Shown here piece after piece: positions 1 through 64,000 of a DNA stretch of 64,000 nucleotides. Source of the stretch: Thermosulfurimonas sp. F29 (GTDB lineage: Bacteria; Desulfobacterota; Thermodesulfobacteria; Thermodesulfobacteriales; Thermodesulfobacteriaceae); contig NZ_JAIFYA010000001.1 of assembly GCF_019688735.1 (NCBI RefSeq), positions 124,001 to 188,000 on the forward strand, in the 5' to 3' direction. The notes beneath the pieces are model-generated. The model ran no database searches, was not told the origin of the DNA, and worked only from the letters and a program-made list of their open reading frames with translations. A program made the position numbers and the translations under genes. Within the stretch, counting starts at the first letter, position 1. Each line of letters begins with the position of its first letter.

Positions 1-1
1 C

Positions 2-1069
2 ATGAACCGGATTCCCAGCTGTCCCTTTTGCGGACAACCCGTGGCTCCTCCCCGGAATCTGGGTTTCCAGTTCGCGGATCTTGACGCCGGGTTCTGTGGG
101 TGTGGCGCGGTTTATGTAAGTGATGTCACCGGATACAACCGCGGAGCGGCCTTCGCCGAGGCCCTCTTCCTGGCCACCGGGGGACGATGGGAGCTGGCCT
201 GGGACCTCATGCCCGGAGAGGACTACCAGGAGAGCGTGCTCGAAAGATACGATCAGGTAACGCATCAGATCGTCCCCGAGGGACACCTTGAGGGAAGAAG
301 GGTCTCCGGAGTGCTTTATTTCGTGCGGCTGGCCGAGGACCTGCGGAATCTCGGAAACGAATCCCTGGAGGCTGTGCGCCGACGCCGAAGACAGAGCATA
401 CCCGCCGCCAGAGCCCGCAAGTTGCGTCGGCCGGAGGCGGAAACTCTCGTAGCGGAGGGACGCTTCGAGGAAATCCTGGAACTCTGTCGGGCTCAGCCCC
501 TCAATCTGCGCGTCCTCCAGAAACTCCTCTACCATCCGGATCGGGCCCTGCGTCTTCGCACGGTAAAGTATCTGGGAGAGCTCGCCCGGAACCTGGCCGA
601 CGAAATTCCCGAGGCCCTAGCCGACCTGGTAAAGAGATTGCTTTACGCCAGCGCCGACTCCGCGGCCTCGGCCTGGGGGGCCCTTGAGGCGGTGGGGGAG
701 ATCGTGCGGGCTCTTCCCGAGCGCTTCGGTCTTTATGTGCGAAACCTCATGGCCTTCCTCCCTTATCCCGAATTTCGTCCCGCGGCCCTCTTCGCCCTGT
801 GGCGCATAGGAGAAAAACATCCCGAACTCCTCCGCCGGGAAAAGGCCTTCGGGCTCCTTCGATATCTCTCCGACGAAAATCCCGAGGTGCGCGGCCTTAC
901 CCTGCTGATCCTTAGAGCCCTCGGCCTAAGAGAGGCGGCCCCGGAAATCCTTCCCCTTTCTCAGGACGAGTCCGAATTCGAGGTCTATCTCCCGGAAGAG
1001 GAGCGTTTCGTCACCCTTCAGGTAGGGAGGCTGGCCCAGGAAATATGTTCTTCAGGAGAAAAAAAATGA
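2..1069 (+). CDS. HEAT-repeat protein with N-terminal Cys-rich region (DVU0298-like)
   Basis: A 355-residue protein. The N-terminus has a CPFCG knuckle at about residue 7 and a second CGCG cluster at about residue 32, which together look like a small zinc ribbon. Residues 170-320 form helical repeats of HEAT type, with hydrophobic pairs and recurring Asp/Glu-Arg turns, so a scaffold or protein-binding role is likely. The N-terminal block is reminiscent of the family annotated as DVU0298 in sulfate reducers; that match is from memory. The ATG is at the window edge, so the promoter is not visible and a longer start cannot be excluded. The stop TGA overlaps the ATG of the next gene, which implies translational coupling. 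Confidence 0.7.
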   Translation: MNRIPSCPFCGQPVAPPRNLGFQFADLDAGFCGCGAVYVSDVTGYNRGAAFAEALFLATGGRWELAWDLMPGEDYQESVLERYDQVTHQIVPEGHLEGRRVSGVLYFVRLAEDLRNLGNESLEAVRRRRRQSIPAARARKLRRPEAETLVAEGRFEEILELCRAQPLNLRVLQKLLYHPDRALRLRTVKYLGELARNLADEIPEALADLVKRLLYASADSAASAWGALEAVGEIVRALPERFGLYVRNLMAFLPYPEFRPAALFALWRIGEKHPELLRREKAFGLLRYLSDENPEVRGLTLLILRALGLREAAPEILPLSQDESEFEVYLPEEERFVTLQVGRLAQEICSSGEKK

Positions 1070-1686
1070 TCAGGAAGGAAGCGATGGAGGAACATCTTCA
1101 TCCCGAGGTGCAGGAAGCCCTCAAGTGGTATCAGGAGGCCAGGGTCATGTGGGCGCAGGGGCGCAGTCTCGACGCCCTTTCCCGCTACGAGGAGGCCTAT
1201 CGGGTCTTCGTGAAACATCGACGGCACAGGGAAGCGGCCAATGCCGCCGAGAAGATGGGCGACATCTACTTTAATCGCGGAAACTTTCAGAAGGCCCTCA
1301 AGCCTTACCGGATAGCTCTGGACATATGCGAAGAGTACGAGGACGAGCTGGGTGCGGCCATCCTTTCGGAAAAGATCGTGTATGTGTACAAGGAGCTGCG
1401 GGAGCCGGAAAAGGCCCTGCCCTATCTTTACCGGGCCCTGGAGATCGCCGAGAAGTACAAGGATGCCCATCGGGCCGCGCGGATGCTCGCCGGCATCGGG
1501 GATGTCTACAGGGGACAGGGGCGTCATCAAGCCGCCCTCGAGGCCTACGAGCTTGCCGCCAGGATCTACCGGCGCATAGGTTCCAGGGAGCAGGCCCGGC
1601 TGGTGGAGGAAGCCTTAAAGACCCTCCGAGAGGAGGTAGGCGCCGGGGAACTCCCCCCGAATCACCCCGATGAGGGAAACCCTTAG
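1066..1686 (+). CDS. Tetratricopeptide repeat protein
   Basis: About 206 residues made almost entirely of TPR helices: the spacing of Ala, Gly and Tyr (for example GDIYFNRGNFQKAL and GDVYRGQGRHQAAL) fits three to four TPR units, with a longer variant of the Rapsyn/LGN kind because repeats are near 40 residues. The start at 1066 is chosen because AGGAG lies at 1054-1058, seven bases upstream, and the ATG overlaps the preceding stop; an in-frame ATG at 1045 has no such site. It is probably cotranscribed with the HEAT protein. Its last 72 bases overlap the end of the opposite-strand Cys-cluster gene. No catalytic motif is seen; the role is likely protein-protein interaction. Confidence 0.75.
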   Translation: MIRKEAMEEHLHPEVQEALKWYQEARVMWAQGRSLDALSRYEEAYRVFVKHRRHREAANAAEKMGDIYFNRGNFQKALKPYRIALDICEEYEDELGAAILSEKIVYVYKELREPEKALPYLYRALEIAEKYKDAHRAARMLAGIGDVYRGQGRHQAALEAYELAARIYRRIGSREQARLVEEALKTLREEVGAGELPPNHPDEGNP

Positions 1687-2205
1687 GTTCCCGCCCCTGG
1701 GCATAATTCTTTCCGACATCCCGGCCAGCCGGCGCAGCACCTCGGAAAAAATCACCGTGGGATAGGCCCGCCCCGGCTCAAACCCGGAACGGGGGCACAC
1801 ATATGTTTCCCCCTCAATGGAAAGGGGAAGCCCGTAGATGCGACAGGTTACCGGGCGCCACTCGTACACCACGCAAAGCCCCCTATCGTCGAGGAAGGGA
1901 CACCGCAGCCTCACGGTGGAAAGCACAAAGGGAGTTACGGGCTTGGGAACCTTCCTCTCCCAGTCCTTCTCGTACTTTGCAAGCCTTCTTTCCACCTCCC
2001 TACGCTCGCGGCGGGGAAGCCGGCGAAAGGCCCTTCCCAGATAAAGGGCCTCCACCAGCGAGAGGTCAAAGGGGGCGTAGCAACAGTCCGTACACCCCTT
2101 GCGGCATCGCACCTGCCGGGGATACCTCCGGCGCACCTCGGTAAAATTGCGGTCCACCTCGGAGAGAAGCTCCTCAAGCTCCCTAAATTCTCCCTTACGG
2201 GGCAC
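1615..2205 (-). CDS. YkgJ-type cysteine-cluster protein
   Basis: A 196-residue protein of the YkgJ family (putative Zn- or Fe-chelating domain). The diagnostic cysteines are visible: CRKGCTDCC near residue 33, then RCPFLDDRGLC and the closing RPVTCR around residues 100-122. The biochemical function of the family is not established; members are predicted metal-cluster proteins. The start is GTG at 2205, preceded by GGAGG nine bases upstream inside the end of the HAD gene, with which it overlaps by 11 bases. It is the last gene of the FmdB-HAD-YkgJ operon. The 3' end runs 72 bases into the oppositely oriented TPR gene. Confidence 0.8.
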   Translation of the reverse strand: MPRKGEFRELEELLSEVDRNFTEVRRRYPRQVRCRKGCTDCCYAPFDLSLVEALYLGRAFRRLPRRERREVERRLAKYEKDWERKVPKPVTPFVLSTVRLRCPFLDDRGLCVVYEWRPVTCRIYGLPLSIEGETYVCPRSGFEPGRAYPTVIFSEVLRRLAGMSERIMPRGGNLRVSLIGVIRGEFPGAYLLSEGL

Positions 2206-2854
2206 CTTCGTCCACCTCCTCTTTTATAATCCGGAAAATATCCTCACCCCGATAAAGCCTGGCGCGCAGGCCGACCCGCAGAGCCGCCTCACAATCCAGC
2301 TCCGGATCGTCCCCGATCATGAGAGCCTCACCGGGCTGAACGGCCATTTCCGCACAGGCCAAAAGATAAAACTCCGGCTCGGGTTTGCCGAAACCCCTTT
2401 CACAGGCCACGAACACCCGCTCGAAGTATCGGTCGAGACCAAAGGCCTCAAGCACACGGAAAAGCCTTTCGTCCCAGTTGGAAAGAACAGCCGCCTTTAC
2501 GCCTCGTTCCCGCAGAAATCTCAGCCCCTCTTCCGTGCCGGGGGCCAGGCGGAAGGAGTCCGGACGGGCAAAGGCCTCGTAGACCGCGGAAAACAGCTCT
2601 TCGCCCGGATCCGCCAGCCAGGGCTCTACGGCCTCCCGAAAGATCCGGCGCCAGGTTCGGCGGCAGATCTCCGGAGAAAAGTCCCGAAAATACCTTTTAA
2701 ATTCCGGCCACCTCTTACGGACGCGCCGCTCCAGTTCCTCCTCGGGCACCGGATGACCAAACTCCGCAAGTACCCGTGCGTACACCGCTCCCACCGAGGG
2801 ATAAATGTGGAGCAGGGTTCCCTCGGCATCGAAGAATACGGCCCTGATCCCCAT
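2195..2854 (-). CDS. HAD-superfamily hydrolase
   Basis: A 219-residue haloacid-dehalogenase-fold phosphatase. Motif I reads DAEGTL at residues 9-14, so the usual second aspartate (general acid) is replaced by glutamate. Motif II is the Ser of VLSNWD, motif III the Lys of GFGKPEPE, and motif IV GDDPELD near residue 180. The long cap region between motif I and II is helical, as in the phosphoglycolate phosphatase-like (subclass I) enzymes. The substrate cannot be told from sequence. The start ATG overlaps the upstream FmdB stop as TGATG, and its end overlaps the YkgJ-type gene. Confidence 0.8.
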   Translation of the reverse strand: MGIRAVFFDAEGTLLHIYPSVGAVYARVLAEFGHPVPEEELERRVRKRWPEFKRYFRDFSPEICRRTWRRIFREAVEPWLADPGEELFSAVYEAFARPDSFRLAPGTEEGLRFLRERGVKAAVLSNWDERLFRVLEAFGLDRYFERVFVACERGFGKPEPEFYLLACAEMAVQPGEALMIGDDPELDCEAALRVGLRARLYRGEDIFRIIKEEVDEGAP

Positions 2855-3105
2855 CAGCGTCTATACCCCGGAAGCTCCAGGTGGGTACAGGTTCCGGTCT
2901 CGCACCGATGACTTTCAGCCACCCGGGGACGCTCCGTCCCCTCACCGCCTCCGGAGTCCACCAGCGGGGTAATGGTGCTCATGAGTCTCCGCACTCTGCC
3001 TCCGCCGCACTTCCTGCAGGTCACCCCATCCATCTCGTTCCGGCTCTTTAGGAGGACCTCGAATTCCTCCCCGCAATCCTCACAACGAAATTCGTAAATG
3101 GGCAT
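2854..3105 (-). CDS. FmdB-family zinc ribbon protein
   Basis: An 83-residue protein beginning MPIYEFRCEDCGEEFE, the classic FmdB/CxxC zinc-ribbon opening, with a second CRKCGG pair about 20 residues later. The tail contains a stretch of Ser/Gly/Glu and a late Cys pair. FmdB proteins were named as putative regulators in formamidase operons, but most members have no proven role. GGGGAGG lies seven bases before the ATG. It is the first gene of a three-gene minus-strand operon. A second, unrelated FmdB paralogue is encoded at 32747-33109. Confidence 0.8.
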   Translation of the reverse strand: MPIYEFRCEDCGEEFEVLLKSRNEMDGVTCRKCGGGRVRRLMSTITPLVDSGGGEGTERPRVAESHRCETGTCTHLELPGYRR

Positions 3106-3177
3106 CTTGTCGCCTCCCCGACAAAGCGTTTTATTTAGAACACGCTCAAAAAATAAAGGAATGGGGGCCGCCGGTCA

Positions 3178-3525
3178 ATGGAGCGGCTTTTCGTATACGG
3201 AACGCTCAGACGGGGACAACCCCTGCATTACCTGCTGGAAGGAGCCCGCTTCTTGGGAGAGGGGACCGTTCGAGGCTTCACCCTCTACGATCTGGGGGAG
3301 TATCCCGCGGTGCGGCCGGGTGCGGAGGAATCCCGCGTCCGGGGTGAGGTATACGAGATCGATCCCGGACTTTTCGAGGTCCTCGACGAGGTGGAAGACG
3401 AATACGAGCGCCGCACCGTGCCGGTGGAGCTTTCCGACGGACGGGTGCTTGAGGCCTGGATGTACATCTACCGGAAACCGCTCCCCGAAAATCGACGTCT
3501 CAAGAGGGAGGAATGGGCAGGCTAA
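3178..3525 (+). CDS. Gamma-glutamylcyclotransferase-like (AIG2/GGCT) protein
   Basis: A 115-residue single-domain protein of the GGCT/AIG2 fold. It opens with VYGTLRRGQPLH, the substrate-loop signature YGTLRxG. The later DEVEDEYERRTV supplies the acidic residue expected for the cyclotransferase general base, and the chain ends in the usual WMYIYR strand. Enzymes of this fold turn gamma-glutamyl or gamma-glutamylamine compounds into 5-oxoproline, but the small bacterial members are mostly uncharacterised. It starts divergently from the FmdB operon and overlaps the next gene by 13 bases, so the two are probably translated from one mRNA. Confidence 0.8.
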   Translation: MERLFVYGTLRRGQPLHYLLEGARFLGEGTVRGFTLYDLGEYPAVRPGAEESRVRGEVYEIDPGLFEVLDEVEDEYERRTVPVELSDGRVLEAWMYIYRKPLPENRRLKREEWAG

Positions 3526-4526
3526 CCGTAGGCCTTACTCCCCATCGGCTGGAATTCCTGCCCGCGAGCCTCCGGTTCATGAAAGACCACCACCTCATTA
3601 TCCTGGAGGAACCCCCGCACCCTCACTTTGAGGAGATGCTTTCGGGGCAAAGGGACATAGAGGATTTCGTCCTGGAGAGCGAGGCCGGATTCCCGGAATA
3701 TGCCCGCGAACTCTACCGGGCCCTGCGCAAACTTCACGCCGGAGGGAAAAGGATCCTCCAGGTGGAGCCCTATCTGGAGCGCTGGGTGAGGATTCAGGAG
3801 GCCCTGGCCGCAGGGGCAAGGCCCGAGGAATTGAGGAAAGACCCCGAACTCTCGCGGGTCTACGAGATCGAACACGAAACCTTCGGACGGCTCCTGGACT
3901 TTTACGGTGCCATGAAGGCTCCCTTTGAGGAACTGGTAACGAGGATAAAGGCCTTCGCCCGGGCCGATGCCCGTCGCCTGGCCTTCCGGGACGAACTCCG
4001 GGCTGAGGCCATCCTGAGGTTGCTGCGCGCACTCCCCCCTGAAACCGATGTCTATGTGGAGGCCGGCTACATCCACCTCAAACTGGTCCACCTCCTGGCC
4101 CGGGGTAGGCCGCCGGGGGTGAAGATCAGGGTGCGAAACCTGGTCCTTTGTGCGGCAGGATCCCCGGGCCTGAACGGCCTGTGGCCCTCCCCGGGAGACG
4201 GACTCACGGCCTACTACCTTTTCGGCGGAAGACATCGCCGGGTTCCGGAGGACCTGCTGGCTGCAAGGAGTCTGATTTACATTCGTCTCATCGAAAAGGA
4301 GGAACTGAGGCCTTCCCCAGCCGATCCCTTCCCCCATCTGAGAAACGAACTTTTCTGGCGGGCTTTCGTGAGGGCCCTTTCCTATAGCGCCTGCCGGGAG
4401 CTCGACGCCCGCATCCGTCTGCTTTCCACCCGGAAGGCCCGGCAGGTGGCCTGCAGCCTTTATCCCGAGCTCTGCCGGAAGGCCGCCCGTACGGTTCCCG
4501 CATGGCTCCGGGGGAATAGACCGTGA
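3513..4526 (+). CDS. Unrecognised 337-aa protein
   Basis: I do not recognise this family with confidence. It is a soluble protein without signal peptide or membrane segment. Features that stand out are LEEPPHPHFEEML near residue 31, ILQVEPYLERW near residue 80, and EAGYIHLKL near residue 187. The paired Glu/His blocks recall the TraB/EreA/ChaN-like arrangement of metal-dependent hydrolases, but this is only a resemblance. The GGGAGG before its ATG is unusually close (one base), so the exact start is uncertain. It overlaps the GGCT-like gene upstream and shares a GTGA stop/start with the DUF72 gene downstream. Confidence 0.6.
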   Translation: MGRLTVGLTPHRLEFLPASLRFMKDHHLIILEEPPHPHFEEMLSGQRDIEDFVLESEAGFPEYARELYRALRKLHAGGKRILQVEPYLERWVRIQEALAAGARPEELRKDPELSRVYEIEHETFGRLLDFYGAMKAPFEELVTRIKAFARADARRLAFRDELRAEAILRLLRALPPETDVYVEAGYIHLKLVHLLARGRPPGVKIRVRNLVLCAAGSPGLNGLWPSPGDGLTAYYLFGGRHRRVPEDLLAARSLIYIRLIEKEELRPSPADPFPHLRNELFWRAFVRALSYSACRELDARIRLLSTRKARQVACSLYPELCRKAARTVPAWLRGNRP

Positions 4527-5332
4527 GGATCTACCTGGGCACCTGCGGCAACCGGGTGGGGCTGGAGAAATACCTGGAGCTTTTCAACGCTCTGGAGATA
4601 AACGCCACCTTCTACCGGTTCCCCCCGGAAAAAACCCTGCGCCGGTGGGAACGGGTCTTTCGTTCCCGTGAGGGCTTTGGCCTTTCCCTCAAGGTCTTTC
4701 AGGGCCTCACCCATCCGGTTTCCTCTCCCACCTGGCGGCGGGCCGGCCTGGCCCCGGAGGAAAGGGAACGGCTGCGGAACCTCGCGGGCTGTCTCCGTCT
4801 GAACCCCGCCACCGAGGAATTCCTGGAAAGGACCATCGCCCTAACCGGAAGACTCTCGGCCCGTTTCCTTCTCTTCCAGCTTCCCCGGGTTTGTGCCGGC
4901 GAGGCCGAGGGCTTCTTTGCCTTTTTCGTCCGTCTCAGGGAGCTCCTGCCTCCGGGAACTCGCGCCGGTCTCGAGATTCGCTGGGAGGACCCCGGACTTC
5001 TGGAGGATCTCTTCCACCGGTTCGGGGTGATCCCCGTCTTCGATCCCCTGCTCTTTCCGGGGCTCCTCGAACGCTTCCGGAACCTTCCCTTTCTCTACTT
5101 TCGTCTTCACGGTGAAAGAAAGGGCGGGCGCCTCGATTACCGGAAAAATTACACGAACGAGGAATTGAAAAGGCTTGCGGATCTGGTTTTCGGCCTCGAG
5201 GCGGAGGAGGTCTGGATCCTTTTCAACAACATCCCTATGCATGAAAACGCCCTGCGTTTCCGGGAAAAATTCGTGATAACCCGGGCCACATACGCCAAAA
5301 GGTCTTCTCAATCCCCCTCGGCGGACAGATAG
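4523..5332 (+). CDS. DUF72 domain protein (YecE-like)
   Basis: A 269-residue member of DUF72, a TIM-barrel family. The opening IYLGTCGNR, the FNALEINATFYRFP segment, FSLKV-type strand, LLFQLP and the late LYFRLHG strand are all characteristic. The molecular function of the family is unknown, although the barrel resembles nucleic-acid or sugar-phosphate enzymes. Translation starts at GTG 4523, overlapping the previous stop, so it is coupled to the 337-aa gene. Its final 25 bases overlap the end of the convergent lipoprotein gene. Confidence 0.85.
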   Translation: MRIYLGTCGNRVGLEKYLELFNALEINATFYRFPPEKTLRRWERVFRSREGFGLSLKVFQGLTHPVSSPTWRRAGLAPEERERLRNLAGCLRLNPATEEFLERTIALTGRLSARFLLFQLPRVCAGEAEGFFAFFVRLRELLPPGTRAGLEIRWEDPGLLEDLFHRFGVIPVFDPLLFPGLLERFRNLPFLYFRLHGERKGGRLDYRKNYTNEELKRLADLVFGLEAEEVWILFNNIPMHENALRFREKFVITRATYAKRSSQSPSADR

Positions 5333-5961
5333 CGATTCAGATCCAGAATTCTTTCAGGAAGCCGTGGCGGCGGGGGAAATATTTCACATATCGGCTCCAG
5401 TCGTTGCAAAGAAAGATCAATCCTCATCCGAAAGGGTTTTAAGTAAAGGAGGACCCTACCCCGGGAAAGTGAACGGATCCGCAGGAACTCCCTTCCCCGA
5501 AAGGAAAGCCTTATGACCCCGGGGGAGCCGGTAACGGAGAGCCGGTAACCATTCCCCAGGTTCGCTTTCCCGCGGGGGTCAAGCGACGGCCCGTTCCGGG
5601 GAAGACACCCCAGGAGGAGGTAGGGCCATAGCCCGTCCAGGAGACGACTTTCGGGAGCCAGCCGAAGGCGAAGACCCTGCCCCTCCAAGAAAGAGACCAT
5701 GGTTAGGACCCCTTGGTTGACCCAGAGGGAAAAGAGAACCCCTCCGAAGGGAGAAAATCCCTCCGCGTAGAGACGGTGCCCCCGGACCAGTACCACGGCC
5801 CTTCCCCGTTGCCGCCTTCCGGGGGCCGAAAATTCGTATCTCACCAGTGCCCGATAACAGGAAAAGGCGGCGCGGGGGACCTCCGGCCGCTGGGAGGGAA
5901 TCCTTACGGCACAGCTCGAAATTATTATCAGAATCAGGAGGAGGGCGCCTTTCCGGGACAC
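5308..5961 (-). CDS. Lipoprotein, possibly LolB-like
   Basis: A 217-residue lipoprotein with a short signal peptide and lipobox I-S-S-C17. The mature part is mostly beta: RYEFSAPGRRQRGRAVVLVRGHRLYAEGFSPFGGV-like strands followed by short amphipathic strands. This fits the half-barrel of LolB/LolA and related periplasmic lipid-carrier proteins, and its place after a TPR protein is common for LolB-like genes in delta-type genomes, but sequence evidence is weak. It overlaps the TPR gene upstream by 28 bases and the convergent DUF72 gene by 25. Confidence 0.65.
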   Translation of the reverse strand: MSRKGALLLILIIISSCAVRIPSQRPEVPRAAFSCYRALVRYEFSAPGRRQRGRAVVLVRGHRLYAEGFSPFGGVLFSLWVNQGVLTMVSFLEGQGLRLRLAPESRLLDGLWPYLLLGCLPRNGPSLDPRGKANLGNGYRLSVTGSPGVIRLSFRGREFLRIRSLSRGRVLLYLKPFRMRIDLSLQRLEPICEIFPPPPRLPERILDLNRYLSAEGD

Positions 5962-7526
5962 TCCGAGACCTTTTCTTCCAGGCGTTTGCGGTCGCGCCGG
6001 TGTTTGACCAGCTCGAGAGCCCTCCGATAGATAGCGCAGGCCTCCCCCTTTCGCCCCAGGGCCCGCAGGATGTCCCCCTTGTGTTCCAGGATGACTCCGT
6101 CGTCCGGGGCGAGTTTTACCGCCCTTTCGATCTCACGCAGGGCCTCCTCGAAACGGCCTTTCTTATAAAGGACCCAGGCCAGACTGTCCACTATGTAGCC
6201 GGCCTCGGGCTGAGCCTTAAGGGCCTTGCGCACCAGCTTTTCGGCCTCGTCCAGGTGCTCCCCGAGTTCCGCATAGGTGTATCCCACGAAGTTGAGGATC
6301 ACCGGATCGTCCGGGAACCGTTCCAGTAAGGGTTCCACCACCTTCAGGGCCTCGCGTAATCTTCCCTGACAGGAAAGAAGAAGCCCCTTGGTGAGAAGAA
6401 GATCCCGGTTGTCGGAAAAATGTTTGAGCCCCTCGTCCACGAAACGAAGCCCCTCCTCGCAACGGTCCATGTCCTCGGCGGCGGTGGCGGCGAAAAAATA
6501 GACCTGAGGATCCGGGGATTCCTTCCGGATCAGCTCCGCAAGGTAGTTCAGGGCGGCCTCGTCCCCCCTGAGCTCCCTGGTAAGGGCAAACACCCTCCGG
6601 AGAGCATCGGTGTAAAAAGGACTATCCGAAGGCACCTCCCGGTACACGGAAAGAGCCTTTTCCTTACGGCCTTCCTTCTCCAGAACCAATCCCAGGAAAA
6701 AGCGCACCCCTTTCCTCCGGGGGGACCTTTCCAGGGTTTCCCGCAGGAGCTTTTCGGCCTCGCTCCACCTCTTCTGGGCGAGCAGGATCTGAAGAAGGGC
6801 CTGGCGGGCGTGAAAGTCCTCCGGATTGCGTTCAAGATAGGTGCGATAGAGATTTTCGGCCTCGGAGAGGGCCCCTATCCGCCGCAGAAACTCCCCGGCC
6901 TCCATTACCACCTCGAGACGGTAGTCGGAGAGCTTCACCGCCCTGAGGTAGCTCTTCTTGGCCTCAAGGGGACGATCGGCCCTGGCCAGCAACCGGGCCC
7001 TGAAAAGCCAGAGCGAGACCGAATCCGGGTGAACCTTGAGAAGCCGATCCAGCGAATTCACCGCCCCGGAGAGATCCTTCTCCCCCAGATAGGCGTTGAG
7101 CAGGAGCCCCAGGGCCCGCTCGTTTTCGGGATCCTTTTCCAGGACCTCCTCCAGGGTGACCACCGCCCGGGCGAACCGCTTCTCCGAGAGGTAGACCCGG
7201 GCCAGAAGCAACTTCAGCTCCGGGTCCCCCGGGGCCAGCTCCAGGGCCTTGCGCACCACCGTCTCGGCCCTTTCGTACTTTCCCAGCCGTCCGTATATCT
7301 CGGCCAGAAGCTTGCGGGGATAAACGGCTCGGGGATCCTGGCGCAGAACGCGATAGAGCTCCTTGCGCGCCTCGGTCAACCGGCCCTCCTGATAGGCCCG
7401 CACCGCCACCAGAAAGTGGTAGTAAGCCTCGGCCCGGCGTCCGGCCCGGGCCGAAGACCCCAGCACCGCCAGAATCAGGAGACTAGGCAGTAGCCCCTTC
7501 CAGAGCCAGCGGATAGTTGTGCGCAT
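5934..7526 (-). CDS. Secreted or periplasmic TPR protein
   Basis: A 530-residue protein with an N-terminal signal peptide (positive start, hydrophobic core LLPSLLILAVL, cleavage after SSARA near residue 28) followed by about a dozen TPR units covering almost the whole chain. Such proteins act as assembly platforms in the periplasm. The start ATG lies inside rpoH, an overlap of 44 bases, and the end overlaps the lipoprotein gene, so rpoH-TPR-lipoprotein form one transcript. There is no enzymatic motif. Confidence 0.8.
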   Translation of the reverse strand: MRTTIRWLWKGLLPSLLILAVLGSSARAGRRAEAYYHFLVAVRAYQEGRLTEARKELYRVLRQDPRAVYPRKLLAEIYGRLGKYERAETVVRKALELAPGDPELKLLLARVYLSEKRFARAVVTLEEVLEKDPENERALGLLLNAYLGEKDLSGAVNSLDRLLKVHPDSVSLWLFRARLLARADRPLEAKKSYLRAVKLSDYRLEVVMEAGEFLRRIGALSEAENLYRTYLERNPEDFHARQALLQILLAQKRWSEAEKLLRETLERSPRRKGVRFFLGLVLEKEGRKEKALSVYREVPSDSPFYTDALRRVFALTRELRGDEAALNYLAELIRKESPDPQVYFFAATAAEDMDRCEEGLRFVDEGLKHFSDNRDLLLTKGLLLSCQGRLREALKVVEPLLERFPDDPVILNFVGYTYAELGEHLDEAEKLVRKALKAQPEAGYIVDSLAWVLYKKGRFEEALREIERAVKLAPDDGVILEHKGDILRALGRKGEACAIYRRALELVKHRRDRKRLEEKVSECPGKAPSS

Positions 7527-8472
7527 CGGGCAGTCTCTCCTCCAGGTATTTGCGAAGCTTCCTGAGAAGCCTTTCCTCGATCTGCCGTACCCTCTCCCTG
7601 GAAATGCCGAAGCGTTTCCCGATCTCCTGAAGGGTCAGGGGCTCCTCGGCCAGCAACCGTTCGTAAAAGATGACCTTCTCCTTGTCCTTGAGGGTCTTTC
7701 CGAATTCGTGCAGGATCTGAGAAAATCGGGTGAGCACCTCGTCCCGGGCGATCCGATCCTCCACCGAAGGCCCCGGAGCCCGCAGAAAGTCCCGGTAGGT
7801 GTCCTCGGAGTCCTCCTTTATGGGGGCCTCCAGGCTCACATCCGAGCCCGAAAGCCGCTGTTCCATCTCGATGACATCCTTCTCCCTGACCTGCAGTCTT
7901 TCGGCCAGCATCCGGGCCGTGGGCTTGAAGCCCAGGGCCTCCAGGCGCTCCTTCTCCTTCTTAAGGTTGTAAAAGAGCTTGCGCTGGGCCTGGGTGGTGC
8001 CGATCTTCACCAGGCGCCAGTTGTCCATGATGTACTTGAGGATGTAAGCCTTGATCCAGAAAGAGGCGTAATAGGAAAACTTGACCCCCCGGTAAGGATC
8101 GAACTTCCGCACCGCCTGAAGGAGCCCCAGGTTGCCCTCCTGGATAAGGTCCAGGAAGTTGCGATTCCAGAACTGCTGGAACTCAAGAGCGATCTTCACC
8201 ACCAGGCGAAGGTTGGAGGTTACCAGTTTGTAAGCCAGGCGGGGGTCCCTGGTCTCGTAGTACTCCTTGGCGATGCGTTCCTCCTCCTCCCGGGAAAGGA
8301 GCGGGAACTTGCTGATTTCCGCAAGATACCTCTGGAGGGGATCTACCGCCGAGGGCAACCCCCTCTCCTCCGGGGCGGGAACCGGAAGGGTCTCCCCGGA
8401 GGCCGCCGGTTTCAAATCCTCTCCTTCGCCGAAGGGGGGATCCTTGGGGGGATTCTTTTTTCTTGCGGCCAT
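7483..8472 (-). CDS. rpoH: RNA polymerase sigma factor RpoH (sigma-32 type)
   Basis: A 329-residue group 3 sigma factor. Region 1.2/2 is seen as DPLQRYLAEISKFPLLS and LVTSNLRLVVKIA; region 2.4 includes KFSYYASFWIKAYI. The segment QRKLFYNLKKEK closely matches the RpoH box, which separates heat-shock sigmas from RpoD. Region 4 ends with LQEIGKRFGISRERVRQIE, the helix-turn-helix for the -35 element. The first 45 residues are a Pro/Lys-rich extension. It would direct RNA polymerase to heat-shock or stress promoters. It lies 18 bases after mnmG and overlaps the following TPR gene. Confidence 0.9.
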   Translation of the reverse strand: MAARKKNPPKDPPFGEGEDLKPAASGETLPVPAPEERGLPSAVDPLQRYLAEISKFPLLSREEEERIAKEYYETRDPRLAYKLVTSNLRLVVKIALEFQQFWNRNFLDLIQEGNLGLLQAVRKFDPYRGVKFSYYASFWIKAYILKYIMDNWRLVKIGTTQAQRKLFYNLKKEKERLEALGFKPTARMLAERLQVREKDVIEMEQRLSGSDVSLEAPIKEDSEDTYRDFLRAPGPSVEDRIARDEVLTRFSQILHEFGKTLKDKEKVIFYERLLAEEPLTLQEIGKRFGISRERVRQIEERLLRKLRKYLEERLPDAHNYPLALEGATA

Positions 8473-8490
8473 AGGGCTATTATACCCGAA

Positions 8491-10377
8491 CTAGCCCCGG
8501 CTTCTATAACCGTGTTTGCGAAGGTAGACCTGGATGGCGGCGATGGCCGCCGGAGTAACCCCCGAGATACGCAGGGCCTGTCCGAAGGAACGGGGACGCA
8601 CCCGGGAAAGCTTTTCCCGCACCTCCGTGGAAAGCCCCGGGATCTTCCAGTAGTCCAGATCCTCGGGAAGGGTCATGTTTTCCCAGCGGCGGAAGCGTTC
8701 CACCTCGGCCCTCTGGCGTTCGATGTAACCGGCGTACTTGGTCTCTATCTCGAGCTCCTCCAGCACCTCGTCCGGGAACTGGGAAAGTTCCGGGAAGGCC
8801 GGACGGACCTTCTCAAGCGGTACATCCGGGCGTCGGAGGAGGTCGTACAGCCGGACCGTCTCCCTGAGGGGGCTCGCCCCCAGGCTCTCGAGCAGTCCGT
8901 TCACCTCCTCGGGCCGGACCTTTCTTTCCCGGAGAAAACGCATTCCCTCCTCAAGCAGCGCCTTTTTCCGTTCGAAACGGGCCCAGTCCTCCTCGGAGAC
9001 GAGCCCCAGACGCCGGGCCAGCGGCATTAGCCGGAGATCCGCGTTGTCTTCCCGGAGAAGCAGCCGATATTCCGCCCGCGAGGTGAACATGCGGTAGGGT
9101 TCCCGGGTCCCCTTGGTTACCAAGTCGTCTATGAGGACCCCGATGTAGGCCTGGGAGCGATCCAGAATGAAGGGTTCCTCCTCCCGCACACGGAGAGCGG
9201 CGTTGATCCCGGCCACGATCCCTTGAGCCGCGGCCTCCTCGTACCCCGAGGTTCCGTTTATCTGACCGGCCAGAAAAAGCCCCTCCACGAGTTTGGTCTC
9301 CAGGGTGTGCTTGAGCTGGATAGGATTCACATAGTCGTACTCTATGGCGTAGCCCGGCCGCAGAATCTCCGCCCGCTCGAGCCCCGGAATGCTCCTTACC
9401 ATGCGCCACTGCACATCCACCGGAAGGCTGGTGCTGATCCCGTTGGGGTAAACCTCCACGGTGTCCAGCCCCTCGGGCTCCAGGAAGATCTGGTGCCGCT
9501 CCCGATCCGGGAACCGAAAGACCTTGTCCTCAATGGAGGGGCAGTACCGGGCCCCCACCCCTTTTATGATCCCGGTAAAGAGGGGAGACCGATCCACCGC
9601 CCCCCGGATGATCTCGTGGGTCTCCGGGGTGGTGTAGGTGATGAAGCAGGGCACCTGAGGGAGAGGGGGGCGTTTCCCCCGGTTGCGAAAGGAAAAGAGC
9701 GGCGGGGGATCGTCGCCCCACTGCACCTCGAGCCGGGAGTAGTCGATGGTGCGGCCGTCGAGCCGCGGACAGGTTCCGGTCTTGAGGCGTCCCATCTCAA
9801 AACCCAGTTCCCGCAGACACTCCGAGAGACGGTTTGAGGGAGGATCCCCCATGCGTCCGGCGGCAAAGTTGGTAAGGCCGATGTGAATGAGCCCGCGCAG
9901 GAAGGTCCCGGTGGTCACCACCACGGTCTTTCCGTGATAGACCTCTCCCACCCGGGTCTCCACCCCGTAGACGCGCCGGTCGCGAACCAGTATCCTGGAG
10001 ACCAGGGCTTGTTTTACGGTGATCCGGGGAGCACGGGTGAGCACGCGATACATGCGGGCCTGATAACGCATGCGGTCGGCCTGGGCCCGGGTGGCCCGCA
10101 CCGCCGGTCCCTTCCGGGTATTGAGCTTCCGGAACTGGATACCGCATTCGTCTATGGCCCGGGCCATCTCCCCTCCCAGGGCGTCTATCTCCTTTACCAG
10201 GTGCCCCTTGGCCAGGCCTCCTATGGCCGGATTACAGCTCATGGCCCCGATACGCTCCAGGTTCACGGTCAGGACCAGCACCCGGCAACCCAGGCGGGAG
10301 GCCGCAAGCGCCGCCTCTATCCCGGCATGGCCGGCCCCGATCACGATCACATCAAAGGTCTCCGGATACACACCCAC
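8491..10377 (-). CDS. mnmG: tRNA uridine-5-carboxymethylaminomethyl(34) synthesis enzyme MnmG
   Basis: A 628-residue protein, full length for MnmG/GidA. The FAD-binding Rossmann motif is [15 protein letters not shown] with glycines at 14, 16 and 19; [20 protein letters not shown] and the [13 protein letters not shown] motif are both diagnostic. The C-terminal helical domain that binds MnmE and tRNA is present ([12 protein letters not shown]). With MnmE it modifies U34 of tRNAs reading NNA/NNG codons. Start is GTG 10377, three bases after the BON gene stop. No mnmE is in the window. Confidence 0.97.
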
Positions 10378-10380
10378 GAC

Positions 10381-10953
10381 TCACTCACCCTTCACGGTGA
10401 GGTTGTCCACCACCGCCTTTACCCCTTTGGTGGCACGCACGATCTCCAGCACCCGACGGCGCTGTTCCTCGTTTTTCACCACTCCCGTGAGGGTCACCAC
10501 CCCGTTCACCGTGTCCACATCGATGGAAAGGGAACGGATACCCGGCTCGGCGATGAGCTTGGTCTTGATCCGGGCGGTTAGAAGCTTGTCGTCCAGGCTG
10601 CGCCCGAAACTGCGGTGCCCCACCCGGAGGTTGTTGCGCACCGCCCGAACCCCGGGCACCCCCCGGGCCACCTCCTCGGCCCGCCGCTTCTCCGCCTCGG
10701 TCTCCACCATCCCCGTGAGGGTCACCACCCCGTTCACCGTGTCCACATCGATCTTGCGGGCCTTGGTCACCGGATCCTTCACCAGGGCCATTTTGACCCT
10801 GGCGGTGATGGTGGCGTCGTCCACCTGCGTGCCCACCGAACGGGCATCGGTGGCCACCTTGTAGCCCGCGGTGGCCCCTCCGGCCAGGATCGCCGCCCCG
10901 CAACCCGCAAGGAGCGGCATCATCAAAAACAACAACCAGATCCGGACCCTCAT
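10381..10953 (-). CDS. BON-domain lipoprotein (OsmY/DolP type)
   Basis: A 190-residue outer-membrane-type lipoprotein: signal peptide with lipobox L-A-G-C18, then two BON domains at about residues 45-110 and 118-187. Each BON domain contains the conserved IDVDTVNGVVTLTG segment. BON domains bind phospholipid membranes; DolP/OsmY-type proteins support envelope integrity under stress. The two domains share a 41-base exact DNA repeat. AGGAGG lies before the ATG. It heads the operon BON-mnmG-rpoH-TPR-lipoprotein. Confidence 0.88.
   Translation of the reverse strand: MRVRIWLLFLMMPLLAGCGAAILAGGATAGYKVATDARSVGTQVDDATITARVKMALVKDPVTKARKIDVDTVNGVVTLTGMVETEAEKRRAEEVARGVPGVRAVRNNLRVGHRSFGRSLDDKLLTARIKTKLIAEPGIRSLSIDVDTVNGVVTLTGVVKNEEQRRRVLEIVRATKGVKAVVDNLTVKGE
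10484..10752 (-). repeat. 41-bp exact direct repeat within the BON gene
   Basis: Positions 10484-10524 and 10712-10752 are identical over 41 bases and encode the same residues in both BON domains. Synonymous positions are also identical, so either a recent duplication or gene conversion keeps the two domains alike. Confidence 0.85.
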
Positions 10954-11007
10954 GTTTTCTTGCCTCCTTCCGAAAAGTTATTTAGGATAGAAGTCAGGAG
11001 GTCCGGC

Positions 11008-11373
11008 ATGAAGATCTTCTGGGATCCACGATTGCCCCTTGATTTTACTCCCGGCAGGGACACTCGCAAAGTAGAGAAGGGGTTTGAGGCTCATCTCCGG
11101 GAGGCCCTGGAGGGGGCCGGAAAGAGCCCGGAGCCCCTCAGCCGGGCCCTTGATCTGGTGGAGGAGGTCCTGCCTCTCATAGAGAAATTCGCGGAGGATC
11201 CCGTCTCCCGCACCCGGGCCGAGACCCTGGCCGATCTGCTGGAGGAACGGGCCAGAGAGCTGGAGAGCCTCCTCCGGGAGATCCCGCAGGGTCCCCTTCA
11301 TCGAACCATTTCGGAGGCCGCACTCTTCTTCGGCGTGGAGGCGGAAAAACTCCGCCGCGGCTTCTACACCTAG
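11008..11373 (+). CDS. Small helical protein of unknown function
   Basis: A 121-residue, mostly alpha-helical, acidic protein starting at ATG 11008 with AGGAGG at 10996-11001. After a short start (MKIFWDPRLPLDFTPG) it is a run of amphipathic helices without cysteines, membrane segment or known motif. I do not recognise the family. It stands alone between the divergent BON operon and the convergent addB gene, which it meets with a four-base overlap. Confidence 0.7.
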   Translation: MKIFWDPRLPLDFTPGRDTRKVEKGFEAHLREALEGAGKSPEPLSRALDLVEEVLPLIEKFAEDPVSRTRAETLADLLEERARELESLLREIPQGPLHRTISEAALFFGVEAEKLRRGFYT

Positions 11374-14213
11374 ATGTTCTTCCGGCCCGGACAGGCGTAG
11401 AGGTAGTCGCAGAAACGACATCCCGGCGGCCTTTCCGGGATGAAAAAGACCGGGGCCTCGAGCATGTGCTCCACCAGGCGGGAGAGCAGGGCCGGGAAGA
11501 CGCGTTCCCTGAGGTGCCGGATCTCTTCCTCCCGCAGCAGGGGATCCCGGCGCGAATTGAAGGGGGGACGATAAAAAAGGGGTTTGAAGAGCTCCCGGCT
11601 CCGGCCGCTTCCCAGCTGCACATAAACGGCCTCCGTGGCCTCGGGTCTCAGAAACAGGTAAAGAAGCAGCTGAAGATCCGGAAGCCTTTCCCGGAGAAGT
11701 TCCAGGCCCTCGGCCGTGGGTTCGATTTTGAGAGAGTCCGTTTCCCCGGAAAGGATCTCCCTGAGGCGCCTGAGACTCAGGGAACGGAGCCCGGTTCCGG
11801 TCTTGTAGTCCACAATAACGGTCCCGGATTCGAACCGATCCACCCGATCCAGTTTTCCCCGGAAACGCAGACCCAGATCCGGGTGTTCCCGGCGCAGGTC
11901 CTCTTCGAGGGCCAGGATCCGGAAGGGAGGAAGGCCCTCCAGGCCTTTCAGATAACGCTCGAGGCGGTATTCGGTGGTCTTCTGGACGAAAAAGCGCCGT
12001 TCCGGCCCCAGCTGGCGCGAAAGAGGATCCCTCTCGAAACTCTCCCGGAAAAGGGCCAGAAGACGCGCCTGATCGTTGTGTTCCCGGGGGACATACTCCC
12101 GTCCCAGGAAGGGACGGAAGTAGTCCTCAAGCACCCGGTGCACCAGGGTCCCCAAGGCGGTGGCGTCGTAATCCTGGATGCGTTCCGGGGCCCGAAGTCC
12201 CAGGAGGTATCGAAAGTAAAAACGGGCCGGGCAATCCAGGTAGGTTTCGAACAGGGTGGCGCTGACCTCTCCGGAAAGGAGGCGTTCGATCTCCCGGCGT
12301 TCGGCCTCCCCTTTGGGGATACCCGCCCCGGGGGCCGGAGCCCTGAGACGGGGACTCAGATGGCGCACCGGCCCCTCGCCGGCGGAAAAGATCCTCCGCC
12401 GGCGGCGCTCCTCCTCCCAGAGAAGGACCTCCACATAGCGACTCCGCACCCGGGGGAGAAGCCTCGGGGAGGAATCGGTCACCGAAAGGTAGAAGATGTC
12501 CACCTCCCGGGCCGCGGCCACCAGACGCATGAAATAATAGCGTTCCAGGGCTTCCTGCCTGGAACGACGGGGAAGCCCCAGAGCCGGACGCAGGCCCTCG
12601 GGAAGCACCGGATTGATCTCCTCCGGGGAGGGAAGGGCCCCCTCGTTGGCATCGAGAACGATCACCCGGCGAAAGGAAAGCAACCTGGTCTCAAGCAGCC
12701 CCATCACCTGGAGGCCCCGCAGGGGGTCCCCCTCGAAGGGGGCCTTGACCGCCCCGAGAATCTCGCGAAACATGCGAAAAAGGCCTTCGGGGGACATCCT
12801 CTCCCCGGAAAAGGCGGTGGCCTCGAACACGGGGAGGATTTCGCTCTCAAAGGCGTATAGGAAGTGACGGGCCAGCAACTCCCGATGCCCTTCGGGGTCC
12901 CGAAGCCTTTCCCGGAGCGGAAGAAGGAGGCTTTCCAGGATCCGGTAAAGGGTCCGGGCGAAATCCCTGGGGGTGGAAATCCCGGAGAAGGGTTCGAGAA
13001 ACTCCCGGTGGAATTTACGCAGGGGTTCAGGGGCTCCGGAAAGTTCCTCTATCTCCGAAAGGGTAAGGTAGGGGCTTCCGTGGGCCCGCAGACGGCTCTC
13101 GAGCTCCTGCACTTCCTCCGCGAAAGATCCCAGGACGCCCCGGCAGTAGGGATGTTTGAGCAGGGCCAGGTAGGTGAGCACCGGATAGCGTTCCTCCACC
13201 CGATTCTCGAGAAGCTCGAACAGGGTGAGGAGAAAGGTGGCCGGGAGGGATCTCTTTACCGGGAACCCCAGGGTGATGTTGACCGGAACCCCCTCGGGTA
13301 GGGCGTAGAGCAGGGGCAGGAGGTGCCCGGCCACGGGGAGGAGCACGAGGACCTCGTCCGGGGCCTCCGGACGGGCGGGAAGTAGCCGGGCCGCCTCCCG
13401 GACCTCCTGATGCACATCCGCGGCGGCCCAGAACCGCACCCGACTCCGCGGACGGTGCCCCGAACCGAGCGGCTCCGGGGAGAGTTCGAGTTCCCTCAAA
13501 ACCTCCTCCAGAAACTCCGGCACCTCCCCCTCCGGATCAAACTCGAAAAAGATCTCTCCCCCGGCGGAAAGTATCTCCCGGAAGATCTTTCTTTCGGCGG
13601 CGGTAAGGGCGGCAAACCCCGCAAGATACACCGGTCCCTCCGGAGAGAAGACCTCGGAAAGGCCTTCGGCCACGGTTCGAAGTCTTTCCGCAGGGGTGGT
13701 TACCCCGGCCCTTCTAAGGGCCTCCCGATAACTCCGGCTGATCTCGGCCAGATGCCCCAGAAAGGCCCGGGCCTCCGGGGGGATCCCCTCCGGAGGCTCC
13801 AGGAGATCCCGGGGGGTTACGCCCTCCCGGAGGAATTCCTCAAGGACCTCCGCAAACTTTAGGCCCCAGGGAATGAATCGATCAAAGGAATCCCCGATCT
13901 TTTCGAAACCGGGGCGCCCGGAGGCGATGTGGAAGAGCCACCAGGCCCGTTCCGCCGGAAGGATCACCGGCCGGGGATCCAGGCGCACGGCCAGCTCGTT
14001 CACCCAGTCGGAGAAGGCCTGGATCCGGGGAAGCCAGAGGGGGCCCCGGGCCTCCCGAACGAGGTAATAACGGAGATAGTGGACGGATCTGCGGGTGGGA
14101 AGGAGCACGGTAACCCGGGAGAGATCCCTTCCGTGCCGGGCAAGCAGTTCCCGGGCCAGGGTGGGCAGGAACCCGGCGGACGGTGGGACGACCCACGCCC
14201 TAAGTCCTTTCAA
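11370..14213 (-). CDS. addB: AddB-type PD-(D/E)XK exonuclease/inactivated helicase
   Basis: A 947-residue protein of the AddB/RexB kind. The N-terminal two-thirds has the UvrD-like fold without an intact Walker A motif. The C-terminal RecB-family nuclease shows FRGKLDRVDRF and VIVDYKTGTG, the D and the D-x-K catalytic residues. The four iron-sulfur cysteines expected for AddB nucleases are visible: one in LDCPARF near residue 658, and three in CRFCDYLYAC near the C-terminus. With AddA it would process double-strand breaks for RecA. Start TTG 14213 is preceded by GAGG and overlaps the separate nuclease gene by 14 bases. Confidence 0.88.
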   Translation of the reverse strand: MKGLRAWVVPPSAGFLPTLARELLARHGRDLSRVTVLLPTRRSVHYLRYYLVREARGPLWLPRIQAFSDWVNELAVRLDPRPVILPAERAWWLFHIASGRPGFEKIGDSFDRFIPWGLKFAEVLEEFLREGVTPRDLLEPPEGIPPEARAFLGHLAEISRSYREALRRAGVTTPAERLRTVAEGLSEVFSPEGPVYLAGFAALTAAERKIFREILSAGGEIFFEFDPEGEVPEFLEEVLRELELSPEPLGSGHRPRSRVRFWAAADVHQEVREAARLLPARPEAPDEVLVLLPVAGHLLPLLYALPEGVPVNITLGFPVKRSLPATFLLTLFELLENRVEERYPVLTYLALLKHPYCRGVLGSFAEEVQELESRLRAHGSPYLTLSEIEELSGAPEPLRKFHREFLEPFSGISTPRDFARTLYRILESLLLPLRERLRDPEGHRELLARHFLYAFESEILPVFEATAFSGERMSPEGLFRMFREILGAVKAPFEGDPLRGLQVMGLLETRLLSFRRVIVLDANEGALPSPEEINPVLPEGLRPALGLPRRSRQEALERYYFMRLVAAAREVDIFYLSVTDSSPRLLPRVRSRYVEVLLWEEERRRRRIFSAGEGPVRHLSPRLRAPAPGAGIPKGEAERREIERLLSGEVSATLFETYLDCPARFYFRYLLGLRAPERIQDYDATALGTLVHRVLEDYFRPFLGREYVPREHNDQARLLALFRESFERDPLSRQLGPERRFFVQKTTEYRLERYLKGLEGLPPFRILALEEDLRREHPDLGLRFRGKLDRVDRFESGTVIVDYKTGTGLRSLSLRRLREILSGETDSLKIEPTAEGLELLRERLPDLQLLLYLFLRPEATEAVYVQLGSGRSRELFKPLFYRPPFNSRRDPLLREEEIRHLRERVFPALLSRLVEHMLEAPVFFIPERPPGCRFCDYLYACPGRKNI

Positions 14214-14745
14214 GCTCCACCTCCCGCACCTCGGGGGGATCGAGGTAGATCAAGTAGCCCCGGGGAGGCCTCCCCTCAAGGCGCCGGATGACCGCGAGAT
14301 AGGTGCGGAGTTGTTTCTCGTGGGCGGCGACTCCATCCGGCCCCCCCGGCCTCAACTTGTATTCCAGCACCACCGGTCCCTCGGGGGTAAAAAGGATCCG
14401 ATCCGGACGGTGCACCTCCGCGGAAAGGCCTTCCGGATCGGGAAAAACCAGGGTGTGCTCCCGGAGGTCGGTGGTTCCGGGGGCAAAGAAACGGGCTATC
14501 CCGGGGTGAGAGAGGGCCCGAACCAGGATCTCGAGGAGCCTCTTCCGGAGGATCTCGCGGCGGGGAAGGGGTTCCGGGTAAAGAGCGAGAGCCCGATCCA
14601 CCGCCTTCTCCACCTCCTCCCTCCGCCCGGTAAAGCCTTCCAGAAAATAAAGGGCCAGGTGGGCCATTTCCCCCAGCTGGCGTTCCTCGTCCCTTTCCCC
14701 GAGAAGGGCAAGGGCCCTCTTCTGCTGATAGATGCGCAACCTCAC
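14200..14745 (-). CDS. Stand-alone AddA C-terminal nuclease domain
   Basis: A 181-residue protein that matches the C-terminal RecB-type nuclease domain of AddA. Catalytic residues can be placed in HRPDRILF (Asp) and VVLEYKLRPG (E-x-K), followed by the QLRTYLAVI helix with the conserved Gln and Tyr. In most bacteria this domain is the tail of AddA; here it is a separate gene. Start GTG 14745 has AGGAGG eight bases upstream. The GTG overlaps the stop of a 16-codon ORF that itself starts on the helicase stop codon. It is followed directly by addB. Confidence 0.8.
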   Translation of the reverse strand: MRLRIYQQKRALALLGERDEERQLGEMAHLALYFLEGFTGRREEVEKAVDRALALYPEPLPRREILRKRLLEILVRALSHPGIARFFAPGTTDLREHTLVFPDPEGLSAEVHRPDRILFTPEGPVVLEYKLRPGGPDGVAAHEKQLRTYLAVIRRLEGRPPRGYLIYLDPPEVREVELERT

Positions 14746-14792
14746 CGGAAAAGCCTCCTGAGCTTCCTCCGGGACGCCTCGAGGGTGCTCAT
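14742..14792 (-). other. 16-codon coupling mini-ORF between AddA helicase and nuclease
   Basis: ATG at 14792 overlaps the helicase stop (ATGA) and this short reading frame ends at TGA 14744-14742, overlapping the GTG start of the nuclease gene (GTGA). It encodes a basic 16-residue peptide. It may only be a device by which ribosomes finishing the helicase pass on to the nuclease, or a relic of the former continuous gene. It is not in the frame of either neighbour. Confidence 0.45.
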
Positions 14793-17296
14793 CCGGAAAG
14801 CTCCCTCGCTATCTCCCGGGCCGAGAGGTCCTGGAGGACCGAGGCCACGGTGTAGTAGCGGGTTTTCCGGGGCAGAAAGAGGTACAGGGCCTCCCGGGGA
14901 CGGGTCAGGGCCACATAGAGCAGGTTCAGGGTCTCGAAGACCTCCCGGGCCTTTTCCCGGAGTCTGGCCCGGGCCACCTCCTCGGCGGAGTCCCTCCTGG
15001 CGCGGATGAGCCCCCAGTCGGTAAGGACCACCTCGTTTCGTCCCCGCGGCCCCCAGGTGAGGAAGGGGAGCACCACCGCGTCGAACTCCAGCCCCTTGGC
15101 CGCGTGAATGGTGAGGACCCGCACGGCCTGAAGTTCCCCGGGAAGTCCGATCTTTTCCTCACCACCGGTTTCCTCCCACCGGGCCAGAAAGTCGGAAAGC
15201 CCCAGGGCTTCCTCCTCGTAGGCCAGAACCGCCGAAAGAAACCGCATGAGGTAGAGTTCCTCCTCCGGGAACCTCTCCCGGACCCCGAATTCCCGGACCA
15301 TCTCTTGAACCAGCTCGTAAAGGGTGGCGCCCTCCCGGTGAAATTCCGAAAGTCTTTGCAGGCGACGATGAAGTCCCGGGGCCTCCCGGGCCAGAAGTCC
15401 GGCCAGCCCCGGGGTGCGTTCACGGAAGTAGCGGGTCAGGATTTCCGGCCCCGAAGGGGAAAGCGGACTCATGAGGAAACCGGCGAGTGCCGTCTCGTCC
15501 CCCGGATAGTCCAGATACCGGAGGAGGGAAAGAAGCCCCTTGACCAGGGGAGAATTTTCCAGGCGCAGGGCCCGCTCGGTCACCGCCGGGATACCGATCC
15601 CGAAAAGGAAGGTGGCTATCTCCTCGGCCTCCCCGTTTTCGCGCACGAGAATGGCCACGCTTTTGCCGGCCTCCACATACTCGCGAAAGAGCACCGGAAC
15701 CAGATCCTCCAGCGCCCGCCACACCGCCTCCCGAAAAGCCTCCCGATCCTCGTCCGGGGGAAGATCGAGAAACTCCACCCTGCCCTCGGGATTACCGGAG
15801 AGGCTTTCCTGCTCCGCCTCCCGGTAAACCTCCGCGAGTTTTCGGGAAAGCTCCCGGCTGACCGGGCAATCCTTCATCCTGCGGGCCTCGCTCTCACCGT
15901 GAAGAAACTTCCGAACCACCTCCTCCAGGTCCTCACGAAGCCGGGCGAACAGGCGATTGTTAAAGAGGACGATTTTTTCCGCGGAGCGCCGGTTTACCGG
16001 AAGGTTTTCCGTCCTGAGCTCCCAGGGAAGGCTTTTCGGGACCTCGAAGAACAGTTCCGGATCCCCTCCGCGCCACATGTAGATGGCCTGTTTCACATCG
16101 CCCACATAAAAGAGGGAACCGCCGGTGGCCAGCACCTCCTCCACCAGGGGTTTCAGGGCCTCCCACTGTCGGCGGTCGGTATCCTGGAATTCGTCCAGGA
16201 GGAAGTGTCTGAGTCTGGTTCCGAGTTTCAGGTAGATTACCGGCAGAAATTCCCGGGCCCTCTCGGCCAGAAGATCCGTCCAGCTTCCCGCCTGGAGCAC
16301 CCCCTCCTCCTCCCTGAGGAGTTTCATCTCCCGCAGGATCTCCCGGAAGAGCCGTTCGTAGGGGGCCACCTCCGCCCGGGCCTTGGCCCGGAGGTAAAGG
16401 GCCAGCAACTCCTTAAGCCGCCGGTATTCCTCCTCGAGGACCCCGGGGAGGTTCCGGACCCTTCCTTTGATTATCCCCTTCACCGAGTCCTTTCGGAAAA
16501 GAGCCCGCCAGTAGTGTGCGGGGGGATCGCGGAGATACTCGTCCCAGCCCGGGTAGGCGGGCTCAAGGCGCATTTCCTCGAAGAGCCTGCGGGAAAGATC
16601 CCGGCCCCGCTCCCGCAACTCCTCCTCCACCAGGGCCAGCTCCGCGCGATCAGGGGGATCGGCAAGCGGGGACGAAAGGGGCTTTCTGCGCAGGAGCCGG
16701 TGGAGTTCCTCCATCCGCCGGCGGAAGTGTTTTTCCGGGTTGAAGCCCCCCCGCTCCTCGAGTTCGAGGAAGGTGTAAAGGGCCTCCTCGAAGAGGCGGC
16801 GCAGGGAATCGCTTTCCCGCAGACGCAGGAGCAACCGGTCAAAGGCCCGGTTGAGGAAAAACTCCTCCCGGATCTCGGCGGAAAGATCCGGTCGCAGTCC
16901 CAGTTCCCAGGCGAGCCCCCGGATGAGGGTGAAGATCAGGCTGTCTATGGTGCGCACCTGAAAGGAGGGATAGGCCGAAAAGATGACGGCCAGCCAGCCC
17001 CCGGCCTCTTCCGGGGTGAGTCCGGTTTCGGCCGAGAGTCGGCGTCCCTCGGGGGTGGCCAGGGCCATGTGTTTGAGGAAGGCAAGGATGCGTTCCCGCA
17101 TTTCCGCGGCGGCCTGATTGGTGAAGGTGAGGGCCACCACGGAAGAAAGCCCCCCTTCCGAGGGAGGGGAGAGGCTTTTGAGGAGTCTCAGGTAATGCAG
17201 GGCCAGGCGATAGGTCTTACCGGCTCCGGCGGAGGCCGAGACCCGGAAGATTCCCCGCGGTTCCGGATAAAGGGGCAGTTCCTGCACCCGCATCAT
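14789..17296 (-). CDS. addA: AddA-type UvrD/RecB family helicase lacking its nuclease domain
   Basis: An 835-residue SF1A helicase. Motif I is ASAGAGKTYRL near residue 21, Ia ALTFTNQAAAEM, II LLDEFQDTDRRQ, III FYVGDVKQAIYMWRGGD, V LTIHAAKGLEFDAV, VI NLLYVALTRPREALY. The large insertions in domains 1B and 2B are those of RecB/AddA. The chain stops some 40 residues after motif VI, where other AddA proteins (about 1,200 residues) continue into the nuclease; that domain is encoded separately at 14200-14745. Two adjacent ATGs exist (17296 and 17293), both close to GGAGG. Order addA-nuclease-addB indicates one operon. Confidence 0.9.
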   Translation of the reverse strand: MMRVQELPLYPEPRGIFRVSASAGAGKTYRLALHYLRLLKSLSPPSEGGLSSVVALTFTNQAAAEMRERILAFLKHMALATPEGRRLSAETGLTPEEAGGWLAVIFSAYPSFQVRTIDSLIFTLIRGLAWELGLRPDLSAEIREEFFLNRAFDRLLLRLRESDSLRRLFEEALYTFLELEERGGFNPEKHFRRRMEELHRLLRRKPLSSPLADPPDRAELALVEEELRERGRDLSRRLFEEMRLEPAYPGWDEYLRDPPAHYWRALFRKDSVKGIIKGRVRNLPGVLEEEYRRLKELLALYLRAKARAEVAPYERLFREILREMKLLREEEGVLQAGSWTDLLAERAREFLPVIYLKLGTRLRHFLLDEFQDTDRRQWEALKPLVEEVLATGGSLFYVGDVKQAIYMWRGGDPELFFEVPKSLPWELRTENLPVNRRSAEKIVLFNNRLFARLREDLEEVVRKFLHGESEARRMKDCPVSRELSRKLAEVYREAEQESLSGNPEGRVEFLDLPPDEDREAFREAVWRALEDLVPVLFREYVEAGKSVAILVRENGEAEEIATFLFGIGIPAVTERALRLENSPLVKGLLSLLRYLDYPGDETALAGFLMSPLSPSGPEILTRYFRERTPGLAGLLAREAPGLHRRLQRLSEFHREGATLYELVQEMVREFGVRERFPEEELYLMRFLSAVLAYEEEALGLSDFLARWEETGGEEKIGLPGELQAVRVLTIHAAKGLEFDAVVLPFLTWGPRGRNEVVLTDWGLIRARRDSAEEVARARLREKAREVFETLNLLYVALTRPREALYLFLPRKTRYYTVASVLQDLSAREIARELSG

Positions 17297-17361
17297 TCCT
17301 CCATTTTAACACCCGGCCGGACCGATTTCCCGGGGCCCTTTTCCGTCCTCCACGGGCCCGT

Positions 17362-17367
17362 TATGAT
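17362..17367 (+). promoter_or_regulatory. Possible -10 element (TATGAT) for the small membrane protein gene
   Basis: TATGAT sits eight bases before ATG 17375. A weak -35 (TTTTCC) is 17 bases further up. If used, the transcript would start at or next to the ATG, making a leaderless mRNA. Confidence 0.3.
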
Positions 17368-17374
17368 GAAAACC

Positions 17375-17788
17375 ATGGCGAAACAGGAATCCTTCCGGGT
17401 ACCCCATCGATTCCCCGCCTGGGTTTCCTGGGGGGCCTTTTTTCTGGGCCTCACCGGGTCCATCTCCCTCCGTCTCATCCTGGTGGCCAAGGCCTACCGT
17501 CCGCAACTCATAGATGTGTTCTGGTATGTGGGAGTGTGCGGGAACCTCGTCTTCTTCCTCTTCAGGGCCTACATTACCTCCCGCCGGAGGAAGACCATCG
17601 AGGAACTCCACCTCCTCGAAAAACTGGGGAGCCGGAGGCCTCTCTCCTCCACCGACCTTGAGGCCCTGCGGTACATCGTGGCCAGCGTACAGGTCTCCAA
17701 GGAACGCTGGAACTACCTGATCATCTCCCTCTGTTCCCTGGTGGCCATTCTCTGGGACCTGTGGTTTCGTTTTCTCCGTCAGGGCTAG
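17375..17788 (+). CDS. Small membrane protein of unknown function
   Basis: About 137 residues with three likely membrane segments: WVSWGAFFLGLTGSISLRLI, a second around FWYVGVCGNLVFFLF, and a third near the C-terminus (YLIISLCSLVAILWDLWF). A basic, Arg-rich cytoplasmic loop with an LLEKL-type helix lies between the second and third. No Shine-Dalgarno sequence is seen before ATG 17375; in-frame ATGs at 17363 and 17366 are alternatives. The family is not recognised. It meets the antiporter gene end to end with a four-base overlap. Confidence 0.65.
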   Translation: MAKQESFRVPHRFPAWVSWGAFFLGLTGSISLRLILVAKAYRPQLIDVFWYVGVCGNLVFFLFRAYITSRRRKTIEELHLLEKLGSRRPLSSTDLEALRYIVASVQVSKERWNYLIISLCSLVAILWDLWFRFLRQG

Positions 17789-19047
17789 CCCCCTACGGCC
17801 TCCCTGCGGGCCTCCTCAAGCAACCGGCAGAATTCGGCCCGTTCCTCCCTCCGACAGGCCCGCTGAGCCGTCCATCTCAGGGAGATCGGGGCCAGGACCG
17901 TGGTCACGAAGGCCATTACCACCAGGGCGGAAAATTGCGCTTCGGTAAGGAGAGGGGTAGAAATCTTGCCCTGAGCCAGGAGCTCCCGGCTCAGGCTCAT
18001 GGCCACCGCGGCCACCACCATCTCCACCGCCCCGCGTCCGTTCATCCCGGAACCCACCACCAGACATTCCCAGAATCCGAAGCCGAAAAGCCTGAGCCCC
18101 AGGCCGGCACCGACGAATTTACCCACAAGAGCCACCGCAGTAATGGCCACGGTCAGGAGGAGGAACCCGGGATCGAGGCTCCAGTGCAGATGAAAGGCCA
18201 GGGTTACAAAAAATACGGGAAGAAGGAAACCGTAACTCAATCCGTAAAAACGATCCTCGATGATCTCGTACACCTCGGGGCGCATAATCTCCCGTCGCAC
18301 GAACTGGCCGGCCAGAAAGGCCCCGATGACATGATGTAGCCCGGCCTCTTCGGCCAGAAAGGCCATCACCAGAGCCACCACCAGGGCGAAGGTCACGGCC
18401 TTGCCTCCCTCATCGGTAATCCGCCGCGTGAAGCGGGGAAGCACGACCTCCCCCAGAAATATGGTGACCCCGAAAAAGGCCAGGACCTTCAGGACGATGA
18501 AGCCGATACCCGCCACATCCACGCGTCCGCTGCGGGCCAGTCCCAGGAGCACGGAAAGGGTGACGAGGGCCAGGAGATCGTCCACCAGGGCCGCCCCGAT
18601 GATGATGTGCCCCAGTTCGGTACGGTTTATGCGGAGGCTCTTGAGCACCACGGTCTGCACCGCGATGGCCGTTATGGAGGTACCCATCCCCACGAAGAGA
18701 CTCTGGTAGAGGGTGCCCCCGAAGAGATAAGCCGTAAGGGCCCCGAGGACGAACGGCAACACAAAACCTCCCAGGGCCACCGCCAGGGAGGGCCTGAGGT
18801 GCTCCAGGAGTTCCCGGGGGTCCATCTCGAGCCCGGCGTAAAACATGGCGAAGAAGATCCCCAACTCCGCCAGGAGTTCCAGCGACTCGGAAGGGGATAC
18901 GAGCCCCAGGACCGGGGGACCGAGAATAAGACCGGCCACCAGTTCACCCAGCATCACCGGAAGCCCCAGACGCTGAGCCACATAGCCCAGCGCCCAGGCC
19001 CCGCAGAGGACGAGGAGAAGGTCCAGCAAGAAGGCAGTATTGAGCAT
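17785..19047 (-). CDS. Cation:proton antiporter (CPA2 / KefB-type membrane domain)
   Basis: A 420-residue membrane protein with about 12 hydrophobic segments of the Na+/H+ exchanger (CPA2) fold. Typical features: RLGLPVMLGELVAGLILGP near the start, FFAMFYAGLEMD, ALVDDLLALVTL with the ion-binding Asp pair, and GMNGRGAVEMV in a late helix. It lacks the C-terminal TrkA-N/NAD domain of true Kef channels, so it is a membrane-only antiporter. The transported ion (Na+ or K+ against H+) cannot be decided from sequence. It is monocistronic and divergent from the next gene. Confidence 0.88.
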   Translation of the reverse strand: MLNTAFLLDLLLVLCGAWALGYVAQRLGLPVMLGELVAGLILGPPVLGLVSPSESLELLAELGIFFAMFYAGLEMDPRELLEHLRPSLAVALGGFVLPFVLGALTAYLFGGTLYQSLFVGMGTSITAIAVQTVVLKSLRINRTELGHIIIGAALVDDLLALVTLSVLLGLARSGRVDVAGIGFIVLKVLAFFGVTIFLGEVVLPRFTRRITDEGGKAVTFALVVALVMAFLAEEAGLHHVIGAFLAGQFVRREIMRPEVYEIIEDRFYGLSYGFLLPVFFVTLAFHLHWSLDPGFLLLTVAITAVALVGKFVGAGLGLRLFGFGFWECLVVGSGMNGRGAVEMVVAAVAMSLSRELLAQGKISTPLLTEAQFSALVVMAFVTTVLAPISLRWTAQRACRREERAEFCRLLEEARREAVGG

Positions 19048-19080
19048 AGACCCTTACTCTTTATAGCAAATCTCTCCGGC

Positions 19081-19108
19081 TTGACCAGCCTTACATATGG
19101 GCTATCTT
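19081..19108 (+). promoter_or_regulatory. Putative promoter TTGACC-16-TATCTT
   Basis: TTGACC at 19081-19086 and TATCTT at 19103-19108, 16 bases apart. The -10 lies inside the ATG-started version of the downstream gene, so if real, the gene would begin at GTG 19115, almost without leader. Confidence 0.4.
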
Positions 19109-19915
19109 TCAGGTGTGAGGGCTCTTCTCTATCCACAGACCCACCTGCGGGGGGATCTCGCTGAGGTCCTCCTCCAGGTGGTGGAGGCACTGATTCTCCT
19201 GCGTCCGGCGGAGTATCCCCCCCGGGGGGTGGCCCGGGAGCTCGCCGAGGAGGGCCGGGTACACTTCCTTTATCCTCCCCCCCTGGGAGAAAAACTTTCC
19301 GTCTTTCTGGATCTCGTATCCGGATACGAGGAATGGGGGCGCCTTATGCGCAGTCCCGAGAATGTAGCCCTTTTTAAAGCCGCTCCGGAGACCCTGGAGG
19401 AAAGCGTATCGGACATAAAACGGGCCCTTCTGGGAGATTCCTCCCGCAGGGAGGATCCCTTGCTCACCGCACGGGTGAGGCTGGCCCTGGCCGAACGCCT
19501 GGACCACTATCTGGAGGAACTGGATAAGGAACTGCACGAACTCGAAGAAAAGAGTCGCTTTCTTTCCCGCATGATCGTGGGCGACACCACAGGGGTGCGT
19601 TTTCCCGAATGGGTTACCGAGATCCGGGAACCCGGCTGGGAACTCCCCGCCCTGAGGGAAAGACTGGCCGCCTGGAAGACCCTTCTCCCCCTCCTGCCGG
19701 AGCTTCCCGACACCCTGGTCGTGGATCAGCCGCTCCTTCTCGAGGAATGGCGGGACCTTTCTCCGGAGGAGGTCACGGTTCGTCCCCTGGGAAAGAACCT
19801 TCGTCTCCGGGAAATATTCTATCCCCTTTCCCCCCGCGAGCTCCTGGCCCTCCCCCACTCCCCGCCTCCCCAATCCCGCGGAAAGACCCGCGTGCTATTC
19901 CTGGAAAGAATTTAA
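19097..19915 (+). CDS. Protein of unknown function
   Basis: A 272-residue soluble protein that I do not recognise. It is rich in Leu, Glu and Arg, mostly helical up to residue 150 with a coiled-coil-like stretch (RLDHYLEELDKELHELEEK), then has mixed beta segments and a basic tail. No Cys/His clusters or membrane segments. ATG 19097 lacks a Shine-Dalgarno site; an in-frame GTG at 19115 follows a promoter-like pair by seven bases and could be the real start. The gene is single, divergent from the antiporter and convergent with cobQ. Confidence 0.65.
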   Translation: MGYLSGVRALLYPQTHLRGDLAEVLLQVVEALILLRPAEYPPRGVARELAEEGRVHFLYPPPLGEKLSVFLDLVSGYEEWGRLMRSPENVALFKAAPETLEESVSDIKRALLGDSSRREDPLLTARVRLALAERLDHYLEELDKELHELEEKSRFLSRMIVGDTTGVRFPEWVTEIREPGWELPALRERLAAWKTLLPLLPELPDTLVVDQPLLLEEWRDLSPEEVTVRPLGKNLRLREIFYPLSPRELLALPHSPPPQSRGKTRVLFLERI

Positions 19916-19924
19916 AGGAATAGT

Positions 19925-21346
19925 CTAAACCAGTTCGGCCAGGCGTTTAAACAATCCGGCAAAGGCCGGAAGTCCCAGGGCGCGGTCCAGAACCGCGCCC
20001 ACTCTTTCCCTATAGGGACGGGAAGGTTTTTCCGGAAGTCCCGCCTTTCGGCGGACATAGTTCAGAAAGGCCTCCCGAAAACGGTCCTCGAAGAAGATCC
20101 CGTGGAGGTAGGTCCCCATGATCCGCTCCTTAAAGACGCTCACCACCTCGTTGCCCCCGAGATAGCTTCGACCGTAGCGAATCTCAAACCCGGAAAGGGC
20201 CTCCTTCCAGAAGGGGAAGGGAGGATGATCCGTGAGGGGACCGGAGCGCTTGGGGGAGCGAAAGATCGTCTCGTGGGGGAGAAGGCCGAGTCCCGGCAGT
20301 TCCCCCCCGAACTCAAGCCCCTCGGGATCAATCAGGCGCCGCCCCAGGATCTGGAATCCCCCGCAGAGTCCCAGGATCACTCCCCGTTCGGCGATCCGAC
20401 CCAGGACCTCGTCCAGACCGTTTTCCCTGATCCAGGCCAGGCTCTGCCCCACATTGCGGGATCCGGGGAGGATGACCAGGTGAGCCTCGGCCACCACCCG
20501 GGGGTTGCGGGTGAAGAGCAGCTCCACCCCCTCTTCGTAACGAAGCGGATCCAGGTCCAGGAAATTGGCCAGATAGGGATAGGCCAGTACCGCCACCCGA
20601 AGGCCCTCGGTCCGGAAGGACTGGTCCGAGAGTCTGAGTGAGGCGCTGTCCTCCTCCAGAAAATGATCGGAAAGATAGGGCAGAAGTCCCAGCGCGGGGC
20701 GACCAGTGCGTTCCTCGAGGAGGCGGAGCCCCTCCTCAAAAAGGGCCGGGTCCCCCCGGAACTTGTTTACCACGAACCCCAGGGACTGGGCCTTGAGCTC
20801 CGGAACCAGCTCGTAAGTCCCCCAGATCTGGGCGAAGATTCCACCCCGGTCTATTTCCCCCACCAGCACATAGGGAATTCCGTAGGTGCGCAGGAGCTCG
20901 TAATTGGCGATATCCCCCTCAAGGAGGTTCAATTCCGCCAGCCCCCCGGCTCCCTCTATTATCACCAGATCGTTTTCGTGAAGGAGTTCCTCGAAGACGG
21001 CGAAGACCCTTTCCCGGTAGCGCCGGCGGAAGGCCCTGAACTCCCCGGCCGGAAGTATCCCTTCCGGTTTTCCCAGGAAAATGATCTCCGCCCGGCGTTC
21101 GGCCAGGGGCTTCAGGAGAAGGGGATTCATACGCACCGAGGGACGCCTTCCCGCGGCCAGGGCCTGATAAGCCTGCGCCCAGGCCATCTCCCCCTCTTCG
21201 GTGGCCAGCGCGTTCAGGCTCATGTTCTGCGCCTTAAAGGGCACCACCCTCAGGCCCCGTCGGGAAAAATAACGACAGGCCAGGGCCGCAAGGAGGCTTT
21301 TGCCCACCGAGGACATCGTTCCCACGAAGGCCAGGGCCCTTCCCAT
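19925..21346 (-). CDS. cobQ: Cobyric acid synthase CobQ
   Basis: A 473-residue glutamine-dependent amidotransferase of cobalamin synthesis. The N-terminal DTBS-like ATPase begins with FVGTMSSVGKSLLAALACRYF and FKAQNMSLNA; the C-terminal class I GATase domain has its nucleophile in GLCGGFQILGR and the catalytic His/Glu near the C-terminus (GTYLHGIF). CobQ amidates side chains b, d, e and g of adenosylcobyrinic acid diamide. GAGGTGAGG precedes the ATG. It is the last of a three-gene minus-strand set (DUF1015, Cys-cluster, cobQ). No other cobalamin gene is in the window and no cobalamin riboswitch was seen upstream. Confidence 0.95.
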   Translation of the reverse strand: MGRALAFVGTMSSVGKSLLAALACRYFSRRGLRVVPFKAQNMSLNALATEEGEMAWAQAYQALAAGRRPSVRMNPLLLKPLAERRAEIIFLGKPEGILPAGEFRAFRRRYRERVFAVFEELLHENDLVIIEGAGGLAELNLLEGDIANYELLRTYGIPYVLVGEIDRGGIFAQIWGTYELVPELKAQSLGFVVNKFRGDPALFEEGLRLLEERTGRPALGLLPYLSDHFLEEDSASLRLSDQSFRTEGLRVAVLAYPYLANFLDLDPLRYEEGVELLFTRNPRVVAEAHLVILPGSRNVGQSLAWIRENGLDEVLGRIAERGVILGLCGGFQILGRRLIDPEGLEFGGELPGLGLLPHETIFRSPKRSGPLTDHPPFPFWKEALSGFEIRYGRSYLGGNEVVSVFKERIMGTYLHGIFFEDRFREAFLNYVRRKAGLPEKPSRPYRERVGAVLDRALGLPAFAGLFKRLAELV

Positions 21347-21350
21347 GTCC

Positions 21351-21863
21351 TCACCTCAATTCCATAAAAAAGAGTTTCTCCTTCAGAAATACTTCCAGCT
21401 GAAACACGAGGGTCATTTCGTCTTCCTGTGCCTTTTGCAGAAAAATCAACTTTTCGTGAGGAAAATGTTCGCGAAACCACGCACAAAAAAAATTGCGACA
21501 GATAATAGGCCGGGCCTTTAGGGAGCACCCTTTCAGAGTGAGAAAGAAGCAACCCCGGGCAAATGTCCTCTTTTCGGGAAAAGTAACCCCCAGGAATAGG
21601 TTTAAAATAAGAAGCTCCCGGCTTACCGACAGTTCCATGTCTCTTCCGCAGCAGGTAGATCTTTCCCGAATCGCACAATCCGCACACAGTCGGTAGGCCC
21701 CGGTGGAATAATAGGCCTTTTCGGAAACACTCAGAGATTTCCGCAGTTCTCGCAAAAGAACATGAAAGTCGGGATCATCTCCCAGAAGTTCCCGGATACG
21801 CGGAAAAATCCGCAAAACCTCGGACAGAGTCCGGACAAAGAGGTCCTCGGCTTTTAAGGACAA
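21351..21863 (-). CDS. Divergent YkgJ-like cysteine-cluster protein
   Basis: A 170-residue protein with eight clustered cysteines: CADCAIRERSTCC near residue 60 and GCFFLTLKGCSLKARPIICRNFFC around residues 108-131, which I describe by its parts: a C-x-n-GC pair, then RPxxCR. This order (CC pair, later Cys pair, RPxxCR) parallels the YkgJ-type gene at 1615-2205, so it is probably a remote member of the same predicted metal-binding family. TTG 21863 is the apparent start, overlapping the DUF1015 stop. DNA here is less GC-rich than its neighbours. Confidence 0.6.
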   Translation of the reverse strand: MSLKAEDLFVRTLSEVLRIFPRIRELLGDDPDFHVLLRELRKSLSVSEKAYYSTGAYRLCADCAIRERSTCCGRDMELSVSRELLILNLFLGVTFPEKRTFARGCFFLTLKGCSLKARPIICRNFFCAWFREHFPHEKLIFLQKAQEDEMTLVFQLEVFLKEKLFFMELR

Positions 21864-23110
21864 GGAGGGGCGGCCTCCGGAGTTATACGGAATACCACCA
21901 GTCCGGTAAGAATTTTGGGGTGGAAGTAAGTGGACTTGTGTGGCATCACCTTTCCGCTTGAGGCTACCCTCTCGAGAGCTTCAATGGGAGTGGGCGGGAG
22001 GAGTATTCCCAGAGCGCCCTTGCTGGCTTCTTTATACACCTCTTCGGACCAGGGAGTATAGGAAAGGAGACCCTTTTCTTTCAGATCTTTCTCGGACTCT
22101 CCGAAAAGGGCTTTAATAAATCGGGCACACCAGGCTGCGGGAAGTTGCGTCTCCGGAAGTCCATTTTCCCGTTCCCAGCGGAGTAAAATCTCCGGTCTTA
22201 AACGCACCTCATAGGGACGGCCTTCAAAAAAGATAACAAAAACCCTTTTTTCCAGATCGGGACGCCCCGCATCAGGGGGAAAAGAAATCGATTCAGCCAT
22301 TTCTCGGAGGACTTCCTCAAGTTTTCCCCTTTCCGGACTGCGCCGAACTATCCGGTGGGTAGGAAGAACAATGAGCCCGGGATCCTCAAAGGGACAAAGA
22401 TAAGACATGATATAGTGAAAACAGCGGGGCTCCCCGGGTTTGAAGCGGGCCTCCATCTCCTCGGCATACCGCAACGCGGTAGTGTAACGATGATGGCCAT
22501 CAGCAATATAAAAAACACGATCCCGGAAAAATTGCTGAAGCTTCCCTTGAACCCCCGGATCGTCAATTCGAACCAGTTCATGAACGGTACCATCCGAAAT
22601 CTCCACCCGAAGAATCTCTTTCCCGGGAACGGTCTTTAAGGTTTCTCTCTCTGGATCCCGATAAAGGACAAAGATCTGGCTGAACTGGGCCGAGGTGGCC
22701 CGAAGAAGTCTAAGTCGGTCCTCGGTGATGCGGGAAAAGGTCTTCTCATGGGGAAGAATTTTTCCCTCACTAAAAGGACTGAGCCGAACCAACGCAATAA
22801 ATCCGGTTCGAGTGTATCTCTGTCCATTATGACTAAAATGCAAACGATAAAGATAAAAACTGGGGTATTTCTCCCTTATGAGGATGCCTTCCTCCACCCA
22901 CTTTTTCAACCTTTCGGCGGCCCGTTGATAGCGATCCGGTCCTTCGGGAGAAATCTCCAGATGGAAAATATTGTGAGGATCCTTCGCAAGATACTGAAAA
23001 ACCTCCTCTGGACTGACCACATCATACGGAGGAGCCACTACCCGAGAAAGATTCACCCGTTCGGGATTGTAGCGCCATCCGTAAAAAGGACACACATCCG
23101 GCATGGGCAT
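21854..23110 (-). CDS. DUF1015 family protein
   Basis: A 418-residue protein. It begins MPMPDVCPFYGWRYNPERV followed by VVAPPYDVVS, the invariant opening of DUF1015. Further conserved parts are LPHEKTF, FYIADGHHRYTTALRYAEEM and the C-terminal KSTYFHPKILTGLV. The family is widespread in anaerobes and of unknown function; the DGHHR block suggests a nucleotide or phosphate site. The frame stays open upstream to GTG 23284, but the extra 58 residues do not fit the family, so ATG 23110 is chosen; no strong ribosome site is seen. GC content is lower than in surrounding genes. Confidence 0.85.
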   Translation of the reverse strand: MPMPDVCPFYGWRYNPERVNLSRVVAPPYDVVSPEEVFQYLAKDPHNIFHLEISPEGPDRYQRAAERLKKWVEEGILIREKYPSFYLYRLHFSHNGQRYTRTGFIALVRLSPFSEGKILPHEKTFSRITEDRLRLLRATSAQFSQIFVLYRDPERETLKTVPGKEILRVEISDGTVHELVRIDDPGVQGKLQQFFRDRVFYIADGHHRYTTALRYAEEMEARFKPGEPRCFHYIMSYLCPFEDPGLIVLPTHRIVRRSPERGKLEEVLREMAESISFPPDAGRPDLEKRVFVIFFEGRPYEVRLRPEILLRWERENGLPETQLPAAWCARFIKALFGESEKDLKEKGLLSYTPWSEEVYKEASKGALGILLPPTPIEALERVASSGKVMPHKSTYFHPKILTGLVVFRITPEAAPPCP

Positions 23111-23446
23111 TTGGGTAATATAAAACCTCGCTTTCGTCAACTTGGGCAAATTCCGGGACTTGACATCCAGAGATCCACAGAGAAAAGATGTTATGCGATC
23201 TTCAGGTGAGGAAAAAAATGTGCGCAAGGTCTCTCGGCACCTTAGCAAAGAGGGCCTCACCGGAGGGGCCGAGGAATCCTTCACCCTGGCAATACAGATA
23301 TGACCGCGCAGCCGTCCGAGCTGTGGTGCAAACGACCTCAGGTTATCATGGTACGGAACCTATCCCATACGGCTTGAGGATCCCAACGGACTCGACGAGT
23401 CCCTTACGATTATTACGATTTCACCACGAATGCCGGGTGTTCGAAG
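23111..23446. other. 336-bp region without a supported gene; hairpin-rich leader
   Basis: Between the divergent DUF1015 and pgpA genes. It contains a perfect six-base-pair hairpin GGACTC-GAC-GAGTCC at 23388-23402, an imperfect eight-pair stem at about 23350-23369 that is fully paired (with two G-U pairs) only if read from the minus strand, and a CCTC-ACCG-GAGG hairpin near 23255-23267 enclosed by CTCGGC/GCCGAG. A consensus TTGACA (23160-23165, plus strand) has no convincing -10. Open frames on both strands here have no recognisable protein. It may hold a structured leader RNA or decayed sequence; I cannot name a known RNA family. Confidence 0.45.
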
Positions 23447-23890
23447 ATTACTGACCGTCTAGCTTATATTCTGGCTATTTTTTTCGGTTTAGGGAAAATT
23501 CCCTGGGCCCCGGGCACCTGGGGCTCAGCAGCCGGAATCTTTCTTTACTGGATCACCTCCGGCTGGCCTTTATGGGGCCGGGGACTTTTTCTGGTGGTTC
23601 TTACGCTGATGGGGGTATGGGCCTCGGGACGAACCGAAGATATCCTGCGGAGTAAAGATCCCTCGTGCGTGATCATCGACGAGGTGGCCGGAGCCTACCT
23701 GGCCGTACTGGGACATGCGGCCGATCCTTTGCACCTTGCAATGGGATTCTTGCTCTTCAGAATCCTTGACATCGGAAAACCATGGCCTGTAAATCAGGGC
23801 GAAAAGTGGCCCGGAGGCCGGGGAATTATGGCTGACGATCTCCTGGCCGGAGGAATCGTTAACGGAATAATAACCATCTTCATCCGGTAG
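23447..23890 (+). CDS. pgpA: Phosphatidylglycerophosphatase A, start codon unclear
   Basis: About 147 residues that clearly match PgpA: GLGKIPWAPGTWGS, the VIIDEVAGAYLA acidic motif, FRILDIGKPWPV and GGRGIMADDLLAG. PgpA removes phosphate from phosphatidylglycerophosphate in the inner membrane, the last step to phosphatidylglycerol. The frame has no ATG, GTG or TTG upstream of the conserved part; the family-like N-terminus (ITDRLAYILA) begins at ATT 23447. An ATG at 23430 is in another frame and would join this one only with one inserted base. Either a rare ATT start, a frameshift mutation or a sequencing error is possible. Confidence 0.75.
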   Translation: MTDRLAYILAIFFGLGKIPWAPGTWGSAAGIFLYWITSGWPLWGRGLFLVVLTLMGVWASGRTEDILRSKDPSCVIIDEVAGAYLAVLGHAADPLHLAMGFLLFRILDIGKPWPVNQGEKWPGGRGIMADDLLAGGIVNGIITIFIR

Positions 23891-23933
23891 CACCCCGCAA
23901 ATAAATCCGTATGTCGCTCTTCATATGTAAGGA

Positions 23934-26900
23934 TCACTGTCTCTGATAGGATCTACCCTTCCACCACTCGTAGAGGACCGGGATGAGGAGCAGGGTGACC
24001 AGGGTGGAGGTGACGAGCCCTCCGATCATGGGGGCGGCGATGCGGCGCATCACATCCGCTCCGGTGCCCCGGGACCAGAGGAGCGGCAGGAGACCGGCAA
24101 TGGTGGTGGCCACGGTCATAACCTTGGGGCGCAGGCGCATGACCGCTCCCTCCACCACCGCCTCTCTCAGGACGCGAGAATCAAGCGGACCGGCACTCTC
24201 CCTCTTGCGCCGGGCCGCGTCCAGATACACCAGCATCACCACTCCCGTCTCGGTGGCCACCCCCGCCAGCGCGATCATTCCCACCCCCACCGCCACCGAG
24301 AGATTGTAACCCAGAAACCAGAGAAGCCAAACCGAACCCACCAGGGCAAAGGGGATGGAAAGCATCACCAGGGTGACCTCCACCAGGTTGCGGAAGTGGA
24401 GGTAGAGCAGGAAGAAGATGAGAAAGACCGTAAAGGGTATGAGGAGGGTCAGGCGCCGTTTGACCCGCTCCATGTAGCGGTATTGACCGCTCCATTCCAG
24501 AAAGTATCCCGGGGGGAGCCTGAGTTTTTCCCGAACCACCCGCCTGGCCTCGCGGACATAGCTCCCGATGTCCCTCCCCACCACATCCACATAAACATAC
24601 CCCACCCGGAAACCGTTTTCGTCCTTGATCATGGGAGGACCGTCGGTGAGCCTTACGCGAGCAAGCTCCCCCAGGGGGACCATGGCCCCGGAGGGGGTCT
24701 TTACCAGGATACCTTTCAGCCCGGGGAGATCCTCCCGGAATTCCCGGGCGTAGCGAACCTGGACGGGGTATCGCTCCCGCCCTTCTACGGTGTAGTCTAT
24801 CACCAGGCCCCCTACCGCGGTGCGCACCAGATCCAGGACCTCGCCCACGGTCAAACCGTAGCGGGCACAGGCCCTTCGATCCGGCACTATGTCCACATAG
24901 TATCCCCCGCTGGTCCTTTCGGCATAAACGCTGCGGGTCCCCGGGAGACCGCGGAGCAGGGCCTCCAGTTCCTCACCGATCCGCTGGATGGTGGCCAGAT
25001 CCTTTCCGTAGATCTTGATCCCGATGGGGGTGCGGATCCCGGTGGTGAGCATGTCTATGCGGGTCTTTATGGGCATGGTCCAGGCGTTGGTCCACCCCGG
25101 AATCTGCATGGCCCGATCCATCTCGGCGATGAGTTTGTCCCAGGTCATCCCCGGTCGCCACTTATCCCGGGGTTTGAGGAGCACCGTGGTCTCCACCATG
25201 GAGAGCGGAGCCGGATCGGTGGCGGTTTCCGCCCGGCCCACCTTGCCGAAAACGGTCTTCACCTCGGGGAAACTCTTGAGGATACGGTCCTGGATCTGGA
25301 GCACCCTCACGGCTTCGGTGACGGAGATCCCGGGAAGGGTGGTGGGCATGTAGAGGATGGATCCCTCGTTCAGCGGAGGCATGAACTCCGAGCCCAGGCG
25401 TTGCCATACCGGCACCGTGGCGGCGAGCGAGGCCAGGGAAAGGAGCACCACCAGCCATTTCCAGCGCAGGGCCAACCCCAGAACCGGACGATAGACGGCG
25501 ATCAGGATCCGGGAGAGGGGATTCTTGCCCTCCGGGAAACCGCGGCGCACGAACCAGACCATTAGGGCCGGAGCCAGGGTGATGGAAAGAAGAGCGGCGA
25601 AGAACATGGAAAAGGTCTTGGTGTAGGCCAGCGGCTTGAACAGACGCCCCTCCTGGGCCTGAAGGGCGAAGACCGGCAGGAAGGAGACCGTGATCACCAG
25701 AAGGGAGAAGAAGATGGCCGGTCCCACCTCCCGGGCCGCCCGCAGGATCACCTCCCTGCGGGGGCCGGTGTCGTGTTCCAGGTGCTTGTGAGCGTTTTCC
25801 ACCAGCACGATAACCGCGTCCACCATGGCCCCTATGGCGATGGCTATGCCCCCCAGAGACATGATGTTGGCGGTGATGCGAAGGTAGTACATGGGGATAA
25901 AGGAAAGGGCCACCGCCACCGGAAGGATCACCACCGCCACCAGGGCCGAGGGAGGGTGAAGCAGGAAGAGAAAGATCACCACCGAAACCACGATCATTTC
26001 CTCAAGGAGGGTCTTGCGGAGGGTGCCGATGGCCCGTTTGATGAGTTCGGAACGATCGTAGGTGGTGACGATCTTCACCCCTTCCGGGAGGGCGGGTTCT
26101 ATTTCCTTCAGGCGCTCCTTCACCCGCCGGATCACATTGAGGGCGTTCTCCCCGTAACGCATGACCACGATGCCCCCCACCACCTCGCCCTCGCCGTTCA
26201 GTTCCGCCGCCCCTCGCCGCAACGCCGCCCCCAGACGCACCTCCGCCACATCCCTGAGCAGCACGGGCGTGCCGGTCACCGGATCGTTACGAAGCACGAT
26301 GTTTTCGAGGTCGGAGATTCCCTTCACATACCCCCGGCCGCGAACAAAAAATTCCTTGCCGGAGAACTCCAGGATCCTTCCTCCCACCTCCTGATTGCTC
26401 CGCCGGATGGCCCTTATGACCTCGAGCACCGAGAGCCCGTGGGCATAGAGTTTCACCGGATCGAGGAGAACCTGGTATTCCTTTACGAATCCTCCCACGG
26501 TGGCCACCTCGGCCACGCCGGGCACGGCCTCCAGCCAGTACTTGAGGTAGAAGTCCTGAAAGGTGCGAAGCTCGGAAAGGTCGTGACGCCCGCTCTTGTC
26601 CACCAGGGCATACTCAAAGACCCAGCCCACCCCGGTGGCGTCCGGCCCCAGACTCACCCGCACCCCCCGGGGAAGCTTTCCCTTGATGCGGTCCAGATAC
26701 TCGAGCACCCGACTCCTCGCCCAGTAGAGATCCGTGCCGTCCTTAAAGAGCACATAGATGAAGGCCTGGCCGAAATAGGAATAACCCCGGACCGTCTTCA
26801 CCCGGGGAGCGGCCACCAGGGAGGAGACTATGGGATAGGTGACCTGGTCCTCCATGATGTCCGGACTCTGTCCCGGCCATTCCGCCACCACGATCACCTG

Positions 26901-27035
26901 GATGTCCGAGAGATCCGGAATGGCATCCAGGGGGACCCGGTGGACGGCGAACCAGGCCGCCAGGCACAGGAAGGCCACGGTGGTAAGCACCAGAAAGGGG
27001 TTGCGCCCGGAGGCCTCAATGACCCGCGTGACCAC
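23934..27035 (-). CDS. cusA: CusA-type heavy-metal RND efflux pump
   Basis: A 1,033-residue RND permease with 12 membrane helices and two large periplasmic loops. The helix-4 sequence GAMVDAVIVLVENAHKHLE is that of the monovalent-cation (Cu+/Ag+, HME4) subgroup. Methionines expected for the CusA metal relay are present around EGSILYMPT, APLSMVETT and TRIDMLTTG. It would export Cu(I)/Ag(I) from periplasm or cytoplasm through the TolC-like channel. The apparent start is GTG 27035, overlapping cusB by 20 bases. It is the last gene of helicase/TolC-cusB-cusA. Confidence 0.93.
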   Translation of the reverse strand: MVTRVIEASGRNPFLVLTTVAFLCLAAWFAVHRVPLDAIPDLSDIQVIVVAEWPGQSPDIMEDQVTYPIVSSLVAAPRVKTVRGYSYFGQAFIYVLFKDGTDLYWARSRVLEYLDRIKGKLPRGVRVSLGPDATGVGWVFEYALVDKSGRHDLSELRTFQDFYLKYWLEAVPGVAEVATVGGFVKEYQVLLDPVKLYAHGLSVLEVIRAIRRSNQEVGGRILEFSGKEFFVRGRGYVKGISDLENIVLRNDPVTGTPVLLRDVAEVRLGAALRRGAAELNGEGEVVGGIVVMRYGENALNVIRRVKERLKEIEPALPEGVKIVTTYDRSELIKRAIGTLRKTLLEEMIVVSVVIFLFLLHPPSALVAVVILPVAVALSFIPMYYLRITANIMSLGGIAIAIGAMVDAVIVLVENAHKHLEHDTGPRREVILRAAREVGPAIFFSLLVITVSFLPVFALQAQEGRLFKPLAYTKTFSMFFAALLSITLAPALMVWFVRRGFPEGKNPLSRILIAVYRPVLGLALRWKWLVVLLSLASLAATVPVWQRLGSEFMPPLNEGSILYMPTTLPGISVTEAVRVLQIQDRILKSFPEVKTVFGKVGRAETATDPAPLSMVETTVLLKPRDKWRPGMTWDKLIAEMDRAMQIPGWTNAWTMPIKTRIDMLTTGIRTPIGIKIYGKDLATIQRIGEELEALLRGLPGTRSVYAERTSGGYYVDIVPDRRACARYGLTVGEVLDLVRTAVGGLVIDYTVEGRERYPVQVRYAREFREDLPGLKGILVKTPSGAMVPLGELARVRLTDGPPMIKDENGFRVGYVYVDVVGRDIGSYVREARRVVREKLRLPPGYFLEWSGQYRYMERVKRRLTLLIPFTVFLIFFLLYLHFRNLVEVTLVMLSIPFALVGSVWLLWFLGYNLSVAVGVGMIALAGVATETGVVMLVYLDAARRKRESAGPLDSRVLREAVVEGAVMRLRPKVMTVATTIAGLLPLLWSRGTGADVMRRIAAPMIGGLVTSTLVTLLLIPVLYEWWKGRSYQRQ

Positions 27036-28299
27036 CGCCTCCCCCTCCGAAGGCCGAAAGGGCGGCTTTGAGACGCGACTCCGCGTCGATCAGGAAGTTG
27101 GCCGAGACCACCACCTCCTCGCCGTGCCTGAGACCGGAGAGCACGATGCGTTTGCCGTCCACCTTGCGGCCCACCCGGACCATGCGGGGTTCGAAGAGTC
27201 CCGGCCCTTTCTTTACGAAGACATAGTAGTGCCCTCCGCCGTAGATCAGGGCCTCGTCCGGGATCACCATCTTCATCCCCAGGGGAATGCGCACCCGCAC
27301 CTCCGCCCACATCCCCGGCTTTAACCTTCCCCCGGGGTTGTCCAGGGTGAGTCTCGCCCGCATCACGCGAAGCCTGTCCTCCACCCAGGGATAGACCTCC
27401 TCTATCCGGGCCCTGAGGGAGCGAGGGACCCCAGGGACGAACACCTCCACCTCAAGACCGGGTTTGATCTCCGGTATCTCGGTCTCGTAAAAATCCGCCT
27501 CGATCCACACCCGGGAAAGATCCGCCAGGGTGTAAAGGGGTTCCGCGGGAGTGATCCTCTTTCCGGTGAAGACGGTCTTCTTTATCACGAAGCCCGAGAC
27601 CGGAGCCACCACCGGGAAGGCCCGGAGGGGTTTGCGTTTGCTCTTCAGGAGCGCGAGAGCCGATTCCGGAAATCCCCACAGCCGGAGCCTCCTTTCCGCG
27701 GCCCGAAGGGCCTCTCTGGCGGTGGATAGGGCCTCGGGGGAAGCCCTCGTTTCTTTCAGTTCGTCGAGCCACCGGAGGGCGCGGAGCAGTTCCTCCTCCG
27801 TGGCCAGAACCCGGGGAGAGTAAAGGGTAAAGAGGGTTTCACCGCGGCGCACGAACCTTCCGGTCCAGTCCACCCGGACCTCCTCCACCCAGCCCGCCAC
27901 CCGGGTGTGGACCTCGAAGATCCTGGTCTCGTCGTAGGCGACCCGGGCCGGGGCCCGCAGGGTTAACACCAGACGCTGGTGAGATACCGGAGCCGTACGC
28001 ACCCCGATGAGCTGTTGCCTTTCCGGGGAAATCCTCACCGGAACCAGGGGAAAAGCACGCTCCCTCGGGGCCTTACGGGTTCCGGGAGCCTTTTCCCCTT
28101 TCCGCCTCTCGCCCTTGGCCGAAGGGACCGCAACCTGGCTGGCCGGCACCAGATCCATCCCGCAGATGGGACACTTTCCCGGCCGGTCGGACTTGTAGCT
28201 GGGATGCATGGGACAGATGTAAATGGTCTTCCTGGCGGAAAGACCCACCCCCGGAGAAAACAACAACCACAGGGTCAGCCACAGCACCGCCGGTCTCAT
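27016..28299 (-). CDS. cusB: CusB-type periplasmic adaptor with N-terminal metal-binding domain
   Basis: About 427 residues. A signal peptide (LWLTLWLLFSPGVGLSA) is followed by YICPMHPSYKSDRPGKCPIC, the heavy-metal-binding domain with CPMHP and CPICGM motifs that bind Cu/Ag. The rest is the adaptor: split lipoyl and beta-barrel domains around a helical hairpin (LRALRWLDELKET region). The C-terminus ends in a Gly-rich HAGH tail with extra histidines. ATG 28299 is chosen for its GGAGG six bases upstream and the signal peptide; the longer open frame is not supported. It overlaps the TolC stop by four bases. Confidence 0.92.
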   Translation of the reverse strand: MRPAVLWLTLWLLFSPGVGLSARKTIYICPMHPSYKSDRPGKCPICGMDLVPASQVAVPSAKGERRKGEKAPGTRKAPRERAFPLVPVRISPERQQLIGVRTAPVSHQRLVLTLRAPARVAYDETRIFEVHTRVAGWVEEVRVDWTGRFVRRGETLFTLYSPRVLATEEELLRALRWLDELKETRASPEALSTAREALRAAERRLRLWGFPESALALLKSKRKPLRAFPVVAPVSGFVIKKTVFTGKRITPAEPLYTLADLSRVWIEADFYETEIPEIKPGLEVEVFVPGVPRSLRARIEEVYPWVEDRLRVMRARLTLDNPGGRLKPGMWAEVRVRIPLGMKMVIPDEALIYGGGHYYVFVKKGPGLFEPRMVRVGRKVDGKRIVLSGLRHGEEVVVSANFLIDAESRLKAALSAFGGGGGGHAGH

Positions 28300-31106
28300 G
28301 GCCCACCTCCTTCGGGCCCCGGAAGCTCCGGCGTAAGGGAGGCCCCCAGAAGGGTCTGCATCCTCACCAGAGCCAGGAGATAATTGATCCGGTGCCGTTC
28401 GAGGCCCAGCCGATATTCCAGAAGCCGTCGCCACCTTTCCAGGACATTAAGAAAATCCAGGGTCCCGGTCCCGTAATAGGACCGGGCCGACTCGAAATCG
28501 GCCTCGGCTCGCGGAAGGACCTCCTCCTGATAGAGACGAACGAGCTCGGCCTCGGTTTCCGCCCGAACGAGCCATTCCTCCAGCCGATAGCGAAGCTCGG
28601 ACTTTATGTCCTCCAGGGTCTTTTTCGAGGACACCACCTCTTCCTTGGCGGCCTCCCATAGAGGTTCCTGTTTCCGGGAGATGAAGAGGGGCACACTTAT
28701 CCCCACCCCGAACTCGTAAATTTCCGGATAGGGCCCCCGGGAATACCAGCCGGCAAAGACCTTGAGGTCGGGATAGCGGTTCAGTTCGGCTAGGTGCGCC
28801 GAAACCTCGCGCCGGCGCAGTCTTAGGCGATAAAGAACCACCCGGGGCGATTTATCCATGAGCGCAAGGAGCGTCTCCCTCCCGGGAAGCGGGGGAAGCC
28901 TCCGGGGAAGGGCGAGCTCGGGAAGCCGGGAAAAGGGGGTGAAGAGAAGGCGTTTTTCCAGACGCTCCCGGAGGATACGCCGTCTTTCCCGGTTGCGCCG
29001 GATCCTCTCCGTGAGAAGACTCCTTTCCGTGGCGGCCCGGAAGATGTCGGCCTGAAGTCCCTTCCCGGCCTCGTATCGGGCCCGGGCGCTTTCCTCAAGG
29101 CTCACCAGGGTGCCGGAGAGGTCGTCCAGGACCCGGGCCTCGGTTTCCAGATAAGCGGCCTCGAGCAGGGTCTCGGCCAGATCCCCCCAGAGGGACCAGA
29201 CCCTCTGACGATAGCGCACCCTCAGGATCTTTTCCTCCAGGCTGACGAGATCCCGGCGGGCCCGCCGTTTGCCTCGCCAGGGAAGCCTCTCTTCAATGCG
29301 GAGACCCGTAAGGCTCATGGGTTCCTCTCCCAGGGTGTTGGCCGGCACGGGATCACCCACATTCCGCACCACGAAGGAGATCCGCGGATCCGGAAGGGCG
29401 CCGGCCGGAGCGATGCGTTTTTCCTGAGCCCTGATGCGCGCAGAGAGGGCGGAAAGCGCCGGGTGTCTTTTGAGAAGCACCGGGGTGAAGCGGTGAAGAC
29501 ACTCCCTGAGGGTCTCGGCCCGGCCGAGACCCGGGAGAAGCCCCAGGAGGAGAATCAACAGGAGGGTGAAGAGGGTGCCCTGGGCCGGGCGCCTTACCGG
29601 ACGGGGTGCCCCTTCCGCAAGGGGGACGGTAGCGAGCCAGGGGGAAGGCCGGCCCGGAAGACGCTTCCCGAAGAGGGTCCTCGCCCGGGAAACGGTAAAA
29701 ATAAAGGTCTCCCGGGCCCGGGTCAGGGCCACATAGAGGAGACGCTTCTCCTCGGAGGGATCGGTGTCCGGAAAGAGGGTGAGGGGCACGAGCCCCTCCT
29801 CCGCCCCCACCAGCACCACCGCCTCGGCCTCGAGGCCCTTGGCTCCGTGAATGGTGACCAGATTGACCCCCTCCCGGGAACCGGAGATCACATCCGCCAG
29901 CGAAAGGAGTTTCAATCGGGCCGAGATCCTCTCCCGTTCCAGATCCGGCTCCAGGACGAGTTCCGCCACATGGGGAGCGAGAGCCCGAACCTCCCGGGCC
30001 AGATCCCCGCGGGAGAGGGCCCCCGAGGAGAAGGACTCCGCCAGGGACCTGAGTCTCTCCAGGGTCTCGGCGGCCCTCTCCTCCGGCTCGGCCACCGGAA
30101 CCCCCTCCCGCAAAAGGGCCTCGCGAACCCGGGAAAGCAGGGCCCGGAGGCGGGCCAGAACCAGGATGTCCCCCGGAGAGACCCGGCCGCCCCGGCCCGA
30201 ACTCTCCAGATAAACCCCTCCCAGAAGGGCGGCCACCTCCTTGGCCACCCCCACGGCCTCGGACTTCTCCGTGGGAAAAACCAGACCTTTCAGCGTCCCC
30301 CCGGGACGCATCGCGGAAAGACGAACCTTGAGGCCGAAGGGATCCTCCCTCAGACCCTCCGCCATTCCGAGAAGCGCTTCCGGCACCCGGTAGCTTCTTT
30401 TCAGGGTAAGGAGACGAAGTTCCGGGACGATTTCCCGGAGGTGGGTCTGGAGGATCTCCGGACGGGCTCCCCGAAACCCGTAGATGGCCTGAGCCGGGTC
30501 TCCCACCAGAAAGAACTCCGCTCCGGAAAAGATTCTGAGGAAGGAGAGCATCTCCGGGGAAAGATCCTGGTACTCGTCGATGAGAAGCGCACAGTTCGAA
30601 AAGTCTGCCCGCACGATCTCCGGGGCGTAAAGGAGCAGGCGATAGTAATCGAAGAGCCCCCGGGCGGAGAGGTATTCGAGGTATTCCCTGCGGAGAGGCT
30701 CCAGAGTCTCGTCCCCGGCCCGGATCTTCTCCAGCACCCGACGGGGACTCCCCTTAAGGCCGTGTTTTTTGAGGAGTTTTCCCACCAGGGCCTCGGCCTC
30801 TTCCTCGGAGACGAGACGCGGGGGAGAGCCCGTGGCCTCCGCGATGAGGTCGTAGGCCAGGGCGTGGAAGGTCTCCACCCGTATCCCGGATATCCCCAGG
30901 GCGGAGAGTCTATCCCTCAGCTCCTGGCGGGTGCGCACCGTAAAAGTCAGGAGGAAAATCCTTTCCGTAGGCACCCCCTTTCCCAGGAGGTGAAGGGCGC
31001 GTCCCAGAAGCACCCTGGTCTTTCCGGCCCCGGGCCCGGCCACCACCAGCGCCGACCCCGAAACCGCGACCGCCTTCCTCTGATCCTCGTCCAGCTCCAG
31101 ACCCAT
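28296..31106 (-). CDS. In-frame fusion: SF1 UvrD-like helicase + TolC/CusC-type outer-membrane channel
   Basis: One open frame of 936 codons. Residues 1-513 are a complete short UvrD/PcrA-like helicase: Walker A GPGAGKT, LLIDEYQDLSPEML, FLVGDPAQAIYGFRGA, VTIHGAKGLEAEAV and RLLYVALTRARETF, ending in a Pro/Arg-rich tail PAQGTLF typical of a helicase C-terminus. Residues 514-540 look like a signal peptide (TLLLILLLGLLPGLGRAE) and the remaining 400 are a TolC-family protein with its long helical hairpins. No stop codon and no ATG/GTG separates them; a TTG at 29558 (codon 517) is the nearest possible internal start. The TolC part pairs with cusBA downstream. GGAGG is only one base before ATG 31106. 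Confidence 0.85.
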   Translation of the reverse strand: MGLELDEDQRKAVAVSGSALVVAGPGAGKTRVLLGRALHLLGKGVPTERIFLLTFTVRTRQELRDRLSALGISGIRVETFHALAYDLIAEATGSPPRLVSEEEAEALVGKLLKKHGLKGSPRRVLEKIRAGDETLEPLRREYLEYLSARGLFDYYRLLLYAPEIVRADFSNCALLIDEYQDLSPEMLSFLRIFSGAEFFLVGDPAQAIYGFRGARPEILQTHLREIVPELRLLTLKRSYRVPEALLGMAEGLREDPFGLKVRLSAMRPGGTLKGLVFPTEKSEAVGVAKEVAALLGGVYLESSGRGGRVSPGDILVLARLRALLSRVREALLREGVPVAEPEERAAETLERLRSLAESFSSGALSRGDLAREVRALAPHVAELVLEPDLERERISARLKLLSLADVISGSREGVNLVTIHGAKGLEAEAVVLVGAEEGLVPLTLFPDTDPSEEKRLLYVALTRARETFIFTVSRARTLFGKRLPGRPSPWLATVPLAEGAPRPVRRPAQGTLFTLLLILLLGLLPGLGRAETLRECLHRFTPVLLKRHPALSALSARIRAQEKRIAPAGALPDPRISFVVRNVGDPVPANTLGEEPMSLTGLRIEERLPWRGKRRARRDLVSLEEKILRVRYRQRVWSLWGDLAETLLEAAYLETEARVLDDLSGTLVSLEESARARYEAGKGLQADIFRAATERSLLTERIRRNRERRRILRERLEKRLLFTPFSRLPELALPRRLPPLPGRETLLALMDKSPRVVLYRLRLRRREVSAHLAELNRYPDLKVFAGWYSRGPYPEIYEFGVGISVPLFISRKQEPLWEAAKEEVVSSKKTLEDIKSELRYRLEEWLVRAETEAELVRLYQEEVLPRAEADFESARSYYGTGTLDFLNVLERWRRLLEYRLGLERHRINYLLALVRMQTLLGASLTPELPGPEGGGP
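29505..29568 (-). other. Junction of helicase tail and internal TolC signal peptide
   Basis: Codon 513 (Phe) is the likely end of the helicase; the hydrophobic signal core begins directly after it. A separate TolC start would have to be TTG 29558 or a CTG/ATT codon here; no Shine-Dalgarno site is evident in front of it. The final AxA-like cleavage region is GLGRAE. Confidence 0.5.
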
Positions 31107-31115
31107 ACCTCCTTT

Positions 31116-31132
31116 TTTAAATCACATTTAAA
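31116..31132 (-). promoter_or_regulatory. Perfect inverted repeat TTTAAAT-CAC-ATTTAAA, putative operator
   Basis: Seven-base arms with a three-base spacer, directly upstream of the ribosome site of the helicase/TolC-cusBA operon. It lies in an AT-rich patch of an otherwise GC-rich region. Its position suits a repressor such as a metal sensor; no regulator gene is adjacent. Confidence 0.5.
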
Positions 31133-31144
31133 CCATCCGCCAAT

Positions 31145-31156
31145 ACGAAATTTCGT
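31145..31156. promoter_or_regulatory. 12-bp palindrome ACGAAATTTCGT
   Basis: Perfect palindrome 26 bases from the centre of the TTTAAAT inverted repeat, between the divergent efflux operon and ttcA-like gene. It could be a second operator half or part of a promoter. Confidence 0.4.
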
Positions 31157-31167
31157 TTTCCGATTTT

Positions 31168-31200
31168 CCCGGAAAAATAGGCTCGGATCCTATTTCCGGG
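31168..31200. repeat. Imperfect inverted repeat in the divergent intergenic region
   Basis: CCCGG-AA-AAATAGG and CCTATTTCCGGG form a 12-pair stem with a two-base bulge and a seven-base loop. It could fold in either transcript or bind a regulator. Confidence 0.45.
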
Positions 31201-31202
31201 GA

Positions 31203-31231
31203 TTGCCCCGGGGAAAAGGGGCCTTTAAAGT
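31203..31231 (+). promoter_or_regulatory. Putative promoter TTGCCC-17-TAAAGT
   Basis: TTGCCC at 31203-31208 and TAAAGT at 31226-31231. The -10 ends seven bases before ATG 31239, so the transcript would have next to no leader. Confidence 0.35.
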
Positions 31232-31238
31232 TTAGGGC

Positions 31239-31982
31239 ATGTCTCTTTACCTCAAACTGAAAAGGCTCATCGGGCGGGCACTGCACCGGTACGAAATGCT
31301 TTCTCCCGGTGATCGCATTCTCGTGGCCCTTTCCGGAGGGGCGGACAGCCTGGTCCTTACCTACTTTCTGGCCGAATGGCGGCGCAAGGTGCGTTTCGAG
31401 TACGAGCTCCGGGCCGTGCACCTGGACATGGGGTTTCCCCGGGGCCCCGAATACGAGGAAGGGCTCTCGAGGCTTGAGGAGTTCTGCCGGGGTCTCGGGG
31501 TGCCCTTCCAGCTCCTCCGAACCGACTGCGGATCGAGGGCCATGGAGGCCGCCGAACGGGGCAAACCATCCCCCTGTTTCGTGTGTTCCTGGTATCGTCG
31601 CAAACACCTCTTCCGGCTGGCCGGCGAGGAGGGCTTCAACAAGATCGCCTTCGGGCATCATCGGGACGACCTGGTGGTCACCTTCTTCCTGAACATGTGC
31701 TTTCAAGGGGAACTTTCCACCATTCTTCCGGTCCAGGAGATGTTCCAGGGCCGGATTTACCTGATAAGACCCCTCATTCTCGTGGAAAAGTCGGTGCTCA
31801 AGGCCTTTGCCCAGAAACGGGGCTTTCCCGTAGTGGAAAATCCCTGCCCCTTTTCCGGCGAGACCAGGCGCGTCTTCATGGAACGGTGGCTCGAGGAGCA
31901 CCTCTACACCATCAATCCCAAGGTGCGGGGGTCGGTATTCCGGGCCATCTTTAACTGGCGACCGGAGTATCTTCCCCGGTAA
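31239..31982 (+). CDS. TtcA-family tRNA thiolation ATPase (PP-loop)
   Basis: A 247-residue PP-loop protein. The ATP-pyrophosphatase motif is ALSGGADSLVLTYFL near residue 31. A CxxC pair (SPCFVCSWYRR) and a later Cys in NPCPFSG match the three cysteines that hold the iron-sulfur cluster in TtcA, and GHHRDDLVVTFFLNM is the TtcA/TilS second motif. TtcA makes 2-thiocytidine at position 32 of tRNAs; TtcA-like paralogues with other tRNA targets exist, so the exact base is not certain. The end overlaps the convergent VTT-domain gene by 32 bases. Confidence 0.82.
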   Translation: MSLYLKLKRLIGRALHRYEMLSPGDRILVALSGGADSLVLTYFLAEWRRKVRFEYELRAVHLDMGFPRGPEYEEGLSRLEEFCRGLGVPFQLLRTDCGSRAMEAAERGKPSPCFVCSWYRRKHLFRLAGEEGFNKIAFGHHRDDLVVTFFLNMCFQGELSTILPVQEMFQGRIYLIRPLILVEKSVLKAFAQKRGFPVVENPCPFSGETRRVFMERWLEEHLYTINPKVRGSVFRAIFNWRPEYLPR

Positions 31983-32589
31983 GAAATGGCCTGAGGAGAA
32001 GCCAGAGGATCACCACGGGAAGGGTCGCCGCAAGGAGGGTCTTCCAGTGTCCCGTGAGAGCGGCGTCCCCCTGAACGGTAAGGACCAGGGTGGCCGGAGC
32101 CCTTCCCAGGAGCATGATCGGAAAAAACACCCGAAAGGGCATGGGGAGAAGGCCCAGGGCATAGCAGAGATAGTCCTTGGGGAACCCCGGAAAGAGAAAC
32201 AGGAGAAAGGCCGCAGCGGGACCGCGTCGGCGGGTGAATTCCGTGATCCGCCGGTAGAACCTCTTTTCGGCCAGGTGCCGTTTCACCCTCTCCCGGAAGA
32301 TCCTTCCCAGTCCGAAGGCCGCACTTGACCCCAGGGCCAGACCGACCATGGCCAGGACAAATCCCTTCCAGGGGCCGAAGAGTGCTCCGGCGAGAAATCC
32401 GGTCATCTCCCCGGGTACGGGGGCCAGAACCACCTGCCCGGCCTGAAGCATCACGAAGGCCAGCGGAGCCCATAAGCCCTGAGCCTCAACAAAAGTCCTG
32501 AGAACCTCTCGATTCCTCCACAGGTGCGCCAAAATCTCAAAAATAAATTTACCCCCACCGAGTCTGCTACTTGAAAATATCAAACACAA
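31951..32589 (-). CDS. VTT-domain (TVP38/DedA-like) membrane protein
   Basis: About 212 residues with five or six membrane segments. The central VTT domain is visible: APVPGEMTGFLAGALFG (the GE/G motif of the reentrant loop), then LGSSAAFGLGR and FLLFLFPGFPKDYLCYALG. These proteins act in lipid scrambling or transport in the inner membrane (DedA/TMEM41B/TMEM64 superfamily). The frame opens at TTG 32589, but the first 20 residues are not conserved in type and a TTG at 32532 is an alternative start. Confidence 0.8.
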   Translation of the reverse strand: MCLIFSSSRLGGGKFIFEILAHLWRNREVLRTFVEAQGLWAPLAFVMLQAGQVVLAPVPGEMTGFLAGALFGPWKGFVLAMVGLALGSSAAFGLGRIFRERVKRHLAEKRFYRRITEFTRRRGPAAAFLLFLFPGFPKDYLCYALGLLPMPFRVFFPIMLLGRAPATLVLTVQGDAALTGHWKTLLAATLPVVILWLLLRPFLTGEDTPVAS

Positions 32590-32678
32590 GTTACCTTATC
32601 CCCGCATCTCCGGTCATTTTAAACAACGGAGAGGAGAAAGGCCAAAAAAGGAGAACTAGACCATTTGGTGATAGTGAC

Positions 32679-32707
32679 TTGGGGGAACTCCTTCATCCTG
32701 CTAAAAT
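32679..32707 (+). promoter_or_regulatory. Putative sigma-70 promoter TTGGGG-17-TAAAAT
   Basis: TTGGGG at 32679-32684, a 17-base spacer, and TAAAAT at 32702-32707. It lies about 40 bases before fmdB and is well placed to drive the long plus-strand housekeeping operon. The rest of 32590-32746 is AT-rich with no gene. Confidence 0.45.
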
Positions 32708-32746
32708 ATCTTCGGCTGGCAGAAAAACTCTAACCGGGTTTCAAGG

Positions 32747-33109
32747 ATGCCCATCTACGAGTTTCGGTGTGAGGTGTGCGGGGAGATTTTCGAGAAGCTC
32801 ATGAAAATGGGGGAGGAGTTTCCGCCCTGTCCCCGGTGTGGGGAAAAGCGCGTGATGAAGTTGCCCTCCCTGTTTGGGTTCCAGGACGCCTCGGGATGGC
32901 GTTCCGAAAGGGAGAGAGCGGTTCTCAAGCGGGCCCGGGACTACCTGGTGGACGGTAAGGTGGGGGAGGCCCGTCGTTTCCTCTCCATGGCCAAGGAATA
33001 TGTAAAGACCGACGCGGTGAAGAAACTGCACGACACTCTAAGCGAGAAAAAACCCCTCAAAGGGGGGTACATAAGCCGCACGGAAGTGGTGATCAAAAAA
33101 CGGGGGTAA
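32747..33109 (+). CDS. FmdB-family zinc ribbon protein with helical tail
   Basis: A 120-residue protein opening MPIYEFRCEVCGEIFEKL, with the second pair CPRCGEK: an FmdB zinc ribbon in the first 40 residues. The remaining 80 residues are helical and basic and end in a Lys-rich strand. The tail differs completely from the paralogue at 2854-3105. It heads the operon fmdB-DUF1844-ispE-prs-rplY-pth-psiE-guaA, suggesting a link with translation or core metabolism. Function unknown. Confidence 0.8.
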   Translation: MPIYEFRCEVCGEIFEKLMKMGEEFPPCPRCGEKRVMKLPSLFGFQDASGWRSERERAVLKRARDYLVDGKVGEARRFLSMAKEYVKTDAVKKLHDTLSEKKPLKGGYISRTEVVIKKRG

Positions 33110-33112
33110 ATC

Positions 33113-33385
33113 ATGGGTAAGGATAAGACCGAAGCTCCGCTTCCTCCGGTGACCTTCAGCACCTTTATTCTTTCCCTGAATACCGCAGCGCTCATTCATC
33201 TGGGGGAGCTTCCCAATCCGGAAACCAACGAAAAGAGCGTGAACCTGGAGCTGGCCCGCCACACCATCGACACCCTGGACATGCTCCGGGAAAAGACCCG
33301 GGGGAATCTTACCCCCGACGAGGAGCGGCTGCTCGAAAGCATTCTCTACGAACTGCGTATCCGGTATGTAAAGTTGACCTCCTGA
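33113..33385 (+). CDS. DUF1844 protein
   Basis: A 90-residue acidic protein. The segment TFSTFILSLNTAALIHLGE and the later ARHTIDTLDMLREKTRGNL are the defining parts of DUF1844, found near ispE or housekeeping genes in delta-type bacteria. No function is known. It follows fmdB by three bases and precedes ispE by nine. Confidence 0.85.
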   Translation: MGKDKTEAPLPPVTFSTFILSLNTAALIHLGELPNPETNEKSVNLELARHTIDTLDMLREKTRGNLTPDEERLLESILYELRIRYVKLTS

Positions 33386-33394
33386 AGATTGGTA

Positions 33395-34249
33395 ATGCGG
33401 CTTGTGGCTCCCGCCAAAATCAACCTCTTTCTTAGGATCTTGCGCCGGCGCAGGGACGGCTATCACGAGATAGAGACCTGTTTTCAGAAGATCACCCTGT
33501 GCGACGAGGTCTTCGTGGAAAGGGCCACGGACATAACCCTTGAGGTGGAGGGCGAGGCCCCTCCGGGACGGGAGAACCTCTGTTTCCGGGCGGCGGAGGG
33601 GTTTCTCAACCGGGCCGCGGTGGAGGCCGGGGTCTTCATCCGTTTGCGCAAGAGGATTCCTCCGGGAACGGGTCTCGGCGGGGCCTCGAGCGACGCCGCG
33701 GCGGTGCTCAGGGGGCTGGCCCGGCTCTATCCCGGCCACCTTTCCCGGGAGGACCTTTTCCGTCTGGCCCGGGAGCTGGGAGCGGATGTGCCCTTCTTTC
33801 TCTCCGAACACTCCACGGCCCTTGGACGGGGAATCGGCGACGAGCTTACGCCCTGGCCGGCCAGACCGGCCTGGTATGTAGTGGCGGTGCCCCCCTTCCG
33901 GATCTCCACCGCCTGGGCCTACCGCAACCTGAGATTGACAAAGGAAAAAACCCCGCTTAATTATGGGCCGGAAAATTTTTCGCCGGAGAAAGACCTGAGC
34001 AACGACTTTCGGGAGCTGGTTTTTGCCCGACATCCGGAGCTCAGGGGGCTCGAAGAGGAGATGAAGAAGGTGCAGGCCCGGGGAGTGGGACTTTCCGGAA
34101 GCGGCTCGGCCCTCTTTGCGATCTTTGAGGCGGAGGGCGAGGCCCGAGGGGCCGCGGAGGCCCTGAGAAACCGCTTCCCGGAATACCGATTTTTCGTGGC
34201 CACCAATTACGCAGAGGAGGAGGCCTTCCCATGTTCATCAATCACCTGA
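33395..34249 (+). CDS. ispE: 4-diphosphocytidyl-2-C-methyl-D-erythritol kinase IspE
   Basis: About 284 residues, a GHMP kinase of the MEP isoprenoid pathway. It begins with [12 protein letters not shown] and [10 protein letters not shown], has the ATP-binding glycine loop [18 protein letters not shown] near residue 90, and [15 protein letters not shown] as the third GHMP motif. It phosphorylates CDP-methylerythritol at the 2-hydroxyl. ATG 33395 is preferred over TTG 33389. The end overlaps prs by 19 bases. No other MEP gene is in the window. Confidence 0.95.
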
Positions 34250-35178
34250 AGATCTTCAGCGGCACCTCCAATCCGGAGCTGGCCCGCAAGATCTGCGAGT
34301 ATCTGGCCGTGCCCCTGGGAGCCATGGAGATCCGGCGTTTCAGCGATGGGGAGATCTTCGTGGAGATAAAGGAAAATGTGCGGGGAGCGGATGTCTTCGT
34401 GGTGCAGTCCACCTGCACGCCGGTGAACGAGCACCTCATGGAGCTTCTCATCATCATCGACGCCCTGCGCCGGGCCTCGGCTCGCCGCATAACCGCGGTT
34501 ATTCCCTACTACGGATACGCCCGGCAGGATCGGAAGACCGCCCCGCGCACGCCCATCACCGCCAAACTGGTGGCCAATCTGCTTACCGTGGCCGGGGCGC
34601 GCCGGGTGCTCACCATGGACCTTCACGCCGGCCAGATTCAAGGCTTTTTCGACATCCCGGTGGATCATCTCTTCGCCGCCCCGGTGCTCCTGGACTACCT
34701 GCGGGACACCTTCCGGGGCGAGGAGCTGGTGATCGTATCGCCGGATGCCGGCGGGGTGGAGAGGGCCCGGGCCTACGCCAAACGGCTGGATGCCGGGATA
34801 GCCATCGTGGACAAGCGCCGCCCCGGACCGAATCAGAGCGAGGTGATGCATGTGGTGGGCGAGGTGAAAGGCAAGGTGGCCATCATCCTGGACGACATGG
34901 TGGACACCGCGGGGACCATGTGCAAGGCCGCCGAGGCCATAAAGGAACGCGGCGCCAAGGAGGTTCACGGCATGGCCACCCATCCCGTGCTCTCCGGGCC
35001 GGCGGTGGAGCGCATAAGAAAATCGTCCCTGAAGTCCCTGGTGGTCACCGACACCATCCCCTTGCGCGAGGAGGCAAAAGAGATTAAAAAGATCAAGGTT
35101 CTCTCGGTGGCCCGGCTTCTGGGGGAGGCCATCCGCAGGATCCATGCGGATGATTCGGTAAGTTCTCTCTTCGTCTAA
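34231..35178 (+). CDS. prs: Ribose-phosphate pyrophosphokinase
   Basis: A 315-residue PRPP synthase, standard class I length. The flexible loop [21 protein letters not shown] is represented by [10 protein letters not shown], the PRPP loop by [15 protein letters not shown], and the ribose-5-phosphate site by [10 protein letters not shown]. It makes PRPP from ribose 5-phosphate and ATP for purine, pyrimidine, His, Trp and NAD synthesis; guaA lies four genes downstream. The order ispE-prs-rplY-pth is conserved in many bacteria. Confidence 0.97.
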
Positions 35179-35198
35179 TTCGGAAGGAGGGTTAAGGA

Positions 35199-35810
35199 AT
35201 GAGGCAGGTAGCCTTTACGGTGGAGGTTAGAAAGAAGACCGGAAAAGAGGTGGCCAAGAAGCTGCGCAGGCAGGGGCTCATCCCGGCCATTCTTTACGGT
35301 CCGCAGACCGAACCGATCCCGCTTACGGCGCGTCTGAACGAGCTCAAAAAGATCCTTCTGCGTCACCGGGGGGAACAGCTCATTTTCAACCTCACCATTC
35401 AGGACAACGGGCAGAGCACCCAGAAGATGGCCTTGATCAAGGAGTTACAATATCATCCGGTCACCGACGAGATCATTCACGCCGACTTCTACGAGGTGCG
35501 GATGGATCGTCCGGTGGAGGTGGATGTGCCCGTGGTGGTGGTGGGCAAGGCCAAAGGGGTGGAGCGCGGAGGGTTGCTGGAGGTGCTCATGCACGAGCTC
35601 ACGGTTTCCTGTCTCCCGGACCGCATCCCGGACAGAATTGAGATCGATGTATCGGATCTCGATGTGGGCGACACCCTCCATGTGCGGGATCTTACTCCTC
35701 CGGAGGGGGTGAGGTTTGCGGAGGATCCGGAGGCACCGGTGGTGACCATCGTGGAGGTGGAGGAGGAAGGAGCCGCCGAGGAGGAGACCGAGGGCGGCGA
35801 AGCAGCCTAA
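35199..35810 (+). CDS. rplY: Ribosomal protein bL25 (CTC form)
   Basis: A 203-residue L25 of the long CTC type: an N-terminal 5S-rRNA-binding domain (RKKTGKEVAKKLRRQGLIPA, YHPVTDEIIHADFYEV) and a C-terminal beta domain (GVERGGLLEVLMHELTVSCL, PDRIEIDVSDLDVGDTLHV). The tail is a Glu-rich, disordered run. GGAGGG and AAGGA lie before the ATG. It is part of the ispE-prs-rplY-pth order and binds 5S rRNA in the large subunit. Confidence 0.95.
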   Translation: MRQVAFTVEVRKKTGKEVAKKLRRQGLIPAILYGPQTEPIPLTARLNELKKILLRHRGEQLIFNLTIQDNGQSTQKMALIKELQYHPVTDEIIHADFYEVRMDRPVEVDVPVVVVGKAKGVERGGLLEVLMHELTVSCLPDRIPDRIEIDVSDLDVGDTLHVRDLTPPEGVRFAEDPEAPVVTIVEVEEEGAAEEETEGGEAA

Positions 35811-35811
35811 C

Positions 35812-36411
35812 ATGTGGCTGGTGGTGGGGCTGGGGAACCCCGGCCCGCGCTACGCCCGCACCCGACACAACTTCGGCTGGATGGCGGTGGAGGCCCTGGC
35901 CCGGAGCCAGGGCCTTGTCTTTAGGGAGACCCCCGAGGGGCGGGCCCTTGCGGCGGAATGGCCGGAAAGAGCGGTGTTCCTCCTGCCCCTTACCTACATG
36001 AATCTTTCGGGAGAGGCCGTGGCCTCGGCTCTCAGGAGATGGCCGGTCCCACGGGAAAGGGTGCTCGTGGTCTACGACGACCTGGATCTTCCCCTGGGCC
36101 GTCTCAAACTGGCCCCCCGCGGAGGAAGCGGGGGGCACCGCGGGATGGCCTCAGTGCTCGCAAGCCTCGGCACCGAGGAGATTCCCCGTCTGCGGATGGG
36201 GATAGGACGGCCGGCCCGGGGGATTCCGGTGCCGGATTATGTGCTTTCGGAGTTCGCGCCGGAGGAATGGCCCCTTGCGGAACGGATCCTTACCCTGGCC
36301 GGGGAGGCCGTAAGGACCGTGCTTGAAGAGGGACTGGCCAGGGCCATGACCCTTTACAACCGCCGCGACCTTCTCCAAAATGTGAAGGAAGGGGTGAAAG
36401 ATGGCCGATAA
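35812..36411 (+). CDS. pth: Peptidyl-tRNA hydrolase
   Basis: A 199-residue Pth. Signature stretches are VGLGNPGPRYARTRHNFGWM with the catalytic His in RHN, LTYMNLSGEAV, and VVYDDLDLPLGRLKL with the catalytic Asp, followed by GGSGGHRGMASV. It cleaves the ester bond of peptidyl-tRNAs dropped from the ribosome. Its start follows the rplY stop by one base, and its end overlaps the psiE-like gene by 11 bases. Confidence 0.97.
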   Translation: MWLVVGLGNPGPRYARTRHNFGWMAVEALARSQGLVFRETPEGRALAAEWPERAVFLLPLTYMNLSGEAVASALRRWPVPRERVLVVYDDLDLPLGRLKLAPRGGSGGHRGMASVLASLGTEEIPRLRMGIGRPARGIPVPDYVLSEFAPEEWPLAERILTLAGEAVRTVLEEGLARAMTLYNRRDLLQNVKEGVKDGR

Positions 36412-36898
36412 AAAAAGACCGGGCCGGCGTTCCTCGATGGACATATGGCTTCAGGACACCTTCCTCAAGGTGGAACGCCTCCTCTACATCCTGGTGGCCC
36501 TGGGTATCGTCCTGGCCACCGTTGAGGTAATCTACGACGGCTATCACGCCCTCATCCGGGCCTTCGGATACAAGGACTTCGCCCTGGGGGTACTCAAGGT
36601 CATCGACCGGTTCCTGATCGCCCTCATGTTCTTGGAGATCCTCTACACGGTGCAGATCATCTTCGGGGAGGAGTATCACCTGCAGTGCGTGGAACCCTTC
36701 CTGATGGTGGCCATCATTGCCCTGGTGCGGCGGCTCCTGATTCTGGCCTTCGAGGTTTCCCACGGGGAAGTAACCATGGATAGGCTGCGCTTTTACCTCA
36801 TGGAGATGATCGTCGTAGGGGTGCTCATTCTGGCCCTGGTTGGAGCGGTCATTCTTCTCCGAAGAGTACGGTGGAGGGAAAAGGATCATGGTGCATGA
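36401..36898 (+). CDS. PsiE-family membrane protein
   Basis: A 165-residue inner-membrane protein with four hydrophobic segments: [51 protein letters not shown] and [20 protein letters not shown]. This arrangement and the [20 protein letters not shown] core fit the phosphate-starvation-inducible PsiE family; its function is unknown. The ribosome site GAAGGGG is in the pth gene. The last bases overlap the guaA start. Confidence 0.85.
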
Positions 36899-38435
36899 GG
36901 ATTCCATTCTCGTTCTGGATTTTGGCTCCCAGACCACCCAGCTCATAGCCCGGCGGGTGCGGGAACTCCGTGTTTACAGCGAGATAAAACCCTGCACGGT
37001 TCCTCCGGAGGAAATTCGTTCCTTTCGGCCCCGGGGGATCATCCTCTCCGGAGGTCCGGCCAGCGTTTACGATCCCGGAGCCCCCACCGTTTCGCCGGAG
37101 ATCTTCGAACTGGAAGTACCGGTTCTGGGGATCTGCTACGGAATGCAGCTCATAGCCCACCTTCTGGGGGGACGGGTGGAACGCTCCCCCCGAAGGGAAT
37201 ACGGTCCGGCGGAACTCAGGATCCTTTCCACGGAGGACCTTTTCGCGGGGCTCGAGCCTTCCCGCACCTTCCGGGTCTGGATGAGCCACGGGGATCGCAT
37301 AGAGGTTCTTCCCCCGGGTTTCGTGACGCTGGCCGAAAGTGAAAATTCCCCCTACGCGGCCATGCGCCATCGGGAAAAGCCCCTTTTCGGCGTGCAGTTT
37401 CATCCGGAGGTGGCCCACACCGAGATAGGCCGCGAGGTGCTGGCCAACTTCGTTTTCCGGATCTGCGGTTGCCAGCCCACCTGGACCATGGAGTCCTTCA
37501 TCGAGTCCGCGGTGCGGGAGATCCGGGAGATGGTCCCCCCGGAGGACCGGGTGGTCTGTGCGCTTTCCGGGGGCATCGATTCCACGGTTACGGCCCTTCT
37601 GGTGCACCGGGCCATAGGGGATCGTCTCATCCCCATCTTCGTCAACAACGGAGTCCTGCGCAAGAACGAGCCCGAAGAAGTTCTGGAGCTCATGAGCTCC
37701 CTGGGGCTTCGGGTCCACTATGTGGACGCCTCGGAGAGGTTTCTGGAGAGACTCCGCGGGGTTACCGATCCCGAGGAAAAACGGCGGATAATCGGACACA
37801 CCTTCATCGAGGTCTTTGAGGAGGAGGCCCGGCGGATAGGCGGGGTGCGCTGGCTGGCTCAGGGCACGCTTTATCCGGATGTGATCGAAAGCGTGTCCTT
37901 CAGGGGCCCCTCGGCCACCATAAAGACCCACCACAATGTGGGAGGGCTTCCGGAACGGATGAACCTGAAACTCATCGAACCCCTCCGGGAACTCTTCAAG
38001 GACGAGGTACGGGAGATCGCCCGGGAGCTGGGGCTTCCAAAAAAGGTGGTCTGGCGCCAGCCCTTCCCCGGTCCTGGCCTGGCCATCCGGATCCTGGGGG
38101 AGGTCACCGAGGAACGGCTGCGCATCCTCCGGGAGGCCGACGCCATCGTTACCGAGGAGATGCTGGAAAGCGGCTGGTATTATCGGGTGTGGCAGAGCTT
38201 CGCCGTGCTGGTTCCGGTCAAAACCGTGGGGGTTATGGGGGATTACCGCACCTACGAGTATGTGATCGCGGTGCGCTGCGTGGAAAGCCAGGACGCCATG
38301 ACCGCCGACTGGGTCAGACTCCCTTACGATCTTCTGGCCCGGATCTCAAACCGCATCATCAACGAGGTCAAAGGGGTAAACCGGGTGGTCTACGACATCT
38401 CCTCCAAGCCCCCGGCCACCATTGAATGGGAGTAG
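36888..38435 (+). CDS. guaA: GMP synthase (glutamine-hydrolysing)
   Basis: A 515-residue GuaA. The class I glutamine amidotransferase half has [17 protein letters not shown], the nucleophile in GICYGMQ, and [13 protein letters not shown] with the catalytic His/Glu. The ATP-pyrophosphatase half has [10 protein letters not shown], and the C-terminal dimerisation domain ends with [14 protein letters not shown]. It converts XMP to GMP. ATG 36888 is chosen since GGAGGG lies ten bases upstream and the N-terminus then matches the family; it overlaps the psiE-like gene by 11 bases. Confidence 0.97.
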
Positions 38436-38439
38436 GGAC

Positions 38440-38991
38440 ATGGGAGAGCCGGCCCGAGTCCCCGTTCATTACACCGTTTCCGACTGGGAGACCTGGGAGG
38501 GAAACTGGGAGCTCGTCTACGGGCAGCCGGTGGCCATGGTGGCCCCGGCCCTGCGTCATCAATGGATTAGTTATCGATTGACCCGGCAGTTGATGGATCA
38601 GTTCGAGACCTGCGAGAAAGCCCGGTGTCTGGCCCTGCAGGAGGTGGCCTGGGAGGTGGCCGAGGACACGGTTCTGGTACCGGATCTGGTGGTGGTCTGC
38701 GACGAGGACTTGGATCAGAGGCGCCTGGTGCGGACACCGGAGATGGTCGTGGAGATCGTCTCGCCTAATACGGCCCGGCTCGACGAGACCGTAAAGTTCG
38801 AGATCTGCGCCCGGGAGGGGGTCCGCTACTTCGTGCTCGTCTATCCGGAAAAGAGGCTGGCCAAGATCTGGCACCTGCGGGAGGGGCGTTACCACAAGGA
38901 GGGAGACTTTCGAGAGGGAGGTTTCCTTTTTCGGGAGCTGACCTGTCCGGCGCGACTTGACTTCGAAAACCTCTGGGTTGATCCTCGTTGA
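38440..38991 (+). CDS. Uma2 family (DUF820) PD-(D/E)XK nuclease-like protein
   Basis: About 183 residues. The Uma2 core is visible: VPDLVVVCDED (metal-binding Asp), MVVEIVSPNTARLDETVKFE (Glu and the Lys of the helix) and YFVLVYPEKRLAKIW. These are restriction-like folds, abundant in cyanobacteria and scattered in thermophiles, with unproven function. ATG 38440 has GGAG seven bases upstream; TTG 38422 is an alternative inside guaA. It is four bases downstream of guaA, so it appears to ride in a housekeeping operon. Confidence 0.82.
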   Translation: MGEPARVPVHYTVSDWETWEGNWELVYGQPVAMVAPALRHQWISYRLTRQLMDQFETCEKARCLALQEVAWEVAEDTVLVPDLVVVCDEDLDQRRLVRTPEMVVEIVSPNTARLDETVKFEICAREGVRYFVLVYPEKRLAKIWHLREGRYHKEGDFREGGFLFRELTCPARLDFENLWVDPR

Positions 38992-39494
38992 GGGAGGTTT
39001 ACCGGAAACTACTTCACCTTTCCGGACTGATTCTCCATCCCCTGGTCCTCTGGCTGGGAGCAAGATCCGTTCTTCTCTGGGGGCCGCTTCTCGTCGGAGT
39101 AACGGCTTTTGAGATCCTGCGTCTTTGCGGGAGGGGATGGTTTCCCCCGGGCCTCGGGAAACTCCTTCGCCCGGAGGAAAAACGGCGCCCCACCGGAACT
39201 TTCTATTACCTGTGGGGGGTGGGACTCGCCTTCCTCCTCTTTCCCGTGCGGGCGGCTCTGGCGGGGCTCTGGGTGCTGGCCCTGGCCGACGCCCTGGCCG
39301 GCCTTTCCGGACGGGGTCTCAGGCATCACCTGGTCTTCTTCCTCACGGCTCTGCTGGTGGCCCTGGGATGGGGACACCCCCCTTCCCTCCCCCTGATCCT
39401 AAAGGTCCTCCTCTGGACCCTGATCGAGGCCCTTCCGGGCTTAAACGACAACCTCACCCTTCCCCTGGCGGTGGCGGTTACCTGGAGCCGGTGA
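38988..39494 (+). CDS. Dolichol/phytol kinase-like membrane protein
   Basis: A 168-residue membrane protein with about six hydrophobic segments. The sequences REVYRKLLHLSGL at the start, LADALAGLSGRG in the middle and LIEALPGLNDNLTLPLAVA at the end are those of the CTP-dependent polyprenol/phytol kinase family (SEC59/VTE5, CdsA-like), though shorter than typical (about 200). Substrate unknown. Start TTG 38988 overlaps the Uma2 stop (TTGA). Its end overlaps the convergent DUF429 gene by 17 bases. Confidence 0.7.
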   Translation: MREVYRKLLHLSGLILHPLVLWLGARSVLLWGPLLVGVTAFEILRLCGRGWFPPGLGKLLRPEEKRRPTGTFYYLWGVGLAFLLFPVRAALAGLWVLALADALAGLSGRGLRHHLVFFLTALLVALGWGHPPSLPLILKVLLWTLIEALPGLNDNLTLPLAVAVTWSR

Positions 39495-40167
39495 AAAACC
39501 GGGAGGGGATCTTCCTTCTGAGGACCACGAAGGGACCGAAACCGCGCGCCGTGGGGGCACCGGGGAGGAAAAGGAGGGTCTGCGGACAGAGGTGATAGGC
39601 GGCCGCAGAAAGGGCGCAGGAAAGGGCATCCACCAGACCATCGGTGGGAGGCACCGGAGGGTCCGCCGGCACCAGGGCCCTCCACAGAGAAAGGACCGCC
39701 TTTGCCCTTTCCTCCGCCGGGCTGCGGGGATCCTTGTAAAGGCGAACCGCCTCCCTGAGCCCGGGAAAGGTGAAATAAAGCCCGGCCCGGGGATGGGTCT
39801 CCAGAATCGTTCCCACGAAGGGACTCAGGGCCTCGGCCAGGAGCAGCCCTCTTACCGGGGCCGCCTGAAGAGCGTGGTAGGAAAGGACCCAGCCGGGCTG
39901 CCCTCCCTCCCGCGCGAGACTTTCGCGAAGGGCGGTATCCGCTTCGCGAAACCCGCGCCGATCCTTCAGGGAAAAGGAAAGGGGAGCGTCCAGGGCCACC
40001 GCAAGCACCCTCTCCTTCCGGACGAATTCCGTGATCTCCTCAAGGCCCACCGGCCTTGCCCCCGAGAGGGAAAGCACCGGAAGCGGCCTGAGCCCCTCCC
40101 TCTCCACCGCCACCGCCCAGGTGTTCTCCTCCCCTCCCACATCCACCCCCAGGAAACAAAAGCTCAT
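39478..40167 (-). CDS. DUF429 protein (predicted RNase H-like fold)
   Basis: A 229-residue protein. FLGVDVGGEENTWAVAV at the start and VLAVALDAPLSF give the two Asp-bearing strands of an RNase H-like fold; ETHPRAGLY and GLVDALSCALSAAAY near the end are DUF429 hallmarks. The family has predicted nuclease character but no demonstrated activity. It follows trmB with a four-base overlap. Confidence 0.82.
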   Translation of the reverse strand: MSFCFLGVDVGGEENTWAVAVEREGLRPLPVLSLSGARPVGLEEITEFVRKERVLAVALDAPLSFSLKDRRGFREADTALRESLAREGGQPGWVLSYHALQAAPVRGLLLAEALSPFVGTILETHPRAGLYFTFPGLREAVRLYKDPRSPAEERAKAVLSLWRALVPADPPVPPTDGLVDALSCALSAAAYHLCPQTLLFLPGAPTARGFGPFVVLRRKIPSRFFTGSR

Positions 40168-41057
40168 CCCTTCACCCTTTCGGCCAGGAATTCCAGCATT
40201 TCCTGAATCCCCCGCGTCTTGAGCACCTCACTGAAACCGGAAACATCCAGCTGATACCCGTCGGGCCTCCTCCGGATGAAGACGAAAAACTTCTGCACAT
40301 ACCCCTCCTCTGAGAGAAGCACCTCCAGAAGCCGATCCTCGCCGTGTTCCCAGACCCGAAAGGTCCGAAGGATCAGGCCTTCTCTCAGGCGAAAGGTCTT
40401 CTGGAGCACCATGGGAAGGCCGGTGATATCGGGAACCCTTACCGGAAACACCTCCTGCACCTCCTCTATCCGGGGATGGGGAATTTCCCGCGGGGGGCGG
40501 ATCTTTTTCAGGACCAGGGCCCAGAGGGTCTTCCCCCGGGCGAGCCACTTGGCCTCGTATTTGGTTAAGGGGGAGGTGGGCCTCAGGGTCTCGACGGACA
40601 CCTCGAAGGCCTCCACCTCCCGGGCCGCCTCCAGAGTGTAGTCCAGAAAAGGCCGGTCGTCGGTGCGCAGCCTTATCTCACCCCCGGTCCGCAACCTCCG
40701 GGCAAAGAGGTAAAGGTTTTCGGGTCTGGTAAGGCGCCGCTTGTGATGTCTCTTCTTAAACCAGGGATCCGGATAGTTCATGTAGATAGTTTCCACGCTC
40801 TCGTCCGCAAAAAGGAGGTAAAAGGCCCAGTAGGCGTCGAGCCTAACGCAATATACATTCCGGAGGTCCCTTCGACGGATCTCCCGCAGGAGCTTTTCGA
40901 TGGAGATCCCCGACAGTTCTATCCCCAAGAAGTGGCGTTCGGGATGCTCCAGGGCCATCCGCGTCAGAAACTCCCCGTTTCCGAACCCGATCTCCACCGT
41001 GAGGTTCGGTAAAAGAAGGGGTTTTTTCAGGCGCTTGTAGTTGAGATAACCCTGCAA
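40164..41057 (-). CDS. trmB: tRNA (guanine46-N7)-methyltransferase TrmB with C-terminal extension
   Basis: A 297-residue protein. Residues 1-190 are TrmB: SAM motif VEIGFGNGEFLTRMA, GIELSGISIEKLL, and the signature YMNYPDPWFKKRHHKRRL, then TKYEAKWLARG. The last ~105 residues are an added beta-rich domain. The same kind of extension occurs in TrmB of Aquifex and some other thermophiles, where it supports stability or tRNA binding at high temperature. It methylates G46 in the tRNA variable loop. Start ATG or a near upstream codon; no strong Shine-Dalgarno site. Confidence 0.92.
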   Translation of the reverse strand: MQGYLNYKRLKKPLLLPNLTVEIGFGNGEFLTRMALEHPERHFLGIELSGISIEKLLREIRRRDLRNVYCVRLDAYWAFYLLFADESVETIYMNYPDPWFKKRHHKRRLTRPENLYLFARRLRTGGEIRLRTDDRPFLDYTLEAAREVEAFEVSVETLRPTSPLTKYEAKWLARGKTLWALVLKKIRPPREIPHPRIEEVQEVFPVRVPDITGLPMVLQKTFRLREGLILRTFRVWEHGEDRLLEVLLSEEGYVQKFFVFIRRRPDGYQLDVSGFSEVLKTRGIQEMLEFLAERVKG

Positions 41058-41102
41058 GGCCTGTCGGGCCTCCTGAGATTCATGCTTATAAATTCCAAAA
41101 GT

Positions 41103-41134
41103 TTGGCAAAGATTTCAGATGATAGTAATATAAT
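41103..41134 (+). promoter_or_regulatory. Putative promoter TTGGCA with TAATAT/TATAAT
   Basis: TTGGCA at 41103-41108; TAATAT at 41126-41131 (17-base spacer) or TATAAT at 41129-41134 (20-base spacer). It lies in an AT-rich gap before the coiled-coil gene. Confidence 0.45.
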
Positions 41135-41161
41135 GACAGAAAAATTCCACAGGGAAGGGAT

Positions 41162-41887
41162 ATGAGCGCCGTAAAGAGAGAGTGGGATCCGGAAATTCTG
41201 GTCGAAGTTTTCAGGAAGTATCTGGAGGAACATCCGGAGGTGGTCTCCCGAATTCTCGGTTCCTCGGCAATCCTGGAAAAACTGGTTACTAAGGAGGACC
41301 TCAAACTCCTCCTGGAGCTTTTGAACTCCCGCTTCGAGGCCATGGAAAGACGCTTCGAGGCGCTCCAGCGGGAAATGGACAAGCGCTTCGAAGCCATGGA
41401 CAAACGCTTCGAGGCCATGGAAAAAGCCAATCAGCAACGCTTCGAAGCCATGGACAAACGCTTCGAGGCCATGGAAAAAGCCAATCAGCAACGCTTCGAA
41501 GCCATGGACAAACGCTTCGAGGCCATGGAAAAAGCCAATCAGCAACGCTTCGAAGCCATGGACAAACGCTTCGAGGCGCTCCAGCGGGAAATGGACAAGC
41601 GCTTCGAAGCCATGGACAAACGCTTCGAGGCCATGGAGAAGACCAATCAACAACGCTTCGAGGCCATAAACGGACGCTTCGAGGCGCTCCAGCGGGAAAT
41701 GGACAAGCGCTTCGAGGCCATGGAAAAACGCTTCGAGGCCATGGAAAAAGCCAATCAGCAACGCTTCGAGGCCATGAGCAAACGCTTCGAGGCGCTTGAA
41801 AAGCGTCTTTCTTTTCTCCAGTGGTTCACCGGGCTGGGTTTTACCTTCGTCAGCATCCTTCTCGTGCTTCTCAAATTTTTCGGCTAG
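41162..41887 (+). CDS. Tail-anchored coiled-coil protein with alternating 7/11-residue repeats
   Basis: A 241-residue protein in three parts. Residues 1-56 are a helical head (EILVEVFRKYLEEHPEVV). Residues 57-215 are an uninterrupted coil of RFEAMDK-type heptads alternating with RFEAMEKANQQ- or RFEALQREMDK-type hendecads, giving eight 18-residue units. Residues 218-240 are one hydrophobic segment (FTGLGFTFVSILLVLLKFF), so the protein is probably anchored by its tail in the inner membrane with the coil in the cytoplasm. I know no function. The radical SAM gene starts directly after its stop. Confidence 0.8.
   Translation: MSAVKREWDPEILVEVFRKYLEEHPEVVSRILGSSAILEKLVTKEDLKLLLELLNSRFEAMERRFEALQREMDKRFEAMDKRFEAMEKANQQRFEAMDKRFEAMEKANQQRFEAMDKRFEAMEKANQQRFEAMDKRFEALQREMDKRFEAMDKRFEAMEKTNQQRFEAINGRFEALQREMDKRFEAMEKRFEAMEKANQQRFEAMSKRFEALEKRLSFLQWFTGLGFTFVSILLVLLKFFG
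41330..41805 (+). repeat. 54-bp tandem repeat array (8.5 units) inside the coiled-coil gene
   Basis: Units start every 54 bases from 41330. Three consecutive copies (41384-41437, 41438-41491, 41492-41545) are identical in DNA; the others differ at several sites. The repeats begin CGCTTCGA(A/G)GCC. Their identity at synonymous sites points to recent expansion. Confidence 0.9.
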
Positions 41888-44323
41888 ATGTATCCCGCGG
41901 AGCTTCTTCCCCGCGTCCGCAAGCCCGCTCGCTATCTGGACGGCGAGGTCAACGCCTTCCGCAAGCCCTGGGAGGAGGCGGAGGTCCGTTTCTGTCTGGT
42001 TTATCCGGATCTTTACGAAATCGGTATGTCCCACATAGGGCTCCTCATCCTTTACCTCATTCTGAACAGCCGGGAGGGCTTCCTGGCGGACCGGGCTTAT
42101 GTTCCGGCCCGGGATCTGGAACGACTCCTGCGGGAAAGGGGGCTAACCCTTCTTTCCTGGGAGCACTCTCGTCCGCTTCGGGATTTCGATGTGGTGGGAA
42201 TTTCCTATCCTTACGAGCTCTGCGCCACCAACATTGTGACCGTGCTCGAGCTTTCCGGCATTCCGATTCTGGCCGGGGAGCGTGGTGAGGGGGATCCCCT
42301 CGTTCTCGGCGGGGGCTCGGCCATGGCCAATCCGGAACCGGTGGCGGACTTTTACGACGCCATCGTGTTCGGGGACGGAGAGGAGGCCATCGTCGAGGTG
42401 GCCGAGGTGGTCAGGGAATGGAAGGCCGCCCGGGGCACGCGAAGGGAGCTTCTCGAGGCCCTTACGAGGCTTCCGGGGCTTTATGTGCCGGCCTACTTCC
42501 GTCCGGTTTACGATGAAGGACGGCTCGCGGCGGTAGAACCCTTAAAGCCCGGTTACGAAAGGGTACGCCGGCGCGTGGTGGCGGATCTCGACGCCGTGGT
42601 CTATCCCTTTCGCCCCCCGGTGCCCTGGTTTGCCGCCCACGATCGGCTCTCCGTAGAAATCTCCCGGGGCTGCACCAGGGGATGCCGCTTCTGTCAGGCG
42701 AGCTCCATTTACCGTCCGGTGAGGGAACGAAGCCCGGAGAGGGTGCTGGCCCTGGCCGAGGAGGGGCTTTCCGCCACCGGCTACGAGGAACTCTCCCTCC
42801 TTTCCCTTTCCGCCGGAGATTACACGGCGCTGGAGAGCCTGGTAAGGGCCCTCTATCGCCGTTTCGGAGAAAAACGGGTCTCCCTGTCCCTCCCCTCTTT
42901 GAGGGTGGGAAGCCTCACGCCGGGCCTTCTGGAGGTCCTCTCCCGGGGACGCCGCACTGGGCTGACCCTGGCCCCCGAGGCCGGGACCGAACGCCTCCGC
43001 CGGGTCATCAACAAGGACATTTCCGAAGAGGAGCTGCTGCGGGGGGCTGAACTCGCCCGGGAGCTGGGCTGGCGCGACCTCAAGCTTTACTTCATGATCG
43101 GGCTTCCCACCGAGACCGAGGAGGATCTCGAGGCCATACCGGCTCTCGCCCGCAGGGTTCGCAAGGCCGGCCGCGGCCTCGAGGTCACCGTCTCCGTGTC
43201 CACCTTCGTGCCCAAACCCCACACCCCCTTTCAGTGGGAGCGCCAGATAGACCTAGAGGCGACGCGGGAGAGACTGCGTTTCCTGAAACGGCGGACGCGC
43301 GGCCGCGGGCTGCGGCTCAAGTGGCACCTCCCGGAGCAGAGTTTCCTCGAGGGCGTGCTCTCCCGGGGAGACCGGCGGCTTTCCACCCTCATTCTGGAGG
43401 CCCATCGGCTCGGAGCCCGCCTTGACGGGTGGAGCGAGGAGTTCCGTCTGGAACGCTGGCTCGCCGCCGCCCGCAACTTAGGCCTGGATCTTTCCGCCTA
43501 CCTTCGGGAACGCGACCCGGCGGAGGTCCTCCCCTGGGAGCACCTGGAAAGCGGTCTTGCCCGGGAGTTCCTCCTTGCCGAAAGGGAGAGGGCCCTGCGC
43601 GGAGAGGTCTCCCCCGATTGCCGTTTCGAAAAGTGTCTCCGATGCGGGGTCTGCGGAAAGGAGATCCGCAATCGCCTCTTCTCCCCGGTGGAAGACCGCG
43701 AGCCCCTTCCGGACCTTCCCGCAAGCGAATCCCTTTTCTGGTACCGGGTGATTTACGCCAGGGAGGGGACCGCCAGTTTTCTTTCTCAGATCGAGGTCCA
43801 GAGGGTCCTGGAGCGGGCTCTGCGAAGGGCCGGTGTGCCGCTGGCCTTCACCCGGGGGTTCAATCCCCGCCCGAAACTCTCCTTCGGCCGAGCCCTTCCG
43901 GTGGGAGTGGCCTCCCAACGGGAGGTCTTCTTCGTGGCCCTTTCCGCGGAGATCCCCGCGGAGGTCTTCCGGAACGCGTTTTCCCGGCAGTTGCCGGAGG
44001 GATTTTCGGTGCGCGAGGTAAGCAGGGTGCCCGAACCGGAAAGGGAACCGGGAGAGGCCCTCTTTGAGGCCGTTCTTCCGGGCGGGGTATCCCCGGAAGG
44101 CGTAGAAAGACGCCTCCGCACGCCGCTTACGGTGAAACGGTCCGGAGGATCCCGGACCCTGAATCTCGAAGAATGGATAGGAGAGTGGCGGGTGGAGGGA
44201 GACCGACTTCGATTCACCCTGAGGCTGGCCTCCGGAGGCCCACGTCCCGAGGAGGTGGCCGCTCACCTCCTGGGAGAATCCCCCGAGGAAATCCTGGCCC
44301 GGGGCCTGAAAAAGCTTGCCTAA
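41888..44323 (+). CDS. B12-binding-like radical SAM protein fused to DUF2344 (TIGR03960/TIGR03936)
   Basis: An 811-residue protein. The N-terminal part resembles a B12-binding domain (YPDLYEIGMSHIGLLILY), followed by the radical SAM core with the cluster motif CTRGCRFCQ near residue 262 (CxxxCxxC). The C-terminal ~190 residues are DUF2344 (FWYRVIYAREGTASFLSQIE, FNPRPKLSFGRALPVG). A CLRCGVCG knuckle lies between. The fused form is common in clostridia and delta-type bacteria; DUF2344 proteins are linked with tRNA or ribosome genes, but the reaction is not known. Confidence 0.92.
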   Translation: MYPAELLPRVRKPARYLDGEVNAFRKPWEEAEVRFCLVYPDLYEIGMSHIGLLILYLILNSREGFLADRAYVPARDLERLLRERGLTLLSWEHSRPLRDFDVVGISYPYELCATNIVTVLELSGIPILAGERGEGDPLVLGGGSAMANPEPVADFYDAIVFGDGEEAIVEVAEVVREWKAARGTRRELLEALTRLPGLYVPAYFRPVYDEGRLAAVEPLKPGYERVRRRVVADLDAVVYPFRPPVPWFAAHDRLSVEISRGCTRGCRFCQASSIYRPVRERSPERVLALAEEGLSATGYEELSLLSLSAGDYTALESLVRALYRRFGEKRVSLSLPSLRVGSLTPGLLEVLSRGRRTGLTLAPEAGTERLRRVINKDISEEELLRGAELARELGWRDLKLYFMIGLPTETEEDLEAIPALARRVRKAGRGLEVTVSVSTFVPKPHTPFQWERQIDLEATRERLRFLKRRTRGRGLRLKWHLPEQSFLEGVLSRGDRRLSTLILEAHRLGARLDGWSEEFRLERWLAAARNLGLDLSAYLRERDPAEVLPWEHLESGLAREFLLAERERALRGEVSPDCRFEKCLRCGVCGKEIRNRLFSPVEDREPLPDLPASESLFWYRVIYAREGTASFLSQIEVQRVLERALRRAGVPLAFTRGFNPRPKLSFGRALPVGVASQREVFFVALSAEIPAEVFRNAFSRQLPEGFSVREVSRVPEPEREPGEALFEAVLPGGVSPEGVERRLRTPLTVKRSGGSRTLNLEEWIGEWRVEGDRLRFTLRLASGGPRPEEVAAHLLGESPEEILARGLKKLA

Positions 44324-44344
44324 ATCGGCCTAATTTTCTATAAA
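44316..44344 (+). promoter_or_regulatory. Putative promoter TTGCCT-17-TATAAA for the pilus/secretion operon
   Basis: TTGCCT at 44316-44321, 17-base spacer, TATAAA at 44339-44344, ten bases before ATG 44355. The -35 overlaps the end of the radical SAM gene. Confidence 0.45.
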
Positions 44345-44354
44345 GAAGAAGATC

Positions 44355-45992
44355 ATGGAAAGAAAACCCATAGGTCAGCTTCTCAAGGAGCGGGGGCTTC
44401 TCACCGAGGAACACATCCGTTTCGCCCTTCTGGAGCAGAAGGCCACCCGGGAGCGCCTGGGGGAGATCCTGGTGCGGCTCGGGATGGTCACGGACTTCGA
44501 GGTGGCTCAGGTTCTGGCCGAGCAGGCGGGACTTCCCTTCGAGGACATTTCCGCCCTATCCCCCGAGCCGCAGGCCCTGCTCAAGGTCTCCCCGGCCTTT
44601 GCCCGTCAGCGGGAGGTGCTTCCCCTGCGGATCTCCGGGGGTGCCCTGGTGGTGGCCCTGCACGATCCCTTCGATCCGATCCTCCAGGAGGCGGTGTCCC
44701 GGGTCTCCGGCATGAGGATTCAGCCCCTGGTGGCCCCCCGTTCCCAGATCACCCGGGCCCTGGAACGCTATTACTACTTTCTGGAAAATCCCCCGGAAAA
44801 GGACCTCGAGGCGGTTACCGAAAGGCTCCGCGAGAACCCCAACGCCGAGGTCCAGATGGAGGACCTCATCGAAAAACTCCTCATCGTGGCCACCGGTCGA
44901 AGGGTCACGGACATCCACATTACCCCCTCGGAGAAGACCACCCAGATCTTCTTTCGCATCGACGGGGTGCTGGAACCCTTCTGGGTCTTTCCCCGGGCCA
45001 TCCACAACCGGCTCATCGGGGCCATAAAGGTGCGGGCGGGGATGGACATAGCCGAGACCCGGCTGCCTCAGGACGGACGCATGCCCTTTCGATTCCTGGG
45101 GGAGGAATACGATCTCCGCATCTCCACCGTGCGCACCCCGGCGGGGGAAAACATGGTCCTCCGCGTCCTGTCTCTGGGGGGCACGGTGTATCACCTGAGC
45201 AGCCTGGGGTTTACCGAGGAGGAGGTGGCCGTCATCCGGGATCTCTTTGAAAAACCCTACGGAATGTTTCTGGTCACCGGTCCCACCGGCTCGGGGAAGA
45301 CCACTACCCTTTACGCCGGGCTGAGGCTGCTCAACCTTCTCGAAAAAAATGTGCTTACCGCGGAGGACCCCATAGAGTATCGTCTGCCCCTGGCCCGCCA
45401 GACCCAGGTGAACGAGGAGGCCGGTTACACCTTCGCCCGGGCCATCCGGCACTTCCTGCGTCAGGATCCGGATGTGATCCTGGTGGGAGAGGTCCGGGAC
45501 GAGGAGACCGCGGAAATGGCCATAAGAAGCGCTCTTACCGGGCACCTGTTTCTCTCCACCCTGCACACCAACGACGCCCTTTCCGCCCTTTATCGCCTGA
45601 AGGACCTGGGGGTGAGCGCGGACCTCCTGGCCTCCTCCCTCCTGGGGGTGCTGGCCCAGCGGCTGGTGAGAAAGATCTGTCCCTACTGCCGCGAGGAATA
45701 TCGTCCCCCGGAATCCCTGCTCAAGCATTACGATCTGCCGCCGGATCGTGCGTATTACCGGGGCAAGGGGTGCGAGCAGTGTCAGGGTCGGGGGTATCTG
45801 GGACGAACCGTGGTGGCGGAGATCTTTCGCCTGGACGAGAGAATCAAGACCCTGGTAGCCGAGGACGCGCCGCTGGTTAAGATCGCCGAGGCGGCCCTAA
45901 AGGCCGGCATGCGCACCCTCCGCGACTCCGCCAGACAGAAGGTCCTTCAGGGAATTACCACCGTGGAAGAGATTCGCAGGGTGGTGGGGTAA
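44355..45992 (+). CDS. MshE/GspE/PilB-type assembly ATPase with c-di-GMP-binding MshEN domain
   Basis: A 545-residue hexameric ATPase. Residues 5-28 and 34-57 are two 24-residue MshEN motifs separated by exactly five residues; the second, starting RLGEILVRLG and ending AEQ, matches the consensus fully, the first has PIG in place of RLG. These motifs bind c-di-GMP in MshE. The motor domain has Walker A GPTGSGKTTTLY, an Asp box, Walker B VILVGEVRDEETAEMA, His box HLFLSTLHTNDA, and the zinc CPYC...CEQC tetracysteine. It heads the MSHA-like operon. Confidence 0.93.
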   Translation: MERKPIGQLLKERGLLTEEHIRFALLEQKATRERLGEILVRLGMVTDFEVAQVLAEQAGLPFEDISALSPEPQALLKVSPAFARQREVLPLRISGGALVVALHDPFDPILQEAVSRVSGMRIQPLVAPRSQITRALERYYYFLENPPEKDLEAVTERLRENPNAEVQMEDLIEKLLIVATGRRVTDIHITPSEKTTQIFFRIDGVLEPFWVFPRAIHNRLIGAIKVRAGMDIAETRLPQDGRMPFRFLGEEYDLRISTVRTPAGENMVLRVLSLGGTVYHLSSLGFTEEEVAVIRDLFEKPYGMFLVTGPTGSGKTTTLYAGLRLLNLLEKNVLTAEDPIEYRLPLARQTQVNEEAGYTFARAIRHFLRQDPDVILVGEVRDEETAEMAIRSALTGHLFLSTLHTNDALSALYRLKDLGVSADLLASSLLGVLAQRLVRKICPYCREEYRPPESLLKHYDLPPDRAYYRGKGCEQCQGRGYLGRTVVAEIFRLDERIKTLVAEDAPLVKIAEAALKAGMRTLRDSARQKVLQGITTVEEIRRVVG

Positions 45993-47197
45993 TGCCTCTT
46001 TATCGGTTTAAGGCCCTGACCCGGGACGGAAGTATAGTCAAGGATCAAGTGGAGTTCCCGGACCTGCGGGCCCTCTATCAGTACATCCAGCAGGAAGGTC
46101 TGGTGCTCATCAAGTACTCCTCCCGTCCGGTCTTCCCCTGGGATCGCCTCACCTTCAAGGGGGTTTCCCGGCCCGAGCTCGCGGAACTGTGCCACAACCT
46201 GGCCCTGCTGGTGCGGGGAGGGGTGCCACTTTTTCAGGCCCTGCGCGACCTGAGGGAGGCCACCCCCAATCCCCGGCTCAAAAAGGCCCTGGGAGTGCTC
46301 CTTCAGGAGATTCGGGCCGGAAATCCCCTTTCCGCGGGCATGGAAAGGGAAAAGGGCGTCTTCCCCGGGATCGTGCGCTCGCTCGCGGCGCTGGGGGAGG
46401 AGACCGGTCGCCTGGATCACACCCTGGAGGAGGCTGCCCAGCATCTCTACCGCATTCACACCATCATCACCCAGACCAAGCGGGCCATGCTCTACCCGGC
46501 CTTCGTCCTGGTGGCCATGACCGGAGCCCTCCTCTTCTGGCTGCTTTTCGTCCTGCCCAAGATCCTGGGACTCTTCGCCCAGATGCAGGTGGCCCTCCCG
46601 GCCCCCACCCGCTTCCTCATGGTCACGGTGTCCTTCCTGCAGTCCTACATACCGTACCTTGCGGGAGCCGCAATGGTTCTGCTGGTAACCTCGCTGATCC
46701 TTTACCGCAGGTTCCCCTGGTTTAGACTACACATAGAAAAAATTCTCCTTAAACTTCCCGTCGTATCCCGCGTTAAGCGTAGTTCTATACTTGCTTTCTT
46801 TTTTGAGTATCTGGCTTTACTCCTTGGTGCAGGAATTGATATCCTACGCAGTTTTGATATCATGGCCATGAACATCCAGAGTGAACTGTGTAAGAGAATT
46901 ATCAGGGAAATGAGAGAAGGGGTGCTGAGAGGTGAAGGTTTCCGGGATGTAGCCTCCCGCTCGGGTCTGTTTTCGCCTCTGGACCTCAGGATGATCGCGG
47001 TGGGGGAGGAGACGGGACGACTGGTGGACCAGCTGCGTTATCTGGCCAGACATTATTACGAAATCATTCAGGGACTGGTGGAGACCCTGAGCAAGATTCT
47101 GGAGCCGGTGCTTATCGTCGTCACCGGTTTGATCTTTCTCCTGATCGTAATAGCGTTAATAGGGCCCATCTATGAGCTCATCTCCCAGATACACTGA
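45992..47197 (+). CDS. GspF/PilC/MshG-type inner-membrane platform protein
   Basis: A 401-residue protein with the two repeated T2SSF domains (ELCHNLALLVRGGVPLFQAL and FFEYLALLLGAGIDILRSF) and three membrane segments, as in MshG/PilC. It sits in the inner membrane above the ATPase. Start overlaps the ATPase stop by one base. About 46726-46925, inside the second half, is markedly AT-rich with codons otherwise rare here, while the protein stays normal for the family. Confidence 0.93.
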   Translation: MPLYRFKALTRDGSIVKDQVEFPDLRALYQYIQQEGLVLIKYSSRPVFPWDRLTFKGVSRPELAELCHNLALLVRGGVPLFQALRDLREATPNPRLKKALGVLLQEIRAGNPLSAGMEREKGVFPGIVRSLAALGEETGRLDHTLEEAAQHLYRIHTIITQTKRAMLYPAFVLVAMTGALLFWLLFVLPKILGLFAQMQVALPAPTRFLMVTVSFLQSYIPYLAGAAMVLLVTSLILYRRFPWFRLHIEKILLKLPVVSRVKRSSILAFFFEYLALLLGAGIDILRSFDIMAMNIQSELCKRIIREMREGVLRGEGFRDVASRSGLFSPLDLRMIAVGEETGRLVDQLRYLARHYYEIIQGLVETLSKILEPVLIVVTGLIFLLIVIALIGPIYELISQIH

Positions 47198-48107
47198 AGT
47201 TCCCGATTATCTGGGCTTTTTCGGCCTGAGGGACCATCCCTTCCGTATTACGCCGGATACGGACTACTTTTATCCCTCGCGAGCCCACAAGGCCGCCCTC
47301 GAGGCCCTCAAGTACGGCATTTTGCGGCGGGAGGGATTCCTGGTGCTCACCGGCGAGCCGGGCACGGGCAAGACGCTTCTCATCCGGATGCTCTTTCGGG
47401 AGCTTCCCGAAGAGGTGGTTACGGCCATGGTGCTGACGCCGGCCCTGGGGCCGGAGGCCCTCTTCGAGGCCGTTCTGGAGGATCTGGAGATCCGGGCCTC
47501 GGGATCCAAAGAGGCCATGCTCAAGACCTTCAGGGATTACCTCTTTGAGCTTTCCCGGCGGGGGCGCACCCTTTTGCTGGTGATCGACGAGGCGCAGAAT
47601 CTCCCCCCGGAAAGCCTGGAGGAGTTGCGGCTCCTTTCCAACTTTGAGACCGAGAAGGGTAAGCTCCTCCAGATTCTCCTTTCCGGACAGCCCGCCCTGG
47701 AGGAGAAGCTCCGCTCCCCGGAGCTGGCCCAGCTGGCCCAGAGGATTACGGTGTGGGAGAGGCTGTCTCCCTTTTCCCGGGAGGAGGTAGCGGACTATGT
47801 GCGTTTTCGGCTGGCCCGGGCCGGAGGGGCCGGGATAGTCTTTTCCCGGGGGGCCGAGGGGGAACTCACCCGTTTGAGCGGGGGGATCCCCAGAGTCATA
47901 AACAAGATCATGGATCGGGCTCTGCTCGTGGCCTTCGCCCGGGGTACCCATCGCCTGAGTCCGGGGCTTCTGCGGGAGGCGGCGGAGGCAGCGGCCCTGC
48001 CCTCCACCGCGATTCGAACCGGCGGGAAAAGGATCCGGTGGATGGCCGGATTGGTCTTATTGGTGCTTCTTCTGGGGCTGGCCTATGTCTACCTTGTGGG
48101 TCGTTAA
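47172..48107 (+). CDS. ExeA/MshM-type AAA ATPase with C-terminal membrane anchor
   Basis: A 311-residue ATPase of the GspA/MshM family. It starts with YLGFFGLRDHPFRITPDTDY, then Walker A LTGEPGTGKTLLIR near residue 60 and Walker B LLLVIDEAQNL. The end has one membrane segment (MAGLVLLVLLLGLAYVYL). There is no peptidoglycan-binding domain, unlike ExeA itself, so MshM is the closer model. It overlaps the platform gene by 26 bases. Confidence 0.9.
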   Translation: MSSSPRYTEVPDYLGFFGLRDHPFRITPDTDYFYPSRAHKAALEALKYGILRREGFLVLTGEPGTGKTLLIRMLFRELPEEVVTAMVLTPALGPEALFEAVLEDLEIRASGSKEAMLKTFRDYLFELSRRGRTLLLVIDEAQNLPPESLEELRLLSNFETEKGKLLQILLSGQPALEEKLRSPELAQLAQRITVWERLSPFSREEVADYVRFRLARAGGAGIVFSRGAEGELTRLSGGIPRVINKIMDRALLVAFARGTHRLSPGLLREAAEAAALPSTAIRTGGKRIRWMAGLVLLVLLLGLAYVYLVGR

Positions 48108-49386
48108 ACCCAAAGGGGAGGGCTTCGTAGGGCTTCGGGCCTCCGGTGGTCGCCGGGGCTGGACCTTTTCGGAGGTGCGGGAGCTCGAGCCCGGAGAACT
48201 CCGGAATCGTCCCGTTCTGGCCCTGGATACCCGGCCCCAGGTTTACTTTTCCCGTGAGACCCTGACCAAGGGCCCTCGCGAGATCCTGGCCATTCAGGCC
48301 GAGGACAAGGTCCGGGAGTCCGGCTTTTTTACCGGGACCTTCAGAGTGGTCTTTCACAAACTTTCGGAAGGGCCGGTCAACATTGAGGTCGGGCTTCTGG
48401 CCCTGGATCCCTCCGGAGCGGAGGGGCTGCTCAGGCGGCTCGGAGAGGTTCAGGCTCGCCTCAAGGGGATCTATCACGAGGTCCTGGGGCTGGCCTACCT
48501 GGTGGCCCGGGAGGACGGAGAACCGATCCTGACCGCCCGGTTGAACGAGGAGGGGCTCTGGCTGGTGGTCTCCGAAAGGGGACACCCCACCTACATGCGC
48601 TTTCAGGCCGTGGACGAGTTCCTGGGGGTGGAGGGACTCCCGGTGGAAGAAAACATCCTGGCGGTACTCGATTATTACGAGAGGTTTTTCGGGAAACCCA
48701 TCCGCCGGCTCTTCCCCTGCGGTCCGCTAAGGGATCGCCTCCGTGAGGCCGGACACCTGGAGGTGTGGACCCCTTCCCTCGAAGGCTTTAAGGCCCGCGA
48801 GGAGGACATCCTTACCCATCCGGAGCTCTTCGGAGCCCCTTTCGTCCCCGGGGACTACAACCTCCTTCCCCCCTATCACCGAAGCTTCCTCCGGGGCCTG
48901 GAGTGGGTGCGTTACGCCGGAGCGGCCCTTTTCGCGATAACCATACTGAATTACGGTCTCTTTTTTCACCTTTATCGCAAGAATCGTCACCTGGATCGAG
49001 AGCTGAGGGGGCTCTCCCGGCAGTTACAGCGGAATATCGCCCGGCTGGAAAAAGACTATCCCCCGGATCAGGTGGAAAAACTCCGGATGTACCTCGAGTT
49101 GAAGAAAAAGTTCGAGGCTCAGCCCCGCATGGACGAATTTCTCTGGTGGCTGGCCCAGAAGTTGCCCGAGGGGGTGCGGGTCAAAGAAATACGGGTGCGC
49201 AGGGAGGCTCAGGGATACCGGCTGAGGCTTTCCTTCGCGTTTGAGGGGAGGCTCCGCCCGGCTCGACGGGCCTTTTACTCCTTTTTCGAGGCCTTCAAAG
49301 AGAGAGCCCGGGTGGAGAAGAGTCGTTTCGACTACGACGAACTGAACCAAAAGGCCTCCTTTTTCCTGGAGGTGCGTCTCCGATGA
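48085..49386 (+). CDS. PilM-PilN-like (GspL/MshI-type) protein
   Basis: A 433-residue protein. The first ~270 residues are a cytoplasmic domain of actin-like/GspL type with alternating strands; a single membrane segment (YAGAALFAITILNYGLFF) follows at about 273-292; the C-terminal part is a coiled coil plus ferredoxin-like fold like PilN. This combines the roles of PilM and PilN in one chain, as GspL does. Sequence similarity is weak; position and topology carry the assignment. Confidence 0.75.
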   Translation: MSTLWVVKPKGEGFVGLRASGGRRGWTFSEVRELEPGELRNRPVLALDTRPQVYFSRETLTKGPREILAIQAEDKVRESGFFTGTFRVVFHKLSEGPVNIEVGLLALDPSGAEGLLRRLGEVQARLKGIYHEVLGLAYLVAREDGEPILTARLNEEGLWLVVSERGHPTYMRFQAVDEFLGVEGLPVEENILAVLDYYERFFGKPIRRLFPCGPLRDRLREAGHLEVWTPSLEGFKAREEDILTHPELFGAPFVPGDYNLLPPYHRSFLRGLEWVRYAGAALFAITILNYGLFFHLYRKNRHLDRELRGLSRQLQRNIARLEKDYPPDQVEKLRMYLELKKKFEAQPRMDEFLWWLAQKLPEGVRVKEIRVRREAQGYRLRLSFAFEGRLRPARRAFYSFFEAFKERARVEKSRFDYDELNQKASFFLEVRLR

Positions 49387-49802
49387 GGGAGCTTCTGCGC
49401 GTCTATCGCCGGGAGTGGCTGGGGCTGGTGGCTCTGCTCGCCGTCTTCACCCTGAGTTTCTACCTGGTGATGCGAGCCTACTCCCACTATCGGAAAGACC
49501 TTCACCTTGTCCGTCAGACCCGGAGCAGTCTGGCCCAGACCCGGGACCTTTTGACCCGCCTGGAAACCTACGGTAGATATCCATTCTGGCGCCGCCTCAC
49601 CCCCCCGCAGGAAATCCAGATTCTGGAAAAGGTGGGACTCCGCCCCCTCGATGAGGCCATCCTTAAACTTTCCGAGCTTTACACCGAACGGGGCTTTTTC
49701 TTCCTGGAGGAATTTCGGCTTAACACCTGCGTGGAGACGGGAGGGCGACGCCGTGGTTGCGTGCCCCACCTCCTGGTAAGAGGAAAAAAGGCGGTTTTTT
49801 GA
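49383..49802 (+). CDS. PilO/GspM/MshJ-like small membrane protein
   Basis: A 139-residue protein with one N-terminal membrane segment (LGLVALLAVFTLSFYLVM), a coiled coil and a short periplasmic end. The arrangement equals MshJ/GspM/PilO partners of the inner-membrane complex. It shares a four-base ATGA overlap with the preceding gene. Two cysteines near the end could form a disulphide. Confidence 0.65.
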   Translation: MRELLRVYRREWLGLVALLAVFTLSFYLVMRAYSHYRKDLHLVRQTRSSLAQTRDLLTRLETYGRYPFWRRLTPPQEIQILEKVGLRPLDEAILKLSELYTERGFFFLEEFRLNTCVETGGRRRGCVPHLLVRGKKAVF

Positions 49803-49805
49803 ACC

Positions 49806-50252
49806 ATGGGAAGGTACATAGGATATCTGGTCTGGTGGGGACCGGTGCTCGTGGCGCTTACGATCTGCGCCCTTATTTACTGGCACCTTCGCCCCGATCT
49901 TTCCCGCCTGAGGGTCCCGCGTCCTCCGGAGGTTTACCGGAATCTGCCCCGGGTCTCTCCGGAAGTCGTAAAGTATGTCCCGGTTAGCCCGGTGCCGATC
50001 AGGGGTTTTGAGGAACCCCCGCCTTCTGCCCCCGCATCCCCCCGTGCGCTCGTCTCTCCCAGGTCTTACTACGAACTGAAAGCCGTGTTACGGGTGGGAA
50101 GACGGGCGATCTGCAAGTTTGAGGATAGTCTCTTCACGGTGGGCGATTCTCTGGGGCCCTTTAAAATAGTAAAAATCGGAGAAAATTATGTGGTACTCAG
50201 GGGCAAGAGGAAAACGATCAGGGTTTTTGTGGGTGAAAAGCTGGCTTTTTAG
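49806..50252 (+). CDS. MshK/GspC/PilP-like protein
   Basis: A 148-residue protein with an N-terminal membrane segment (GPVLVALTICALIYW), a Pro-rich periplasmic linker and a small beta domain ending VGDSLGPFKIVKIGENYVVL, the homology-region type of GspC/MshK/PilP that touches the secretin. It overlaps the secretin gene start by 65 bases. Confidence 0.72.
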   Translation: MGRYIGYLVWWGPVLVALTICALIYWHLRPDLSRLRVPRPPEVYRNLPRVSPEVVKYVPVSPVPIRGFEEPPPSAPASPRALVSPRSYYELKAVLRVGRRAICKFEDSLFTVGDSLGPFKIVKIGENYVVLRGKRKTIRVFVGEKLAF

Positions 50253-51756
50253 CCTGTGTATCCTCCTTCTGTGGGGATGCGCAGCCCACACCCCTCCTCC
50301 CTCACCGGAGCCCTCCCCGAATCCGGTTCCAGGGGGCTCCCCCGCTTCCCCCAAAAAGGAAACTCCCGATGCGGCGGTTCCGGTCATCAAACCTGTTTTC
50401 AAAAAGATCTCACCTCTGGAGACGCACCGGCTGAGTCTCTCTCTCCACCGGGAGGACGCTCTGGAGGTATTTTATCTTCTGGCCCGGGAGGCCGGGTTGA
50501 ACCTGGTGATTTCCAAGGAGGTTAACCAGTACCTTCCCCCGGAGGCCCGGCTGATTACCGCGGAGTTTCACGACTACACCATAAAAGAAATTCTGGACAC
50601 CCTGTGTCGGATCCTGGACCTTCACTACGAGATAAAGGAAGGAGTGATTTATGTAGAGGCCTTTCAGGAGCGAATATTTGATCTTTCCTTCCTTCAGACC
50701 CTTCGGGGGGCCAAATTCAACATCGGGGGGGATGTCCTGGGAGGGGTGGGAGGATATTCCACCGGAGGCGGCGGTACCGCCGGTGGCACCGCCGGCACCA
50801 GCGGCACCACCGAGTTCGTCTCTCCCCTCCAGGGACGATACGAGGTCACCGGAGAGACGGCCCGGGAATCCACGGACATATACAAACAGCTCGAGGCCTC
50901 CCTCAAGGCCCTTCTCTCCAAGGAGGGCACCTTCACCCTCAATCGACTCACCGGGAACCTCTATGTGCGCGATCATCCTTCCCGGGTGCGCCGGGTGGCG
51001 GAATTCGTGGAACGGCTCAAGAAACGCTACAGCCGCCAGGTACTCATCGAAGCCAAGATCGTGGAGGTGGACCTCTCCCGGGGACACGACCTAGGTATCG
51101 ACTGGGTGACCCTGCGCGACACCCGCCTGCCCACGGTCTCCAGCGCCAGTCTCGACCTTCGCTCCGGCATGCCCACCCTCACCTTTTCCTACCAGCACAA
51201 GCCCTCCTTCGAGGGCGTTCTCAAACTCCTAGAAAGGTACGGGAGGGTGCACATCCTTTCCAATCCCCGAATAAGGGTACTCCACGGCCAGCCCGCCCTG
51301 ATCAGCGTGGGCCGCTCCGTGGGATATGTGCGGGAGATAACCCGGGAAGTCATCTCCTCGGAAAACATCTCGCAGACCCAGACCACCGTGGACACCAGCG
51401 CCATCTTCGACGGGCTTTTGCTGGGGGTCACCCCGCACATCACCGACTCCGGAGAAATCATCCTCCACATCGTTCCCATCAAGAGCGACCTGGTGGAGTT
51501 GCGCCGGGAGGAATTTGGCCAGAACACCGCCGTTACCCTTCCCCAGGTGAACCTGCGGGAGATGAGTACCGTTATCCGGGTTACCGATCACGACCTCATT
51601 GTCATCGGCGGACTGATCCTCAACAAGAAAAACACCGAGACCCGGAGCGTGTGGGGACTGGGTCGTCTTCCCGGCGTAGGGGCCCTTTTCCGGCATTCGG
51701 TAAGATCCTCGGACAAGGTGGAACTGGTAATCCTTCTCCGGGTATCTCTGGTCTAA
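50188..51756 (+). CDS. MshL-type secretin (GspD/PilQ family) lipoprotein
   Basis: A 522-residue secretin. The N-terminal signal ends in the lipobox L-W-G-C31; an STN-like domain (VFYLLAREAGLNLVISKEV) and N-domain precede a Gly/Thr-rich disordered loop near residues 182-208. The C-terminal secretin core includes QVLIEAKIVEVDL, VGYVREITREV and DHDLIVIGGLI. It forms the outer-membrane channel. ATG 50188 has GGAG six bases upstream; GTG 50233, which would give a shorter signal peptide, is an alternative. Confidence 0.92.
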   Translation: MWYSGARGKRSGFLWVKSWLFSLCILLLWGCAAHTPPPSPEPSPNPVPGGSPASPKKETPDAAVPVIKPVFKKISPLETHRLSLSLHREDALEVFYLLAREAGLNLVISKEVNQYLPPEARLITAEFHDYTIKEILDTLCRILDLHYEIKEGVIYVEAFQERIFDLSFLQTLRGAKFNIGGDVLGGVGGYSTGGGGTAGGTAGTSGTTEFVSPLQGRYEVTGETARESTDIYKQLEASLKALLSKEGTFTLNRLTGNLYVRDHPSRVRRVAEFVERLKKRYSRQVLIEAKIVEVDLSRGHDLGIDWVTLRDTRLPTVSSASLDLRSGMPTLTFSYQHKPSFEGVLKLLERYGRVHILSNPRIRVLHGQPALISVGRSVGYVREITREVISSENISQTQTTVDTSAIFDGLLLGVTPHITDSGEIILHIVPIKSDLVELRREEFGQNTAVTLPQVNLREMSTVIRVTDHDLIVIGGLILNKKNTETRSVWGLGRLPGVGALFRHSVRSSDKVELVILLRVSLV

Positions 51757-51761
51757 CGGTA

Positions 51762-52601
51762 ATGAGCAAACTTTACGACATCCTCAAGGAAATAGAGAGG
51801 AAACCCGCGGACAAATCCCCTTCGGAAGGGGCCTCCACCGGGGGCCGGAACCGACTCCCGGGACGACCGCTGTGGCTTGCGGGATTGGTATTCCTCTTTT
51901 TCCTGGCGTCAGGGGGAAGTTTTTGGGTGTTTGAAAGGACGATCCTGCACAGGACTCAACCCCCGCGGAGGATCTCTTCGGGGATGAGGCCTCCTCCTTC
52001 TCCAAGGATCGGGGCTCCGACCAAAACCAAAGCGGTCACGAAAGTCGGCCCCGGGGAAAAGAAGTCGACCGCTCCTTCAGGGCTCCCGGAGAGGGTGGTT
52101 TTGCTCCGCACGGAAAAGTCCGAGCCGAAGGGAGGGAGAGCCTCACCGCCCCGCAAGAGTTCGCCGCGCCCCGAAACCCGGGCAGAGGTTCGCAAAAACC
52201 CGGCGGTACCCCCGCCCCTGGCCCCGGAGGAGAGGCTGCGAGGGCTTCTGGTGCGAGCCGAAGTCCTGCGGGCGGAGGGACGCTGTGAGGAGGCCCTTCC
52301 CCTTTATCAGGAGTATCTCCGGGCCCGGCGGGATCCGGGAGTGCTCAACAATTACGGGGCCTGCCTGTGGCTTGAGGGAAGGCTTTCCGAGGCCGATCGG
52401 GTCTTCCGGCAGGCCCTGAAACTCAAAAACGATCCCCTTATAAGACTCAACCTGGTACTTCTAGCCCTGGAAAGAGGGGACCTGGAGAACGCCTGTCGGC
52501 AATTCCGTTTCCTGACCGGGAATCTTTCGGATCCCTCGGCGCGAAGCCTCTACGAAGCCGCCCGAATACGCCTTAAGGGAAGGTGCGTCCGGAACCGATG
52601 A
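51762..52601 (+). CDS. MshN-like membrane-anchored TPR protein
   Basis: A 279-residue protein starting at ATG 51762, five bases after the secretin stop. It has a short cytoplasmic start (MSKLYDILKEIE), one membrane segment (LAGLVFLFFLASGGSFWVF), a long Pro/Lys-rich periplasmic spacer, and three TPR units from residue 185 on. This is the MshN layout and it is in the MshN place. The end overlaps gpsA as ATGA. Confidence 0.78.
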   Translation: MSKLYDILKEIERKPADKSPSEGASTGGRNRLPGRPLWLAGLVFLFFLASGGSFWVFERTILHRTQPPRRISSGMRPPPSPRIGAPTKTKAVTKVGPGEKKSTAPSGLPERVVLLRTEKSEPKGGRASPPRKSSPRPETRAEVRKNPAVPPPLAPEERLRGLLVRAEVLRAEGRCEEALPLYQEYLRARRDPGVLNNYGACLWLEGRLSEADRVFRQALKLKNDPLIRLNLVLLALERGDLENACRQFRFLTGNLSDPSARSLYEAARIRLKGRCVRNR

Positions 52602-53602
52602 AGATCACCGTGGTGGGGGCCGGAAGCTGGGGCACGGCGCTCGGGAAGATCTGGGCCGAGGCGGGCCACCGGGTCACCCTTCTTGCACGCCGTAGTGCGG
52701 TGGCCGAAAACATAAATGTCCGGAGGGAAAATCCCGATTACCTTCCCGGGATCAAGCTTCCCCCGGGGTTGCGGGCGACAACCGACCCCGGAAAGGCCCT
52801 GAAAGGGGCCGACCTCGTGGTCTGGGCGGTCCCCTGCCAGAGGTTGCGGGAGGTGGTCTCCACCCTGCGAAATCACCTTCCGCCCGGAGGCCCTTTCCTT
52901 TCGGTAATCAAGGGGCTTGAGGTAGCCGGTCTCAGAACTCCCCTTGAAGTACTGCGGGAGGTCCTCGAAAGAGGCCTTTTCATGGTGCTTTCCGGACCCA
53001 GCTTCGCCCTGGAGGTGGCCCGGGGACTTCCCACGGCGGTGGTTCTGGCCGGAGAGGACGAGGGCACGGTTTCCCGCTGGCAGGAGGCCCTGGCCACGGA
53101 GAGATTCCGTATCTATCGCAGCCGGGATGTGCGGGGGGTGGAACTCTGCGGAGCCCTGAAGAATGTAGTGGCCATTGCCGCGGGGATCAGCGACGGACTC
53201 GGGCTGGGGCTGAACGCCCGGGCAGCCCTCATAACCAGGGGGCTTGCCGAGATCATGAGGCTGGGGATCAGGCTGGGCGCCGATCCCCTCACTTTCTCGG
53301 GACTCTCCGGCCTGGGGGATCTGGTGCTCACCTGCACCGGAAACCTCTCCCGAAACTACACCGTGGGCTATCGTCTGGCCAGAGGCGAAAGCCTTCAGAC
53401 CGTTCTGCATTCCCTGGGGCAGGTGGCCGAGGGGGTGGAGACGGTGAAGGCGGTACGCAAACTGGCTCATGAACTTTCCATCGAAATGCCCATCACCGAG
53501 GCGGTATATCGCATCCTTTACGCCGGCGAGCCCCCCGAAGTCGCCCTCAAGGGGCTTCTGGAACGCCCCCTGAAACCGGAATTTGCCCCTCTTCGACCTT
53601 AA
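52598..53602 (+). CDS. gpsA: Glycerol-3-phosphate dehydrogenase (NAD(P)+)
   Basis: A 334-residue GpsA. The Rossmann motif VVGAGSWGTALGKIWAE is at the N-terminus; catalytic lysines are in GALKNVVAIAAGI and the substrate site in FSGLSGLGDLVLTC; RNYTVGYRLARG follows. It makes sn-glycerol 3-phosphate for phospholipids. ATG 52598 is chosen by family fit and overlap with the previous stop. Its last 56 bases overlap the convergent bactofilin gene. Confidence 0.96.
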   Translation: MKITVVGAGSWGTALGKIWAEAGHRVTLLARRSAVAENINVRRENPDYLPGIKLPPGLRATTDPGKALKGADLVVWAVPCQRLREVVSTLRNHLPPGGPFLSVIKGLEVAGLRTPLEVLREVLERGLFMVLSGPSFALEVARGLPTAVVLAGEDEGTVSRWQEALATERFRIYRSRDVRGVELCGALKNVVAIAAGISDGLGLGLNARAALITRGLAEIMRLGIRLGADPLTFSGLSGLGDLVLTCTGNLSRNYTVGYRLARGESLQTVLHSLGQVAEGVETVKAVRKLAHELSIEMPITEAVYRILYAGEPPEVALKGLLERPLKPEFAPLRP

Positions 53603-53924
53603 TTGTGCCCTCTATGCGGGCCCCCTCCTCCACGGTAAGTCTCTCCGTAAATATCTCCCCCCGAACGAAACCCGAGCTTCTGAGGTCGAGATGGCGGACC
53701 CGAATGATCCCCTCCAGTTTCCCGAAACAGACCACTTCCTCGGCCTGAATCTCTCCCTTAAGCACCCCGGTGTCCCCCACCACGATGCTTTCACCCCGTA
53801 TCCTGCCGCTCAACTCTCCCTCGAATCGTATCCTCCCGGAGAAGACGAGCTCACCTTCCAGCTTTAATCCCGCCCCGATGTAAGCACTTATTTCCGGAGG
53901 CTGTTTCTTGCGGGACAATCTCAT
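53547..53924 (-). CDS. Bactofilin
   Basis: A 125-residue bactofilin: an N-terminal tail (MRLSRKKQPP) and a right-handed beta-helix of repeated G-x-(I/L/V) strands, such as GKLEGIIRVRHLDLRSSGFVRG. Bactofilins polymerise without nucleotide and position cell-wall enzymes or shape the cell. It follows the M23 peptidase with a four-base overlap, the same pairing that is known for bactofilin-guided peptidoglycan hydrolases. Confidence 0.92.
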   Translation of the reverse strand: MRLSRKKQPPEISAYIGAGLKLEGELVFSGRIRFEGELSGRIRGESIVVGDTGVLKGEIQAEEVVCFGKLEGIIRVRHLDLRSSGFVRGEIFTERLTVEEGARIEGTIKVEEGQIPVSGGVPEAP

Positions 53925-54829
53925 TTAGAGACTTTTTCTCCACGGGAAAGCCTTATTCGAATGTAACGGTAGGGGTTGAGGTACCTTCCGTAGCGCCGGA
54001 CCTCGTAGTGAAGGTGCGGGCCGGTGCTACGCCCCGTATTGCCGAGATAGCCTATGATCTGCCCCCGTTTGACTTTCTGTCCGGCGCGCACGGTTATCTT
54101 TTGAAGATGACCGTAAAGGGTGCTGTACCCGTAACCGTGACGGATAACCACCACCTTGCCGTATCCGCTGTGCCGCCCCGCGTAAACGACCTTTCCGTCC
54201 GCGGTGCTTCTCACGGGGGTGCCGGGATAGCTCACCAGATCGATCCCGGTGTGAAAGGCGGGTTTTCCGGTAAAGGGATCCCGGCGCCGACCGAAACCCG
54301 AAGATATATACCCCGGACAGGGACGACCTATGGGAACACGGGAAAGAACACCGAGATAGGCATCCACCGTGGTGATCAAATCCTGATAATTTTCCGAAAG
54401 CGGCACATAGATTCCTCCCTCGCCTTCGGGGAGTTTTCCCGGCCGCAGGGGACCACCGCGATAGTTCTTGCGTGCTTCAGGCAAATAGCGCTTGAGCCCC
54501 AGATCCGAAACCAGCTTCTCGATCACTTTCGAACGGGCCTTGAGCTCCCCCACCGCACCGGCCAGAAGCTCCTGCTTCTCCTTCTTGAGGGCCGCTATCT
54601 TCGTCTCCAGAATCCGGTTTTCCTTTTCCAGATCCCTGATCTTCGTCTCGAGGGCCAGCCGCTTCTCTCGGAGTTTTCGGATCTCGGGAACCGAAAAGAG
54701 GCCCACCAGACCGAGCACGAACCACAAAAGCCCCATTATCCCCATCAGCCTCAGGAGGGATACCGGGATGCTGATCCTTCGCGTTTGCTTTTCGTCGGAA
54801 AGGATAATCAGATGGAGATAGCGCTTCAT
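53921..54829 (-). CDS. M23 family peptidoglycan endopeptidase (LytM)
   Basis: A 302-residue protein. A membrane segment (GIMGLLWFVLGLVGLF) near residue 35 is followed by a coiled coil of ~60 residues and the LytM domain with zinc ligands HTGIDLV and HLHYEV, plus GRRRDPFTGKPAFHTG. It would cut peptide cross-links of peptidoglycan, guided by the adjacent bactofilin. ATG 54829 is chosen because the membrane segment then lies close to the N-terminus; it overlaps the AMMECR1 stop. Confidence 0.9.
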   Translation of the reverse strand: MKRYLHLIILSDEKQTRRISIPVSLLRLMGIMGLLWFVLGLVGLFSVPEIRKLREKRLALETKIRDLEKENRILETKIAALKKEKQELLAGAVGELKARSKVIEKLVSDLGLKRYLPEARKNYRGGPLRPGKLPEGEGGIYVPLSENYQDLITTVDAYLGVLSRVPIGRPCPGYISSGFGRRRDPFTGKPAFHTGIDLVSYPGTPVRSTADGKVVYAGRHSGYGKVVVIRHGYGYSTLYGHLQKITVRAGQKVKRGQIIGYLGNTGRSTGPHLHYEVRRYGRYLNPYRYIRIRLSRGEKVSK

Positions 54830-55389
54830 GTCGTTCCTTCCCGGAAGTCCTTTTCGCTGAAGATCTCCGCGGTGAAGAGGTAAAGTTCGGTTTCCGGATC
54901 CTGCCAGCACCGGGGAGGAAGCCCGGCCTTGAGACACACATGATCCAGGAAGGTTTCCCGATCCCATCCGTGTTCCACGGCTACCTGAGGAAGAAGCACA
55001 CCCCGGTACACTCCCTTAACCACATACACCCCGTGACGCCCCACCTCCACCTCCTCGGGCCGACCCCGCCGGAGAGGCGATAGAACGGAGATTTCTATTT
55101 CCACTTCGGGGAGCTCTTCCGCGGAAAGAGGGGGGAAGCGAGGATCGTTAAAGGCCGCGGCCAGGGCCATTTCCCGTACCACCTCGTAGAGGGGGGCCCT
55201 GGCCTCGAAGGTTCCGATGCATCCGCGGAGTTGCCCGTGCCTGTGCAGGGTCACGAAAGCCCCCCGGGGCTCCTTTAGCCCCTCAAAAGGTGGAACCCGG
55301 GGTTCCGCCTTACGGCCACTCAGGGCCGCGGCTATAGTATCCCGGGCCAGCTGCAAGAGATAGAGTCTCTCCCGAGGCTCAAGAGGCAT
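54826..55389 (-). CDS. AMMECR1-domain protein (AmmeMemoRadiSam system protein A)
   Basis: A 187-residue AMMECR1 protein. The invariant LRGCIGTF motif, AFNDPRFPPLSAEEL and the late GVLLPQVAVEHGWDRETFLDHVC and CWQDPETELYLFTAEIF segments are all present, quoted here in parts. The AmmeMemoRadiSam system normally adds a Memo protein and a radical SAM enzyme, which are not nearby. ATG 55389 lies inside the DsbC-like gene. Confidence 0.92.
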   Translation of the reverse strand: MPLEPRERLYLLQLARDTIAAALSGRKAEPRVPPFEGLKEPRGAFVTLHRHGQLRGCIGTFEARAPLYEVVREMALAAAFNDPRFPPLSAEELPEVEIEISVLSPLRRGRPEEVEVGRHGVYVVKGVYRGVLLPQVAVEHGWDRETFLDHVCLKAGLPPRCWQDPETELYLFTAEIFSEKDFREGTT

Positions 55390-56122
55390 TGCCCAGCAGT
55401 TCCAGGAGTTTCTCCCTGGAAAGCACCCCCGAGTGAGTGGCTCCGGAAGGCAGCACATAGGTGGGGGTCCCCCTTATGCCCAGAGCCTTCACGAATCGAG
55501 CCCCCTCCTCCACCTTCTTCTTTCCTTCCGCACACATCTTGTTTCCGTTGTAAGGAACCAGCAGGGCCTCGAAACCTTTACCCTCGCAGATCATGGAGAT
55601 GGCCTTCTGTTTAGCCCTGGGATGCAGGCGTTCCAGAGGGAAAAACACCACATTTACCCGGACCTTATTCTCCCGAATGAGCTCCCACAGGATCCTTTCG
55701 GCCCTCTGACAGAAAGGACAGTCCGGATCGATAATAAAGAAAATTTCCGGCCCCTTCCCCGCGGAAAAGGCCACATATCGTCTGAGCTTGCGCATCTCCT
55801 CCGGGGAAAGCTTTATCCGGTTGAGTTCCGCCAGTTTTTCCCCGGTGAGATCCCGGACCTTTTCACCCAGTTCCACGATCCGTCCGGCAATGAGGTAGCG
55901 TCCGCTTTCGTCGAGGTAGGTGATCCCCTTTCGTCCTCCCCCGGCGGGCTGGATGATCACCTCGCAGAGTCCCTTTATGGGAGCAGGCGCCACCGAAAGC
56001 ACCCTCAACGATTGCCTGGAAATCTTCCGCAGAATCTTTTCCGCCTCCTTGGAAGAGGGACAGGCCTGAACCCCTGCCCCCACAAGGAAAAAGGCCAGCC
56101 ACACGAAGATAACCTTTTTCAT
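55379..56122 (-). CDS. DsbC-like periplasmic thiol-disulphide protein
   Basis: A 247-residue protein with a signal peptide (VIFVWLAFFLVGAGVQA) cleaved before Cys21 or nearby. The catalytic domain has CPFC at 135-138 and the cis-proline loop GTPTYVLP, as in DsbC/DsbG; an N-terminal domain of ~110 residues would be the dimerisation part. It probably isomerises or reduces disulphides of envelope proteins. ATG 56122 is preferred over an upstream start as the signal peptide begins there. It heads the four-gene envelope operon. Confidence 0.85.
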   Translation of the reverse strand: MKKVIFVWLAFFLVGAGVQACPSSKEAEKILRKISRQSLRVLSVAPAPIKGLCEVIIQPAGGGRKGITYLDESGRYLIAGRIVELGEKVRDLTGEKLAELNRIKLSPEEMRKLRRYVAFSAGKGPEIFFIIDPDCPFCQRAERILWELIRENKVRVNVVFFPLERLHPRAKQKAISMICEGKGFEALLVPYNGNKMCAEGKKKVEEGARFVKALGIRGTPTYVLPSGATHSGVLSREKLLELLGNAS

Positions 56123-56282
56123 GCTCTCCTCCCGTATGGATTCGGTTCGCTCAGAGGATACCATACACGGCTTGGAAAAGGAAGCGCACCAAAGAAACCT
56201 CCCCGCAAGAAGAGCCGGTCAGGGTGGTCATCCGGCGGAAGTGGGGTAAATTAGGCCCGATAAAAACCGAGGAGGCGGGCGA

Positions 56283-57440
56283 ATGTTCAAAAAATGGCAC
56301 TTATTCACTCCGGGTCCGGTTCCGGTTTCCTCGCGGGTGCTTCTGGCCGGTGCGGGGGAGATTCCGCACCATCGTCTTCCCGAATTTTCCCGTATCCTTG
56401 CCGAGGTGCGGGAGGACCTGCGTTATCTCTTTCAGACCGAGCGACCGGTCTTCTTCTTCGCGTCCTCCGGGACCGGGGCCATGGAAGCCGCGGTGGCCAA
56501 CCTCTTTTCTCCGGGGGAAAGGGTCCTGGTGGTGCGCGGGGGAAAGTTCGGGGAACGCTGGGGAGAGATCGCCGAGGCCTACGGTCTCCGTCCCGCCTAC
56601 CTGGATGTTCCCTGGGGTACGGCGGTCCGCCCGGAGGAGGTGGAGGAGGCTTTGATCAGGGATCCGGAGATCAGGGCCGTCCTGGTACAGGCCCACGAGA
56701 CCTCCACGGGGGTTAAACACCCGGTGAGGGAACTGGCGGAGCTGAGCCGATCCCGGGAGGTCCTCCTGGTGGTGGATGCCATTTCCGCCCTCGGGGTGTA
56801 CCCTTTACCCATGGATGAATGGGGACTGGATGTGGTGGTGGCCGGCTCCCAGAAGAGTCTTGCCCTTCCCCCCGGGCTTTCCTTTATCGCCCTTTCCGAG
56901 CGGGCCTGGGAACGGGTGGAAAGATCCGGCTCCCCGCGCTACTACTTCGACCTGCGCAGGGAGTGGAAGGCCTACCGGAAGGAGACCACCGCCTACACTC
57001 CGGCGGTATCTCTCCTCCTCTGTCTGCGCGAGTCGCTCAAAACGATTCGGGAGCTGGGGCTCGAAAGGCTCTTCGCCCACTATGCGCTGATTTCCCGGGC
57101 CTGTCGGGAAGGGGTTCGGGCCATGGGGCTCGAGGTCTTTTCCGATCCTCCCTGCGAGGCCCTTACCGTGGTGAAACTACCGGAGGATCTCGACGGCGGA
57201 CGGCTCACCAAACTCCTGCGGCAGCGCTACGGGGTGGTGCTGGCCGGGGGACAGGGCCGGCTTAAGGGAAAGGTGGTGCGCATCACCCACATGGGCTACC
57301 AGAGCCCCCTCGAGGTGGTGCTGGCCCTTTCGGCCCTTGCGGTGGGGCTTTCGGAGCTGGGCCATCCCGTTAAAATGGAAGCCGGGGTCTTGCGAGCCCT
57401 GGAGATCATCAGGGAAGAAGGAAAGGAGGTTTACGCATGA
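56283..57440 (+). CDS. Class V aminotransferase (alanine/serine-glyoxylate or phosphoserine type)
   Basis: A 385-residue PLP enzyme of the alanine-glyoxylate/serine-pyruvate aminotransferase group: FTPGPVPVSSRVL at the start, FASSGTGAMEAAVANL, VDAISALGVYPLPM, and the PLP lysine in VVAGSQKSLALPPG near residue 194. Directly upstream of serA with an ATGA overlap, it likely serves as the phosphohydroxypyruvate- or glyoxylate-linked aminotransferase of serine synthesis, as in other thermophiles lacking SerC. GAGGAGG precedes its ATG. Confidence 0.88.
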   Translation: MFKKWHLFTPGPVPVSSRVLLAGAGEIPHHRLPEFSRILAEVREDLRYLFQTERPVFFFASSGTGAMEAAVANLFSPGERVLVVRGGKFGERWGEIAEAYGLRPAYLDVPWGTAVRPEEVEEALIRDPEIRAVLVQAHETSTGVKHPVRELAELSRSREVLLVVDAISALGVYPLPMDEWGLDVVVAGSQKSLALPPGLSFIALSERAWERVERSGSPRYYFDLRREWKAYRKETTAYTPAVSLLLCLRESLKTIRELGLERLFAHYALISRACREGVRAMGLEVFSDPPCEALTVVKLPEDLDGGRLTKLLRQRYGVVLAGGQGRLKGKVVRITHMGYQSPLEVVLALSALAVGLSELGHPVKMEAGVLRALEIIREEGKEVYA

Positions 57441-59017
57441 AGGTCCTGGTAACGGATCCGCTTTTGCCGGAGGGGCTGGAGATCCTGAGGAAGGCCGGCC
57501 TGACCGTGGAGGAAAGGATCGGGCTTTCGCCGGAGGAACTGAGGGAGGCCATTCGCGAGGCGGAGGCCATCATCATCCGGAGCGGCACGAAGCTTACCGC
57601 GGACATCATCGAGGCCGCCGAAAGGCTCCGGGTCATCGCCCGGGCCGGAACCGGCCTCGACAATGTGGACCTCGAGGCGGCCAGTCGCCGGGGCATCGTG
57701 GTCATGAACTGCCCCGGGGGAAACACCAACTCCGCGGCGGAACACACCCTGGCCCTGATGTTTGCCCTGGCCCGCAACATCCCCCAGGCCATGGCTTCGC
57801 TTAAGGCCGGGCGCTGGGAGCGCAAGAAGTTCATGGGGCGCGAACTCATGGGCAAGACCCTGGGTATCGTGGGTCTGGGGAGGATCGGTTCGGTGGTGGC
57901 CGAGCGGGCCCAGGGGCTCAAAATGAAGGTCGTCGCCTACGATCCCTTCGTGACCCCGGAACGGGCCTCGGAAATGGGCGTGGAGCTGGTCTCCCTGGAC
58001 GAACTATACGCCCGGGCGGACATCATCACCGTGCATGTGCCCCTCATGAAGGAGACCTACCACCTCATCAACGCGGAAAGTTTCGCCAAGATGAAAGACG
58101 GGGTGCTCTTCATAAACTGCGCCCGGGGAGGCATCGTGGACGAAATGGCCCTTTACGAGGCCATGAAGAGCGGGAAGGTGGCCGGGGCGGCCCTGGATGT
58201 CTTCGAGAAGGAGCCCCCGGATCCGGACCATCCCCTTCTTAAGATGGAAAACTTCGTGTGCACGCCCCACCTGGGGGCCTCCACCCTTGAAGCGCAGAAG
58301 AATGTGGCCGTGGCCGTGGCCACCCAGGTGGTGGATTTCCTGGTGCACGGGGTGGTCCGCAACGCGGTGAACATGCCCTCGGTCTCCGCCGAAGCCCTCA
58401 AGGTCCTTCAGCCCTACCTGGTACTGGCCGAGAAACTGGGAAGTCTCCAGGCCCAGCTTGCCGAGGGCCCGGTGGAGGAGGTTCACATCGAATACCAGGG
58501 GGAGGTGTCGAGACTCGACACCGCGCCCCTTACCCTCTCCCTGATGAAGGGACTCCTTTCCCGCGCCCTGAGGGAGGATGTTAATTATGTGAACGCCCTT
58601 TTCCGGGCCAAGGAACGGGGCATAAAGGTCAAGGAATCCAGAACCGAGACCGCCGAGGACTTCCTGAACCTCATCGGGGTGAGGGTCCGGTTTCGGGGCG
58701 GGGAAAACTATGTGGCCGGGACCCTCTTCGGCAAGAAGGAACCACGCATCGTAAGGATAAACGACTTCCGGCTGGACGCCCTTCCCGAAGGCCCCATGCT
58801 CTACATCCACAACGAGGATCGCCCCGGAGTGATCGGTCTCATCGGGGTTACTCTGGGCGAGGCCGACCTCAACATCTCCCGGATGTATGTGGGGCAGGAA
58901 CCGGAGAAGCGGCGCAATGTGATCCTGCTTTCCCTGGATCGGCTACCCGAGGAAAAGGTCCTCTCCGCCCTGCGCAATCTCCCGCATGTGTTTTCGGTGA
59001 AACCGCTGGAGCTATGA
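57437..59017 (+). CDS. serA: D-3-phosphoglycerate dehydrogenase
   Basis: A 526-residue SerA of the long form. The NAD motif GIVGLGRIGSVVAERAQG is near residue 144; the catalytic Arg, Glu and His lie in NCARGGIVDE, EPPDPDHPLL and TPHLGAST. The allosteric substrate-binding domain and a C-terminal ACT domain (RPGVIGLIGVTLGEADLNI) follow, so feedback by serine is possible. It oxidises 3-phosphoglycerate in serine synthesis. AAGGAGGT precedes the ATG. Confidence 0.97.
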   Translation: MKVLVTDPLLPEGLEILRKAGLTVEERIGLSPEELREAIREAEAIIIRSGTKLTADIIEAAERLRVIARAGTGLDNVDLEAASRRGIVVMNCPGGNTNSAAEHTLALMFALARNIPQAMASLKAGRWERKKFMGRELMGKTLGIVGLGRIGSVVAERAQGLKMKVVAYDPFVTPERASEMGVELVSLDELYARADIITVHVPLMKETYHLINAESFAKMKDGVLFINCARGGIVDEMALYEAMKSGKVAGAALDVFEKEPPDPDHPLLKMENFVCTPHLGASTLEAQKNVAVAVATQVVDFLVHGVVRNAVNMPSVSAEALKVLQPYLVLAEKLGSLQAQLAEGPVEEVHIEYQGEVSRLDTAPLTLSLMKGLLSRALREDVNYVNALFRAKERGIKVKESRTETAEDFLNLIGVRVRFRGGENYVAGTLFGKKEPRIVRINDFRLDALPEGPMLYIHNEDRPGVIGLIGVTLGEADLNISRMYVGQEPEKRRNVILLSLDRLPEEKVLSALRNLPHVFSVKPLEL

Positions 59018-60057
59018 AGGTGAACCTGCGGGATCTGACTCCGGAGGAACTGGAACACTTCATGACGGACCGGGGCGAGCCGGCCTACCGGGGGCGTCAG
59101 ATCTTTCGGTGGCTGGCCCGACCGGAGGTGGAAGACTTTTCTCAGATGACCGATTTGCCCAGGGACCTCCGGGAAAGGCTTTCCCGGGAGGCTTCCCTGG
59201 AACTCCCCGAGACGGTGGAGCGGAAACTTTCCACGGACGGGACGGTTAAGCTGGCCCTCAGGCTCCGGGACGGGGAGGTGATCGAGTGCGTGCTCATCCC
59301 GGAGCGGGACCACTACACCCTGTGCGTGTCCACTCAGGTGGGTTGCGCCATGGGGTGTCGTTTCTGTCTCACCGGACGCATGGGGTTTCGGCGCAACCTT
59401 TCCCCCGGCGAGATCGTCTCCCAGGTGATTCTGGCCCGTCGCTTCATGGCCGAGGCCGGTCTTGAGGATCGCCCTCTCCGCAACCTGGTCTTCATGGGAA
59501 TGGGGGAGCCGCTAGCCAACTACCGCCACCTGGTCAAGGCCCTTAAGATCCTCACCCATCCCAAGGGATTCCACTTCGCCCGCAAGCGCACTACGGTTTC
59601 CACGGTGGGGCTGGTCCCTCAGATCCGGGCTCTGGCCGAGGAATTTCCGGTGGCGCTAGCCATCTCCCTCCACGCCCCGGACAACTCCCTTCGCGAAAAA
59701 CTCATCCCCGCCACCCGGCGCTATCCCCTGGAAGAGATCCTCGCCGCCTGTCGGGACTATCCCCTCCGGCGGGGGGCCAGGATCACCGTGGAATATGTGT
59801 TGCTGGCCGGAGTGAACGATCACCCCTGGCAGGCCCGGCGCCTGGTGGAGATTCTGCGGGGGATTCCCTCCAAGGTGAATCTGATCCCCTTCAACCCCCA
59901 TCCGGAGCTACCCTTCCGACGCCCATCGGAGGAGCGCATCCGGCGTTTTCAGGAAATCATCCTCTCAGAAGGGCTGGTAGCCACGGTGCGCAAGAGCAAG
60001 GGGCTGGACATCGGCGCCGCCTGCGGACAGCTCAGGTCCGAATTGTCCCTTTCCTGA
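59014..60057 (+). CDS. rlmN: 23S rRNA (adenine2503-C2)-methyltransferase RlmN
   Basis: A 347-residue radical SAM methylase. Cluster cysteines 111, 115 and 118 form CxxxCxxC in CAMGCRFC; Cys337 in GAACGQL is the methyl-carrying residue; GEPLANY is the SAM-binding GEP motif. It methylates A2503 of 23S rRNA and A37 of some tRNAs. Start overlaps the serA stop (ATGA). Its end is seven bases from the convergent dnaB. Confidence 0.96.
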   Translation: MKVNLRDLTPEELEHFMTDRGEPAYRGRQIFRWLARPEVEDFSQMTDLPRDLRERLSREASLELPETVERKLSTDGTVKLALRLRDGEVIECVLIPERDHYTLCVSTQVGCAMGCRFCLTGRMGFRRNLSPGEIVSQVILARRFMAEAGLEDRPLRNLVFMGMGEPLANYRHLVKALKILTHPKGFHFARKRTTVSTVGLVPQIRALAEEFPVALAISLHAPDNSLREKLIPATRRYPLEEILAACRDYPLRRGARITVEYVLLAGVNDHPWQARRLVEILRGIPSKVNLIPFNPHPELPFRRPSEERIRRFQEIILSEGLVATVRKSKGLDIGAACGQLRSELSLS

Positions 60058-60064
60058 GGCGTCT

Positions 60065-61420
60065 TTACTCCTCCACCTCCGAGAGGTTGGCGAAGGTGGA
60101 ATAGGGGGCCTGGAAGGCCAGTTTGACCACCCCGGTGGGGCCGTTTCTCTGCTTGCCGATGATAAGCTCCGCCACCCCCTTGTGGGGAGTATCCCGGTGA
60201 TAAACCTCGTCCCGGTAAATGAAGACGATGAGGTCGGCGTCCTGCTCGATGGCCCCGGATTCCCGGAGGTCGGAAAGCTGGGGGCGTTTGTCCGGCCTCT
60301 CCTCCACCCGGCGGTTGAGCTGGGAGAGGGCCACCACCGGCACATTGAATTCCTTGGCCATGGCCTTGAGCGAAGAGGATATCTCGGAGATTTCCTGTTC
60401 CCGGCGCTCGCGCCGTTCCCGGCTCTGGAGGAGCTGGAGGTAGTCGATGATGATGAGTCCCAGGCCGTGTTCGCTCATGAGGCGCCGGGCCTTGGCCCGA
60501 AGATCCAGGATGGAAAGGGCCGGGGTGTCGTCCACATAGATGGGAGCCCGGGAAAGCTTGTTGGCGGCAAAGGTCAGCCTCTGCCATTCCGATTCCGAGA
60601 GACGCCCGGTACGCAGGCTCTGGAGGTTGACCCGGGCCTCGGCGCAGAGCATCCGGGCGGCCAGCTGCTCCCGGCTCATTTCCAGCGAAAATATCCCCAC
60701 CGGAACACCCGCCTCCGCCGCGGCGTAACAGGCGATGTTAAGCGCAAAGGAGGTCTTCCCCATGCTCGGGCGCCCGGCCACAATGATGAGATCCCCGGGC
60801 TGGAGTCCCGCGGTCATGTGGTCGAATTCCGTAAACCCGGTGGGCACGCCGGTGATGAGTTCCGGACGCTGATGAAGCTTCTCCAGGTTGCGGATGGCCT
60901 CCTTTATGAGTTCCTTTATGTTGCGAAAACCGCCCCTTTCCGAATAGGACCGCAACTCGAAGACCGCCTTTTCCGCGGCCTCCAGGATGTCCTCCACCGG
61001 CTCGGCGGCCTCGTAGGCCCGGGCCGCGATGTCGGTGGCGGCCTGAATCAGACGGCGCAATAGGGCCTTTTCCCGAACGATCTGGGCGTAGTGCACCGCG
61101 TGAGCGGAGGTGGGAAGAAGCCCGGCCAGCTCGGCGAGATAGGCGGCCCCTCCCACCTCCTCAAGGGTGCCCCGGGAAAGCAACTCGTCGTGAACGGTGA
61201 TGAGATCTATGGGTTCGTGACGCTCGAAGAGGGCCAGCATGGCCCGGTAAATCTCGGCGTGGGCGGACCGGTAAAAGTCCTCGGGGGAGAGGACCTCCAC
61301 CACCTTGAGGATGACCGAGGGATCCAGGAAGATGCTCCCCAGAACCCCCCTTTCCGCCTCGAGGTTTTGAGGCGGGAGGCGATCCAGAAGAAGGGCCGGG
61401 GCCTCCCTGCGACGAGCCAA
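60065..61420 (-). CDS. dnaB: Replicative DNA helicase DnaB
   Basis: A 451-residue DnaB. N-terminal helical domain with PPQNLEAERGVLGSIFLDP; RecA-like domain with Walker A AGRPSMGKTSFAL near residue 213, LGLIIIDYLQLL, and the final arginine-finger/Walker region DLIVFIYRDEVY. No intein is present. It unwinds DNA at the fork. It follows rplI by one base, the common rpsF-rpsR-rplI-dnaB order. Confidence 0.97.
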   Translation of the reverse strand: MARRREAPALLLDRLPPQNLEAERGVLGSIFLDPSVILKVVEVLSPEDFYRSAHAEIYRAMLALFERHEPIDLITVHDELLSRGTLEEVGGAAYLAELAGLLPTSAHAVHYAQIVREKALLRRLIQAATDIAARAYEAAEPVEDILEAAEKAVFELRSYSERGGFRNIKELIKEAIRNLEKLHQRPELITGVPTGFTEFDHMTAGLQPGDLIIVAGRPSMGKTSFALNIACYAAAEAGVPVGIFSLEMSREQLAARMLCAEARVNLQSLRTGRLSESEWQRLTFAANKLSRAPIYVDDTPALSILDLRAKARRLMSEHGLGLIIIDYLQLLQSRERRERREQEISEISSSLKAMAKEFNVPVVALSQLNRRVEERPDKRPQLSDLRESGAIEQDADLIVFIYRDEVYHRDTPHKGVAELIIGKQRNGPTGVVKLAFQAPYSTFANLSEVEE

Positions 61421-61421
61421 G

Positions 61422-61871
61422 CTACTCTTCCAGCGGCACCACTTTTATTCTGACCCTGGCGGTCACCTCCGGCGAAAGCCGGACGGGTACCTCGTATTCC
61501 CCCAGGGTCTTTATGGGAGAGTCGAGAAGGACCTGGCGCCGGGAAATCTCGATCCCCTCCTCGGCCAGTGCGTTTACGATGTCCTGGGCGGAAACGGAAC
61601 CGTAGAGACGGTCCTCCTCGATGACCCTCTGGGCGATGGTAAGAGTCAGCGCCTCCAGCTTTTCGGCAAGGCTCATGTGTTTGCGGCGCTCCCTTTCCGC
61701 CTTGGCCAGGATGATCCGCCGCTCCTTCTCCATGGCCGCAAGGTTCTTGCGATTGGCCGGAATGGCCAGCCCTTTGGGAATGAGGTAGTTCCGGGCGTAT
61801 CCGTCCTTTACCCGAACCACATCCCCGGGGCCCCCCAGCTTGGGCACATGGGTGCGCAGGATGACCTCCAT
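61422..61871 (-). CDS. rplI: Ribosomal protein bL9
   Basis: A 149-residue L9. N-terminal rRNA-binding domain with VKDGYARNYLIPKGLA, a long connecting helix, and the C-terminal domain ending VRIKVVPLEE. ATG 61871 gives the standard length; a longer open frame upstream overlaps rpsR and is not supported. It follows rpsR by two bases. Confidence 0.96.
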   Translation of the reverse strand: MEVILRTHVPKLGGPGDVVRVKDGYARNYLIPKGLAIPANRKNLAAMEKERRIILAKAERERRKHMSLAEKLEALTLTIAQRVIEEDRLYGSVSAQDIVNALAEEGIEISRRQVLLDSPIKTLGEYEVPVRLSPEVTARVRIKVVPLEE

Positions 61872-61873
61872 GG

Positions 61874-62149
61874 TTAGCCTCCCATGCGGATGATCTCTTC
61901 GGGCTCGAGCTCGGCCACAAAGGGAAGCAGGGCCATGATCCGGGCGCGTTTTATGGCCGTGGTGAGCCGGCGCTGATGATAGGCGCAGGTCCCGGTCTGA
62001 CGCCGGTGAATGATCTTGCCCCGCTCGGTGAGGAAGGGCTTCAAAACCTCGGGATCCTTGTAGTCGATCTTGAGATTGGGATCCGCGCAGAACTTGCACA
62101 CCTTCTTGCGCGGGAAAAAGCGTCTTCTAACCGTGGGGTTCTCGGCCAT
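61874..62149 (-). CDS. rpsR: Ribosomal protein bS18
   Basis: A 91-residue S18: [16 protein letters not shown] near the start, then [19 protein letters not shown] and [22 protein letters not shown] (quoted in parts). The CxxC pair with the later Cys and His is the zinc-binding version. It binds S6 on the 30S platform. AGGAGGA precedes the ATG. Confidence 0.96.
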
Positions 62150-62170
62150 GGATCCTCCTCCTTTCCGGAT

Positions 62171-62521
62171 TTAGGCCGCCTCGGCCGCGGCCTCCTCTTC
62201 GGGCCGATAGCGATCCTCCAGCTTGACCACGATAAACCGGATGACCCTCTCGTCCACCCGGAAGAAGTACTCCAGCTTCGCCGGAAGCTCGGCGTTTCCG
62301 TAAAACTCCACCAGGATGTAATATCCCTGCCTTTTCTTCTCGATGGGATAGGCCAGCTTGCGCATCCCCCACTCGTCCACCTTAAGAACATCTCCATCGT
62401 TTTCCCGAACGATCTGAGAGAGCCTGTCCAGAACCTCCTGGCGTTCCTCCACCCGGTCGGGATGGATGATAAAGAGGGTCTCGTACTTACGGATGCGCTT
62501 CGGACGACGATATTCCAGCAT
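62171..62521 (-). CDS. rpsF: Ribosomal protein bS6
   Basis: A 116-residue S6: RKYETLFIIHPDRVEE, WGMRKLAYPIEKKRQGYYIL and FRVDERVIRFIVVKLE are typical, with a Glu/Ala tail. It is the first protein gene of the rpsF-rpsR-rplI-dnaB operon and lies 69 bases after tRNA-Val. GGGGAGGT is before the ATG. Confidence 0.96.
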   Translation of the reverse strand: MLEYRRPKRIRKYETLFIIHPDRVEERQEVLDRLSQIVRENDGDVLKVDEWGMRKLAYPIEKKRQGYYILVEFYGNAELPAKLEYFFRVDERVIRFIVVKLEDRYRPEEEAAAEAA

Positions 62522-62549
62522 CTCTTACCTCCCCTCGGTCTTTACGGCC

Positions 62550-62565
62550 CCCGGCCCGGGCCGGG
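62550..62565 (-). promoter_or_regulatory. 16-bp GC palindrome in the rpsF leader
   Basis: CCCGGCCCGGGCCGGG is a perfect palindrome 29 bases upstream of rpsF. In the mRNA it could form a hairpin; S6-S18 autoregulatory leaders with a CCG element are known in this position, but the match is only by place and a CCG content. Confidence 0.4.
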
Positions 62566-62590
62566 AGCAAGGAGTTCAAATAAAAAAACC

Positions 62591-62665
62591 TGGTGGGCGG
62601 TGCTGGATTCGAACCAGCGACTTCCACCGTGTGAGGATGACGCTCTACCACTGAGCTAACCGCCC
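62591..62665 (-). tRNA. tRNA-Val (anticodon CAC), CCA encoded
   Basis: A 75-base cloverleaf: acceptor GGGCGGT/ACCGCCC, D arm GCTC-AGTGGTA-GAGC, anticodon stem TCATC/GGTGG (with two G-U pairs) around loop CTCACAC, and T arm GCTGG-TTCGAAT-CCAGC. The anticodon CAC reads GTG (Val). The 3' end ACCA is encoded. A run of seven T follows two bases after CCA. Confidence 0.93.
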
Positions 62666-62675
62666 ACCGGCTACA

Positions 62676-62703
62676 AATATAGCCCGCTTTTCCCGAAGCG
62701 CAA
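62676..62703 (-). promoter_or_regulatory. Promoter of tRNA-Val, TTGCGC-16-TATATT
   Basis: Reading on the minus strand, TTGCGC (62703-62698), a 16-base spacer, TATATT (62681-62676) and the mature tRNA 5' end 11 bases further. The next downstream genes rpsF-rpsR-rplI-dnaB may share this promoter. Confidence 0.55.
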
Positions 62704-62798
62704 GCCCCTCTCCTTCCACCGTTAGACCCAAACTCCCGCGTTCCTGCGTAGTCGTGCCCCCGTGAGGAAATGATCCCGACCACCTCGCGCCGCTGCGC

Positions 62799-63731
62799 CT
62801 ACGCTTTCACCACCTCAGGATTGAGGGGTTCCAGGTATTCCCCACCCATGCGAACGAGCAATATCCTTCTTTTGTTAGCCAAATTGACCAGGTCAGGAGG
62901 TATCCTAAAAGCAGCCAGAAGGGGAACGATCCTCTTGGAAGCAAATTCGGGTTTGAACCAGAGAAGATCCGCCACAAGGGACCTCAGTTGCTCAAAATCT
63001 TCACTTCTGGCCTGACTTTTCACCTCGGCCACAAAAAGCACCTCCCTCCGGACCTCGTCTTCGGCTATAACCAGAGCGTCGTACTGTCGGCGCCGGCCAT
63101 CCTTCTCGTATTCCACATCCAGCATGCGCTCTTTTACCCTGTAGCCCAACCTTTCGATCAAATAGGGGATCCCGGGAGCGAAAATGTCCTCGGTAAGAGT
63201 GCCCAGTCTCTGGGCCATCTCCCCCCACTTCCTGCGCATCCATTCCCGATCCCTCTCCGCCTTTTCCTCAAGTTCTCTCAACCATTTCCGATCCTCCTCC
63301 CTCCCCTCCGCAAGTCTCCTCACCATCTCCCTGTCCTTCTCCGCCTCCTCCGCAAGCCTTATCAAAAATTTACGATCCTCTCTCACCTCCTCCGCCAGCT
63401 TCTTCAAAAACTCCCGGTCCCTCAAAAACTCCTCCGCCAACCTCCTCAAAAACTCCCGATCCTCTTGCCTACCCTCCGCCAAACTCCTCAATACCTCCCG
63501 GTCCCTCAAAAACTCCTCCGCCAACCTCCTCAAAAACTCCCGATCCTCCTGCCTACCCTCCGCCAGCAATTTTACGGAATCCTTCAGGTTGACCACGCTC
63601 AGGAGAATGGATGAGGCCAGGTCCTTGAGCAATTCGATCTCTCTTTCCAGGCTCCCCAGCCGGGGATCCACCTCTTTCAACCTTTTAAGGATCTCCTGCA
63701 GGTCAACCTCCGTACGATCCAGGGGTTCCAT
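62799..63731 (-). CDS. Coiled-coil protein with C-terminal PD-(D/E)XK nuclease-like domain (DUF3782 type)
   Basis: A 310-residue protein. Residues 1-55 are helical; 60-185 are eight 14-residue units of the form REFLRRLAEE-x-RED, that is, double heptads of a regular coiled coil. The C-terminal 125 residues match DUF3782-like restriction folds: QYDALVIAEDEV and VLFVAEVKSQ supply the D...ExK residues. Such genes are scattered in thermophilic archaea and bacteria; no activity is known. GAGGAG lies seven bases before the ATG. It follows the partial Yip1-like gene by 53 AT-rich bases. Confidence 0.8.
   Translation of the reverse strand: MEPLDRTEVDLQEILKRLKEVDPRLGSLEREIELLKDLASSILLSVVNLKDSVKLLAEGRQEDREFLRRLAEEFLRDREVLRSLAEGRQEDREFLRRLAEEFLRDREFLKKLAEEVREDRKFLIRLAEEAEKDREMVRRLAEGREEDRKWLRELEEKAERDREWMRRKWGEMAQRLGTLTEDIFAPGIPYLIERLGYRVKERMLDVEYEKDGRRRQYDALVIAEDEVRREVLFVAEVKSQARSEDFEQLRSLVADLLWFKPEFASKRIVPLLAAFRIPPDLVNLANKRRILLVRMGGEYLEPLNPEVVKA
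63411..63565 (-). repeat. 84-bp-period repeat in the coiled-coil gene
   Basis: Positions 63411-63481 and 63495-63565 are identical except one base, at a distance of 84 bases (28 residues, two 14-residue units). This is repeat expansion in coding DNA. Confidence 0.8.
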
Positions 63732-63784
63732 AGGATACTCCTCAAACAGAAACCCTTTTTATTTTTAAAAACTTTAGCACGATT

Positions 63785-64000
63785 CTAGTAGTGTCTCATG
63801 CCCATGGACATCATGTGGAAGGGGGCGGTGACGAGGCCGATAAAAAAGAACAGCAGAAAGGTGGCGGCCAGCACCACCAGGGTAAAGAGACCGGCCTTCT
63901 CCCGCGGGATCTTCTTAAGGGTCGGGGCCCCCGCGTAGAAGAGGTAGATTCCGTAGAGCCCGAAAAGGGCCCCCAGAACCCCCAGCGGGGGTATGATCCC
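63785..64000 (-). CDS. Partial Yip1-like membrane protein (C-terminal part)
   Basis: The last 71 codons of a gene that begins beyond the window. Two membrane segments are visible, one around LGALFGLYGIYLFYAG and one around LVVLAATFLLFFFIGLV. The LYGIYLFYAGAP motif is typical of the YIP1/YIF1-like DUF family in bacteria. The end MMSMGMRHY is Met/His-rich. Function unknown. Confidence 0.65.
   Translation of the reverse strand, partial: GIIPPLGVLGALFGLYGIYLFYAGAPTLKKIPREKAGLFTLVVLAATFLLFFFIGLVTAPFHMMSMGMRHY

Follow-up and report, generated by a model that had tools for sequence, protein, structure and literature searches.

Organization of the gene and its product

The analysed DNA (hereafter the window) is a stretch of 64,000 nucleotides from Thermosulfurimonas sp. 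F29 (contig NZ_JAIFYA010000001.1, positions 124,001 to 188,000). On its forward strand, between trmB and a radical-SAM gene, it carries a gene for a protein of 241 residues whose stop codon directly precedes the start codon of the radical-SAM gene (ATG at 41888). A sigma-70-like promoter match is located upstream; 0.1 such matches are expected in shuffles of the region. The gene and its subdivisions are as follows:

41103..41131, + strand: sigma-70-like promoter match TTGGCA-N17-TAATAT upstream of the 241-aa gene; a consensus match only
41162..41887, + strand: gene of the head-neck-stalk-anchor protein, 241 aa, ATG start
41162..41281, + strand: head, residues 1-40; short helices in the AlphaFold2 model (10-23, 25-33, 35-41) and a match to the DUF3782-type head profile
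41282..41299, + strand: neck LVTKED, residues 41-46; beta-layer consensus with V for A, helix break in the model
41330..41782, + strand: stalk, residues 57-207 = (7+11) x 8 + 7; from RF spacing, tandem repeats and hydrophobic period
41384..41545, + strand: three identical 54-bp repeat units; from DNA comparison
41807..41884, + strand: C-terminal membrane anchor LSFLQWFTGLGFTFVSILLVLLKFFG, residues 216-241; from hydropathy, the anchor type being that of Thermodesulfobacteria paralogues

The protein is predicted to be tail-anchored because strong transmembrane character is confined to its C-terminus: the highest-scoring hydrophobic stretch of 19 residues begins at residue 222 (Kyte-Doolittle 2.05), while those starting in the first 40 residues do not exceed 0.76. 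This bears out the tail anchor proposed in an earlier note on this DNA. The AlphaFold2 monomer, based on a 20-sequence alignment, shows one unbroken helix from residue 44 to 240 with stalk pLDDT values mostly above 90, and a helix break at residues 42-43 between the short head helices and the long helix. The unbroken helix also speaks for the earlier note's reading. The head fragment modelled separately adopts nearly the same helices as in the whole-protein model, with low confidence.

The stalk repeat

The stalk holds eight full 18-residue units followed by one heptad. RF motifs begin at residues 57, 64, 75 and so on up to 208, and all 17 spacings alternate (7, 11, ..., 7) without a single exception, exactly as the earlier note had described from residue 57 onwards. 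Tandem Repeats Finder reports a period of 54 bp at 41330-41793 (8.6 copies, score 478). The three copies that had been called identical are indeed so in DNA, and the last copy of this type (41708) departs from them by 2 bases. Hendecads are of two types, RFEALQREMDK (three times) and RFEAMEK(A/T)NQQ (five times). With F at position a and M or L at d, the latter places Asn at h, a d-like position of the core, which recalls the N@d layers reported from trimeric stalks (PMC4786415), a resemblance rather than a test.

Fourier analysis of the hydrophobic residues gives the stalk a period of 3.60 residues per turn, the value put forward previously, and 18/5 periodicity is named for coiled-coil stalks in PMC4786415. 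Compared with about 3.63 residues per turn for a free helix, this amounts arithmetically to a very slight left-handed twist, so that the description of the rod as almost straight is correct on average. With a rise of 0.148 nm for each of 161 residues, its length comes to about 24 nm.

Head and neck

Scored with a profile built from nuclease-type (DUF3782-type) heads, the first 56 residues reach 13.7 bits, a value that none of 1994 shuffles attains. Against the heads of the tail-anchored paralogues the score is 5.4 bits, and 40 of 2000 shuffles attain it. A single window among 2943 real protein control windows outscores this head on the nuclease-type profile, and its sequence suggests that it, too, belongs to the nuclease-type head family.

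The beta-layer neck has the consensus [aliphatic]-A-T-K-[polar]-[DE] and occurs in both DUF3782 and DUF1640 (PMC4786415). The neck LVTKED fits it with V replacing A, and the first RF unit begins exactly 16 residues downstream. The same distance is found in eight nuclease-type relatives (L046, L048, L060, L062, L064, L078, L080 and L090), and this neck occurs in no other tail-anchored relative of the compared set. From the head score and the neck spacing, which make head and neck homologous to those of the nuclease-type proteins at the sequence level, the most fitting reading of the product is a tail-anchored stalk that bears a head and neck of the nuclease type. Searched across 297 genomes from the phylum, the head profile retrieved this gene together with DUF3782-type proteins (where the whole frame was readable); a second tail-anchored protein with an A3-type head was not seen among them.

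Relationship to described proteins

When 177,635 PDB sequences were searched, both the head-neck profile A2 (E 0.0067) and the whole-protein profile A1 (E 0.00066) gave as top match 6H9L, Kcr_0859 of Korarchaeum cryptofilum. The head-only part of this match is weak (domain i-E 0.093), and the alignment passes through the motif ATKED. The entry holds three chains, and the membrane anchor was removed in the solved construct. It comes from the MCUR1/CCDC90B structural study of Adlakha et al. 2019. Foldseek on the whole model retrieved 6H9L as sole match (E 1.7, prob 0.23), which is not significant alone; on the head fragment model it gave no match. Kcr_0859 shares with our protein a helical head, an ATKED-type beta-layer neck, a coiled-coil stalk and a C-terminal membrane anchor. 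However, the window protein lies below Pfam CCDC90-like detection and has a longer, recently duplicated stalk made up purely of 7/11 RFE repeats. Kcr_0859, of the MCUR1/CCDC90B/DUF1640 circle, appears to be its best solved relative; PMC7519068 cites Adlakha et al. 2019.

Two features of the head-neck-stalk-anchor class are present here, the beta-layer neck at the start of the stalk and the C-terminal transmembrane anchor after it. Pfam CCDC90-like (PF07798, cut-off 33.5 bits) was absent both from the listed Pfam matches of the protein and, for this gene, from the whole-genome PF07798 search. The same genome encodes a protein that does exceed this cut-off (L156:925-1443, C2:4500-7000; 38 bits). 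Its neck reads MATRSDL, its stalk consists of 18-residue units specified by 54-bp repeats (4.7 copies; 18-residue autocorrelation 0.76), and a transmembrane segment lies at its C-terminus. The two proteins are therefore alike in having a head, a neck, 18-residue/54-bp stalk units and a C-terminal anchor, but the CCDC90-like member has the stalk sequence LTKEIEQVRKEM and another head, and shows no close sequence relationship to the window protein.

The DUF3782/PD-(D/E)XK nuclease coils (PF12644 and PF07788) share the head type, the neck motif and the 7- and 11-residue RFE units, and in L060 among others also the 16 residues from neck to first RF. DUF3782 and PDDEXK_10 are above the Pfam cut-offs in L058 and L060. 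These coils end in a nuclease domain, whereas a membrane anchor takes that place in the window protein, whose gene is not listed in the whole-genome PF12644 search. Two architectures carry the RFE stalk. The tail-anchored one is found in Thermodesulfobacteria, purple sulfur bacteria and spirochaetes, and the one with a C-terminal nuclease-like domain in Asgard archaea, Nitrospira and others. Tail-anchored paralogues of Thermodesulfobacteria (L015, L063, L067) have the same hendecads (RFEAMEKANQQ, RFEALQREMDK), the same anchor type and a variable repeat number, so that homology of stalk and anchor is apparent from the sequences. Their heads, in contrast, end in SLxERIxRVEEELKALRE, where the window protein has a DUF3782-type head with its TKED neck.

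A more distant likeness is provided by the Bdr proteins of Borrelia, which are inner-membrane associated and of unknown function (PMC10016077). A Bdr protein from a Borreliella cp32 plasmid record (L142:598-1353) was found by tblastn; its match covers residues 55-180 of the window protein, that is the stalk only, with 16% identity. Its KID repeats are spaced 11, 7, 11, 7 and so on with an 18-residue autocorrelation, and a transmembrane segment occupies residues 227-245 of 251. The strict 11/7 register and the C-terminal anchor are common to both proteins, apparently without homology outside the repeats and with no similarity seen in head or neck; the likeness is probably convergent. Since Bdr (PMC10016077), DUF1640, the DUF3782 coils and 18/5 stalks (PMC4786415) are in the literature, the earlier note, which knew of no described function for such a rod, is to be corrected in so far as rods of this kind are already described. 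This kind of protein is widespread, and the window protein is a well-preserved example of it.

Stalk composition and length in relatives

Relatives were collected from whole genomes and genome contigs, and spacing statistics were computed on 98 proteins. Their RF spacings comprise 403 of 7, 284 of 11 and 9 of 18 residues. Neighbouring spacings form the pairs 11-7 (176), 7-7 (162), 7-11 (156) and 11-11 (84), which corresponds to transition frequencies P(11|7)=0.49 and P(7|11)=0.68. The longest alternating run, 17, belongs to the window protein, followed by 12 and 10 in other members. Under independent mixing a run of 17 alternations has a probability near 1.5e-4 and is not attributable to chance, and a single 54-bp unit duplicated in tandem yields the alternation directly.

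Could strict alternation have been selected because function requires a rod of fixed length that is exactly straight and free of supercoil? The window stalk has a period of exactly 3.60, the mean across the stalk family is 3.587 residues per turn, and, besides the window protein, two further tail-anchored ones have 18-residue stalks (the CCDC90-like protein encoded in this genome and Borrelia Bdr). Against this, relatives with a like anchor have 7-7-7-7 or 11-11-11-11 stalks, and the per-protein 7:11 balance over the 98 relatives shows the dispersion of random mixing (chi2/df 1.07), hence no sign of selection for that balance. Moreover, length steps between orthologues are heptads. We regard such selection as very unlikely; stalks of the family mix the two units freely, strict alternation is not their rule, and the idea that it is a special design is not supported. 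A broader proposal, that an exact 18/5 (3.60) stalk was selected independently in at least these three tail-anchored bacterial proteins, also appears quite unlikely. If it were true, a straight rod of adjustable length would be a general solution for a membrane spacer, and the repetitive stalk would in addition be where crossovers exchange heads, nucleases and anchors. The 7/11 alternation is real and unusually perfect, yet it looks like the footprint of tandem 54-bp duplication under a helix-phase constraint rather than a conserved straight-rod design.

Length variation was followed by comparing repeat numbers across orthologues of sister species, with one genome per species. The genes of Thermosulfurimonas dismutans HyVt-483 (L063) and Thermodesulfobacteriaceae S143_67 (L083) are one gene in one place, with flanks 94-95% identical, and differ in length by exactly 63 bp, or three heptads. 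A related copy (L067) has yet another repeat number. The earlier suggestion that unequal recombination changes the length is supported for the family, where repeat number varies, though steps other than 54 bp occur as well. At the sequence level, stalk length drifts.

History of the locus

Five relatives, four congeners and one member of another genus in the family, have trmB next to the radical-SAM gene with no 241-aa gene between them. The site being empty there, the gene was either gained here, as a species-specific insertion between the two, or lost several times elsewhere. No inverted repeats that could represent mobile-element ends flank it, except repeat-internal ones. No conserved partner gene was identified, the neighbours differing among ten relatives. 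Matches to tail-anchored RFE coil genes range from 0 to 11 per genome. Within the family (G019, G026, G009), some species have about ten such matches and their sister species none.

Elsewhere in the same genome (L154:847-2180, C2:706000-709500), a tail-anchored coil gene is interrupted within its stalk. A segment of about 986 bp with a DUF3782/PD-(D/E)XK nuclease gene (1128-2057) stands there in place of about 190 bp, between remnants of head and anchor; the intact gene is present in a congener (L036), and no simple target-site duplication was seen at the insertion. Together with the empty site in relatives, this replacement suggests that repetitive stalks may be sites of domain exchange.

These observations can be taken further, into an accessory family of fast turnover whose stalk is a recombination platform exchanging heads, anchors and nuclease domains, the window copy being a recent chimera that was placed between two housekeeping genes and has at most a small role in the cell. 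The patchy occurrence of the gene and its relatives, the lack of conserved neighbours, the nuclease gene inside the L154 stalk and the singular combination of an A3-type head with a tail anchor among the 297 genomes would all agree with this. However, the 241-codon frame is intact and the coiled-coil register perfect, and anchors and necks are conserved in distant relatives, which argues that selection maintains the fold. We consider such a chimera unlikely. We give virtually no credence to the idea that the protein is a scaffold protein of gene transfer agent or phage type (NCBIfam NF048001, RCAP_rcc01685 family). The whole protein does score 54.2 against that model, above its cut-off of 50, but this is a sum over six stretches of the stalk, and the head is without match. 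The GTA head formation protein is a helical protein of about 70 aa, encoded in a head locus of a GTA or phage and expected to give 50 bits over one domain, and it was ruled out by the 24.5 bits of a one-stretch piece. No phage or viral-contig match was obtained, no head genes lie nearby within the window and the neighbours are housekeeping genes. Pfam matches to HSBP1, CreS_N, Matrilin_ccoil and DUF3106 are likewise confined to the stalk and were not taken as homology.

Proposed mechanism

The reading that we favour, with moderate confidence, is that the window protein belongs to the head-neck-stalk-anchor class (DUF1640/MCUR1/CCDC90B, Kcr_0859 type), combines a DUF3782-type head and neck with a stalk and anchor of the Thermodesulfobacteria type, and works as follows. 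Parallel chains, probably three, would come together at the beta-layer neck, which would nucleate the assembly and set the register. The C-terminal helix would insert into the inner membrane, and the nearly unsupercoiled 18/5 stalk would project the head into the cytoplasm, where it may bind a putative partner about 24 nm from the membrane. Oligomeric state, topology and spacer role are inferred here. The exact alternation would have come from tandem duplication of one 54-bp unit, surviving duplications being only those which keep both reading frame and helix phase (7, 11 or 18 residues); within this constraint, rod length would be free to drift.

One stalk design links three little-understood groups, prokaryotic relatives of MCUR1 (a mitochondrial regulator), DUF3782 nucleases and Borrelia Bdr. 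The gene also offers a clear natural case of coiled-coil rod lengthening in which retained duplications keep helix phase. No new system is indicated, and the rod, coming from a lineage rich in thermophiles, could be used as a straight-spacer scaffold.

Other coil genes of the genome

Near the end of the window, on the reverse strand, the gene at 62799-63731 encodes a protein of 310 aa and contains tandem repeats of 42 bp (63288-63566) that specify 14-residue double heptads DREFLRRLAEEFLR. The part which follows the repeat is C-terminal and nuclease-like, and the DUF3782 match is below cut-off (16.1 of 24.4 bits). A second paralogous set is present in several copies in the same genome (L003, L004, L006, L008). 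Its members have a signal-peptide-like start, a short RFE/RFD coil, a transmembrane segment and a helical C-terminal part (WDRRTxIRKAREE...).
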